A stretch of DNA of 64,000 nucleotides, taken from positions 330,001 through 394,000 of the forward strand of contig CM072343.1 of the NCBI GenBank assembly GCA_036874045.1, read 5' to 3'. The notes beneath the pieces were generated by a model, which had not been told where the DNA came from, searched no databases, and saw nothing but the letters and a program-made list of their open reading frames with translations. This document shows positions 1-64,000 of this stretch, in pieces. The position numbers were made by a program, and so were the translations under genes. Position 1 is the stretch's first letter; every line of letters begins with the position of its first letter. Source of the stretch: Cymodocea nodosa (Eukaryota; Streptophyta; Magnoliopsida; Alismatales; Cymodoceaceae).

Positions 1-1930
1 AGTAATGTCTAAATATAGACACTGGTTTTTCCCTGTTAGCCCAGATCCAACAGAAAAGTGTTAAATCAATAAAAGTGGACTTTTCAAATGCCTAGCAGGT
101 TGATGGTGCCTTGGTGTTGCTTAGGAATGAGCCATGGAATTTTCGTCAAATTATCTGGTTGGTGCTTCAATAAAAATGTGTGAAAATACAGTCAACCTTT
201 TGGATCTGGCAACATCTTTCTTGGTTTCTGCCTAAGATGCATTTCTTTCAATACAGATTGCAGGCACAAGATGTAAATTTTGTTTTGAAACCTAAACTGC
301 AAAGCCTAATTTGCTAAAACTAAATACCTGTTTATACATGCTTTCAGCTGGTTGAACTCACCTTCAAGTGTTCATTAGTGATTAATTTATTTTGAGCCTG
401 ACTCAGATATCACACCATCTTAATACCAAAATGGAAAAATAAGACCACCACTAACTAATCTCTTATTCTCACCATGTAGGTTTGGCCACATGAATCTATT
501 CTTTTCATTTATTTAATTACATACATGTATACAACAATAATAACAAACTGAGCTATAATCTCACTTCGTGGGGCCGGTTACATGAATTTTTTTTTTTCAA
601 ATATTTTTATCTACTGTGAAGTCTTCAGTTAAATCATATATATATAATTAAAAATTCCATTAAATTATGTACGATCTTAATACCAAATAAATAAAAAGAA
701 TCTAGTGCATATAATCTACCATTATGCACTGAACTTGATAATTAGTAGATTTCGATTAGTTGACATTCTTCCTCATGGCTTAGTTTCTGGTGCTTTCATT
801 ATGAAGGCATAGTATACTGCTTCCACTCCATTGTAATTTGCAATTAGGATCGCAAGTATCTTCAACCATGTTAAAGAGCACAATTATCCACTGACATCTC
901 CTAAGATTCCACAAACAATATATGAACTTGCCAAATTTATTAATGTGCCAAGGGTGCCTAAGCAGCACCTAGACCCCTCCAAATAATTGATTATTTTTCT
1001 AGACCTATTTATGTGTTCATGTATATCAATAATTAGACAATAACACATTAATACATTGTATAATATACGTTAAGATATCTATTTTATGCTTAAGAAAGAA
1101 TCAATGAAAAATTTCAATATAAAGAAGACAATACTCAAATAACAAATGAGAAACACAATATTTAAGAATCACAATTTACAATTTGGTAACAAAACAAGAG
1201 ACTCAAATTGTAAGAAAATAAAAATTATTAAGCTTGAAGAAACTCTAAAAATGCCTTATAAAACAGTGGATTCTTAATTGGATATGGCAAAGACCCAGTT
1301 AATACAAAAGCATGACTGGGCAAGGAATTTCCCAGAGCTATTATAATTCCTGGTGCGTAGGTGTTCACCTTAATTACCATAGAACTTGTGAGCTGCAAAT
1401 CGTGATTGTGAGCTTTGTACTTCTCTTCATGTGATGTCCTAATCCCCACCAATGTTTCTTTGGAACATTGATATCTTAAGCATTCTACTTGTCTCGGTTT
1501 TTCATCCATTTGTATCTCCTGTTCTCCCCTTCCCCTCCTCTGCATTATATTTCAATCAGAACATGGGTTGACTACAAGGTTATTAGCATTTGATGGATAA
1601 ATATCATGATTAAAATTAACTGGTTCGATTTGAGTGTGCCTATAATTGAAATTGATCGGGTGTAGATGATTGTGCTTCAGTTGGGGGGGTCCTTTCATCT
1701 CTGGGTTGAGCCTTATTCATCCAATCCCCCATATAGGTAGGTGAAGTTGAAGTTTGATTAGTGGACAGGGAGGCGACCAACCTGACCACCACTTCATCCT
1801 TTGAAGGGTTTTGATCTGACAACGGTGTGTATGAAGGTACACCTTATTGGTGCAAGAAGTGAGAAAACCCTGAATGGATAATTTTGCCATGCGTTATATC
1901 TCCGGTTGGCCACCAGAAGCTTTCAGTTTC
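1..1930. other. AT-rich intergenic stretch, no supported gene
   Basis: I see no open frame with a recognisable domain on either strand. The stretch is AT-rich with short homopolymer runs. Minus-strand open frames at 1228-1545 and 1640-1822 look like chance. The second is rich in Ser, Thr, Pro and Gln and vaguely resembles a transposon leader, but nothing else of such an element is visible. Confidence 0.5.
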
Positions 1931-1932
1931 AT

Positions 1933-1940
1933 TATAAATA
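1933..1940 (+). promoter_or_regulatory. Possible TATA box
   Basis: TATAAATA, followed about 50-60 bases later by an AAAAG/GTAAGA splice-donor-like site near 1995. This is consistent with a short non-coding first exon of the doubtful gene that follows. Confidence 0.35.
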
Positions 1941-2116
1941 GCGAGAGTTTGCCTACAATACAGAGGTAATTCAACTTGTATCACCAGGAAAAAGGTAAGA
2001 GATAATTGAATTCTACTCCTACCTTTTTACTGACTTTTCACCAATTGAGCAAACCAGACAACCAAAAGGAAATCTTACCGCGACCCAAGTCCAAGGTTTC
2101 TTGAGTTTTCTTTATC

Positions 2117-2706
2117 ATGCAAGCTGAAACAGAGATGAAGTTGTTTCTTGATGATTTGAAAACAATTATGGATAAATGTGGCAGATGTTTCATTTGCTAT
2201 TAGTAGACAATCCTGTTAAATGAATTGAAGACTTGATTTACGATGTCCACCGTTATGTTCAGCCCCTGTTTACTGGGAAATAATTTCGTTTAGCGGAAAA
2301 TGTTGAAATATATCCATAAAGATATCATGACAAACAACATGCAACTCATCTATAAATTACTTGTGCATTGCAGAATGAACTTGATCATGGGGGGGAAGAC
2401 GCACTGCCATCTCAAATCCAACACCACTCGATGCCATCGACACACTTTGCAAATTTGGGCAACCAAACATCTTGTGTTTCATCTGGGCAAACCGGTGGCC
2501 ATACTCCTGGACATGGACATTCCCACGAACGAACCAAGACTTTAATGTTCTCAAATGCTTTTCCAACTCTGATCCGGAGAAACCTTCAGCAATATCAGTT
2601 GTCTCCTCAAGGTGGTGGGTCTCATCAGAGCAACATTCTGCCCACTAGTATCGAAACCCAAAATCCTGAAATAAGTTCAACTGATACATCCATGGACATG
2701 CACTAA
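2117..2706 (+). CDS. Doubtful small two-exon gene of unknown function
   Basis: I do not recognise this protein. A short frame begins with ATG at 2117 (MQAETEMKLFLDDLKTIMDK...) and stops after 28 codons unless spliced. A good acceptor (TTGTGCATTGCAG) ends at 2373 and opens a frame of 110 codons to the TGA at 2704-2706. That second exon is rich in Gln, Ser, His and Thr, contains a His/Gly patch (HTPGHGHSHE) and ends in DTSMDMH, like a low-complexity nuclear protein tail. No donor joining the two pieces is convincing. The frame at 2374-2706 could equally be the last exon of another gene, or chance. The TATA-like site at 1933 and a donor near 1995 are the only other support. Confidence 0.25.
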
Positions 2707-4700
2707 GAATAGTGTTGCCCTTGTTTGCTACAAGCGTTTTCACCAAATACGCGTGGTATATATATATATATATATATGTATGTCAGTGAATGGCTGCGAT
2801 GTTCTACAAAAAGCAATTATGCTTGATTGGTGATTGAGTGCACATCATAAGTAGAGGCAGAGCGTGGAATGTGGCTCCTTATGCTGTCCCAGAGTAGCTC
2901 CCTAGATGTTACCCTGCTTTTATATCTTATATATTCGTTGCATGGCAAATATTTCAACTTCATTGAATACTATACTGGTAAACCTTGTTTCTCCCTATTT
3001 TGGTCCCCCAACCTTGGCGAGACCTCGAGGGTTCTATTGCTGAGGTCATCGGTTAAATGTAAGCATGAATGTACCGCCCGTATGAACTATAGATACATGT
3101 TTTGTGAACTTTTTCTGAAAGTTTATTTGGCTACACACCATTCTTTTTAATTTTTAGCCGCATCCTTCATTTGTTCACAATTTAATAGTGATTTTGCAGG
3201 AGTTTGTTTATCAGTTCTCTTTTCACATCCGTGTCTATTGCATTTTTTGCCCTCTCTTAGAGGTGGTTTTCGGTTCCCTTGTATCATCCTCTTCTTTATT
3301 CCACAGTTCCTTTCCTTGCAACCCACCCACCCACCCATTCAGGAAGAACGACGTCTCACCGTCACACGTGCACCTTAACGCACGCACCAATGCCTGTGGC
3401 CCCGGGCCATGCGTCGATGCCGCAAGATCCGTTGCCATCGACATTTCACTTCCTGCCGTCGGAAACCAGCGAGCACCACCTCCATCTGAATCTGGAATTG
3501 AGAACTTGCTATTGCTTGCGGTGTCGATGATTAAATTTGGTGGTCGGAATCAACTATCAAACTGGCATGGGTTAGAGCCCATGTACGTTAGCCGCCGGCG
3601 ATGAAACGGTAGATGAATCAGAGAACAACTCATCTTTTGCCGGTCAGGCAGGAAGTCGTTTGCAGTGGTTCCACCAGTCATACAACAAAACAAACCTTTT
3701 TTCTCCAAACAAAATGTTGTTGTGATTCTTCTTTTGTTTTTATTTATTTTGGAAACTCTAAGATATGAATCTTGATCTGCAGGAGCCAATCAAATCCTCG
3801 CAGATCGTCCGTCCTTGCTTGCCCCTCCCTCCCGGTTTCACTGCCACATTTACGCTCATGTGCGTCATGACTCGACCGGTTTCCTTTTGCTTTTCGGTTC
3901 TGGAGGAGGAAATTGAAAAGGTGACGCAAACAAACCCCATCACTTGTCCTCCGTTCATGGTGGTGGTGGTCGTCGTCGATCTTCCATGTCCTCCATTGGG
4001 CTTGGAAGTCAGTGGTGGTGGTGGCGGTGGTCTCTGGGGTTCCGACCACCGTTCCGTTCTCCGCATCTTCTTTTCCACTCCTCGTCCGTGCGTCGAAACT
4101 GCAGAGCAAACGTGGGGGACAGAGTCGTCGGAAGATGATATACTTTTTTACCGTTCTTCTCTCTTTCAAGTAAAAGTTTTTATTTCATAAAACTAATACC
4201 ATGGTTGATTGGGAAAAAAGAAAAGAAATTTAGATTCAAATTTAACTTAAAAACTGTTGGAGTGATTAATAAGTAGGCGTTCGTTTAAAAAAAAAAAAAA
4301 AAAAAAAACCTTGTAACTACAACTCTAAATCCAAATAAAACACGTCTTTATTTTTTTTGCAAACATTAATAAGTCGGCAGAAAAAAAAAATCACCGTGCT
4401 ACCTTAGGTTTGAAGCTCGAGGCCCGTTTTGGAATTCAAACTAAGTATATTATTTAATTTAGGTATGAGAAATGTTTTTGAAGGAAGAAGACAAGGCAAC
4501 GGAAAACGAAGGAATCAAGCGCAGGGAAAAAACTATTGGTTATTTTGCAATTGCATATTTGTGTTAAAACAAATATTTATTTAATACGTTAAAATTCGAG
4601 AGAAACAGAATTATTTATCGTCGCCTCAAAAGCAAGCAGAACGTGTAGAAAGAACGTAAAATTTTCTTTAGAATTTAAACATTAAAGAATTAAAAACGTT
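2707..4700. other. Intergenic stretch upstream of BRI1
   Basis: It holds a TA microsatellite at about 2757-2777, a GC-richer block at 3300-4140 with GGT/GTC runs that open overlapping frames on both strands, and a poly-A tract near 4289-4308. None of the frames has a recognisable domain. The 3300-4140 block may be promoter-distal or decayed coding DNA. Confidence 0.5.
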
Positions 4701-4900
4701 GTTATTATAAATAATAATAATATAAAAAACTTTTATCATATTATTAATATAAATTGTAAGAAATAGACGATGATGAAGTCTTTAAAACCCTCGCCTCCCT
4801 ACCACATGTCCTCTGACCTCGCCTTCTCACTCCTGTCTCTCCTCTTGTCCTCTTCCTATCTCTCTCTTCTCTCCTCAGTCCTTGCTCGCCTGACCACCTC

Positions 4901-4935
4901 TTCCTTCCTTCCTTCCTTCCTTCCTTCCTTCCTTC
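4901..4935 (+). repeat. TTCC tetranucleotide microsatellite
   Basis: About nine TTCC units lie in the pyrimidine-rich leader just upstream of BRI1. CT-rich leaders are common in plant receptor kinase genes. The repeat is inside an upstream open frame that starts at 4770. Confidence 0.9.
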
Positions 4936-5011
4936 CCTCCCTCTCTTACCATGGCTACCAACACCTCCTAAACCACTCCTCGTCCGCCGACCACCTCCAC
5001 GGCCACCACCA

Positions 5012-8000
5012 ATGGCCCGCCTCTCTTCCCTCCTTCCCCTCTTCCTGCTCCTCGTCGCTGTGTCCGCCTCCGACGTCGACCTCCTTCTCTCTTTCAAGTC
5101 CTCCCTCCCCAAACCAGACGTTCTCCCCACATGGAAGAAGCCATCCTCCTCCTCCCCTTCCTGCTCCACCTTCTACGGCGTCTCTTGCTCCGCCTCCGGT
5201 GCCATCACTCACGTTCGCCTCGACTCTATCCCCCTAAACGCTGACTTCCGCCACGTCGCCGCTTATCTCTTCCCCATCTCTTCCCTCGTCTCCCTTTCCC
5301 TGCGGAACAGCAATATCACGGGCTTTCTTGCCGCAGCCGACGCCGGCGTCGGCAAGTGCGCCCGCACGCTCGAGAACATCGATATCTCTGGCAATGCTCT
5401 GCAGGGATCGGTCACGGAGATTTCTTCCTTCTCCTCCGCCTGCTCGGGGTTGAAGTTGTTAAATCTCTCCGGCAATGTGCTGGGGTTCTCGCCTCGAGAT
5501 CTCTACTCCGGGGATCGTACAAAGCGGCTTCTCGGCGTCGACGTCCTCGATCTCTCCTTCAACAGGATCGCCGGTGGAATGGCCCTGGGGTGGATTGTCT
5601 CCGCTACGACTGGAGTGAAGCGCCTGGATTTGATGGGGAACAGGATCTCAGGTTCCATCCCGGCGTTGCCTAACTGCTCTCAGCTCGAGTATCTCGACGT
5701 GTCGTCCAACAAACTTTCCGATTTGGGAACGGCCGGTCTCTTCTCCGGGTGCGAGAGGTTGAGCTTCTTGAATGTGTCTTCCAACCTCATTTCCGGGGAG
5801 GTCCCCAGAAAGCTTTTCGGGAGCTGCCGGACACTGGCGAGGCTGGACATGTCGTTTAACAACTTTTCCGGTGCTGTTCCCGACGACTTCTCTAACTGTG
5901 CTGCGCTGGAGTCCATCGCTCTCTCCAGAAACAACTTCTCCGGAGTCCTACCCGTCGGTATACTCTTGTCCCTTAAGAATCTGAAGAAGCTAGAGCTGGG
6001 TTACAACCGATTTACCGGCATCCTCCCGGAATCGCTATCGAAGGTGTCGGGTCTGGAGCTGCTCGACTTGAGCTCCAATGATCTGTCCGGTTCGATTCCT
6101 CCCGGGCTCTGCCTCAGCGAAGCTGGGGAGGACCTTGTCAGTCTACGGGAGTTGTACTTGCAGAACAATTTGCTCACCGGCTCGATCCCGGAGACGATAA
6201 GCGATTGTTCGATGTTGGTTTCGCTGGATCTCAGCTTCAACCACCTCACCGGAAGAATCCCGGAGTCCGTTGGATCTCTCACACGGCTCAAGAACCTTAT
6301 AATGTGGCAGAACAACTTAGAGGGGGGGATTCCGGCGGGGATTGGGAACCTCAGGTTATTGGAAAATCTGATCTTGGATAACAATGGCCTCAATGGTTCC
6401 ATTCCGAGCGGGCTGCGCAACTGCACCAACCTCAACTGGGTTTCGCTGGCGAGCAATCGTCTTACCGGGCAGATCCCCTCGTGGATCGGTGAGTTCCCCA
6501 ATCTTGCCATTTTGAAGATGGGTAACAATTCCTTGTCCGGCCCGATCCCGCCGGAGCTTGGTGATTGCAAGAGCTTGATTTGGATTGATCTCAATAGCAA
6601 CATGTTGAATGGTAGTATTCCTCGCACTTTGGCGAAGCAGTCGGGGGTAGTTCCGGTGGGCTTGGTGAAAGGTAAGAGGTATGTGTACCTCAGGAACGAC
6701 AGGAGCGGCGACTGCCATGGTTCTGGTAATCTTCTGGAGTTCGAAGGGATACGACAGGAGGAGCTTAACCGGATACCGTCACGGCAGTCCTGCAACTTCA
6801 CCTGGGTGTATATGGGAAGCACGCAGTACACTTTCGACAACAACGGGTCCATCATCTTCATTGATCTCTCTTACAACCGGCTCAGCGGCGAGATACCCAA
6901 GGAGCTCGGCGACATTCTGTTCATTTTCATTTTCAATCTTGGCCACAACTTGCTCTCCGGTCCGATTCCGCCGCAATTGGGTAAGCTCAGGTATCTTGGA
7001 ATCCTTGATCTTTCTCATAATTCCCTCGACGGACCGATACCGACGTCGTTCTCCGGCCTGGCGATGCTGGCGGAGTTGGATCTCTCTCACAATAACCTCA
7101 GCGGCCAGATTCCAGACGTCGGTCAGCTCGCGACCTTTCCTCCTTACAGATACGGGCACAATCCCGGTCTCTGCGGCTTCCCATTGCCTCCCTGCGGCTC
7201 GAACTCCACTACACCCGCACACCACCGGAGGCATCACCACAGTCATGCACCGCTGGTCGGAAGCGTCGCGATGGGACTGCTCTTCTCACTGTTCTGCATC
7301 TTTGGGCTGATCATCATCGCGGTGGAGTGCAAGAAGAGACGGGGGAGGAAGAACAAAGCCGGCACTAACGGCGACACGTGTCAGGACGCCTATGACTTCG
7401 ACAGTCGTTGGAATTCCGGGATCGGCAATTCCGCGTGGAAATTGACCTGCACGAAGGAAGCGATGAGCATCAACCTTGCCGCGTTTGAGAACCACCTCCG
7501 TAAACTCACCTTCGCGGACCTCGTCGAGGCAACCAACGGCTTCGACGACGACAGCCTCATCGGTTCCGGCGGGTTCGGGGACGTCTACAAGGCTCAGCTC
7601 AAGGACGGAAGCGTTGTTGCCATAAAGAAGTTGATCCACGTCAGTGGACAGGGTCACCGGGAATTCAAGGCCGAAGTGGAGACGATCGGGCGTATGAAGC
7701 ACAGGAATCTTGTTCCGCTTCTGGGCTACTGCAAGGTGGGCGAGGAACGGCTTCTGGTCTACGAGTACATGAAGTATGGAAGCTTGGAGGACGTTCTGCA
7801 TAACCAGAAGAAGGGCGGCATCAAGCTGAATTGGGCGAAGAGAAGGAAGGTAGCCGTCGGGGCGGCCAGAGGATTGGCATTCCTCCACCACAGTTGTATT
7901 CCCCACATCATCCACAGGGACATGAAATCGAGCAACGTTCTCCTCGACGACAGTCTGGAAGCTAGAGTCTCCGATTTCGGCATGGCCAGGCTTATGAGTG

Positions 8001-8485
8001 CGATGGACACGCACCTGAGCGTGTCCACTCTTGCAGGGACTCCGGGCTACGTCCCACCGGAATACTACCAGAGCTTCCGGTGCTCCGCAAAAGGTGACGT
8101 CTACAGCTACGGAGTTGTCCTCCTGGAGCTCCTCACCGGGAGGCCGCCCACGGACTCGTCGGACTTTGGCGACAACAACCTTGTGGGTTGGGTGAAACAT
8201 CACTCTAAGCTAAAAATCACGGACGTCTTCGATCCGGAGCTGCTCAAGGAGGACCCCGGTCTGGAGCTTGAGCTACTAGAACATCTTAAGATAGCCTGCG
8301 CATGCCTAGACGACCGGCCTCTGCGACGCCCTACGATGCTGAACGTGATGGCAATGCTAAAGGAGATCCAAGCTGCAGGTTCGACGGCGCCTTCCGCCAA
8401 CCCGACGTCAGTGGACTACGGCGGCTTGGGCACGGTGGAGATGACCTTGACGGAATGCAAAGAAGAGAAGGAATCTGAGACTTGA
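5012..8485 (+). CDS. BRI1: BRI1 brassinosteroid receptor, LRR receptor-like kinase
   Basis: Plasma-membrane receptor that binds brassinosteroid and, with a BAK1-type co-receptor, starts brassinosteroid signalling. The frame is a single 1157-codon exon, as usual for BRI1 (rice and Arabidopsis proteins are about 1120-1200 residues). In order: a signal peptide (about 1-19), an N-terminal LRR cap with a Cys pair, about two dozen LRRs interrupted by the hormone-binding island (about 541-611; [11 protein letters not shown], then [14 protein letters not shown]), a Cys cap ([13 protein letters not shown]), a membrane segment (about 746-770), and a Ser/Thr kinase from about 829. Kinase motifs are intact: GSGGFG near 851, AIKK near 870, HRD near 968, DFG at 988 and the loop [17 protein letters not shown]. 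The kinase opening [16 protein letters not shown] and [10 protein letters not shown] match BRI1 rather than the BRL paralogues. I chose ATG 5012 because it directly precedes the signal peptide. Upstream ATGs at 4770, 4806 and 4951 may affect translation. Confidence 0.98.
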
Positions 8486-11400
8486 CGGCGGCCTGGGCTC
8501 AGTCGCCACCCCCACCTACGATTAATTCCTCCACGATCACAACGGCGTGGAAGAAATTTTCTCCGGCGGTGTGAACGTACAACGGGCCTTCGTGAACGTC
8601 GATACGTTTGTCTCTTCCTTAGGTCTTTCCGTTGAACGCTGTATCATGTATATAACAAAATCGAAGCTCTGTTTCCTTTCTTTCCGACATTTATTTATCG
8701 CTCGCCGGCGATACACTAATATTTTCCGACGACGACAGTGGTTTTCTGACGCCGTCTTATTCTAATCGCTCCGGGCACGTTCAGATTCCTCCGCCGGTGG
8801 ACGTTTCCGTGCCTGGAAGCCAAGGCGGGAGCTTCGAGAAGAACACTGCCGTTACTTTACGTTAAAAAAAAAAAAAAAAAAAAAAACTAAACCGGACGAG
8901 AGTGATAGCCGAAAAATATTATTAAATAAAAGGAGTGCATATGTTGATGTGTCGTTCTCGAAACTTTTATTTAATTTATATTCGGGTGTCGATTCTTGTG
9001 TCCTCCTCTTTTATTACAAAATCTTACGATATCCCCCACATGCCTGTTGGCTTATTAAATAACAGACAATCTCGTAAGTCGCGACAGCTCACCGCATCTA
9101 CATGCGTGCGTGGTCCCGCAAGAAATTTAATCAGAATATTTTCTTATCAACCTAAACGTACGTGTGGATAAAATGACAATCCTACCCTGGCCGATGATGG
9201 ACGCCACACGTGTGTGATCGCCAGGGAAGAGATCTTAACCCTTATCCAAGGGAATCTTACGACCCTTACGTGTGAACGGAAATATATTTGAAATAACCCC
9301 CCCCCTCCTCCTGTACGAGAAAGATGTTAAAATGTGTTGATATTAAAATTAGGTTACGTAACATAATAACATCTGGTAGTTACAATTCAAAACGGGTTGA
9401 ATAGATATTTATCCAAAGTCGATTGGATTATAATTATCATTTAATATTATTAAGCCGTATGGCTTACATCGTATCTAAAAAGTCTCACATGAAAAAATAT
9501 ATAATATACTTTTAAATTTAAGGTAAGTTACAAATGAAAAGCAGCGTCAAAAGTCTGATGTCAAAAAAAATGTAAAGACAAAATCTAAATTAATATACGA
9601 TAAATTTCTTTAATTAGAAGCGTATATTCGACTATATTAATTCCAGAACAGACAAAAGCTATACGACTTGCTGTCTTCAAGCGATCTTGAGCTCGTCATC
9701 TAAATTTTGATGGGGATGGAACCGTTTCGAACTTTGGAGTTCTCCTGAAGGATTATTTCCATCTCGTTCCATACCGTCTATTAATTCTATATCTACCAAG
9801 ACAGATCAACATGTAATTAATCAGGTGAATGATTAAAGTATCCTTAATCAGTCGTCGTTATCATCATCATCATCGCCCACGGGCGTGTTTGCGGGTAAGA
9901 CGGCACGTGGGCCTCCTCCTCGCATGCCTTTGTCCCCATGCAAGCACGGCAACGTCGACGTCGTCCTCGCCTTTCATTCAACTTTCTTCTCCTCTTCTTC
10001 TCAGCAAATAAAATAATAATAATAATACAACAAAGACAAATAATACCATACTAGAGTAGCGTTTGTGTTTATTCGATTAAATAATCGTACGGCCATCATT
10101 GGGAAAATAATAATAATAATAACAATCGTACGGCCATCGACGAAGGAGTCGTGTCTGCGGCTTAGCCGTATGGTATATCGAACGTGTCATCTACGTTGCA
10201 TCGTAATTATTATTATTATTATTATAATAAGAGTTCTATGTACGTACCGTTAAAAGTATCATAACAATTTATTTTATAGTTTAAATACATAAACTTAAAA
10301 TTAATTAACAATAAAGGACGTATTTGACACAAATAGATATTTTTCTTTTGTAAATATTTGTCACAAATGTAACATTTACTTCTTACAGATTTTAAGTTAA
10401 TCTATCTAAAATGGGACCAGGTTATTAACCAAAAGTGATAAACAACAGTCTGGGTCATAATGTCATGAGTTAATCAAGTCAAAGTGATGACATGGGTCTT
10501 ATTATTTTGATGGTTATAAACATGTGTAAGGTTTTCAAATATAGTACACAGTAGATTATATTATTAAAATTAACTAATTATAAATAAAACTTTAAATTTT
10601 TAAATAATCAAAAAATATTGATAACCTTGAAAAGTGATAACTTTAAATTTCTCGTAACATCTTGTGTTGTCAGCATTTTTGCGGACATACGTGTGATTTA
10701 CAATGATGTGACGCTTTAAAATTTAATACTTTATTTTTAAAATATAATTTATAATTTATTTTTATTTTAAATTTCTACCATATACGGGCCTACTGATGAT
10801 GCTAGAGTTACATGTTAATTATAGTAATTAAAAGAAAACCTTACACCTTATCATTGATGTGGGTTCAAACGTTGAAATTTATATTTAAATTAAACCTTTT
10901 TATGCTAGTATAAAAAAACTCTAAATATTTAATCATCAATCTGTACTCGAACGATTAAAGAAAAAAGTTTATACTTTCCATGTCGTCTTCAGTACCGATA
11001 CGTAGGACGCACATGTGCGTGGTCCGTAAAGTACATGCCCACGTGGGCCTGTTCGTCGATCGTTCCATTCATCTCGATCCATGGGCTTCCTTGCCATTAA
11101 AGATAGAAAAGCTTATTAATTAATTAATTAATTAATACATTTGATTAATACTTTAGTTTTACTTGGATAACATATCTTTGGTACGTAAACACCCCTCTCT
11201 CTGTTTTTTTTCTTCCTGATTTTGACGATGGTGCAGGTACGTACATGTGGCACGTGCGTCACCATGTACGCTTAATTATATATATATATATATAAATAAA
11301 AATATAAGTTGTGCATGTTTAGAAAATTTTAAAAATGTTTGTACATGTTTAGAAATTAGAGGAAAGTAAAGAAATATAGGTTGTAAAAAAATAAATTTAT

Positions 11401-13150
11401 TATATTAATTTTTTTCACAAAATAACAATAATATTACTTAAAAGATAATCAAATTATAAAAATTTACCACTATTTGAAAGTTGAATAGTTTCATTGAATG
11501 GAACAAACATTATAACATGACAAATATTATAATTTTTTTTTCATAACGTTTAGATACAAATTCATTTAAAAAATTTCAATTCTTTGATCTTCTCACATGA
11601 TATACAAAATATTTTTACACATTCTATTAACTATTTATTTCTTCTCTTTTTGAGTTATTTCTATAATATTTCATAGCTCCCTTTCTCATTCATCCACACA
11701 TGATATTTGATTAATAATGTTGAATGATTTTTCTTACTTTTAGATTCATCTAGTTTAAAAATCTTGAAGTCCAACTTCTTTTATAGTCAAAAAAGTTAAG
11801 AGAAAATATTTCTCCCTACTTTTAAACCATCATCTAAAACATTTGAAAATTTCACTTTTTTCTTTTTCTTTCAATCTTCCCTTTTCTCTTTTTCTTTCTC
11901 TTCTATTCAAACACCACTGTCATGTTGATGAATTATTATATTGTAATCAATCTTTTAAACCTTATTTATCACATCTATTTTTCTAATCAACACCTATAAC
12001 AATTTTCACACGGTTACAAACAACACATTCACGGATTTACCTTCCTTTTTTTTTTTTCCATTGAAATATCGTCATCCTGATCCTCATCAGGATCGTCCCA
12101 CATCGGCGGTTTAAATTTCACATCGTACTAGACCAAAAAAAAAAAAAAAAAGGAGAGAGAGGGACCAGAACGAAAATGACAAACACAAGATGGTCAACAG
12201 TAACATGCATCGTTGGAGACGGTGACCGAACACTGCTGTTTCATATCTAATCAGGTGAGAGGGCCCGCCCTCGATTGGACGTGCTTACCATTAGATTAAG
12301 TGATTAAATGAATTTCTGTAATAATTTCCTCGTATTAAAATCTCTTTCTCGCATGTGGAAGGACAGCGTTGTGTAGTTGTAGTTGTCACTTTTTTCTTTT
12401 TCTTTTTTGCTTTATAAAATCGAAAATTCAAGATCCAAAAGACAAGAAAAGGTACTCAAAAATTAAATTTACATCAAAAGTGAGAATAAAGACTTTACAC
12501 TCTTTTCTGTGAAACATTATATTTCAAAAATAATTGAAAATAAATAAAGAATTTCATCCTACATTTTTCGATACATTTTTAGGTCCGTAAATATCTTACA
12601 GATAGATATAAGTAAACTTATTTTAAAATGTATTAAGTCAAGCCTTATCGTATTAAAATGAAACATTCCGTGCTCTTTGCCTGTAAATAATTACGACCAA
12701 AACTCCCGTTTCCACAACCGAAACGTGCACGCCCGTCGTCTCGACAAGATAATGGCGTTCTTAATCAACGCAACATCCTTACATGCGTATAAGCCCAGCT
12801 GGATTGGATTTGATTGGTTGAATACTAGTAGTACTTTACTGAGTGAGAGGCCGCGGATTCCTCCGAGAACCACACCTCAGAAAGAAATCTACCATAATAA
12901 TTTAATCTAATCAGCCATAACATAAATTTTATCCCATTGCACGTGGGAAGGAAAGAGAGATTAGTAGTAGTAGTAGTAGTCGATAATAAAACTAACAAGG
13001 CAGAGGAATTCGCAAGCAAGTTAAGGTTGCGTCTTAGGCACGAAGCCTATTTACAGGTTGTAAGCTACACTAAAAGTTTACAGGTTGTTCACATAAAAGC
13101 GTAGAAAATCTAGAAAATAATTGAATATGTTCGGAATCATCGAAACCATC
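8486..13150. other. Long AT-rich intergenic stretch
   Basis: After the BRI1 stop there is an untranslated tail and a poly-A tract near 8863-8886. The remainder is AT-rich with trinucleotide and tetranucleotide repeats: ATA/TTA runs near 10010-10030 and 10206-10232, TTAA runs near 11117-11138, a TA run near 11276-11295 and a TAG run near 12961-12980. I see no gene with a domain, no terminal repeats and no coding relic that I can name. Confidence 0.55.
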
Positions 13151-13162
13151 CAACACATGTGT

Positions 13163-14620
13163 GTCGTTACCGGCCTCTGTTGAGTCCGTCATTTGTGTTT
13201 CTGGTGCTGTTATCGGCTGTATGTGCCACAACAGAGAAACAACTGATCAGAAACATAAGTCAATTTTGTCATGAAGAACAGATCACAGATCTCGGAAGGG
13301 TTTGGGAACTGCAGTACTGGAATCCAATATGCCCATCCATTGTAAGAAAATTAGCCAAGTCAGAGGCACAGCATCATTTAATATGGTACTGCATTCTCAG
13401 AATTTGACAATGTTTCTGAAATAGCCAAGCCACTATCATTTGGAGTGTAAGGTTGATCGAAATCTTAGATTAGATGATAAAGGGAAGATCCTCTAGTGCA
13501 AATTTCAGTTGCACCTCATCAAAACTGAAAGAGCATTCATAAGAGTGCTTCCAAAATGCCTAAAATTCTACGTGCATGACAAATTGCAGAACCAAAACCA
13601 CTCTTAAAGCCATTAGAATCAAAGGACATAATCAGAGCTCACATACTAAAGCACAAATAGCAGCAAGGACATAAGAATCAAATGCTACGACAGGCCCTTG
13701 TTTTTTCCCTGTTCTTTCATTTCCCATTAAACCCATGTAATTCGTCAACCATCTCATCCGATAGATTTATATCACCAGTTTTTATTTTGCTCCCATCAGG
13801 CAAAGCTTCATGACTCACACGTACAAATGGTTAGCACAACCAAAAGCAGACTTGAAGCAAGGTCCATGGAGGCGCGTGATATCAGAAATAGTGAATGAAC
13901 CATTGTTCGGAGTTCTGCTACAGCCAGATTTTCAGTGGCCAGCCAGAAACCACCATGAATTTTTTGCTTTCTTGTTTGCTCTGAGAATTCTGAAGAAAAT
14001 GTTTTACAGAGAACTGCGTCGACCGTAGCAGCAATTATCCTCATAAGACATGCTTCAGATGGACTCCCTCGAGGAAGGTACTAAAGTACTTTAAGAAGTG
14101 GCAGATATAAAACTCCATGATAAAGCAGGAGGTTGCAATGGTCTCACCACAACAATTTCAGGCAAATCAACGGCTGAAGAACTTAAAGGAAGTAGTCCAT
14201 ATGCGGCTTCCCAGATTGTACATGCATATTCTCCATTCAACCTCAAGTCCATGTGCACATAACAGTGAAGCAATTCCATGTGAAGTGGCTTCAGCACAAG
14301 GAGCTTCACTTTGATAAACAAAAAGTTAATCAGCAAGACAAAAAGTTTTTTTTGAGAAAACAGCGAACAACAGATAATGTGTATATGAGACAATTGAGAT
14401 AGAAAATGTCCAAAAATCACCTTCCTTTTAGAAGGAAAAACCCTTCCACTCACAGGCCCATGTTGGACTTCAGCTCCTTCAGCAGTTATTAATGGAGGGA
14501 AAAGCAACGTAGGTTGTGAAAGGATCCAGAAAAATAATGCAGCTGCAGTGTCAGCAGCAATCCCAGCTCTCATGGACATTGCAGTTCCAATAAGCACGCA
14601 AGAGCCCAGTTTCTAGGAAG
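13163..14620 (-). pseudogene. MED33: Decayed fragment of a Mediator subunit 33 (REF4/RFR1) gene
   Basis: Translated piecewise on the minus strand, successive blocks match from memory the middle-to-C-terminal part of plant MED33A/B, a Mediator tail subunit that tunes phenylpropanoid gene expression. In order: VLIGTAMSMRAGIAADTAAA (14597 down), HGIASLLCAHGLEVEWRIC then CTIWEAAYGLLPLSSSAVDL (14310-14140), YLPRGSPSEACLMRI (14080-14040), ENLAVAELRTMVHSLFL (about 13900), GPVVAFDSYVLAAICALVCE (about 13700-13640), NALSVLMRC, SSLYHLI, ASDLANFLTMDGHIG (about 13370-13320) and SVVSLLWH...APETQM (about 13220-13180). It is broken: a 4-nt insertion near 14219-14226 shifts the frame, an in-frame TAG sits at 14081-14083, a TGA at 13632-13634, and there are further stops. 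An intron-like gap with GT and AG ends (about 14420-14310) is kept, so this is a DNA-level copy and not a retrocopy. The N-terminal half and the last exons are missing. Confidence 0.85.
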
Positions 14621-15360
14621 CTACTTGAAATCATTGAGAAAAATTGAATTGTCACTCTAATAAGTGAACTAACCACGAAATAGTTTCCCAATCCTTAAAA
14701 ATAATAGAAAGGTAAAGCAAGTGAATAGTTTACCGAAGAGAAGCTACTATTTAAATGTTGTCTGAGCGGAAATAGCCACAATTTTAGTAGCTAAGCCCAT
14801 GGATTTTCAAAAGATGAACTTAGTTTCTGTTTGATGCATCATGGAAGAACACACATCACATTCTAGCTTAGTGGATGCATTTATGAAGAAAGAACAACTA
14901 TTGTACATTAAAGTTTTTCAGATTAAACATGCTATTCTTCAATTGAAGCATGAATCTTTGATTTTCAAACATCAGCCTCTACATACCATGGAAAAATATT
15001 CCTGTTTTCAACATCTTAACGGGCTAAATATTTGCAAAGTAATGAGATTGCTAAGCAAGTTTGTTCTCACGATTCGTTGCATCATAGATAGCAAAGAATC
15101 TTTAGAACCATATAATCATATATGAAGAAGGTAATTGTCGATCTCATCCAGATTCCTAAACCTCTTAGGAGCGAGTAGCTCAATAGAAACAAATAGAAAG
15201 ATGTCGAGTACTCTTCTTTAGCAGTATTTTCTATCAAGCCAGGTCATAAATAGGTTTCATCCCACAACAATATTCATCAAGTAAACACTGTAAACAATAT
15301 CGGCTAGTGTCGGAAGAGTGGTAAAGGGCAAACAGTCACTTACACACGATAATATGCGTT
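14621..15360. other. Intergenic stretch between two relics
   Basis: AT-rich, with no open frame showing a domain. The plus-strand frame at 14841-15125 has no recognisable features. I could not find more of the Mediator subunit 33 copy here. Confidence 0.45.
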
Positions 15361-15389
15361 TGTTTGCTATAGCGTGAGCGAAGGAGGAG

Positions 15390-15636
15390 CAGAACAGCTA
15401 GAGCTGCCTTTGTTTGGTGGACGCATACAGGGCCGGCCAGCAGTAGGCAAACGTGCCGCCAGAGGAGGAGGAGGAAGAAGGAGAGCTGTTGTTGTTGTAC
15501 CAGGTGCGGATGGAAAAGAGGACGTTCCAGGACAGGAGAAGATTAGGAAGGCGTACGCCAGGAGGAAGAGGGCCACCCACGTTCTTCTCTTCCTCAACGC
15601 CTTCGCCAGCAGCGACAGTTCACTCAAATCTGACAT
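15390..15636 (-). pseudogene. Frameshifted first-exon relic of a small membrane protein
   Basis: Starting at ATG 15636 the minus strand reads MSDLSELSLLAKALRKRRTW then a hydrophobic run (VALFLLAYAFLIF). The frame continues poorly, but the next frame over carries SWNVLFSIRTWYNNN, a Ser run and FAYCWPALYAS. Together this looks like one membrane protein N-terminus split by a one-base shift near 15535. The pattern of a charged RKRRTW start, a membrane helix, Trp-Tyr and a WPALYAS block resembles a family of small plant membrane proteins of unknown function that I recall only loosely. After ALYAS the similarity ends, so the rest of the gene is absent. Alternatives are a live gene with an assembly indel, or chance. 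Confidence 0.4.
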
Positions 15637-16020
15637 GTTTCAGGAAGAACATTTGGGGAGGATCGATTTTGGTCATCCGTTCTTCTGTGGCTCGTGTTGG
15701 TGATGAGGTTCGAAAAAAAATGCGCTCTTCAGTCGCTTCCGAAAAGGCTGATTTGCTACAGCGGAGCGGCGTGTAAATTGTCAGCATGGCTTGGTTTCGT
15801 TCATGCATTATTTGGAACTCGGTGTTATTAACTTAAGCAAAGCACTCAACCAAAACCAGCAGTGCATGTTTCGTTCACTCGATCTGTTAACTGAGAGTAA
15901 GCTAAAACATCTCGTACCTCATCACATACACATACATAAACATATATAAAACGAAGTAAGCTAAAATAAAGTAAAGTCTCATGTCTAGCTTATTACAATA
16001 AAGTCTGATCTGATCGTGTC

Positions 16021-17410
16021 CTATGATGACCAGAAGAAGTTGAGTTGGGAGGAAGGCGGGGCAGAGTTGTGGTGGGGGTGGGACGGGGAGTGGGCGTGGC
16101 GGCCCTCGTAGGTGGTGATGACCATGCGGGGATCCTCCGCCAGCCGCTCCACGCGCTTCTTCACCCGGCAGTTGTCCTTGCTGCACCGGTAGTAACTCCT
16201 GCATGCAACCACCCTCACTTTCAATATATCATTTAGACCATCCTAATCGATTTAACTTCAATATTATTAACATGATAGATAGGTCATGAATATATATGAA
16301 TGATCTCATTGATCACGTACGTACGTACATCACCTAATTGTTTGAATGATTAATTTTACAGTTCCCATCTCTGTTTGGTTAATCCCCAGGATATTCATTT
16401 GATTTTTACTGTGTGATCTTGTAATGGCCGGAGCAAAGTACTGCTACAATCATTCTTCCGCATTATATACACTACAACAGATAAAGAGGAAGATCCGACA
16501 CGTGATCGTGCGTGGCTTCTCCACGCACATGTGTCGGAGATCGCGCCGATCGATCGGGGATGAAAAGAAGCAAAGGTGGGGGTGGGGTGGTGGTTTCAGA
16601 AGCATGCATGTGCCTGGTGATCGATCGATGATCAGAAGCTGGAGGAACAGATCGAAGAAAGCGCTCTGCGTTTTCCTTGTTCTAATTAAATATTTAATTA
16701 CCTGAGGTGCTGTGTGTTCTTCACAAACTTTTGGCCGTACTTCCTCCACTTGTAGCCGTCGTCCAAAACGTCCACCTCGCTCATGGTCTTGAAGCAAAAC
16801 CTTGGTTCTCGCACCTTCTTCCTCCTTGCCCTCGTCTTCTTCATCTTAATGCCTGCTACTGAGAGATTGTTGTTGTTGTTGGTGGTGTTGGTGGTGTTGA
16901 TTTGGGTGTGATCTTCTTCGTCTTCGGGCCATGGCCTGCACATGATGATCAATGCAAGAAGAACAAGACCAACATTAATATGGATGAAAGAGATCGATGT
17001 ATTTGATCATTCTTATTATACCTGTAAATATTGTTAAATATAGCAGCACCGTAACCGTGAGTAATGGAGCTAGAAGAGAATTATTACCACATGCCATTGC
17101 TGGCTTTCTGCATCAACGAAGAACCTCCAGCTTCCACCAAAACGCCATCAGTAGTGGCTCTTCCTCCTCCATCCCCGCGTTTGGATCTGACCAGATGCGT
17201 TTCAGACTCAACGACATCGCCGATTGGAGGAGGGTTGTCGGGAGCTCTAATGGGAGGTTGTTGGAAGCCATATGGGGCACGACCCACACCAGATGAGGAG
17301 GACGCGTGATCCCGGCGTAAGAAGGTCCTGCCGGAACTTGCAGCAAAACTCTCCTGCTCGACTGCCAACATCATTAATCCATTGTTCAGAATGGACGAAG
17401 GAGGAAACAT
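16021..17410 (-). CDS. WRKY13: WRKY transcription factor, group IIc, WRKY13 type
   Basis: Nuclear W-box-binding transcription factor. Relatives of WRKY12/13 control secondary wall thickening in stems and flowering time in Arabidopsis. Three exons: 17410-17088, 16935-16702 and 16198-16021, giving 244 residues. The exon joins read ...[12 protein letters not shown]... and ...TQHLR/SYYRC..., the second being the conserved WRKY-domain intron position. Visible parts: a basic stretch [19 protein letters not shown], the WRKYGQK heptad and a C-X4-C-X23-H-X-H zinc finger (YYRCSKDNC ... YEGRHAH). The C-terminus LNFFWSS resembles the LSNFFW end of WRKY13. Two residues are unusual: KFVKN instead of KVVKN after the heptad, and QHLRSYYRC where nearly all WRKYs have HPR or NPR. 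The start at 17410 (MFPPSS) is the likeliest; an in-frame ATG upstream at 17476 would add 22 residues. Confidence 0.93.
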
Positions 17411-18175
17411 CGACCTCTCTTGCGGTACACAGGGATGCTCTGGTCGGAGGAGTCGGTGCAAGAAACCAGAGCACATCGATCAGCAGAATAATATAGCTAG
17501 ATTTCTGCTGATCAGCTCGGAAATAAACCCTAACTTGGACAAGATTCTAAAACACGATTACCTTATTACCCTTTACCTGGCAAAGATTGACCACTTATGC
17601 TATTGTACACTAGCATCATTTCTGGAAAATGCATGAAGTCCAATCAAACGCCACTACAGATTTTATTATAATACATCAACGTACGTCTGCTGAAAGATTT
17701 AGAGGCAATCCACAGGTGACGCTAGTGCAGTGCAGAAAGGCATTGCTTTTGGTGAGGCAAGAAAGTAGGGCATAATTAAAACCAAGAGTAAAATTTAAAT
17801 GAATACACGGTGATCATTTTTTTGAACGATATCTCTTTGATCAATATCAAAACCAACGTTTCAACCAAAATATCATCCTCATGCATCATCTACCACTTAT
17901 ATATTACCGCAAGCGTTTATTCGATTGCGTAAGGATGGCGTCTGCATGAGGTTGTGCAGTTTATTGTATTAATGACTCTTCTGATTTGGACGAAGATTAA
18001 CATCACATCGTTCGTGGAGCTCATCTTCACCAATATATATATATATATATATAGATATGCTGGTATGAAATAATATATCCATTGCCAAAGATCATGATGA
18101 GAATGTGATGCAGAGACAACATCATTGCAAACTCCAAAGAATATTGATTGCACTCCACCGCCGGGCCAGCCCATG

Positions 18176-18208
<33 letters not shown>

Positions 18209-18549
18209 GATGTATATGAAGAATATATAATACATATGTTGTTTCCTTTTATCCTCCTCCCACCGACTATTTTCAGTAGTCTCCTCCGGTCGTCCACCAC
18301 ACACGTCATTTACCCACCACCTACTGCGAGCAAGGCCACTGCTGCCGTTCGTGACAATACTTTTCTTCGTCGTCCCCCCCTCCCCCTCTCTCTCGTTCTA
18401 TACGTGTCCTGTTCTGGATCAGAACAGTTGCACCAACAACAAGTTGGATGGATCAGCTGTCACCAACCTTTCCCTGCCATCATCTCCCACGCGCACCCGG
18501 ACGGAAACCAGATTACCAGAGTCCTCCACTACCGGTAAAGTTGCAAGCT

Positions 18550-18589
<40 letters not shown>

Positions 18590-19640
18590 TGATCATGAAT
18601 GCAAAGATTAGTCATAAACTACAAAACCTCCTACAAGGGAATTCTTCTGGTTGCTTGTTATATAAGAAATCATGGAAATGCATTGTTGGCTTGGTAACTG
18701 TGAGCAAACATATTTCGACCCATCAAAGTTTCATGCCCAACTTTACTGTAAATCTGCTATATATATATATCGGGAGTGTGGATCTTATCCTTTCCATTAA
18801 TAGAATCTGAGCTACTTTTGTTTGGTTCACCTTGGGAATTAAATGGACGTTGGTTTGGGTTCCCCCCCACAAAATTTTAGTCCATTCCTCTTCCTTGAGC
18901 ATTGAAGTTAGAATTCTTTCTTCAAACCAGTGTTGGAAAGCTTCTCGATATCGCAAGTTTATCATTCCTCTAGAAATTTAGCTTGATTAATATTTTGTTC
19001 CTGACTTACTCCTCCGAGAATATATGACCTTCCAATGGTGTTGTTCCATCGTTAATTAGAAGATGGTATTCATGTATTGATGTAAAAACATTTCTTACCG
19101 TAAGATTAATATTTTTAAAATTTTTTTGAACATATTCAGACAAATATTAGTCAAATAAAGATTTCAAAATTTCCAGAACATACGCAATACTACATTACAG
19201 AAAACAAATTTAATATTTTTAAAATTTTTATCTTCGATGGAATGAAAGAGCAGGTGGCGACCCGACGACACCGACACCCACACCAATTACCGGTACCACC
19301 AACACGTAATCCCCGACATCACCTCCCGCATCAAACCGTTCATCTCACCGAGCGGACAATCGCAACCGTACAAACATTCGATGGACGATACCGGAAGCAA
19401 ACAACCACCGTCTCTTGCTGGCGATAAAGCTCGAATATTCCCGTCCTGGTTTTTCCCATTCTTCCTCGCCGCCTCCCTTCCGTCCGACGCCCCGCCCCTC
19501 GACCTCCATCTCGTCCCCGGAATCACAGCAAAGCTCGAATCCTTGGTGATGGTTTTTCACGGTTTCGATCTTCTCTGGTTCGATTCGGACGACTAGGCGG
19601 TGTGGAAAAAGTCGTATCGTTTCCGACCTTTCCTCGTCTG
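17411..19640. other. Intergenic stretch with microsatellites
   Basis: No gene is supported. It holds a TA run near 18033-18052, a CA run near 18176-18199 running into a short TA run, and a GA run at 18551-18586. The GA run lies between the WRKY gene and the SAP gene. The GC-richer DNA from about 19240 is probably the promoter and leader of the SAP gene. Confidence 0.55.
18551..18586 (+). repeat. AG dinucleotide microsatellite
   Basis: Eighteen uninterrupted AG units. GA repeats of this kind can bind plant BPC/GAGA factors, but no target gene is close enough to assign a role. Confidence 0.95.
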
Positions 19641-19666
19641 TGGTCTCGTTTCCTTCCCGGGGAGAG

Positions 19667-20173
19667 ATGGAGCAAGAGAGGCAGAAGAGGGAGGGGGAGG
19701 AGACGGATTTCCAGACCCCGAACATGCCGACCTTGTGCTCCAACAACTGCGGTTTCTTCGGCAGCTCCGCCACCAATGACCTCTGCTCCAGGTGCTACAA
19801 AGACCTCGTCCTGAGCAGGTCCAAGGCGGTCGAGTGGGAGAAGGAAAACGGCGGAAAGGCTGGGAAGGAAGTGGAAAGGACGTGCCTCCCTTCATCGGAA
19901 ATCGGCACAGCTTCCAACGGTGGAGAAGAATTAGGAGGCGTTTCCTCCGCGGTGGATGTTGCCGCGAAGAACAAGAAGCCGTCGAATCGTTGCAGCTTCT
20001 GTAACAAGAAGGTGGGGTTGATGGGGTTCAAGTGTAGATGCAATGAGGTGTTCTGCTCGGTCCACCGCCACTTCGACAAGCACAACTGCCCGTTCGATTA
20101 CAAGGCGACTGGGCAGGAGGCTATCGCCAAGGCTAACCCCGTCGTGAAGGCCGACAAGGTGGAGAAAATCTGA
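19667..20173 (+). CDS. A20/AN1 zinc-finger stress-associated protein (SAP)
   Basis: Small intronless protein of 168 residues. The family acts in abiotic stress responses, and several members bind ubiquitin or work as E3 ligases. An A20 finger is near residues 20-45 (LCSNNCGFFGSSATNDLCSRC, a Cys pattern C-X3-C-X11-C-X2-C). An AN1 finger is near residues 107-150 (RCSFCNKKVGLMGFKCRC ... FCSVHRHFDKHNCPFDYK). All zinc ligands of both fingers are present. I start at ATG 19667 (MEQERQ); the frame upstream has no ATG. A candidate AATAAA poly-A signal is at 20210-20215. Intronless coding regions and this domain order are usual for plant SAPs. Confidence 0.96.
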   Translation: MEQERQKREGEETDFQTPNMPTLCSNNCGFFGSSATNDLCSRCYKDLVLSRSKAVEWEKENGGKAGKEVERTCLPSSEIGTASNGGEELGGVSSAVDVAAKNKKPSNRCSFCNKKVGLMGFKCRCNEVFCSVHRHFDKHNCPFDYKATGQEAIAKANPVVKADKVEKI

Positions 20174-20215
20174 GGAGGATTCCGATGGAGCGGCCGATGT
20201 GGTGTTGGTAATAAA

Positions 20216-22090
20216 TGTCATCAGTTTGGCATCTTCGTTTGCTTTACCATTATTGTCATCGACCACACACTGTACAGTTTGGTGTCAAGTATAGATGTTT
20301 AATTAGAGCCCCATGCCTGTACTCACTAAGATTTGTTGGGGTCTGTCAAAATTATGGCTTGTGATTAGATTTTAATCGCCTTCATTGCGTTCACATCTCT
20401 CTGGTTGTGTTTTCATCTCCATGCTTGCTTGTGTCTTGAAATCACTTGGCCATCTTGATATTAATTATAATTAGCGTTTAGAGTCTAGTTTAGCGGTAGA
20501 CAAATCGGCAGTATGTGAACAAGGAACATGCCTTAAATTGATGATTACGTGGGTCTGGCGAACATCTCTGTGACCAGACCAGACCAGACAACGTGAGGCA
20601 CGCAATTCGATGATTTCTTTTTTTCGACAATAGAATGGTACCATCGATACATTAAAAGAGGTCTCTGACGGCTCTAAAAGAACGAGAGCTTGATCGGAAG
20701 TAGGGAATGCTCTAAACAACCAAGACAACCAGTGTCAAAAACATCACCAACATCAGAACAACTGAAGTACAATGACATTGACCCTTAAAGGTGATCATCT
20801 GCCAATATATCATTGCTGGCCAACCATTGTGCAAGCGCTCTTGTTCCCAACTCCAACAGAACATCTCCACCGCAACCGAACGATTCCTGCGTCATTGCAA
20901 TCAGAAAACATGAAGGACATTGCGCCAATGCAAAGAAATCAGCTGTGACATTTGTGCGTTGCGCCAATGAGTGATCTGTAGACTCCAAAGACCCCTTTTC
21001 ACATAACACAATCGGTATCCATATATGTCTTACAGATTTTTCAGTCCATCTTTTGTGGGAAAGCAGAAGTTCCTTTGGATTTTTTGATCTTCCAGAAGGC
21101 CTGGGAAGGGAAATCTCCTAAAATAATTTCGTCACTTTGGCAATGGTTCTCGTTGCCTTCTGGTTGTCAGCTTGAGCTAAAGAAGCAAACCTGCAAAAAC
21201 GTCAGGCTTCCTTTCTTTCCTCATCACTTGAACCTGTGATTTCCAGAATTCCCGGTATGTGCTGTTCTTGCCTCCTCAACAGGTAATATCTCCTGTTGCA
21301 GTCAAAGATAATAATTTTTGATATCAATCTCAGCAATCGTCGTGTCGGATTTATTATATTAGAGAGATTTGGAAGATCGCATCTAACATCAAGCCATAAT
21401 CTATCTAGGTAAAAAATACTACCACGTTAATTTAATCAGTGCTTAATATTTGGTTCGGAAATAGAGAAAGGAGCCCTTTTTTTTTTCCTCCGACAAACGG
21501 AGACAACCCACGGCCACGAATATCAAAATGACTTCCTTTTTCAGCAACGAGTCACACACGTCTACGTACAGAAATTAAAATTATTTAATATAATCCTTAA
21601 TTAACAAATTTAATCTTTATATTATTTAATTTAATATTGTAAGTATTCATTAATTTAGTTATATTAAATCATCCTTAATCAAATATTTAATTTTTAACTT
21701 GAACTCCAATCTGGATTTTCTTTTCCCCCGTTCTTTGTGGCACAGACGCCACCTGAAGGGTAAAATATATGATTTGTAGAAGATGAATTGAGTATACCGG
21801 TACCTTCGTATTTTTCTCGTATCAAATTATTTTCTTCTTGATTAGAAGATTAAACAAGGGGTTACCAACTAAATTTCCGCTAAATTAGTGCTAAACGAGG
21901 AGGATGCAATTGGCATCATCAGCAGACGAAGTAGGGGAGGCATGGCTTCCACGACCACCAGCTACGTGACCGCCATCAACGCCAACCCATCAACCTCTCC
22001 AAGGCAATTCGCCATCCCCGACGGACCTCTCCAAGCTTAACTCGTGAGTAGATCCAAGGCATCATCCGATCGAGGAGGTCGCCGGTGGCG
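20216..22090. other. Intergenic stretch, no supported gene
   Basis: Minus-strand open frames at 20471-20728 and 20785-21009 have no recognisable domain. AT-rich sequence follows from 21540. The DNA from about 21880 probably holds the leader of the syntaxin gene. Confidence 0.5.
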
Positions 22091-22096
22091 GGCGAG

Positions 22097-23116
22097 ATGA
22101 ACAACCTCTTCTCTTCCAGCTCTTTCAAGAGGTACGCTGATCTGAAGCAACATGCCCAGATGGACGACATCGAGGCGGGTGACACAACCACCCACCTGAT
22201 GAGCAAGTTCTTCGAGGAGGTGGAGAATGTGAAACAGGACCTCGCCGAGCTCGACGGCCTCCACCACCGTCTCCGGGAGTTGAACGAGGAGGCGAAGGTT
22301 GCGTATGATGCCAACACCGTCAAGACCATCCGCTCAGGCATGGACAAGGTGAAAAACCGATCGATGTCGATGCTGTTCGTTGTCCAACGATTCAGTCATG
22401 GATTGATGACTGGCTGGCTTAATCCGAAGTCGTTTGAATTGATGTATATGTCACAGGATGTGGAGCACGTGCTTCGCCGTGCGAAGGCAGTGAAGGGGAA
22501 GCTGGAAGCCCTCGACCGGTCGAACGTGGCGCACCGGAGTCTCCCTGGATGTGGGCCGGGCTCTTCCTCGGACAGGACGCGGACGTCCGTGGTGGCCGGG
22601 CTGGGGAAGAAGCTGAAGGACCTGATGGACGACTTCCAATCCCTACGAACCAAGATGTCGGAGGAGTACAAGGAGACGGTGAGGCGGCGGTACTACACGG
22701 TGACGGGACATCATCCGGACGAGCAGACGATCGAGACGCTGATCTCGTCGGGGAATAGCGAGACGTTGGTGCAGAAGGCGATAGAGGAGCAAGGGAGGGG
22801 ACAGGTGACGGACACCATATCGGAGATCCAGGAGCGGCATGGGGCGGTGAAGGAGATGGAGGAGAGCCTGTTGGAGCTACATCGTGTGTTCATGGACATG
22901 GCGGCGCTGGTGGAGGCGCAGGGGCAGCAGCTGGACAACATCGAGAGCCACATCGCGAACGCGAGCTCCTTCGTCAGGTCGGGGGTCCATCAACTGGAAG
23001 ACGCAAGGACGCATCAGACGAACAGCCGGAAGTGGATGTGCATCGCTGTCGCCGTCGTTCTGGTCGTCGTGATCGTCCTGATTTCCTCCCTCCTCATCTC
23101 CTTCACCAACAAGTAA
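22097..23116 (+). CDS. Syntaxin (Qa-SNARE), SYP12 clade, SYP124/125/131-like
   Basis: Plasma-membrane Qa-SNARE that drives fusion of secretory vesicles. Exon 1 is 22097-22348 and exon 2 is 22457-23116, separated by a 108-nt intron (GTGAAA...TCACAG), giving 303 residues. The start [20 protein letters not shown] and the block [15 protein letters not shown] match the SYP121-125 clade, with [12 protein letters not shown] nearest to the pollen-type SYP124/125. In order: an Habc three-helix domain, the SNARE helix ([20 protein letters not shown] to the 290s) and a C-terminal membrane anchor ([19 protein letters not shown]). The intron is a multiple of three and has no in-frame stop, so the unspliced frame stays open. 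The spliced join MDK/DVEHVL fits the family; the 36 intron-encoded residues do not. SYP124/125 members act mainly in pollen tube secretion, which suggests but does not prove the role here. Confidence 0.96.
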
Positions 23117-24320
23117 CGTTCGTCAACCAATTATTTCCCTAGTTCCGCTACTTAATCTACAACTAATGATCGATTATACATTCTTGCTTTGGCTCCTTGA
23201 TCCTCAATTTGTATAATTGGAATCCGTTGTACCCCAGCAATGCAAGCATTTCTCTTGCCCTGTCAACAATAGCTTATGTGCATGTTGTTCTCCTTGTGTG
23301 TCTTTCCTCTGAGTGAGTTTGACTTAGGAAATTATTTTGCTTAAGTAAAATTTACATTTGGGAGGAAATTTCCCCTTATACTGGAACAGTTTTGCTTGTA
23401 TTCAAATTTAAGATTTTCTTTGGCAAGAAAGAAGACTACTTGTGCTATATATATATATAGAACGATGTTACGTACCATGTGGGCGTCTAAATTTATTGAA
23501 GCTCAGCTCAGGTGTGGAAGGAGAGCACATGGGCATAGGAGGTTGACGCATGTGAGAGGGTTCACAAGAGGAAGTCAGCCTGCGTCGGACCTTTGGGCTC
23601 AACAAGCTTGAGTTGGGCTTGACATCCAATCTAGGCCGAAACTTCGTACCCTTCGACTGGTCCTGGGCTTGAAGTTCAGGCCCCTATCCTGGTCCGGCCT
23701 TAGTACCATCTTCGGGATGTGTCTAGCTGATCTGGGCCTGGCCCATGTTTTTATGACTTATTTATTATATATATATATATATTACTTTATATACAAATTA
23801 GAGAATGGTGGAGCTGTTCACAATTTTGCTGCGGGTGCTCCACCCGCGCCATCCAATTAAATGATTTTTTCCTTCAATCTTTTAAAAGCTTCTCGAATTA
23901 TATATAACTAACTGATTTTTATTTTTCAATCCGTCGTTAGAGAATAATGGCGATACGAATTATATGTTGGAAATGATCGTACCATCGTCAAACAACACGC
24001 CAAGCACCAAATTAGACCATATCTTTATATATTACTACCGTCACACAATAGAAATGGCGAACTGTTTTCCGTCAAATACTACTGCAAAATATTTTGTCTC
24101 GTCTAATATAAGCGAAGATTTCCTTTTTCCCAATTGAGGTCGACAATAATGTGCCATCAATAATATCAATATATGCCACAAGTTAGTTAATTGAATCCCT
24201 GCCGTCTCAAGTTGCGAGATCGAGTCGTATTCTCGACGGTTGGACGTCAATAATTGTTGTAGGTGTACTTGAAAGTTCTTTTTTTAATTTACTTTTCTTA
24301 AACGATAATTCAAATACCAG

Positions 24321-24351
<31 letters not shown>

Positions 24352-25938
24352 AAGACTACTTTTTCTTTGAACATCCTCAGATTTCTCCCTGCATGTGCCT
24401 TACGTGGCCATTCCACGTGAACGAAAAATGTACACGTGGCGTACTGCCATCCAGAGAAAGATTTTTTCATATATATATATATGTTAATTACAAACGAATA
24501 GCTATGGTACACAGAAGATGCAACTAATCGGCCAAACTTATTAGTGTACCTAAACTACCTACAAAGTTTGATTCGATTTTGCCGCAGATCGTTGTCTTCT
24601 CGTTGTTCACCTGCAATTCATCAATTCAACTAACCGTAATGGTAATGATAATGATAATCTAATCTATAAAAAGTCCCACGTCAGTGAGATAAAATTTAAG
24701 CAAGAAAAATGTACGATAAATTTCGTTATTTATTAAGAATTGATTTTGATATAAAATAATATTTCATATGATGTCAAAATTCATTCACGTACGTCCCTGC
24801 ATACTTCGAATGTCCGTAGGATCGAAGATAAACAACCAGTGCAGAAGAATTTCAAAAGTCTCTCGGTCATGAATGTGAGGTTGAGATATGGTTTAACATA
24901 CGATGAATTCTTTTATCCGTCAACAATTGATTTTAAGGTAATTAACTAACCATAATAATAATGATAATCATGGTAGGCAAACGTATAATGGCTAATTAAA
25001 TTAAGGTACGCGCACATAATATACTGGCAGCAGACGGACTCGAAGTCCTAAGCGACATTATCAATATCAAATTAATCCTCAACAGCATTGCTTAATTATC
25101 AGAAACCATCTGTCCTTTTGGGGTCAACAGAGCAGACTTTGTTCCACGTTATATATAATTTACTTATTCGTGTGAGTTTGCATTTGCGTCTTTTATTATT
25201 ATTGCTATTGCTTATAATTAGATGAAAGTCGAGGGACGTGCGTATAAAAAGTTCGTCTTTTTTAACCAGTAGTGTTTGAATTTTTAACAGAAATCGTGAG
25301 TGTCATGCGTACATTCCCAATTAAACGAACCATTGAAGTTAATCAGTAAATAACTGCCGATCGTATTGCGATGATATTTTTTTTTACTCTCTTACGATTA
25401 AAAAGAAGAAGACTTATGTGTATGCGAACGTCTGCACATACGGATATAATTATTTAATGAGTTAGTAAAGATCGTGGAAGAGCGAGAGGCGGTACGTGAC
25501 GAAGAGACGATTGTTGACGACCACGGAAAAAAGCAAAAGAAAAGAAGAAGAAGAAGAAGAAGAAGACTGAAGGGTCGGCTGGTTATTCAAAACCGTCACG
25601 TTATCTGTCATTAAAGCCTCTCAGCAGTCCGACTCGCCCTTTCCCTTTCTCTTCTGTTACAACTCCTCAACCGCCTCGACGCTCACATGGCATTTAATAC
25701 TTTCCCCAGAAGTCCACTTAAACTCTTTTTTTTTTTTACGCAGAAGCAGAAGCCGCCCAAGCTCGTGTGAGAAGAACGCGGATTCATCACCAGCTAAGAT
25801 ATCTGTCATTGGGCGAACTTTGATTCAAAACAACAGCCTTTGAACTACCGCAACTGCGGATGCAGGTAATTCTACGGACTATTTATTATTCATTCCAGCT
25901 GTGTGTCATATCAATATCTCTCTGTTTCTCTCTCTATA

Positions 25939-25979
<41 letters not shown>

Positions 25980-26040
25980 GAAGGCGTAGCAAAGAAGGAA
26001 ACAATGGCTTAACTCGAACTAAACACAATCCATCGGTGTA
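23117..26040. other. Intergenic stretch with a GC-richer patch and TA repeats
   Basis: No gene is supported. A GC-richer patch at about 23480-23740 differs in composition from its surroundings and may be a relic of an unidentified repeat. TA runs lie near 23764-23781, 24324-24350 and 25941-25976, and a GAA run near 25540-25567. The last kilobase is the probable promoter of the 3-ketoacyl-CoA synthase gene. Confidence 0.5.
25941..25976 (+). repeat. TA dinucleotide microsatellite
   Basis: About eighteen TA units, about 100 bases upstream of the TATA box of the 3-ketoacyl-CoA synthase gene. Length variation here could alter promoter spacing. Confidence 0.95.
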
Positions 26041-26042
26041 TC

Positions 26043-26049
26043 TATAAAA
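26043..26049 (+). promoter_or_regulatory. TATA box of the 3-ketoacyl-CoA synthase gene
   Basis: TATAAAA, 54 bases before the ATG at 26103, which predicts a short leader starting near 26075. Confidence 0.7.
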
Positions 26050-26102
26050 AGACCACGGAACCAAAATAAACACTACAGGCACCCACTGCCAACGGCACAG
26101 CC

Positions 26103-27702
26103 ATGGCGGCGACGGTGATCAACAGCGGCAAGGACGACGACAAGCCCTTCTTTCCTTTTGGCTTCCTAAGGTTGTCTCCAACCCAGCTCCTGCAAGTCTC
26201 CTTGCTTGCTTTGCTAGCCCTAGCCCTAGTTCTTCACACCTTCCCGCCTTCCTGCTACTTCACCCCACATGCGCTCCACTTGATCCTCTCCCACCGCAAA
26301 ACCCTCGTGCTTTCCCTCTCCTGGTGCATCCTCGTCTCCCTTGGCTCCTATGTCTCGGCTCTCCCTCGCCCCGTCTTCCTCCTCGACTACTCATGCTTCC
26401 GACCGTCCGAGGAACGCCGGTGCAGTGTGGAGGTGTGTGAGTACTTCCTCCGTCGAACTCGGTGCTTCTCCGCTAAGAGCGAGGAGTTCATGAGGGGAAT
26501 ATACAGTAAGTCCGGCCTCAGCGACGAAACCTACGCGCCGCCCTTCATCTTCGAAGGCGTCACCCAACCGAATCACTCGTCCGTCGTCCAAGAGGCGGAG
26601 GAGGGAATGTTCGGCGCCGTAGACTCCCTGCTGGCCAAGACCCAAGTCCCCGTGTCTCTCATCGATACCGTCGTCGTCAGCTCCGGCTCTTTCGCTCCCG
26701 CGCCCTCCCTCTCTGCCTTTCTCGTCAACCGATACGGTTTCCGGCCCTCCGTTAAGACGTACAATCTCGCCGGTATGGGGTGCGGGTCCGCTGCGTTGGC
26801 GATCGACACGTTGGGCAGGAGCTTGTCGCGCTCCAGGTGTGTCCGGTACGCGCTTCTCGTTACCACGGAGAGCATAAGCTCCAGCTGGTACTTCGGTGAC
26901 GATCGTTCCATGCTCGTCCCCAACTGCATCTTCCGCGTTGGCTGCGCCGCGTCGTTGCTGACCAACGACCCCTCTCGCCGCAAGCAGGCAAAGATGGAGC
27001 TCCTTCGCTCTCTTCGCACACACCGTGGCGCCGACGATGCGTCCTATCATGCCGCCTTTCAGGTGCGTGTATACGATTAATATAACATCGTTACATTAAT
27101 TTTAGTTACTTAACGTAGATAGTGAATATTTGACATTAACTAGTATGAACAACGTTATTTGTCAACAGGCGGAGGACGCGGAAGGCAACGTCGGCGTCTC
27201 GCTGAAGAAGGATCTCGTCCGCGTCGCCGGTGAAGGTCTCAAGGACCACATAAGAACGGTGGGCATTCACGTCCTCCCACTCTCCCAGCTCCTTCGCTAC
27301 GCCTACAATCGCGTCGCTTCGTGGCTGACCGGGGATACATCCCGGAAGCCGTTCGTGCCGGACTTCAGGACGGCGTTCGAGCACATCTGCATTCACACCG
27401 GAGGGAAGGCGGTGATCGAGTCGGTGGACAGGGCGTTGAGGTTGGGGGAGGACGCGACGGAAGCGGCCAGGATGACCTTGCACCGCTTCGGAAACACGTC
27501 GAGCAGCTTGGTTTTCTACGAGCTGGCCTACTTCGAGGCCAAGGGAAGGTTGAAGAAGGGGGACAGGATGTGGATGCTCGCCTTCGGCACTGGATTCAAG
27601 GTGTGCACTGTCGTCTGGAAGGTCCTCAGTGAGTCGTCAGGGATGGATCCGGATAATCCGTGGAGAGACTGCGTCCATCGGTATCCTCTTAAAGCATGGT
27701 AG
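26103..27702 (+). CDS. KCS: 3-Ketoacyl-CoA synthase (KCS3/12/19 group)
   Basis: Endoplasmic-reticulum condensing enzyme that adds malonyl-CoA to acyl-CoA, the first and chain-length-setting step of very-long-chain fatty acid elongation for waxes, cutin-associated lipids and sphingolipids. Exon 1 is 26103-27062 and exon 2 is 27169-27702, giving 497 residues. Two N-terminal membrane segments (about 28-50 and 62-85) precede the FAE1-type condensing domain. The catalytic triad is present: Cys227 in GMGC, His396 in CIHTGGKA and Asn429 in RFGNTSS. The motif RTHRGADDASYHAAFQ/AEDAEG at the intron matches KCS3/12/19-type proteins, where RTHHGAREESY is found. Around the catalytic Cys it reads GMGCGSAAL instead of the common GMGCSA, and FRVGCAASLL replaces FRSGGAAILL. 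Both are substitutions without length change, so the enzyme looks complete, with possible shifts in substrate choice. Confidence 0.96.
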
Positions 27703-27908
27703 CCGGTTAAAACTAAACAAGGACCATTCACGAAGGGGATGATTCATATCTAATCAAGCAGAAGATTAATCGATCCCATAAGAATCAACTACAGATAATA
27801 AAGAATCTGAAGCGGTTTTCGTTGTTATACGTGAATACATACGTACAGGAGCATGCATACTTTATATCTGTCTATTAATTTTTTCTTAGTAATTATTTCG
27901 ATCTATAA

Positions 27909-27941
<33 letters not shown>

Positions 27942-30190
27942 GATAAGACGTGTAAGTATATATTACACATTATGGCTTGTCTAGTGATCATTTATATATT
28001 AATGTACCGAGTTGATTTTATGAGCTAGCAAGGGAGAGGGCAGACTTGTTGTAGGGGAGAATCACCGATCGATAGAGATTATAGATGCATGTATTAATCC
28101 GAGCCCTAGAAGAAGAAAGCAGCAAACTTTTTCTATCAAACTTAATCAATCAGTGGTTGTAGAAGCAACGACTCCACATATATTCGAACTTGATGTGATT
28201 TGAGCGTGACCTCGTTGTCCATTTCTTAATCTGAGCATGACATTGTTGTCAGCAAAGTGAGATTGTCACCTACTCTCCTCTCTAAATCTTGACTTCCATA
28301 TAAACACAAGTCGATCACCAAAACTAAAAGTCTCGTTCCATGACCCACAGGATTTTAAACGAAAGTCTCAAGGAGCACGGAACCTCAACTCTCCTCATTC
28401 ATATAATTCGTTGCCGAAAGCCGATTAATGAGAAAAGGAAGAAAAAAGATTGTGGAGGGAGTCATAAATTGAGTAAGGCTAAGAAGAATCTGTTTGTTAA
28501 TTATGGTCTCACACTGGTAAGCTCCCGAGGCTACTAACATTGGATTGAACTCTTCACCAAATTGTTATATGATTTCAAGGTGAATCTTAACAGAACTAAC
28601 ATTACTAACCACACCATATCTGTGATTTTTTTTTCTTCTTCTAAATATTATGATAATTGGATTATCATTTTCTGATATTTTAGAGCATGACAGTATCTGT
28701 TGATTTAGAGAGCCTGCATGTGTGGGCAAAACATATTTATGTGGTGGAGTTGAGAAACATTCATATGTTTTTCCCATCAGTGAGTGTCGAAGCCGAACTA
28801 CATCAAAAGATTCTAGGTCTTCCTCTTGGATACCATACATAGGGTGGTGTTAAAGATGTTGATCTTCTTACATGTACACACTACTTCAACTGACCATTCA
28901 AATCTTACGATGTTTGTTGTTGTTAAGCTTGCACTCAAGGCAAGCCAACTCTAATTAATATCAAAGACAAGCACACTCTTGCTTGAGCATATACACTTGA
29001 GAAAATGATCCATCAGCATACACCAAACTTTCATGGTTCATGCCTGGCTGTAGGTGGCAAGAGCAAAATTACAACCTTGAGCTAACATTCATGTATATGA
29101 AAAGAAGAGAGTAAAGTTGAATATTAAAGAAGAATAAAAAAGTTGAAGGGGCTAATTACATGCATCAAACATGTATGGTAAAAGGACTTCTAGGTAGAAA
29201 TTTATGTAGCATATAGAAAATGGAAATGATTAATCAAAAGTCAAGCTTTTTAGACATGGAATGCACCCTTTGGGATCATTACACCTCATGTAATCTAGAA
29301 ATAGTCAAGAAAAGAAATATATATACTTTGAGCCTAAAATATGTAAATGTCTTTATACTTTTTGACAAGAGAGTATATAAATTATCATAAATTTTTGCAC
29401 TACTCTATGTGAATAAAAATAATTATGAAAAACGATAACACTCGGTATAAATTGTTATAAAAAAGTTGTATTCCTATGCCTTCTAAGTAAAGCAATCATA
29501 AAAAAATGACACTACTCCTCAACGTGAGTATAAAATGTCACGAACAATTAAAAAAAAAAAAATGCTTTGTTCTCCTCCACTTGAGTCGAACAATTATAAA
29601 AATAAAAAAAAATGACGTCACTTCCTTTTTTTTAACATGAACGCAAAGTACCATAAAACTTTGTGCTCATTTACTTATGTACGAATAGTAATTATAAAAA
29701 ACAACACCACTTCTCGATAAAAAGTATAAATTATCAAAAAAATTTCACTCATTTGCCAACCATGGAGAATACCAAAGTACCCAAGAATGAATACCTGTAC
29801 GGTACAATTACATCATTTCCTCTTTAGTTAAGTTTTGTTGGTAATGGCAGTGCTTTGGCTAAATTCGGGTTCATAATCCCTGTAATTATAATCCAAGAGC
29901 AAATCCTGCACATATCTGCTATGCTATTGGTATGCCAATCCTTCACGAAAGCCTTCACACATCCGCTCCAAGGAACGATTTCGAGTCAAAAAAATAAAGA
30001 TTTGAAATAGACATCTCAACGTTTCTCACATATATATATATATATATAATTTATAAGCAAGTTTTACTTAAATTAATTGAGTAAAGGTTAAGAAGTTGTC
30101 TAACTTTGTTAATCGTCGTGTTAATGTATATGTGTTGGTCGCGTCTCTTTTCACCAACCGTGGCAGTGAGAAATTAGGAGAGCAACATTG
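27703..30190. other. Intergenic stretch between the KCS and CYP96 genes
   Basis: AT-rich. A CA run at about 27909-27928 passes into a short TA run, and another TA run is at about 30031-30048. Short repeated phrases with AAAATGAC/ACACTACT flavour occur at 29400-29760. The stretch at 28100-28850 has a different texture and may be an old repeat, but I cannot name a family. No gene is supported. Confidence 0.45.
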
Positions 30191-30196
30191 AACACC

Positions 30197-31744
30197 ATGG
30201 CCTTCCTTGCTCTATTTCCGGTGGTGAAGCCGTACCCTGAAACCCTAGTAGCCCTAGCATGCTTACTCCTCCTCCTCTACGTCCACCACCGCCGGCGCCA
30301 GCGACGGGTTCCTACGTCATGGCCGCTGGTCGGCATGCTCCCTGAAACCCTCGCCCAGATCAACCGCATCCACGACAGAACCACCGACGTTCTGGAGGAC
30401 TCCGGGTGCACCTTCCTCTTCAAGGGCCCCTGGTTCACTGGGATGGACAACCTCGTCACCTGTGATCCCGCTAACGTCAACCACATCTTCAACGCAAGAT
30501 TCGCCAACTACCCCAAGGGCGACGAGTTTGTCGAGATCTTCGACATCCTCGGCGGTGGAATCTTCAACGCCGACCACCAGCCGTGGAAGTCCCAACGACG
30601 GATGACTCACGGGCTCATGGCCGAGCAGAGTTTCCGGAGGTACGTGGCCGGCACCAGCCGCGAGAAGATCATGAACGCCATCGTCCCCATGCTCGACGCG
30701 GCAGTCGAGAAGGGGACGGTTCTCGACCTCCAAGACCTGTTCCAGAGGTTCACGTTCGACGCCACGTGCATGCTGGTGATGGGAGTCGATCCTCGCTGTC
30801 TGTCGGCGGGGCTACCGGAGGTGCCGTTCGCGAAGGCGATAGACGAGGCCATGGAAGTGTTGATGCTGCGCCATTTGCTGCCAAGGAGCTGGTGGAAGCT
30901 GATGAAGAAGATGAAGTTAGGGCCGGAGAAGAAGCTCGCCGCAGCGTGGGAGACCATCGACGAGTTCATAGAGGACCATGTCTCGAAGAAGAAGGAAGAG
31001 CTCTGCAGGACAGGGGAGGACAAGGGAGAGCCCTCCCCGGACATGCTGACGTCGTGCCTGAGCGGCAGGGTCACGGAGGCCCAGGCCAACAAGGTGGATT
31101 TCTCCTCCAAGGTCTTCCTCCGGGACATGGTGGTGAATCTAATGCTGGCGGGGAGGGACACCACCGCCTCGGGGCTGACGTGGTTCTTCTGGCTGCTGTC
31201 GAAGCACCCACGCGTGGAAGCCAAGATCCTGGAAGAGTTAAGGGAGAGCTCAAAGGTCTGCAACGGCGAGTTCGAGGCGCAGGAGCTGGCGTCGATGGTG
31301 TACCTGCACGCGGCCTTGTGCGAGTCGCTGAGGCTGTACCCGCCGGTGCCGTTCGAGCACAAGGCGGTGGTGGAGGCGGACGTGCTGCCGAGTGGGCACC
31401 GGGTCTGGCCGGAGGAGAAGATACTGGTGTCGCTGTACTCGATGGGGAGGATGGAAGGGGTGTGGGGGAAGGACTGCAGGGAGTTCCGGCCGGAGAGATG
31501 GATCGGGGAGAGCGGGAAGGTCCGGCACGAGCCGTCGTACAAGTTCATGTCTTTCAACTGCGGGGCACGGACGTGCCTGGGGAAGGACATTGCCTTCACG
31601 CAGATGAAGGCGGCGGTGGCCGGAGTGATGAGCCGCTTCGCGGTGGAGGTGGTGGAGGGACACGCCGCCGTGCCCAAGCCTTCCATCCTACTCCATATGA
31701 AGTATGGGTTGAAGGTTAAGGTCAAGAGGAGGGAGGACTTCTAG
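30197..31744 (+). CDS. CYP96: Cytochrome P450, CYP96 family
   Basis: Membrane-bound haem monooxygenase of the CYP86 clan. CYP96 members hydroxylate long-chain aliphatics; Arabidopsis CYP96A15 (MAH1) makes secondary alcohols and ketones from wax alkanes. Single exon, 515 residues, start ATG 30197 (MAFLALFPVV); the frame upstream has no ATG. Visible: an N-terminal anchor (about 15-30), a basic linker (HHRRRQRR), the proline hinge PTSWPLVG, the I-helix AGRDTT (318-323), ESLR (376-379), the PERW region, and the haem-binding loop FNCGARTCLG with ligand Cys460. The loop fits FxxGxRxCxG but has CA where CYP96 and CYP86 members usually have AG-P (FNAGPRTCLG). The intronless structure is normal for monocot CYP96. 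The gene stands about 2.5 kb downstream of a KCS gene on the same strand, so both could serve the cuticle. Confidence 0.96.
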   Translation: MAFLALFPVVKPYPETLVALACLLLLLYVHHRRRQRRVPTSWPLVGMLPETLAQINRIHDRTTDVLEDSGCTFLFKGPWFTGMDNLVTCDPANVNHIFNARFANYPKGDEFVEIFDILGGGIFNADHQPWKSQRRMTHGLMAEQSFRRYVAGTSREKIMNAIVPMLDAAVEKGTVLDLQDLFQRFTFDATCMLVMGVDPRCLSAGLPEVPFAKAIDEAMEVLMLRHLLPRSWWKLMKKMKLGPEKKLAAAWETIDEFIEDHVSKKKEELCRTGEDKGEPSPDMLTSCLSGRVTEAQANKVDFSSKVFLRDMVVNLMLAGRDTTASGLTWFFWLLSKHPRVEAKILEELRESSKVCNGEFEAQELASMVYLHAALCESLRLYPPVPFEHKAVVEADVLPSGHRVWPEEKILVSLYSMGRMEGVWGKDCREFRPERWIGESGKVRHEPSYKFMSFNCGARTCLGKDIAFTQMKAAVAGVMSRFAVEVVEGHAAVPKPSILLHMKYGLKVKVKRREDF

Positions 31745-31746
31745 AC

Positions 31747-31748
<2 letters not shown>

Positions 31749-31783
<35 letters not shown>
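31749..31783 (+). repeat. TTA trinucleotide microsatellite
   Basis: About eleven TTA units begin just after the CYP96 stop codon, so they lie in the 3' untranslated region. Confidence 0.95.
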
Positions 31784-31790
31784 TCCTACG

Positions 31791-32028
31791 TCTCTGTTTG
31801 AGTTTGAAGAAGTACGTGTGATTTGTTGTATTCTAAATAATTAGGATTGCCTTTTGTTTGTTTGTTTGTTTTTTTTTTCTTCTAGATTTCTGTTTGAGTC
31901 TGAAGAATCATGTGCTATTTGATGTATTCTATAATTAGGATTGGTATGTTTGTTTTTTTTTCCTAGGTTTCTGTTTGAGTTTGAAGAAGCATGTGGGATT
32001 TGATGTGTTCTAAATAATTAGGAATGCT
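31791..32028 (+). repeat. Three degenerate tandem copies, about 80-96 bp period
   Basis: Copies begin at about 31791, 31887 and 31968. Each starts TCTGTTTGAG, followed by TTGAAGAA and GATTTGATGTATTC, and ends AATTAGGATTG or close to it, separated by T-rich spacers. A partial fourth copy of the ending lies near 32050. The array is in or just past the CYP96 3' untranslated region. Confidence 0.75.
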
Positions 32029-33580
32029 TGTCTTTTTTCCAAAGTATCTATAATTAGGATTGTTGATAATAATCATAATGTGTGTGATTTGATGTTATAT
32101 ATTGAATAGGAATGTTGATAATGATAATGTTTTATGTAGATTTCAATTCATAGCATTTGATTTTTTTTTTTTTTTTTTTTTTTTGTGATCCTCAAACATT
32201 CAAACATGAATATCCTTAAAGTTGATAAAAGGTAAGTCTTTATGGACACTCAAATAGTATGTTTGATAATAGATATAAATGCATCTCATGACATTTAATT
32301 GAAGTCATGCGATTAAAGTTGGAACTGTTCGAAAACGAAGGTCCTAATCTTAAACCACTTGGGAGATAATATTTTATTAGTTCTCTTAACGTCAATTGAT
32401 TTTAAAATAAATATTGTTATAATATCAAAATAAATCTACACACGTTATCTATAAGATACTTATAAGTTAAAAGAGAGAGTGTTACAATTGTCAAGGATCA
32501 TCAGACGAAAATTTTCAAATCGTTAAAACAACAAGTTTAAAGTTTGTTTTCTGATTGTTAATTGATTTTAAGATAAATAAATATTACCCGTGACAAACTC
32601 TGATCTTATTAAATCTTTAAAAAGAAAGGCTAATATGTACGGTCGCTATTAATTAAATCTTACGTCTCTTATTTTCAACTTTCTTGCTTCTGTTTATAGT
32701 CAACGACGAATAAAGACGTCTAGTCGTATTCAAAACAAATATTTGTCCAAAAGACGATTTTGACCGCGGGGGGAGGGGGGGGGGGTGGGAGGTTTCGTCG
32801 CCATCCCCGGCCATGCCGTCAGGTGAATGGGACTTCATCAAAGAATATATGGTTGAAGATGTACCACTGCCATTTAATTAGATCCTCATGATTTTTTGAA
32901 AAGTTTCACCTGGAAATCTAATAATCACGATATAATTTGACTGTATTAAATCATATACTAATCATATTTTTTAATATATCAAATTCTAAAATTCATATAT
33001 TAAACTTACAAATCGATATATTATTTTAAAAAATATTATGCTTAATTTAATACAGATTCTTAAATTTTAAAAGTTCAATATATTAATCATAACGACACGA
33101 TTCAATTCCACTGGACAGTAGTCCAACACAACCTAGAAAATCATATTATGTCCTTCAATGACACAATTTAACCATACCAAACCGGGATAGTACGATCGAA
33201 CTTGATTTAATTGACATGTCTAAAGATGAGGTGACTGTTCATCCACACTACCACAAACTTGAAAATCTATAGTCGTGAACAAATAAATGTACCATCTTTA
33301 ATTAATTACCTCTGTGTGAGAGAATTTAATGCATGTCACAAAATTTTCCAAGATATAAGGTTGGGTCTTCAAGATTGATTATCCATTGAGGTCTTAGTCT
33401 AGCAAAAATAAAGTTGAGAAAGCTAAAGCTAAAAACAATTCTTACACATCCACCGCCAGAACCAACACCAGGTTTTGTTGAACTCAACTTCTACACCATG
33501 AGAGAAACCGGATTGTAACCTCTCCACTACCAAACAACTCCATTCTCTATTCCAACACAAGGCATGAAACACTCACCATT
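32029..33580. other. AT-rich intergenic stretch
   Basis: A long T tract (about 32161-32184) and a G-rich tract (about 32768-32790) are the only landmarks. No open frame with a domain is visible. Confidence 0.5.
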
Positions 33581-33583
33581 CAC

Positions 33584-33590
33584 TATAAAT
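33584..33590 (+). promoter_or_regulatory. TATA box of the small membrane protein gene
   Basis: TATAAAT, 58 bases before the ATG at 33642, at a usual distance for a short plant leader. Confidence 0.5.
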
Positions 33591-33641
33591 AAAGCTGGAC
33601 AACTACTAATTAACCAAAGCATAAAACTTACCACACCTGAA

Positions 33642-33992
33642 ATGGCACGCCTTCTCTTTGCAGGTAGCAGTGTTGCCGCCAGTAAGACAAGCGGCGTTCA
33701 TCTGGGGATTGCAAGTTTCATCATGTGTGTGGTTGCAGTAATAGCTTGTGCATCCCATGGACGTCGATGGCGCAGGTTCTTCCCTGTCGGACGTCAGAGT
33801 AACAACCCAGTCATACTAAGCATGAACCAAGTCCAACCTGGAGTTGAAGGGGATGGATGCATTTGGCGGAGGAGTATAATCATGGGTGAGAAATGCCAAT
33901 ACCCAGAGTTCTCTGGTGTCATCACCTACGATTCTGATGGCAATATTGTCCGCCCGTCTGGTACCAGTGCACTGCAGCCTTGGAAAGTATAG
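33642..33992 (+). CDS. Small membrane-anchored protein of unknown function
   Basis: Intronless frame of 116 residues from ATG 33642. An in-frame ATG at 33564 would add 26 residues but lies upstream of the TATA-like box. There is one hydrophobic segment (about 20-40, LGIASFIMCVVAVIACA), then an Arg-rich turn (GRRWRRFF). The C-terminal half carries GCIWRRSIIMGEKCQYPEFS followed by GVITYDSDGNIV. The pattern W-R/Q-x-x-I-x-MGEKCQ-x-P-x-FSGVI-x-YD-x-x-GN recalls a family of tiny, secreted or membrane-anchored plant proteins that I have seen only as uncharacterised. No biochemical role can be assigned. The gene is convergent with RH39, whose stop lies about 240 bases away. Confidence 0.65.
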   Translation: MARLLFAGSSVAASKTSGVHLGIASFIMCVVAVIACASHGRRWRRFFPVGRQSNNPVILSMNQVQPGVEGDGCIWRRSIIMGEKCQYPEFSGVITYDSDGNIVRPSGTSALQPWKV

Positions 33993-34234
33993 AAGACAAT
34001 GCCATTGTGGTAATATCTATAGCTCCTATAACAGCATGCCAAGTTCCTTTTTTCCCCTTCTAGAGGTCTCATTATAATCTAAGAATGATTTGTGACGAAT
34101 TCTCCAAGTTAAACAGGCAAAGAACCTAAAATACAATGAGAGAGAGGGAGAGAGAGATTTTGACTAGAAGATTCTTGGTGATTGTAGTGATTCACAACAT
34201 ATAAAAACAAAATTCTTATTCAAACTTCACATGA

Positions 34235-37200
34235 TCAGTTGGTTCTTGACGCTTCTTTAATTGAAGAACTGCGCCCCCTGAACCCAACGACTCTCAGCTT
34301 TGATTGTTCTGATGTTAGAGAAGTAGATTTTCTGTTTCCAACAACTTTTATCTCTTTTGTGGTCTTCCCTTTGGAGACACTAGCAAATGCTTTAGTTGGC
34401 TTGGAGTATGTAACTTTACTAGACTTGGATGTGGATTGTTTTCCTGTGCTCCGGCTTGATATTGGGGCTGCCCTTCTTCCAGATGTGGAAGATGATGAGG
34501 TTGAGCTCATCTTCTTTGATGGAACTGTAACTTTTTTACTGTTTAAGAATTTTCCCTTTTGATCAGATTGTCGAGAATTGGCAACATCTCTCCTAACATT
34601 ACCAGCATTAAGCGACTCAAAACTCTCATTTTTCTTTATGGCTTCCTCAATTCTTGACGCAAGTAATGCATCTTTCTTATCTACAAAGCTCGTTACTTTA
34701 CCTAGATGAGAAAAGATAGATGGTGTAATAATTATAAAAAATAGGAAAAGAACAACAGGAGAGAGACTTTAAAATCAAGCCATATAGTTAAAATTAAACT
34801 TTTACAATTATTCAACAAGTTGCAAGAGAAATCATCGTCTGTTTTGGGAAAAAAATATGCATGGCATAATAATGGTCAAGATTGGAAGAAAGGAAAGTGG
34901 GATAGAAAAGAGAGCTCTATTGACAGCCGGAAAAGCTCGTATTGCATGTTATTCATTCTAACTTCAAAGGTGGGCATTTGAAAGCAGTAAGGGAAAGAAC
35001 AGGAGTAACAGGAAAACAGTTGTTTTCCTTTCATTTACTTGGTTAGAGACTCTTGTTTAAATAAAAATTGGAGATAGAAAAAATGGAAATGATAATAATC
35101 ATCTTACCATGTATGCTTTCTGGAGAAAAGTGGTAACTAATAAAGTAGGACAAACAATAGGCCAAGTAATTTTCATTTCATCTCTTTTTACGAGAAATTT
35201 TCTTTTTAAATTGAATAAAAAATAAATTGACTTCCACTAATTTCTGTTTCCTATCTATGTCTCTTTAGTTTACATTCTAGCTATGATACCTGTAAAAACA
35301 TGGTATTGTAGACGTACGGGTACAGAATACAGCCCCATACATATGCCATACGTGTGATTCTTTTTTCCTTTTGTTTTTTCCTTCCTTTTTTTCAATTTCA
35401 GCTGATGTGGATTGCAAAGTGATGGGCAATGGTGGATTCCAAGGAAATGTTATAGCCTCTCTCTCTCTCTCTTTATGTATATAATTATTAATTAATCATA
35501 CCCATATCCATGATACATTTTTGTGTCATTGTAAATGATACTCACGCCCACATTCAGGTGTTTTAAATTGAAAAATTAAGGCATCCATATCCATACCCAT
35601 GTCAATGCTCATATCTGTACGCATACCAGGGCATCATGGCACAGCAGAAATGATAAGCATGGAGCATAACAGGAAAAAGTGATAAAAATGTCATAAAAAC
35701 ATATCGGTAATAGTTCACATTCTGGTAATTCATCAAATGCTGTAACAAGATAAGGTGGAACAGTTTGCAACTCACCTTTTGCACCCATTCGAGCAGTTCT
35801 TCCAGTTCGATGGAGGTAGTCTATCTATAAAACCACAACAAAGAAAATAAGAGCGCCATTTGTCTGAATATCTTGCTTGCAAAAAGCCAGCTGAAAATTA
35901 AATGCATCAGTTATTTGAAAGTGAAGTTCAAAAGAATAAACACTTACTGAATTCAGTGGGAAATCAAACATGATAACATGGTCAACATCCAAGTCCAGTC
36001 CTCGAGCAGCCAAGTCAGTGCAAACCAGTGTTGGACAATCCCCTACATCACTCTTGAATTTTTTAAGGTTCTCAACCCTGTCACAAGGAATGAGAAATCA
36101 TAAATCAAAAAGAGGAGAAACACAGGATTGATCAATAGGATTAGAAATATAGAACACAACAAATCCTATGCTTTTACAAGAGGCTCCATATACCTGGTTA
36201 GGCAAACCTTAAATTCAAACTTTATAATTAATGGTGATGTGAAGATAAGTACAAAGCCAGTTGTCTTCCAAATAAGTAAATAAAGTTTAAAAACAGTAGA
36301 AAAAAGTGTGAATAAGAATAATATATCAATTGCTTCTAATAAATGAAAAAATTCACCAATCAACAATAACAACCAATACTTTAATCCTGCTATATGAGGT
36401 TCAAAACAAGAATTTTTTCTTTCCATCAATTAACATAATCTTATTGATCACTATATATTTTGTTAAATTAGGTTATTTTATTTTATTTTTTCACTATTTC
36501 TATCCAAATACTTTTTTTGACCTCCTCTGCCTCTTTTAGTTTCATCTAAATTAATAATTTCTTCTTTTATAGGTGTAACCATAAGTTTTCTATGATGTAA
36601 GCAAATCATCTAAAGACAATTTTTCAATTATCACCTATTTGAAAGAAATTAAAATTCACAATGTTTACCTTTGTTCTGCTGGCACTTCCCCATGGTAATT
36701 GACTGTGAAAATTTGATTTTCAGCAAGGAAGTGATCCACAGCACGACTAGACTTTAGTGTATTGCAGAACACCATCACCCGGTTTCCTCTTGCCAAGCTT
36801 GGCTCAAGGACCTATAATAGCATTACTGAAACAAGCTTAATTTAACTTTAATAGCAGAAAACTTCAGAATACTAGAAACAAGAACAAGAGGGCTTAATTA
36901 CAGAACAACCATTTGAACTGGATGGTTTTTATGGAAAATGATCATCCTATGCAATGTACTCAGCTATATGAATATATTTCATCTTTCATGTTGGAGATAA
37001 TTGTTGTTAAATAAATGCAAAAAATATGTAGACTACACTAAGTTCAAAAGCAACGTGCTGAAATAGGGAAGGTGTTCTTGTATTCTGTTGTTAGAGGCAT
37101 GAGAGTTCCATATTGGGGCATAAAATGGAAAGAGACGATCAAGGAATATACATTTAAATGTGTGATGGTAAATAATGGCTTGAGAAATAAGAATAGAAAA

Positions 37201-40200
37201 ATTTTGAGCTCAAAAATATGTGAATCAAATTCCAATGTCAAAAAAATGCAAAGAAAAATCATATATTAGACCTAACCTGGAGGAGTGCTTCCAACTTGTT
37301 TTCAGAGGCAGAAAGTTTGATGAAATCATGCCTAGCAGAAGCAACTTTCTTGTGCAAAGATGATGTGCGCAAATGCTTGATTCCTTGAAATTCCTCGTCA
37401 ACCAACCTTTGCACAGCCTAAGGCACATCAAGAATAAAATGCAATCCTTAAAGAATAAGGTACTCGATAACTTCAGCATATCCTGTAAGCTAGAGCAATG
37501 TGTTTCAAAAGTAGTTCTTGTTTATCCAACACACTAAAAGTACACATGAAATGACACAGCACATTTCGAGGCATAGATTTGAAAGTTCAAGACAATTCAA
37601 TGAAGAGTGTGTGAAGTACATCGACTTGTGGTTCATGTAGTCAATGCTACTACACAAGCAGTGGATTGCCATACTTACACTTGCATTATTTGAAGCACAA
37701 CAAACACGTGAAATCCCATTTGCTAAATTTTCAAGTACGCATTTGCAAGTATAAGAGGAGCAACATGATAATTCTTGTTTTGGATACCAGAAATTAAATA
37801 CCATTTACAGCTCGACAAAAATTGATACTTGTGCCCTTTTGTTTGGTGTTAAAAATTTGACTCCTAAACAACAATTCTCCGTAATTCCATATGAAAGCAA
37901 TGAAAAAATTTACAGTATTAGAGGTGAAAGCTAGTGTAAAACCTTTGTCATAGTAGCAGCCACCAAAACAATTTGAAAACCAGGATCATTAGGTTTTGAT
38001 GCACGTGCTTTTAATGGACCAAGAAACTTGCGAATGTCTGGCCCAAAGCCATGGTCAAACATTGTATCAGCCTCATCTAGTACCTGTAATGGGTCATGTT
38101 GTAATGAATATCACAGATGATGTAGTAGTTGCTTTAGGCTAAAAGACTAGAAGAAGACTTTCTTTACTTGTAAGGCTTTGCATGTTCACAGGGAATGAGA
38201 GTGGAATTGTGATTTTGTGTGCTTCAATATTAAAAGAAAGTATTTGCAAGCACTAAGCACAGGTAGGACAGCAATTTGGGATTCTTATGAATGAATGGAG
38301 ATCCTACATTTGACTCTCTTTTTTCAATTTCATATTTGATGTAATTAACCTTTTTAAGACATGGTTAAACTTACCAAATACTTGATATCCCCAAAGACCA
38401 TGTTCCCAACTTCGATGTGTTGAAGAATTCTTCCTGGAGTACCAACTACCATGTCAGTTGGAACATTTAGTGAATCTTCCTGAGGTCTTGAACGACCACC
38501 TCCACTTATCATGGTAGATCGAAAACGAGCATGATGACTTACAGATTTGGCCACACGAAAGACCTGGAAAGAAATTTGTCAGTTAAGGCCCACAAAACAC
38601 TGATAAACTCTAAACATCAAGGTAGATAGTGAATTCCAATCCAAAATGAAAACAGAAGAAATACCTGTTCACAGAGCTCTCTTGTGGGACATAGCACAAC
38701 AGCACGAGGACGCCTAGGCTTCATTGACCTTCCATACAATGCCTCGTCATACCTTAGAAGCTATAGGATGGAAAACAAATGCTAGTAACACCAGTAATCA
38801 ATAATACAAAATTTCATCATTTTCAAATGAAATTGAGGTGAATCACAAATAAACTTGCATATTATATATAAATATCTTTTCAGCCACATCAAACTAAAGT
38901 TATTTCTAACTATTTATGTTCAAAATCGAATTAGTAAGGAATTAGACCAAAACAAGGATTTATCAAAGAAAATTCATAAGATAGATTTCTGCAAAAAGAG
39001 AAGTTCATGAAACTTCTAACTTCCTACAGGGTCATGAATTGAGTGTGATCTGCTAACTTCATATAAGCCATGTGAAATGAGTCTGATCTGCAGACTACAA
39101 CGCTTAAACAGAATGAGCCAAGTTGATGTACCTATTCACGTCAGTCCAACTAAATCCAGGTTTCTTGTTGATCCCAAGCTTATTCATGTGAATTTCCAAT
39201 CGCTCCAATTCTGTCCATTTTCCAGCAGACCTATAAACATCAGTAAGATGCAGGTAAGGCATGGCATCTCCAGGAATTAGTTGGGATAGCTGTATGGCTG
39301 CATGTTCAGCTATCTTAATGTTACAGTTCAATCTGCAACCACTCAGAACAGAGGTCCATATAAATGAGTCAGGTTCAAAAGGCATTAAATTGATCAAGTG
39401 CTCAGCTTTCTCAATGAACCCCTTACGGCATAAAAGACCAATGATACATGCATAATGGCTCAAATTTGGTTCAATGCCATCATTGCATTTCATTCTCTCA
39501 AAGTAATATTGTGCTTGTTCCAATAGACAATTATGCATACAAGCAGAAAGAACACCAAGATATGTGATGCTATCGGGTTTTATCCCTGTCTCATGCATTT
39601 TCTTAAACATGGCAATGCTCTCCATGCCAAATCCATTAACTCCATACCCATAAATCAATGTATTCCATGTAACTAGGTCATGCTCATCCATCTGGTCGAA
39701 TACCAACCTTGCCTTTGACATGCTTCCAGATTTAGCATACATGCTTATTAGTGAATTCATCACAGTGAAGCAACATTCAAACCCATACTTAATAGCAGCC
39801 CCATGCACGGATACTCCATATCTTTCTACAGAAAGGCTAGCAGAAGCACTAAGAATACAACCTATAGTTGATCCATTTGGGCTCATACCAGATAGGATCA
39901 TTCTATGAAACAATAGCAATGCCTTAGAATAAACCTTGTTCTGAGCAAAGCCAACAATTAAAGCATTCCATGCATTGACATCTCGCACACGTGACTCTTT
40001 AAAAATCCAATATGCTTGCTTTGTCTTCCCATGATGCATCAGACCAGAAATCATGACATTGCAAGTTACAGTATTTCTCATGGGCATCTTGAAGAATAGT
40101 TCCAAAGCATCATTAAGAGAACCCTCTTCCAGATGACCATAGATCATTGCTGTGTAAGCTGTGACATCTCTTTCAGGCATTGCATCAAACAATTTGCGAG

Positions 40201-42259
40201 CTTTTCCTACTTTTCCAATCTTAACGAAAGCCGAAATTAAGCCAGTATAAGCCTCTCTTGTGGGCTCTGGAAATAACATGAAAAATTTAAGGGCATCATC
40301 TATTCTGTTAAACCTTAAGTAGCCATTAATCATCAAATTCCATGAGATTGTATCCCACTCAGCCATCCTGTCAAACCATGTCCTTGCCTCATCAACCTTG
40401 TTATTATTTATATATTCAGCAATCAAAGAATTCCAGGAACTGACAAATTTACAATCCATCTTATTGAATTCTGATTTCGCTTCTAAACTACTCAGACACC
40501 TAAAGTACATTGTAACCAAGGCAGCTTCAATACCTGGATCAAGACTAAATCCTAATTTTATTACATATCCATGTAATTTTTTGCCTATTTTTGGGTTCTT
40601 CAATCCAGAACATGCACTGACTACCTTCATGATTATGGCAGCACTTGCCTTGGTCCCACTGCTTAGCATCTCCTTGAAAAACACTAGTGCCTCTTCATAT
40701 TGTCCATCTGAGACAAACCCACCAAGCATCACTGACCACGTTGCTGAGTTAGCTACAGGCATCAAGTTAAACAATTCCAAAGCACTCTTAATTTTCTTAA
40801 TCCCCACATATCCCTGAATCATTGCTGTCCAGGAAACCACATTTTTGCATGGCATACAATTGAAAATTTCACGTGCGTCTTCAACAAGTCCATTTAATAG
40901 GAAACCCGAAAGGAGAGCATTCCATGAGGCAACATTTCTGTGCTCAAAATCATTGAATACTTTCATCAAACAATCAGAGGTGCCACATTCAGAATACATA
41001 GTGATTAAAGAAGTGCCCACAAACTCATTTGTAGAGGAACCAGATTTTATTGACAGACTGTGAATCAATTCACCATATGTGAGACATCTGAACCTAGCAC
41101 ATGAGGACAAGACAATTGAAAATGATGTGTGGCTTGGCCTAACTCCCTGCTGATGCATCTCCGAGAAGTTGTGAAGCACTTGCTCGTGCTGACCATCATG
41201 AGAATAAGCAGACATCATGGAGTTCCACGACACAACATCTCTTTCAATCATTTTATCAAACAACTCCTTTGCAGAGACCAAGTCACCAGCCTTAGCAAAA
41301 CCAATGATGAGCCTATTCAAGTCTGAGATGTCCTGTTCGATAGCATTGACAAAGTAAGATGAACATGATTCAAACAGACTGACAATCGCGGACCCAGATG
41401 AAGTAGCAGGCAAACATTATCCAAAAATTGGTCGATTGCATTGCTAAAAGTAAATTAACCTTTTCTGTCGCCTGGAATTTAGTCTTCCTTATGAAGGGCA
41501 CAGTACCAACATAGCTACCACTTGTGCCCTCTCCCACTCCCTCAATATATTGTGTTCAATTTATTATTAAAAGTTATTATATCGCGGATAGCTACAATTC
41601 AATCAAAACTAACTGATTACACGGAAAAAATGAAAGCATGAATTCCAACAAAATGGAGAATTCAATCATTCTAAACTTTCTGTAGATATAAATCTATTTC
41701 ATAATAAAAACGTAAGGAACAAGGAACGCACCTGAACCAAAGGAAGCATGTAAGCCAAGGTCTTCCCAGACCCAGTGTGCGACCCCAGCACAACACTTTT
41801 TCTCTCCAGGACCGCCGGGACCCCAATACACTGTATCTCCGTGGGAACGGAAATCTCCATCTCCTTCAACGCCCCCATCACCTCCTCACTCAAACCCAGC
41901 TTCGAGAAGCTAGACGCCGCCACTCCTACCTTCTTCTTCCCCTTCTCCTCGCCACGGGCCACCTCGTTATTGGCCTTCCTCGGTGGAGATACATTGGGAT
42001 CAGAAGAGGAGGTAGCGTCCTTAAGGTGCCGCGATCGGATACGGTCCAGGAGCATCGAGTGGCGAAGGGGCTGGAGGGGGGTGTCAGCGACTGTGGTAGG
42101 GGAAGAAGCGGTGGCGAAGGTGGCGGAGAGGGAGAGAGGACGGAGGTAGTGGAGGGGGAGTTTGGCAGAGAAGAGGGAGCGGGAGAGGAGGACGGTGGAG
42201 GAGGGAGAGGAGAAGGAGAGGGAAAGGAGCGCTCTTCCTGTTCCTCCGGCGCCGGCCAT
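34235..42259 (-). CDS. RH39: DEAD-box ATP-dependent RNA helicase RH39, plastid
   Basis: RNA helicase; Arabidopsis RH39 is plastid-localised and needed for the hidden-break cleavage of chloroplast 23S rRNA. Nine exons: 42259-41732, 38760-38665, 38563-38375, 38083-37943, 37417-37277, 36811-36669, 36077-35948, 35824-35776 and 34701-34235. All joins are in phase, giving 627 residues (Arabidopsis protein about 620). Exon 1 encodes a Ser/Leu-rich transit peptide ([18 protein letters not shown]...), the Q motif ([14 protein letters not shown], then PTEIQ) and motif [10 protein letters not shown] (159-167). Then come [17 protein letters not shown] at 274-277, AAT in place of SAT (about 313), [18 protein letters not shown] and [10 protein letters not shown] from 461. 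A basic Ser/Lys/Thr-rich tail ends the protein. The first intron is 2971 bases and contains a complete PPR reading frame on the same strand. The gene diverges from the MRNIP-like gene 665 bases away. Confidence 0.97.
39104..41413 (-). CDS. PPR protein (PLS class, E-type ending) nested in RH39 intron 1
   Basis: Pentatricopeptide-repeat protein, a sequence-specific organelle RNA-binding family. The frame is uninterrupted for 769 codons to the TAA at 39104-39106. Repeats are visible throughout, e.g. [40 protein letters not shown] and [20 protein letters not shown]. The end has an E-type motif ([20 protein letters not shown] ... [13 protein letters not shown]) and no DYW deaminase. The start is a problem: the frame opens just after a TAA near 41417-41419, and the first in-frame ATG is codon 55 (41251), already inside the first repeat. 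So the protein either starts there, starts at a non-AUG codon, or gains its N-terminus by splicing. An acceptor-like ATCGAACAG ends at 41333 and is in phase with RH39 exon 1. The frame lies wholly inside RH39 intron 1 (41731-38761), same strand. Confidence 0.93.
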   Translation of the reverse strand: MPATSSGSAIVSLFESCSSYFVNAIEQDISDLNRLIIGFAKAGDLVSAKELFDKMIERDVVSWNSMMSAYSHDGQHEQVLHNFSEMHQQGVRPSHTSFSIVLSSCARFRCLTYGELIHSLSIKSGSSTNEFVGTSLITMYSECGTSDCLMKVFNDFEHRNVASWNALLSGFLLNGLVEDAREIFNCMPCKNVVSWTAMIQGYVGIKKIKSALELFNLMPVANSATWSVMLGGFVSDGQYEEALVFFKEMLSSGTKASAAIIMKVVSACSGLKNPKIGKKLHGYVIKLGFSLDPGIEAALVTMYFRCLSSLEAKSEFNKMDCKFVSSWNSLIAEYINNNKVDEARTWFDRMAEWDTISWNLMINGYLRFNRIDDALKFFMLFPEPTREAYTGLISAFVKIGKVGKARKLFDAMPERDVTAYTAMIYGHLEEGSLNDALELFFKMPMRNTVTCNVMISGLMHHGKTKQAYWIFKESRVRDVNAWNALIVGFAQNKVYSKALLLFHRMILSGMSPNGSTIGCILSASASLSVERYGVSVHGAAIKYGFECCFTVMNSLISMYAKSGSMSKARLVFDQMDEHDLVTWNTLIYGYGVNGFGMESIAMFKKMHETGIKPDSITYLGVLSACMHNCLLEQAQYYFERMKCNDGIEPNLSHYACIIGLLCRKGFIEKAEHLINLMPFEPDSFIWTSVLSGCRLNCNIKIAEHAAIQLSQLIPGDAMPYLHLTDVYRSAGKWTELERLEIHMNKLGINKKPGFSWTDVNRYINLAHSV

Positions 42260-42924
42260 CTTGCTCTCTTCTCCCCTTCGACGGTGAAGAGGATAAAAGA
42301 AACCGATCAGGGGAGGAAAAGAGACATACAATAGTCGGTATTCTATACGCGGGTATTCGGATCGTACATGGTAAATTTAATTAGTTGACTATAAATAGGG
42401 TATTCGGATCTTACATAGGTTTAGCTACGAGATGACTATAAGTACATGGCAAATTCTTTATTTTAATCAAATAAGTATTAATTTTTGAACTAAAAGTTTA
42501 AAAAATTATGACTTTTTGTTAAAGTTCAGCCTTGATCTTATGATCAAAATACATTAACAAATATAACTTTTATTAAGTTGAAATGTCAATGCATGATAGG
42601 CTATAAATTACATTAACTAATTATATAATTGAATTTGAATGTTTAAAAGCTAATTATAATAAAATAAGAGATGTTTTCACAAAATTTCTCTAAAAATATC
42701 TTTAAAGACATTTTTTGATAACAAAAATCTACACTCACAAAACACCGTATAAATGTCCTCGTTCGTCGTTACAAAAACTATAGCAGAAGTTTGCGCAAAT
42801 ATAACAAAAAAAAAAAAAAAAAAACACTCCCGCCAAAACCAAAGCTTGAAATCGTCGTCCGCCGTATCGCAAACCCTAGTTTCCGATCCAGTTCGATCAG
42901 GAATTTCAAACTATCTTTAGAAAC
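42260..42924. promoter_or_regulatory. Shared divergent promoter region of RH39 and the MRNIP-like gene
   Basis: The two start codons are 665 bases apart and face away from each other. An imperfect direct repeat of about 47 bases (42351-42397 and 42398-about 42446) starts GGGTATTCGGATC and holds CTATAAATA or CTATAAGTA near its end. A poly-A tract lies at about 42810-42827. The remainder is AT-rich and without a gene. Confidence 0.55.
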
Positions 42925-44055
42925 ATGCTGAATTCGGGGTTCATGGCGGTGCAATGCGTTCAGTGCTCCACAATGCAGGTCTCAGATCCGATTTCTTTCT
43001 TCTTTCTCGATCTGAAATCCACTCTCTTCCACAAAGTGAGCATAGTATTTGGTAATGATGACGTTCGGAGTTGGAACAGGTGAAGCAACAGAAGAGAAGC
43101 AGCCGCAAGTGGACCTGCGTCATGTGTAACCAGAAGCAGTCGGTCACCCGTGTCTTCGCCTGTGGTCCCCAGGCAAAGGACCTCCGCCTCTTCGTCCAGG
43201 AGTTCAACGTCTCCAGGGGCTCCGCTCTCGAGTCCTGCTTTGAGGAGAAGCACCACGTCATGCAAGAAGAGGCGGAAGAGGAAGCATGTGATAGGAAGAG
43301 GACCGATTGGTCGGAGTATCTCGATCCCACCGCCACAAATGTCATCGGAGGAGAAGAAGAGGACGGGGATTATGATGGAGGTAAATCTGGGCATCTCGAA
43401 TGCCCTCCTTGCTCTCTGATTTGAAACCTCAACTTTCTTCCTGAATCGCCCCTTATGCGGTGCGTCTCTTGCTGTTATTTCAGACCTGGAGGTTGTGACG
43501 GAAATAATGCCCAACCAAATTTGCAAGGCATCATTCCCCAAACGCCCTCGTGGAGGCAAGAAACTGCAATGATTTTTGCCCAATCTTTCCATTCCCTCCC
43601 TCCTCCTGTTCTTTGACGACAAACTACTTTCGTTTCAAATATCTCCTACCTTCATTTGTACGGAGCAGGTGAGCCGGATTTCAGCACGAGAACATCCAGG
43701 AGATCATTCACAAAATGCCGCAGAAGAGGCAAGTAGTAATAGGAAATGCTTTGCATATTCGGCCAGAATTTTCTTTGTTACCAAGTGCTTGAAGTTCTGC
43801 TTTCTTCATGTTCTTGTAGAAATCAATGAACAAGAGAGGGCATGCACAACAGTGAAGAAAGCGAAGCCAACGAAGACGATGGAATCCAAGGGGGACAGGT
43901 ACTTGGAAGAAGAGATAGAAAATGTGTTGGGTGTAGATGGTTTTCTACCGGTGACGGACCACTCCATGTTGTGGGGTGGTAGTGATGCGAAGGAACGGCA
44001 CCAGCAGCTCAGAGATGTTAGAGTGGAAGAAGAGGTCCACCCAGATTTCATTTGA
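42925..44055 (+). CDS. MRNIP-like protein (MRN complex-interacting protein family)
   Basis: Animal MRNIP helps the MRE11-RAD50-NBS1 DNA-repair complex; the plant members are little studied. My model has five exons: 42925-42978, 43080-43380, 43484-43555, 43669-43728 and 43820-44055, giving 240 residues. The N-terminus is the family hallmark: VQCVQCSTMQ, then KWTCVMCNQKQSVTRVFA, a four-Cys zinc-type pattern, then KDLRLFVQEFN. The middle has RKRTDWSEYLDP and the C-terminus EEEVHPDFI, as in plant homologues. Introns 1 and 2 are GT-AG. Intron 4 needs a GC donor (AGAAGAG/GCAAGT at 43729) to keep the frame. Intron 3 could use a GC donor (GAG/GCAAGA at 43556) or a weak GT at 43550. ATG 42925 is chosen, though 42943 is possible. 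The gene converges with GUF1. Confidence 0.85.
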
Positions 44056-44900
44056 TGGAGGCAAAGAGAATGCGCTTATTTGCCAGTTAAGACCAATCAA
44101 TGGTTGGTGGTGATTGTCCTAAAGCAAAACTAAGTTGATGGTATGGTATGCTCTACTGACTTTTAATTTGATGAGTGATTGTTAACACTTTTGTGATTCT
44201 AATGCTGATGACCTGCAATACATAACAATTTACTGGGATGGCATATCTAAGTTTCAAGACCATTGTCAGAAAATCAGAATATTGGTTGATGAGAAGCATG
44301 ATTTTCAGCAACCGTTAGACACAATTACACACCAACAAAACTTCAATACCTTTTCACTAGAATGACGGAGAATTGAACCAACCCCTTTAAGAATCCAGAA
44401 ATTCTCTCCCATTTCGTTCTTATTAATGTGTTCAGAGTGGTCACATGGAATATTCGAGTTTATGGCAACAACCGTGAAAACTAGATTAAGAACCCACTAG
44501 AGTTTTATAACTGACTTCGATTCCACTAGAGGCAAGAACTATTATCAATCCCTCTATCTTCGAAAAAGTTGACTCATGAGTCAACATGCTAATTTTAATA
44601 TTTTACTTTTTCCATTAATCCATTGTCAAATTTATTCATACCGAAATACTCATTTTACAAATGTTGATGATTCATGGAATTAAAGTGCTCAATTTTCGTT
44701 TAAATACTACTAATAATGATAACTAATTTTCTTCATATTTTAATAATGATCGCTATCATCACACAATGCAATAATCAGTATCATGTGGAGCAAATTTTAA
44801 ATGGCATAGATTCTATTCTCTCCATAAGATTGGAAGAAGCCGAGAGGAAAAACAAACAGAATCGATTCCTTGGAGAACAACATCGTATTCAAGTTCTGTT
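44056..44900. other. Convergent spacer between the MRNIP-like gene and GUF1
   Basis: AT-rich, probably the two 3' untranslated regions and spacer. I see no gene. A plus-strand open frame at 44716-44904 overlaps the GUF1 stop region and has no domain. Confidence 0.55.
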
Positions 44901-46252
44901 CTAGGAGACCTTCAACATCTCATGGAATGCCTCCTGCGGTATGTCCACAGAACCCACGCGCTTCATTCGCTTCTTGCCTTCCTTCTGCTTCTCCAAAAGT
45001 TTCCTCTTTCTGGTAACATCCCCACCGTAACACTTTGCAAGGACATTTTTCCTCAACGAGGTGATCCTATAAATGAAAAATTCAGTATTTAGCTGAGTTT
45101 GCTATCCAAAATTCTAGTACATCGATTATTATATCAGAATAAAGTTTGCTCAAAATCATTCTAATGAAGAGCATATACAACAAATAATACAATTGAGATC
45201 CTTTGAAAGAAATGTGGATGCACCAATTGGAAAATTTTAGAGATCTAGTATCACGAATAAAGACGCAAAGATTTTTGAAACAATCAGATGGTGGTCATTT
45301 TGAGACAGAAAAACCAATCAGAAACTCACGTCTCTCTAGCAACGATTTTTGTCCCTATTGCAGCTTGTATGGTTATCTCGAACATTTGCCTGAAAACCAA
45401 TAGACGTCAAAAATTTAGAATCGAAAGCACCCTTAAGTACAGAAATCACTGAGATCCCAATCTAAATATTTTACCTGTCGATGAATTTTCTCAACTTACT
45501 AACTAATTCCCGGCCAATCCTTTGAGCTTTCAGATTATGCACGATGGAAGCCATGGCATCAACAGGTTGCCCATTAAGGAGGATATCAAGCTTTACCATA
45601 TCAGACTTTTGATATCTGTTACAGGATAGTGATCATAAATAAATTGCCCAATAAGGGAATCATTGATGAACAATGCTCTGTATTTTGTCAATGGCATTGA
45701 TGGAAATATCATTGTTTTATTACAAATAAGAGAAAATAGTCTTGTTTTTCAAATTTTTAACGTATGGCATAAAACAATTACGGCACATTTGCCAAAGGCA
45801 AAACAAATTACCAATGTATTGTTGTGGCTTCACTTTTTGAAATATTTGGCTGTTTTCAATCAATAAATTTGATATCGCAATTTTTAGTTGAGTTGCCTTG
45901 TTTAAGATATGTTAGCCAGTACTACATCATTCAATGCAGAAGCAAACAGAAGAAAACTAAAAGCCCATTTTGCGGGCTCCTAAAAGCAGCTTCAGCATCT
46001 GCCATGGCCACATTTTCCAAAGGACTCTTCCATACAAATGCCTTATCTATTTTCAACTCTTAGGAGCTAGTGGTTCTCCTAGTAATTGTAACATTAGTAC
46101 AATTTTGAGAGTTGGAAAGAACCAACTATTGTGGCTCTTAGCACCGTAGTACTGAGTTGCTACATTGAGTAGATGCTCCTGTAAGCAAACAGGGGCCAAG
46201 TTTCTATGCTAAAGGTGTGTGCACATGCACACGTTCATGCATTGTAGCAAGT

Positions 46253-46298
<46 letters not shown>

Positions 46299-49200
46299 AC
46301 ATATGTGGATGCATGTGCAAGTAATGTGTGTGCACATATGCCAGTTGAGTGGGTGTGTGTGCACGTGTTTTCTAAATACGAATTCAAATGTAATCAATTG
46401 TGCATTACAATCCAAAAGTTACCAACTTGCCTATTATATAAACGTTCAACATCAGATGGCAGTGGAATTTTCAATGTTGTTATTAAATACAAAGTAACTT
46501 GAACCTTGATAACAGATTGTGGCGGTAGGTGTTTGGGAACTTACTCTCCATCTTCGTAGTCAAATGAGGCATAACCGGATGTGATGCTCTTCAGCTCATT
46601 GTAGAAATCCACGACAATTTCCCTCAATGGCAATCTATATTTCATGAGTGCTCGTTGGCTGCAAAATACAACTTGTCAAATTCTGCAGTATAAAAACCAA
46701 AATATTTGGAATAAAGGTACCTGTCTATAAAGGAGTACTCTAATTGTTCTCCTCTCCTGTCAGAGCAAAGGGTGATGACACCACCTACATATCTGTTCAT
46801 TATGGATAGCATGCACTGTGTAACACTGTCACTTCAATCACTTTAAAACAACATCAACACGGCATATCAAATAAACAAACAAAAAGAAGGAAGGAGAGCT
46901 TACTCACTAGGTGTAATAATAGTGGCAAGCACAGAGGGTTCCCAGCATGCAGTGACACGTTTTGTAGGACTTGATGCTAGTTCGGCAGGATTCTGCACTC
47001 GTACTTTGCTAGAAAAACTCAACATGATACTATTAGATGATAGGGACATAAGAAGTGGGAAGAAAAATATAACAGCTGATATAACACACCTTCCGTCAGA
47101 ATACTCAAATATATAGGGTACAGTTGGAATCGTCGAAATAATCTGAGCTCCATATTCCTATAGGAAGAGGCAAGAGACGAATGAGACCTAAAGACGGCTT
47201 CACAAAGCAGAAAGCACACACATATATCAATATAGCCGACAAGGATAATACAGAGATGGTAATTTTCCAAAGCATAAATACAGATGTCTATCCAGATACT
47301 GAATTACCCACCGATTTTTTTCTATTAATGCATTACCATTATGTACCCACAATGCCAGAATTTCAACAGTTATTAATTCTCTTAAGGATGACCCCTGCTG
47401 GACTTGTAAGATAGGTATTAGTATAATTAGGAATCATATGATTGAAGCAGGTTTTTTTTTCATAGTTCTGAAAGAATCAAGTTATACAATATATTTCACA
47501 TATCAAATAACCACTCACCATGTTGTGCACTTCCATGTTTTTCACACAATTTGAAAACATTCATATTTTTCCTTTTATGACTTTAATTTACAAAAGTGGC
47601 ATCTAGTCCTTGATTATAAAATATAGATTGCAAGTTGCATGTCAGCTGATGACTAATGAGAGAGCATGTAGATCACTTTTCAGACAAATTGTCAATAGCA
47701 ATACATTTAGATAACAATGAAATGTTCCAAGCAATAGATAATGGAATATTATACAAATATACTGACTTTATGATCAGTGTTTATCTGGTTGGACTGACAC
47801 AATATTCATAAAAGCAGCTTCAGAAATAAGAAGATACAAAAGACAAAAGAGAGGGCACACCTGCTCTAGCCTCTGGTGGAATACATCCATATGCAGTAAG
47901 CCTAAGAAGCCACATCTGTGAATAGAAAGGAAACCATTTCAGAAGAAAACAAAGCACTAAAACCGCAGCTAAGTCTAGACAACAAAAATCAAATTCACAA
48001 ACAAACCAAATGGCAATTTATTAAGAATGATAATTTTTGAAATGTTCATAATTCAAATTCATACCGAAATCCTATGCCTAAAGCAGTGCTAGTCTCCTTT
48101 GTAATAGAGACACTGGAATCATTGCATGTAAGTCTTTCTATTGCATGGTTGAGGGCATCAAAATCTGATCCATCAGCTGGATAAAGACCAGAAAATACCA
48201 TATGCTTTGCAGGCTTGAATCCTAGAGAATGAAACAGAGGTAAGTGGAGTTGGGAAAGAAAAGTAGTTGCTGGGAGTACAAGCACAAGATAGAAGTGAAT
48301 ACATATCCCGTGCAGCATGGGTCATAAAAAGAATGTGTAATCGTGATTATGATCACCACTACACCTGGAAGTGGCTCTACAGAACTCTGTGCACTATAAA
48401 GAGTATCCCCAACACGTGCCTCCTTGGTGGAACGCATTCCACTAACAACATAACCAACTTGTCCTGTGAGAAGAGTTCCAGTAGGCTTGAGTTCAGGATT
48501 CATTATGCCAACATCAGATACTTCGTAGACCTTCCCGGTGCCAGCAGCTTTTATCTTATCCCCCTTATGCAGAGAACCATCCACCACTGCAACATGACAG
48601 ATTACACCTTTATACTCGTCGTAGTGCGAATCCAACAGGAGCATCCGTAGAGGTGATTCACAGCTTCCTTGAGGGGGAGGTATCTGTTCTATAACAGCAG
48701 GAAGAACATGGTCCAGACCCTCTCCAGTTTTAGCAGATGTCAAAAGTGCAGACTCTGGATCAAGATCAAACAAGGATTTCAACTGGGCTTTTACATGCTC
48801 CGGATCAGCAGTTGGTTGGTCAATCTTATTTATGACAGGAATGATGGTCAGGTTAGACTCAAATGCAAGATAGAAATTAGCAACTGTCTGCGCCTGAACT
48901 CCTTGGGCAGCATCCACAACCAAAAGCACCCCCTGGCAAGCAGCGAGTGATCTAGATACTTCATAACTGAAATCAACGTGACCTGGTGTGTCGATAAGAT
49001 TTAGCAGATATGTTGGAGCTTCTTCTGAGGAACCGACATCCCAACCACCAAGTAAATGCCTATGGAACATAGTTGCCGTCTGAGCTTTTACCGTTATACC
49101 TCTTTCCCTTTCAACCTAGAGATGTGTCGATGCTTGTCAGGAAGGACGAAAACTATATAGCGAAAAAAATGAGAAGCATTAGCTTTTCATCAATAAATCT

Positions 49201-49717
49201 ATAATTTTACAAAAATTCCATCAAGAAAAACTTTTACACCATTCATTCCTTTAGAATCGAAGTGAGGAACTCATCTCAAAAAATGTATTTTCCCATATTT
49301 CTGATTCCAAAACAACATAAAAGGAAGAAGACATGAGTAAATTATTTCGATACATTAATTCACGCCCAAGTTTCAAAATTCCACTTCTATTTTGCCCATA
49401 ATCCAAAAAGGCGCCATCGTTCCACATACCTGCAATTTATCAAGGTACTGCGGCTGCCCAAGTCCCTTCTTAATGGTCCCTGTGATCTCCAGAAGCCGGT
49501 CAGCCAGCGTCGACTTCCCATGATCAACGTGAGCGATGATGGAGAAGTTCCGGATCCGTTCCGGCGGGTACTGGCTCAAGTCCACACCGGCTTCCTTGCT
49601 CTGCCGCGATTGGGTGGAGAAATCCCTATCGATGGTGGAGAGCGGCCGAGGCAGCATCGATAGAAGACACCGGATTTTCGTTACGATGGCATTTGAAGCT
49701 CGAGGGAGAAGACCCAT
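44901..49717 (-). CDS. GUF1: GUF1, organellar LepA/EF4 translation elongation factor
   Basis: GTPase of the EF4/LepA family that acts on organellar ribosomes and is thought to help translation under stress by back-translocation. The domain set matches the mitochondrial GUF1 homologue. Eleven exons: 49717-49430, 49115-48365, 48221-48065, 47915-47861, 47157-47090, 47008-46904, 46792-46721, 46658-46545, 45615-45475, 45389-45330 and 45066-44901. All joins are in phase, giving 658 residues (Arabidopsis about 660). A presequence of about 45 residues precedes the GTPase domain: AHVDHGKST (62-70), ERERGITVK (98-106), DTPGH (138-142), NKID (192-195) and SAKTGEG. The LepA-specific C-terminal part includes the Lys/Arg-rich [20 protein letters not shown]. 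It ends HEMLKVS. Intron 8 carries a GA microsatellite. Confidence 0.97.
46257..46297 (+). repeat. GA dinucleotide microsatellite in a GUF1 intron
   Basis: About twenty GA units within the intron between 45616 and 46544, flanked by GTGTGTGCACATG-type CA/TG repeats. It opens long chance frames on both strands. Confidence 0.95.
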
Positions 49718-51090
49718 TCCGGCCTTCCGGGTGGATGGGATTGCATTAGGGCTTTCGGGCAGGACTCCCCTTTAGCATACCAACTGCCGATATTCAAATT
49801 TTTTTTTCTTCCGATAATTAAAATTAAAATCCCAATTGGAACAGAGCATAAAAATCTGAAATTAAAAATTAATAAAAAAAACCTACTAATAGTCTGTCTG
49901 TATATAGAATTAAAATTGTGTACAATTAAAAATTTATAAACTTAAATGAAAATAAAAATTAAAACTTTTTGCATAACAATATTATTAGAGTTCGTGCACA
50001 ATATACTACGTAGGGTAGCTACATTTATGTATCATTAGCTATACACATTGTGATCACTATTATGTCACGTGACTAACATGTGTTTAGCAAACACTATTTT
50101 ATGAACAATCGGATTCACGATATATTTATAAATCTGATTGTAAAATTACAAGCTTATTATATATTTAAATTTACACTTCTTTAAAAACTTCACTAACCTT
50201 TTAATAATATAACTTTAACTTAGACTATTACTTTGTGATTGTAGAGGAACTAACCAAATTAAACAGTCATTAAATAAAATTTCACACTACAGATTTATTT
50301 AATTAAACACTTCTCGCTCACTACTGAACTCCCTGCTCTTAGTTCAGCCCACGTGACATTTTTTTTTTTTTTCTTTTACGGGTGCTCACAATTCAATACA
50401 TGTACATTGGCATACACAAGCACGTTACCAGTTTAAAAAGAGCACACACAAATTAATGCATGCAGCGTTAAATTAATGTCCGTCCTCGTGACCCCAAACA
50501 ACGTCCCTTCCAAGGAAACAAACAATTAAATAAAATAGCCCTTAGTTCCCCAGATAAGAAGGCATGTACGTAATTTTCATCAAAGTTGAAGTGAAGACGA
50601 AAATAAAACGTACTATGAGATTATATTTTAAACCACCTCGTAGTTAACTGGATTGACCATGGAAAAAATTGACGTTGCGGGTTAGATATAAAAAAGTCGT
50701 TAGGGTTGAAAGGAAGAAGTACAGTGAAAGATTTAATATTGGTGGAAAATTTATATTAATTTTATAAATAATCATAGATATACAACTGAATTGGATTTAT
50801 TATTTACGAAAATAATATATTAATTATAAAAATAATTTAATATACTGATCATCAAACGTTACGTTGAAAAGTTCATATAATTTTACTTTTTCGATAATAT
50901 ATAAAATTAAAAAAAAGGTAAAGATTTTTTTTTCTCATAAATTATTGTACTTTTCTAACTTTTATTTTCGCCACGGACAATCTCTCATGAGTAATAAACA
51001 AAGCAAATCTAGATTAATGTATGATTTCGTACTTTAGTAGGGGCATTATCGCAAAGCCCAGTCAAAATAACCCGGTTCTCTCGCTCACTT
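49718..51090. other. Divergent spacer between GUF1 and the IQD gene
   Basis: AT-rich with short A and T tracts. No gene is visible. It presumably contains the promoters of both genes. Confidence 0.55.
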
Positions 51091-52107
51091 AACGGCAACG
51101 TGGGCCCCACTTCTACCTTTACCTTTCCACCTCTCTCCGTGACCTCCGTTTTGTGTGGGTTCTACCGCTGCAGATCTCGCTATCTCAGCGCTCCACTGCC
51201 CTCCGGGCGTCCCTCACGCTGTTCATCCACACCCCCACTCTGTTCTCCGTTCTCTCAAAGCCTCAGGTGCGCACAATGTTCAACTTTTTTTTTTATACAA
51301 TGGTGTGGTGGTGGTTGTTGCCAGTGCTTCTGCTGGTGGCTTCTCCGTGTCTGCCAAACTCACCAGCCTTGTGCATGGGTATGGGTTAGATCTTTGTGAT
51401 GGAGGGTAGCAAACAACCCGGGGTTCAATGTGGGTGGATCATGCGTGCCGTCCATCCTGGTTTGTCGTTCTGGGGTACTCTGTGAGTCGTGCATTTCCTG
51501 AGAAAGGTGGGATTTTTTGTTGGATCAGTGAGCGGGCGAGTGTGTGTGTCTGTGTGTTTTTTTTTTTCCTTCCGGGAGTAGTACCCTCGTTGTTGTCTGT
51601 TTGTTCTGGTGCAGAAAGGTTGTCTTTTTCACTTGTGGTGGAAGGCACCACTCACGGTTTCTGCTGCGAGTGGGAGATTTGGCTTTACTGGGGATTTTTG
51701 CTCCTCTTTGTGAATTTGTTCTGGTTTTAGTTTTCTAGGGAGGATTAGTTGACATTGTGGTTGTGTTTGAAATATAGCTCAAGCATCAGATGGGATGGCG
51801 TTAATCAGCATTTGTTTGTTTTTTATAGTTTCCTTTCTTAAAAAATACAAAGAGATATACTGAAATTGTCCATGGTTGTCTGCGTTCTGTTTTTAAAAAG
51901 ACACTTGAATCCGTGTGGCTTCAAGTAATTGCTCTTCCTCACATGATTTCCCCAAGATGTGTTGGAAAAGTGCTCGAGTGATGTGATGATTGCAAATCTT
52001 GTTCATTTTTCTGCTTGTTCAGATGTTAAACCTGAAGAAATGTAATTTTCAGCCAATGTCTTATTTAGGTTCTGCAGTGTGTTAGTTGTAAAGGTTTGCG
52101 GCTGACG
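51091..52107 (+). promoter_or_regulatory. Probable 5' untranslated leader of the IQD gene, with one intron
   Basis: A pyrimidine-rich GC block (about 51100-51266) ends in CTCAG/GTGCGC. An acceptor TTATTTAG at 52068 lies 39 bases before the IQD start codon. This suggests a leader intron at 51267-52068. The open frames across it (51100-51399, 51153-51389, 51428-51730) overlap one another, are Ser/Cys/Trp-rich and show no domain. Confidence 0.45.
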
Positions 52108-55100
52108 ATGGGAAAGTCCCCTGGCAAGTGGATTAAGACAGTTCTCTTCGCGAAGAAATCATCCAGATCTCATTCTTCAAAGGGCAGGGATGCTTCAGTG
52201 AGTATCATGATACTTTTTTTTCAAATATCACTGTTTTGTCTATGCTATTTGAAGTTATATTGGCAAGGTGAATGATCGAGAACAAAAATTAAAAAATTTC
52301 TTTTATTTTGTTGATAAAAATCATCCACATTATCAGTATCAGCTGAAATTAGAGGGCAGTAATAGAGACATTAGCATAAATGCTATGTTATGCTTATGCA
52401 AAATCATGTAATAGCTGTGCTATTAAGATTTTCTTCATTCAGAAATCAAACTCATTACCATTAAAGACTACGACAATCTTTCTCAGCCTCTTGATTGAAT
52501 GCATCAACATTTAGTTTCTGCATTATGGATTAAAGCAGGTTTGACATCTATAATTTTTCACACCAGATTATCCATCCTTGCACCTTGATGCCTTTTCTTT
52601 TCCTCACATTTATTTCATGGAGTTACCATGTTTTCTATTGAGATGTTAGATGCAGTTAGAGCCATTCCTTTTTTTGGAATTTGGTAAGAGGGGGTGGCCA
52701 TTGGGATTTTAACTTTGGTGGAGTGTATGAAAGAACATAATCCTGGTCAACTCAACTACTTTTCTCTTTCATGTTTTCACTATATATGCTCAAAGACTAA
52801 ACTGACACAGCAGCCAATTTGTGTTATTTGCTCGTGGTACATGAAACTAATGGTTAACATTATGATCACAAAGTTGCTTTTTGATAATCAGCATTTCTTC
52901 TAATTGCATTAGAAAATATTTTTGCAAACAAATCTCAGAGAAATTAATGCACAGGCCATAAGCTTGTTAAGTTGTCATAGAAGATTCAACATGGAAATAA
53001 TTTTGATCAGTATACTTGTGTGGTTATTCTTCCACAGTCAAACACAATCATCCAATTTTACCTGATGCATAGTTGTACATTTCTCTCTTATTTATTTGTC
53101 TTTTTTCCATGAGAACCAATTGATATGCTCACTTACATATGGAATGCACAGGGTGATTATGCCATTATATGATCAATGTGCACATGCACTCTATATGGAA
53201 GCAAATATTATATCTTAGATATAGAACTTATGTTGCATCTGGCATGGCTGAGCATGAATGCAACATCTCTGCATGTTTGAAAATTATACACAATGCTTGT
53301 TCCATTTCATTTTCCCGATCAATAAATTCTTCCTACTTGCAATGTTGTGATGCTCTGGTCAGTTCACTGAAAATTTGTCCCCAGTGCTTTTCCTAGCATC
53401 CACGTTTAAACATTTATGCCAAGACATGCAATTTCTGATTTTATTTGTTCATTTGTATTTAAAGAAAGCCGTGGGCAAAAAGGAGGCTGCTGAAGGAAAA
53501 GGACTAGCAGCTTCTGCTGTGAACTCTCCAGTTATCTCCCAACCATTACCTATGAATGCTGCAAGGAATCATTCAACAGCTCAAGGAAGAGCGCCATCTT
53601 TGTTGACAACTGATAGAGCAGTTCCCTCATCAATCAACCAAGATGCCACAATTATTGCACCTACTGAATTAATCACCCCAGGGAAAATCAGAGAGGAGAA
53701 GGCTGCTGTTAAGGCTCAGGCAGCCTTTAGAGGTTATCTGGTAAAGTCAGTGAAATCATTTGAACCACACTATGGTGTTAGTCCCTTCTTGTTGTTTCCA
53801 ATTCCTTTGTAAGAATTTTCATGATTTTGATTTTGGAACATGTAAGCTGCTAACCTCTGACTGCTAACTTGGGCCATGCTAGTGTAGACAATTATGTAAG
53901 ACATAGACCATCACTGCATTGATTCACATTTTCATTTTGTGCTTTTTCAGTGAACTCTCTAGTTATTGCCTAAATATTACAATTGCTTTGTGCTAAAAAT
54001 TGTGCTTTTACTTTTGTAGGCACGAAGGGCTTTTCGCACACTCTTGGGCATTATAAGGTTACAGGCACTCATTCGTGGGCATTTGGTGAGAAGACAGGCC
54101 ATTGCAACTTTGCATTGCCTACAGGGAATTGTGAAGGCGCAAGCACTGATTCGTGGACGACATGTCAGACTTTCAGGCATTGGATCTGCAGCCTCCAAAA
54201 AATTATTGCAAGCCAAATTTCTGGTAAGTTATGTGAACCACTTGCATTCATAGAAAGTTTTGTAGCATGTTTTTATTCTAATTGTTTTTTATTTCAAACA
54301 TATATATTCATGCAAGTTTTTATCCTGTTTATTGTTTTTTATCTCGCATTTATGTTCATGCATGTTCTTAAAAAGCCAATAAAAATACATATATTAATTC
54401 ATTCTATTCATCTTATGATAAAAAGGACAAACCTAGTGCAAAAGCCAAATTTCTATTCATCTTATGTAATTCATTCTATTCATTCTAGGGTCTTATAAGA
54501 ATCTAAATATATGAAATCTTCCATAAACAGAGATTACTTCTTAGAATTTGGAATCCATAACGTTCATATTTCAGTAGGATAACCTTAGTGTTGCACCAGG
54601 GCTTGACCTATTCCACTCATCCTCTGATCTTCACAAAAATATAGATGGACTGATGTAAATGGTGGTTTTCCTACTTTTCATTTGAGAAACACTCTTATAC
54701 CTGGATGTTCTGCTTTTGTTGATATATGTTATTTTTATCTGTTCTGTTTTGTACAACGTGTACCTTTTACTGTGATTGTTGATTCTTTTTCCTGACTTCA
54801 TTTATTTTATTACTATGGGTTAATTACATTCTTCTATTGGGAAGTGTATGCTGTCATTGACATCTATCTCATGCCTTTCAGGACACAAAGCAGGCCAGTC
54901 GTCATGGTGCAAATACATCAACTCAGAAGGGACATGTTTGGTTGGTAGCTTCATCTAATCCATTTGTTTGTAAGGTAGTGTGAACCGCACAAGGGACATG
55001 TTTGTTTAAAGTTGTGTTCTTTACTTCTGTATTGTTATTATTGTCTGGAAACCTTTCACTTGTTTCAGAATTAGTATAATATACCATCCTTTTATGATCA

Positions 55101-57530
55101 CAAGCATACAATCATGCCATATAAAGAAGAAAACACTTCAGTCTTGCTTTTTTTGCTCCATGCCCTTGTGTATGTTGCAAGGTTAATGTGCATCAACAGT
55201 CAGTTCCCTTATGAATGATAAGCATCATAAATACACATTCACCAACGTCCCAACACAACATCTGATTTTTTATGTTTGTTATCATGGATGCTGATAATAT
55301 TTGCATGCTTTACTCAAAGTGCCTTCTATTTGAAAGATTGCCGAAGTTCTTATCCCACAATTAAGATCACTTAGACAACTATCATCCTGTATCATAAAGA
55401 AATATTTTATCCAATTACTTTGTAAGCTTACTACTTTATTTTGCATATTTTACATCTAATATATGCTTATTATAATGAGAGGTCTTTTATTTGAATTTCT
55501 TTTGTTAATTACTAGCTTGTCTAAATCGATTTTGCTTTCTTATTCTGGTTTTTTCTTCTACTGTAGCTTCTTTCTTCAAAACCTGTTGCATTGCCTCTAC
55601 AAATGCGTTATGATCAAGACGAACCTAATTCTGTCTGGAATTGGTTGGAGAGGTGGACCCATTCTCATTTCTGGAAACCACTTCCACGGCCGAAGAAGAT
55701 TGCCAACCTGAGATCACAAACAAGAAATGATGGGTATGCTATGGAAACTGGATCAGGTAGATCAAAGCGTATGGTTCGAAGAAATTCTCCTTCTAATACT
55801 AATTCTGAAACAATGAATAACATGGTAAAACATAACATCAAAAAGGCTACTAGCTCATCAGCAGAGACTTGCCAGGAGCACTCACAAAATGAACTTGAAA
55901 AGGTCAAGCGTAATTTGAGAAAGGTATCAAATTCTGTTGGACAAATGCCTGTTCAAGCTGAAACAGAGGTTGAGAAGTCAAATCATAGTGCAAGAAAGGT
56001 CCCAAACTTGGCAACAGATGTTTCTGAAATTGAGATTGTGAATTCTGTAGAGAAAATAAAAAAGAATGGTGTTTTGTTGGCTTCAGATGCTAATCCTGAG
56101 ATACAAAATCATTTAGATCCTACATCGTTAGCACATCCTCAGGTTGAAACAACTTCGGTACTTCCAGCAGGAACAAAACTACATGCTGAATCTACTCCAA
56201 CAATTTCTTCCGAAACTAAACAGAACATGGATGCTGGTGCCACTGAACAGCTTGAAGCAGACATTCCAGTCAATCTACCAATTAGTGATCAATTTCCATC
56301 TGAGCAACAACCAGTACATGGATCTGTTAAAAATAAGAAACATACTTCATTGAATGTGCAGAAACCATCAAATGAAGAACAAACCTTTAAAGAAAGTCAA
56401 AAAATAAGCAGGAGAAGGGTTTCTTTATCTGCAAAGACTGAATTTAAAGAAGATGGTATACACGACACACCATCTCTGCCAAGTTATATGGCAGTGACTG
56501 AATCTGCTAAAGCAAAACTTCGTGGACTTAGCTCCCCAAGGATCAGTGCTGATGGGATTGAAAAGAGTGGTGTCACTCGTAGGCATTCTTTGCCATCTTC
56601 AACTAATGGGAGACTGAGCACGTTATCATCACAAACACAGAGACAAGCCCAGACAAATGATAGAGGGGGCATTAGAAATGACAGATTCCATGGACATGGT
56701 CAGGCTTTCTCAACTTTCTAATCTTATTGTTTCACTCCATCTAGTTTTAATTTCATAATCTAAGCATTGCCTGGATTCTAATTACGTTAAATAATTTGTT
56801 TCTTATTTGCCAAGCAATGATTCTCACATGCATTGGCCATCTCCTGTGTCTTTTTTCAAACTTGACAAGTGATGACTCATGGCTGTTGAAGTAGGTCCAG
56901 ATCAATGTTTGGAGTTGAAGGACCTTGGGATCGATCTGAAGGATTTTTTGTTAGCCTTTGGTACAAGGGGTGTTAAGGACTTTCTTATGCTTAAGTCAGT
57001 AGAGGATGGCAAGGGTGGAAATTGGGATTTGACATATTGAAATGCACATATTAAATTCAAAATCAACTAGCTACAAGTAGAGAGATGTTCTTATATATCT
57101 GCAAGTTATGTTATTTTTCAAGTATAGCACTATTTTTAGATTCTCTCTTGTGGCCCTTTCTTTAGATCTTACTTGGGTCATTATTTTTGTTTTAGGTGAA
57201 TATGTAGGAAATTGAGTTTAATAGACTATTTTTGGCTTTAATACAATGTTAAAATGTAGAAATATTACTCAATCAATTAGGTACAATTGAACTGGTATTC
57301 TTATATATACATATACATGCAAGACGTGCAAGTCCTTTCCTCATTTTTCTCCTAACCGCAGCACAATTCCAACAGAGGTCTTTTGAAATACATGAGTTGG
57401 TCATTCGTGTGATGATGAATTTCTTTTTTGTAGGACTTCTTGTCTCTCCTATTAATATAGCTTGTTTGAGTTTTAACATATATTTGATTTTACATCAGAT
57501 AAGGCAATACAAGTGGAGTGGAGGCGGTAA
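52108..57530 (+). CDS. IQD: IQ-domain (IQD) calmodulin-binding protein, IQD28-32 type
   Basis: Plant IQD proteins bind calmodulin and associate with microtubules, the plasma membrane or the nucleus as scaffolds; they shape cells. Six coding exons: 52108-52197, 53465-53740, 54020-54223, 54882-54974, 55567-56698 and 57499-57530, giving 608 residues. The start MGKSPGKWIKTVLFAKKSSR is the family N-terminus. The IQ67 region runs over exons 2-3 (EEKAAVKAQAAFRGYL/ARRAF, RLQALIRGHLVRRQ, KAQALIRGRHVR), split at the conserved intron site. The fifth exon holds the family block EPNSVWNWLERWT and a long, polar, probably disordered stretch. Near the end is the DUF4005-type segment (PSYMAVTESAKAKLRG, then TRRHSLPSS). 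The last coding exon is only 32 bases and encodes KAIQVEWRR, the usual C-terminus. If exon 5 were not spliced, the protein would end 8 codons later. Confidence 0.94.
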
Positions 57531-60260
57531 CTGGAAGGAAGAAGCGGTTAGCAGTTAATGTTGTTGCGGATGACTTGCGGAGGTCTCATATTTGATCGTT
57601 ACTCACCATGGTTCAACTATTAGATTCTTATTAATTATGAGATATGATTTGCATGATGATGATGCGTTTCCTTGTCATATTTTACTCTAGTGTCGTGTAC
57701 AGTTACAAGGCTTTTTCGGCTTTGAATTGTTTTTCCTACTTACTTCGGGCCTGAGGGGGGTCTCTCATCTATCATCGTCTTCATCATAGTTATGAAGTAG
57801 TTGAAACTTCAATGCACACTTGTCTTCTTCATCGTGTCTTGTCATCCATCGTCTTCACAGTTAATTGTTGACTTGTTTCCGCCCTTTTCTTATTCACTTC
57901 ATCTTTTTATCTGCAAACATATTCGATTCCTTCATGTCATTTCTATTCTTGTCGATGTAACATGGTTGTATCTTATCTTTCTTTGCATGATCTGAAGTCA
58001 AATCTGTTTCATTTTTGTGTTACAATTTTACTTATGCAATTGGCGTTCGTTTTCTCTTACATCTTAAACGGAAACTTCTACATCTTTTCGAGGCCAAACA
58101 TATTGCACTTGAGAAATGATCGTTTGCCTATGTTTATGATTTACAAAATGATTCTCTCTATTACGATCCTCTTTCCTATTTGCGAGATAGGACCATTAAA
58201 TAATCACAGAAGTTTCCTTCAGAAATATATATGATGAATGTGGGTAGTGCTCGGTCAATTTGCTGCCTGTGAATTTCACATCTCATATCCAGCATTTGGA
58301 TTATTCATTTACCGGTAAGAGGGGCGACAAGTTGTTTTATATGGCTGTAATCAAGGAAAAAGGATTAAACTTAGGTATTAAATTTTAATCAGTTTTAAAA
58401 TTATATAAAGAATCAATTTTATCATTTAAGCTTCATGGAGGACGTCCAGAAGAAAAAAAATTTGTTGGTTATATGTTATTAATAATATTATTATTTTTAT
58501 TTATTTCTTTCGTTCTTTTTTTTTAAACTTATTTTTTATTTTTTCTTTTCTTTTCTTTCTCCTCCACCTTCTCCGTCTTCTTCGATGGAGTCCGCTAGTC
58601 GTCTGTCGTCTAATTAATTACAGCCATCATCATCATCGGTTGAGCGCCAGCTTGCTTGTGAAGCCACAACCTCGATCACATAATGGAGTCAGAGCGAACA
58701 ACAACATCGATTCTTCACGTGAAACCATGAACACTTCAGATGTTGCTTGAACACTCGATCCTTCGATCTTCCAACGCATCATCAACTCGAACGGATGAAC
58801 GGATGCTCAAACAGATGTGTAGACGAATGGCGAACGCGATGAAATTCAATAATTTTCTTTTACATGGAGTTGAATTCCATTAGTCACTAATCTCCCCTAA
58901 ATATAAATTCAGGTATGATTTATCGATGATGTTTCAAATATATTATTAGGCTTGGAACCTCTGGATCGGATTCAAGGGGCCGTCCTTCTTCAGTTAAAGC
59001 TCTGATGGAACGCGGTTGAGATGCCATTGTTGACACATGAATTGGGTCGTGTTGTTGTTCATGTTAAGATTGAAAGCCACAGATCATGTTGAGAAGACAT
59101 GTTCAAATTCCATAGGCCTTTACCGCGTATATTTGTCGGATACCGATTTATTTGCTTATGCATGAAGCGACGGCACTATCGCCTTCTCATCTCTCATCTC
59201 TCTCTCTCTCTCTCTTCCAGTTAATCAATATTATTATTATTATTATTGAAGTACTCAATAAGATATTGACTTTGACCTCATTGGAGTGCAGAAACCTTAA
59301 GGAACCAACTACATCCGGCGAACGAACGTTGAATGATTTACACCAATCCCGGGAAATAAATACTGCTCTGACTTTTCCTCTCGCTATCTGAAATTTTTTT
59401 AAATAGTCAAAATAAAAAAACCAGGAAATGTCGTGGAAATTGCAAGGACGTCTCTGTCAACGCTAATGGTATTAAATAACTCAACAATAAGAGAAGAATA
59501 TACAGATGATAAGATCAAAAAATTCAACTTCTTTGTCTATGCTCTACTTAAAGAAGGATAATGACTTTTGTTTTAGAATTTATCTCATAATTTGAACACA
59601 TCAATTTAAAATTTATTAACAGTGAAAATTAAATCTGAAATAAATAAATATTTCTTTTAAATATAATCTTCGTCTTTGTTAAATTTTAAATTAATATGTG
59701 TACAGTGAAAATTTACAATATTTTTAGCTACGAATACTTTCAACCTTACTTTTTTTTTTCTTCTTTGTTCTAATAACCGGACGAAATGAAATAATTTAAA
59801 TAAAAAAAATTGATACCATATTTTTTTATAATTTTGATAAATATAAAATTATTAATACAAACAAAATGAAAGTGATAAAAACTTTTATATTCCTCAAAAT
59901 TTATGATGTAATTTTAATACCAGAAAAAACAAGCTCGATAACAAAATAAACCTAAGAATATCAAGACAAAAAATTCAAACACGTATATAAACCTAATAAT
60001 TCAAATATGTGTCAGTATATTATCACCGCAAAGGCGCACGCCAAGTTTTAGCAGATTTCTCAGAATAAGTTTTGTAGAAATTTTTTTTTTAAAAAAAGAA
60101 GGTTTTATCAGATTTCGCATGATATGTATTTGTTTCATCGAATAATGAGGAGAGAACGTGTGCTCGACGTTAAGCTTCGTCACCTCCATTATTTTTCACG
60201 ACTCATTATTTTTCACCACCGTTAAAAAAAAAAACGTATTTAAGCAGATCACAGGATAAG
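57531..60260. other. Intergenic stretch between the IQD and ABCA genes
   Basis: Mostly AT-rich. A TC run lies at about 59196-59214 and a short ATT run follows it. No open frame has a recognisable domain. Confidence 0.5.
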
Positions 60261-60268
60261 AGCGCGGG

Positions 60269-60275
60269 TATAAAT
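60269..60275 (+). promoter_or_regulatory. TATA box of the ABCA gene
   Basis: TATAAAT in a GC-rich setting, 168 bases before the ATG at 60437, which predicts a leader of about 130-140 bases with a CT-rich stretch. Confidence 0.6.
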
Positions 60276-60436
60276 TGCATCGAACACCTTCCCAGCCTTC
60301 ACTGGTCTCGGCGGGCACCGAGGGACTTCCACCCCTCTCTCTCTACCTCTCGCTCGATCGTCTGGAGAAGGAAGAGTTCAGCCTTCGATCCGATTCGGCA
60401 CGGGAATCAGGGGTTGGAGTGGGCGTGCGAGCGAGA

Positions 60437-63400
60437 ATGGAGGATTCGTCTCGTGGTGGTGGCGCCGGCTCCAGTTTCCGCGGTCAGGCGAACGCGCTGT
60501 TAAGGAAGAACCTCACGATTCAGGTTCATAATTCATTCCCATTCCTCATCCCGCTACTCGGTCTGGTTGGCGTTTTCGTGCTTGCTTCTCTTTGCTTGAT
60601 TTGAATCTTCGTTTCCTTTGCTTCGTGTGGCCTTTGATTTTGATTTCTTCTTCTGCTTTCTTGGAAGATTGATGATAAGTTTGTTTCCTGGTGAGGTTTA
60701 GGTTCTCCATCTGTACGCGCCACATCTCAAATCTTATATTGGGTAGGCAATCGCTGCGACACTTGTAGATTAAAATTTTACAGGTGTTGTAAGGTTAAAA
60801 GAACATCCACTGCAATTCAAAGTCTATATTACTATATCCAACATAATTTACCTAAGACAAAATTTGCATCTACTACTAACTTTTTGCAAAGATGCTCTCT
60901 AGCACACCATCTCAGGGCTCCACCTAACATCTGTATCTAAAATAAAATAAGCTAAAATTCAGTAAATAACTTCTAATCAATCGATAATAAATCTCAACAA
61001 AATAATTTTTATTTACTTATTTTAATTAATAAAAACAATACTATTTGAAAATCCTATCTATAACTCTCTCCGTATCTTCCCATCTTTTGTAGTTTTTTGG
61101 TCTTATGGGCTAAGGTGACGTAATGTGCTAGTCAATGGTTCATAGGTCGCATACTAGCCCCGTGACAAGATCTAGATATTTATTTTTCTGAAAGTCTCAT
61201 TTAATTATGCAATATAATACTATAGAACTAACCCTCGTAGCCGACACAGAACATAGCTTTGCTACTTTTTTTCATTTTAAACATTTATATCAATTCTACT
61301 TTCTCTTTCGTAGCAGAAATGATTTTTCCAAATACCTAACTATTTTCCAATGAAAATATTTACTCGGTTTACTCGGTGGGAAATATTATAGCAATTTAGA
61401 TGAGTAATAAATATCCTTTTCGAAAAAAGATGAGTAATAATTATCATATTTCATAAGAAGAACAAGAACAATAATCATAATTATCACATTCAAATTCTTC
61501 TAAATCTTGAATATTCACGTAAACACATGAAATTTAACACATGATATAAGAAATCAAATAAATCTACATTTCAAGCATTCGCATTTGAATTTAACACTTA
61601 TCACAAGATAATCTCATAAAAATACACGTGATACTAAAAAAAAGTGGTTAATATACATATATCAAATGATATTATCAAAATTACTTACCTTTATTGTATT
61701 ATTGAACAAATAATTTTTACAATTTATTAGATTCCTTGTATCGTTGCCTTTGTTGATAAATACAATCGATGAGTAAACAATTTATTTTTTTTGACTTCAA
61801 TTCAAATAAGTGCTTGACTAGTATTATTTATTTATTTCCTTATCTCAATTGAACATCAATTCGTATACCCTCCTATAGTGAAACAATTAAAAATTCCTAG
61901 CGTGAATGGTAGGTTACTACGAGAAATTAATTTCACGTCTTTAAGACAACATAGGAAACCTATCAAGGAAACATCATCAATGCAGCATCTTCTATTCAAA
62001 ATTTTCCTATGATTCTTTTCTTTTGATCACCATGAAATACATATATATATATATATATATTCAATTCAATACCTTATCTTCACCTACAGATCCTTCCCAA
62101 CTCCTTTGCCCCCTCTCTGGGAACTAGGGTTTCAATTAATTAGCAGCAGCAGAAACGCACTGTCGATGTGTGCGTTTATTTCTTCCTCCCTTCTCTCCCC
62201 CCTCCCTCTTTTATAACGAGCGCTAGTAGTAAAAATCAGAGTTTCATTTTAACGTTGGATTTTTATATATTGGTGATAAATTTCCCAACTAAGAGCGAGC
62301 TGTATCCTCTTTTGCCGTCATCCATTTCATCTCATTTTTTGGTAATAGTTGTATCCACTTTTGGCTCTATTTCACCTCATTTATTGTTATGTTTATCTTT
62401 GTTTGTTTATTGTTTTAAATTACATGAATACCTTAAGTTTTTATTTAATTGTACATAGGTCTAAATGCTTATAACTAAGGACAATTCTTCTTCTCTTTTC
62501 TGTCGTTACAGTATGTCATCCGAAATGAGTTTGATTTTTGTTGTTGATAATGTGCACCAGTTTGCTTCCGTTATGGTGTTGCTCCTCTTCTGTTGTATCA
62601 TGTTCGAGGAACTTTGCTTCATCTGAAATGAGTTTGATTATCTCCCCTTTTTTCCATAAACGAGTTGTTAGATTTCAGTATCATTAGAAAATTTCTCCCC
62701 AATCGTCATCAGTTATCTATGTACATCTGAAAAGGGGATATCCAATCACAACATACTTTTCACAGATGCATTTCAAATTAATAGTTGGTCAGAATTGTGC
62801 ACCTTACGATTCATTTTACTTAATGGTAAACTATCTTATTATGTTGCAGAAACACAGTATAAAGACCAACCTTCGTATAGTTTCTATCCCGATACTCTTG
62901 TGTGTTCTTCTCGTTGTCATTCAAATAGTGGTGGATAATGAATTGGACAAACCTGAGAATAAATGTGGTTGCAAATGCACTGGTGATGGAAAGGGATCAT
63001 GTACAAAGGTGTGTGGGATTGCCTATTCCACCATCGATCAAGTAGGCACTTGTCCCATCAGCAGTCCTCCTGAATGGCCTCCATTGATGCAAGTACCTCG
63101 TCCCAAGAACCGGGCCGTGCAGAATGATCTAGCGTTCATTGCAGATTTGCCGAATGAGAGTTGCAGAAGGACAAATACTTGCCCTGCAACTGTACTCTTT
63201 ACTGGACAAAATCAAGATTTTGCAAGAAGTATGTGAATGATATGCAAGATGGTGTTCTTGAGATATTTGAAGATTATTATTATTGTCTCTTGAATTAATT
63301 TTTTGAAGAATAATTATCTCTTGAGCTAATGGATTGGGCATTGACATTGGATCCATCAGGTGTGGCACAGAATTTTTTTAGCAAATCTCCCATTGCTAAC

Positions 63401-64000
63401 ACTTCTGTCCTTTCAAGTGGAAATAACGAAGAAATTTTGAATACTTTATCAAATTTTACTTTGGTGAGTACCCTTCTTATCATCTGATCTTACAAGTTAG
63501 TTCATAAAAAGAGATCCTTACAGGAATTTTGGGATTCTTCAGGGAACAGACAGTGTCACGGCTTCTACAAATTTCATTGAACCAGCATTCCTGTCTAAGA
63601 CACCAATATATAACATTCAATCTCAATGCAATTCCAGTTCCACATTGTCGATTGGCATACCAGTACTAGAGCGTTCAGTGATAAAAAATGGTATTAATTT
63701 TGAACTCCTAAACTTGTCGCATCTTAAATGTCTAAGTTGATAGTACATATGCAAATCTATTTCATTTCCTGGCAAATAAATCATAGTACATCCCATACTT
63801 TCTGGTCACATTCTGGTTATCCACAATAAATCATAGTACAGGTTTACATAGGTAAGTACAGATTTTGAAAAACTTATAATTTTGTAATTTGTGTTTTTCA
63901 ATGCTGCTTAACACACTTCATTTATGAAGTACAAAGTTAATTTAGTAATATCGATAGCCTGCTAAAGAAGAGAGTCTTGTTTTTAACTTATAAATTTCTG
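60437..64000 (+). CDS. ABC transporter A family (ABCA2/ABCA7-like), 5' part only
   Basis: Half-size plant ABCA transporter that probably moves lipids or fatty acids across an inner membrane; plant relatives include ABCA9, which brings fatty acids into the endoplasmic reticulum. Four exons are visible before the window ends: 60437-60523, 62850-63228, 63360-63463 and 63543-63690, all in phase (about 239 residues). The start MEDSSRGGGAGSSFRGQANA followed by LLRKNLTIQ/KHSIKTNLRI is the family N-terminus. A membrane segment (about 38-55, IPILLCVLLVVIQIVV) follows, then a Cys-rich extracytosolic loop (NKCGCKC, VCGIAYSTIDQVGTC, SPPEWPPLMQVPRPKNRAV, DLPNESCRR) and EPAFLSKTPIYNIQSQC. The nucleotide-binding domain lies beyond the right edge. 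The first intron is 2326 bases, much longer than the others. The last visible exon ends at 63690 with a GT donor; the next exon is not in the window. Confidence 0.94.
60524..62849 (+). other. Long first intron of the ABCA gene
   Basis: AT-rich, 2326 bases, with a TA run at about 62039-62060 and a pyrimidine-rich patch near 62180-62210. No nested gene is visible. The open frame at 62168-62458 is low-complexity and has no domain. Confidence 0.7.

Follow-up and report, generated by a model that had tools for sequence, protein, structure and literature searches.

In grasses, rps14 lies in an intron of sdh2 (sdhB), and its expression depends on a splice that joins sdh2 exon 1 to the nested gene, as passages of PMC1543663 report. 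The rps14 product uses the sdh2 targeting peptide, and the chimeric mRNA is described as fact in passages of both PMC1543663 and PMC2631504. The initial annotation of the locus treated here had cited rps14 nested in sdhB, with its shared presequence, as a precedent, and for grasses this arrangement is documented in the first of these papers. Introns inside coding exons are referred to as exitrons. RH39 of Arabidopsis acts in chloroplast 23S rRNA maturation, according to passages of PMC5442247. Among the matches listed from the open-licence PMC literature, covered as titles and beginnings of abstracts, neither a PPR gene nested in RH39 nor a PPR gene sharing the transit peptide of a host gene was found.

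The Cymodocea nodosa locus described here resembles sdh2-rps14 in several respects. A gene for an organelle protein lies inside an intron of another such gene on the same strand, host exon 1 and a candidate acceptor of the nested gene are compatible in phase and give one open frame, and the nested PPR frame plainly lacks its own start and, judged by composition only, a targeting peptide. The two differ in origin, since rps14 came from the mitochondrion whereas the PPR passenger is nuclear and its host a chloroplast-type helicase, and also in that a chimeric mRNA has been described for sdh2-rps14 and is a prediction for RH39-PPR. The leading explanation, held tentatively and at somewhat less than even confidence, is that the RH39 gene uses the nested PPR gene as an alternative 3′-terminal exon.

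The helicase gene and its nested PPR frame

The two genes occupy the following positions in the window, which is the whole 64,000-nucleotide stretch of DNA that was analysed:

42259-41732, minus strand: RH39-like exon 1, 528 nt or 176 codons, in phase 0 at its 3′ end
41731-38761, minus strand: RH39 intron 1, 2,971 nt, of the GT...AG type (GTGCGT ... CCTATAG)
41416-39104, minus strand: PPR frame from stop to stop, 770 codons without interruption
38760-34235, minus strand: RH39 exons 2-9 and their introns, completing a helicase of 627 residues

The name RH39 is that of the initial annotation and fits the plant family; it does not come from a database match. Its nine exons, when joined, give a single uninterrupted frame of 627 residues in which both the DEAD and the Helicase_C domains are present. 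Exon 1, whose phase-0 end had been read correctly in the initial annotation, encodes a Ser/Thr/Ala-rich, transit-peptide-like leader and, in residues 140-176, the beginning of the DEAD domain. Upstream of RH39 lies a divergent open frame at 43062-43424 on the plus strand, KWTCVMCNQKQSVTRVFACGPQAKDLRLFVQEFN, presumably that of an MRNIP-type protein, and the two genes may have a promoter region in common.

The PPR frame sits within intron 1 on the strand of its host, its stop separated from exon 2 by 343 nt. Both genes appear usable, because the 770 codons of the one are uninterrupted and the frame of the other is intact. Pfam comparison matched the frame to PF13041 (8.8e-95) and, near the C-terminus, to the E_motif PF20431 (1.9e-10; 41.2 bits, with the cut-off at 27.3), with no DYW family among the matches, and a home-made repeat profile matched 16 repeats at scores above 3 bits. 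With its tandem repeats and C-terminal E motif, the product is an E-class PPR protein, like the E-class (PLS) proteins of plants. GC3 is 0.38 in the nested frame versus a mean of 0.49 in 43 other PPR frames. A structure prediction for residues 1-205, made without an alignment, reached a mean pLDDT of 47.1 and was too poor for use; the same model draws helices at residues 8-17 and 21-28.

The genome of the species itself (374.6 Mb, 28 contigs) was the only plant genome searched for relatives. Among the matches listed, the closest other PPR showed 34% identity over 427 residues, and identity to the nested PPR was at most 46% for all others; RH39 exon 1 had six further matches, all partial and 30-40% identical. 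Since the matches of both are distant, no duplicate reveals an ancestral N-terminus. Scans of prokaryote genome and virus contig collections found no relatives, as expected for such collections.

A PPR frame without an ATG start or an evident targeting signal

Two ATG codons bear on where the PPR protein begins:

41417-41415, minus strand: out-of-frame ATG overlapping the stop that closes the PPR frame, a rival start
41251-41249, minus strand: first in-frame ATG, within the first PPR repeat

Three statements of the initial annotation about this region held when checked: that no ATG precedes codon 55, that a stop closes the frame just above 41413, and that PPR repeat sequence lies upstream of the first ATG. 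The ATG at 41251 is codon 55 counted from TTG 41413 and codon 56 from 41416, the closing stop is a TAA at 41419-41417, and the ATG falls inside the first repeat. How unusual this is was assessed from 44 distinct open frames of at least 250 codons and at least six motifs, found by similarity in PPR loci of the genome, 40 fetched places among them, and constituting a sample of PPR genes. One of these frames extends beyond the locus that was fetched, and two or more seem to belong to another PPR type. A clear repeat was defined by a score above 8 bits with a repeat profile built from PPR loci of the same genome. The first ATG stood 24-206 residues ahead of the first clear repeat in 43 of the 44 frames; the nested frame alone differed, with its first ATG 24 residues after that repeat. 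The absence of a start is thus real and, among the frames surveyed, rare. The leaders were also scanned for an L-type PPR motif, which was dropped as evidence: the match in the nested leader (SLFESC) lies 19 residues ahead of the first clear repeat, and the element occurs in six other leaders, in four at 32 residues and in two at 64 and 132.

The composition of the N-terminus points in the same direction. Among residues 1-31 of the PPR frame, three are acidic and none is Arg or Lys, and the form starting at ATG 41251 has one basic and five acidic among its first 31, a net charge of −4. The 43 other PPR frames each carry at least one Arg or Lys in their first 31 residues, with net charges from −1 to +9, and in the RH39 leader two residues are basic and none is acidic (net +2). 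By composition only, which is not a targeting prediction, the PPR frame appears to encode no targeting-like N-terminus and RH39 exon 1 appears to encode one. As the PPR gene seems to lack a start and an address tag of its own, alternative splicing of the helicase gene may supply it with both.

A start at ATG 41251, or no protein at all, would be expected if the frame were a 5′-truncated copy that lacks a targeting signal and is in decay or works outside organelles. The 715 codons remaining from this first in-frame ATG are compatible with such a copy, as is the result that, among the matches listed, neither a near paralogue nor another RH39 exon 1 turned up to reveal what was lost. It is nevertheless an unlikely account, given that the first repeat would be split and the net charge of −4 falls outside the range of the other frames. 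All 770 codons, including the 55 ahead of the ATG, are free of stops, so that any decay would have to be recent. The PPR stop is not followed by the run of at least six A that would mark a retrocopy, and the direct repeats shared by the two flanks, sought as a target duplication, reach 9 nt at most, which is the chance level.

Candidate splice sites

Borrowing from RH39 would depend on the following sites:

41929-41928, minus strand: donor-like AAG/GTAGGA inside exon 1, phase 0, PWM score 5.59
41731-41730, minus strand: constitutive RH39 donor CAG/GTGCGT, PWM score 9.43, or 8.3 with this donor excluded from training
41334-41333, minus strand: candidate acceptor AG, PWM score 4.77, with a branch-like CTTAC whose A lies at −23

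The splice PWM was trained on 17 introns from two genes in the window, eight from RH39 and nine from a second, GUF1/LepA-like gene. Conserved peptides guided the manual assignment of these introns; another GUF1 junction was dropped, and for one training intron the lower-scoring pair was taken because it kept the conserved peptide.

The candidate acceptor does open the PPR frame in phase 0, as had been proposed, with the exon beginning at 41332 on the D of DISDLNR, and this position coincides with a PPR repeat boundary. It is the top-scoring AG between 41675 and 41238, and 4 of the 17 real acceptors score no better (leave-one-out range −3.6 to 9.7). AGs as good make up 6.7% of 3,744, and the branch-like motif is present in 13 of the 17 real introns too. 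An equal in-phase AG occurs in 13.6% of 3,505 overlapping 94-nt stretches from nine intron pieces, for which reason the acceptor alone proves nothing; among 2,030 stretches of PPR-coding sequence the share is 12.6%. Twelve AGs of intron 1 outscore it, which was counted against exon sharing: 41693 and 41679 upstream, eight within the PPR frame, 38988 and the true acceptor at 38760. The candidate acceptor is therefore middling, within the range of real acceptors and not beyond chance.

Among 113 one-intron models that give the PPR frame a start, the pair 41731/41332 came out on top with a score of 14.2, a value that includes the donor at its training-set score (9.43 rather than the left-out 8.3). 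The resulting fusion is one open frame of 918 residues. The second model, 41731/41290 (11.3), cuts into the first PPR repeat, and the third, 41929/41332, scored 10.4; models with an intronic ATG were rejected, as the best two reached only 6.9, with a leader of two residues, and 4.6.

The donor at 41929, absent from the initial annotation, ranks next to the constitutive donor within exon 1, and 5.3% of GTs are as good. Splicing it to 41332 would yield a 110-residue leader without helicase sequence, whereas the fusion through the normal donor would retain 37 residues of a cut helicase domain, a point counted against exon sharing. Leaders of 110 or 176 residues both fall inside the 24-206 range of the other PPR frames. 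The position of this donor, inside a coding exon and in phase, is reminiscent of exitrons, from which the arrangement would differ in that only the donor is inside the exon and the acceptor lies in the next intron.

The start might instead be supplied by some other, unseen exon beyond the scope of the one-intron models, located in the intron, further upstream or reached through several small introns. A donor-like AAG/GTTAAT at 41459 (score 6.24; 3.3% of GTs as good) closes an open stretch in frame +1 and is in phase 0 with 41332, which would suit such an exon. That stretch, however, has no in-frame ATG before 41459 and its in-phase acceptors are poor, the best, at 41471 with a score of 3.09, giving an exon of 12 nt (read by hand), and we consider this source of the start improbable.

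Sequence just upstream of the acceptor

Exon sharing through 41334-41333 would leave out a short open segment:

41416-41333, minus strand: 28 open codons above the acceptor, without Arg or Lys, of coding-like composition and with no clear frame signal

Its 84 nt have a GC content of 0.43, versus 0.26-0.39 in the last 84 nt of 15 introns, a set that includes the true end of intron 1. Of 978 overlapping open intron windows, 1.1% reach its coding score of 9.9 bits, which is no lower than that of 44% of the 43 other PPR leaders. A stricter, frame-difference test was neutral, with 57% of 954 open intron windows as high. The noncoding set behind the composition score contained intron 1 from 41731 to 41420, the set for the frame-difference test was without that piece, and windows overlap heavily in both tests. 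The coding-like composition lowers confidence in exon sharing, but does no more than that.

These observations bear most directly on the possibility that the PPR gene possesses a leader of its own and an intronic promoter, or did so until recently, with residues 1-28 or more being coding. The start may then be hidden by a one-base shift, or translation may begin at a near-cognate codon, TTG 41413 or CTG 41377. Because the 84 nt are coding-like and ATG 41417 stands at the stop, a single-base error or mutation is conceivable, as is initiation at a non-AUG codon. ATG 41417 shares bases with the closing stop and lies in another frame, from which the PPR frame could have been parted by a mistake in the assembly, by allelic variation or by a mutation of recent date. 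The frame of ATG 41417 is itself open from 41555 to 41373 on the minus strand, 61 codons in intron 1 of which part is coding-like. Against this reading stand the neutral result of the frame-specific test and the lack of Arg and Lys in the first 31 residues, a feature of none of the 43 other frames; moreover, an out-of-frame ATG near a stop is probably not rare by chance. Taken jointly, the variants of an own leader are a lesser and fairly unlikely possibility. Should a one-base shift be the answer, the locus would represent an ordinary annotation or assembly problem.

RH39 exon 1 as a possible shared leader

Exon sharing is favoured on account of exclusion and layout, and not of acceptor strength. 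Transcription would start from the RH39 promoter, and most transcripts would join exon 1 to exon 2 and encode the helicase. In some transcripts, exon 1 would be joined to the acceptor at 41334-41333 instead, through either the normal donor at 41731, taking the whole of exon 1, or the in-phase donor at 41929, taking the leader alone, and the transcript would end in the 343-nt gap that follows the PPR stop and precedes RH39 exon 2. Translated from the RH39 ATG, the chimeric mRNA would yield a protein with the RH39 leader ahead of the PPR tract, which would begin with its first repeat. This leader would direct the PPR protein to the organelle of RH39, which is the chloroplast in Arabidopsis (passages of PMC5442247). 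We infer the splicing, polyadenylation, import and function of the PPR fusion.

The central proposal of the initial annotation, that the PPR protein borrows its N-terminus from exon 1, was upheld in part. The start is missing, the frame has by composition no targeting-like N-terminus and the proposed junction leads the 113 models; on the other side, the acceptor is middling and not beyond chance, the 84 nt above it are coding-like, and rival explanations remain. A more specific version of exon sharing, in which 41929 is a dedicated donor that trims the helicase part while the PPR exon shares the RH39 promoter and transit peptide, is a slim prospect, and equally slim is the attached idea that a single choice of splice site governs how much helicase is made relative to an RNA-processing factor in the same organelle.

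If exon sharing proves true, transit-peptide sharing by alternative splicing would extend from rps14 to a large family of organelle RNA-binding proteins in plants, and the expression of two organelle RNA-metabolism factors would be tied to one splice choice. Gene annotation would then miss the real N-terminus of such genes.

Elsewhere in the window, two open frames at 26070-27702 on the plus strand, broken at about 27080-27106 by either a short intron or a break in the frame, belong to what is presumably a 3-ketoacyl-CoA-synthase-like gene.
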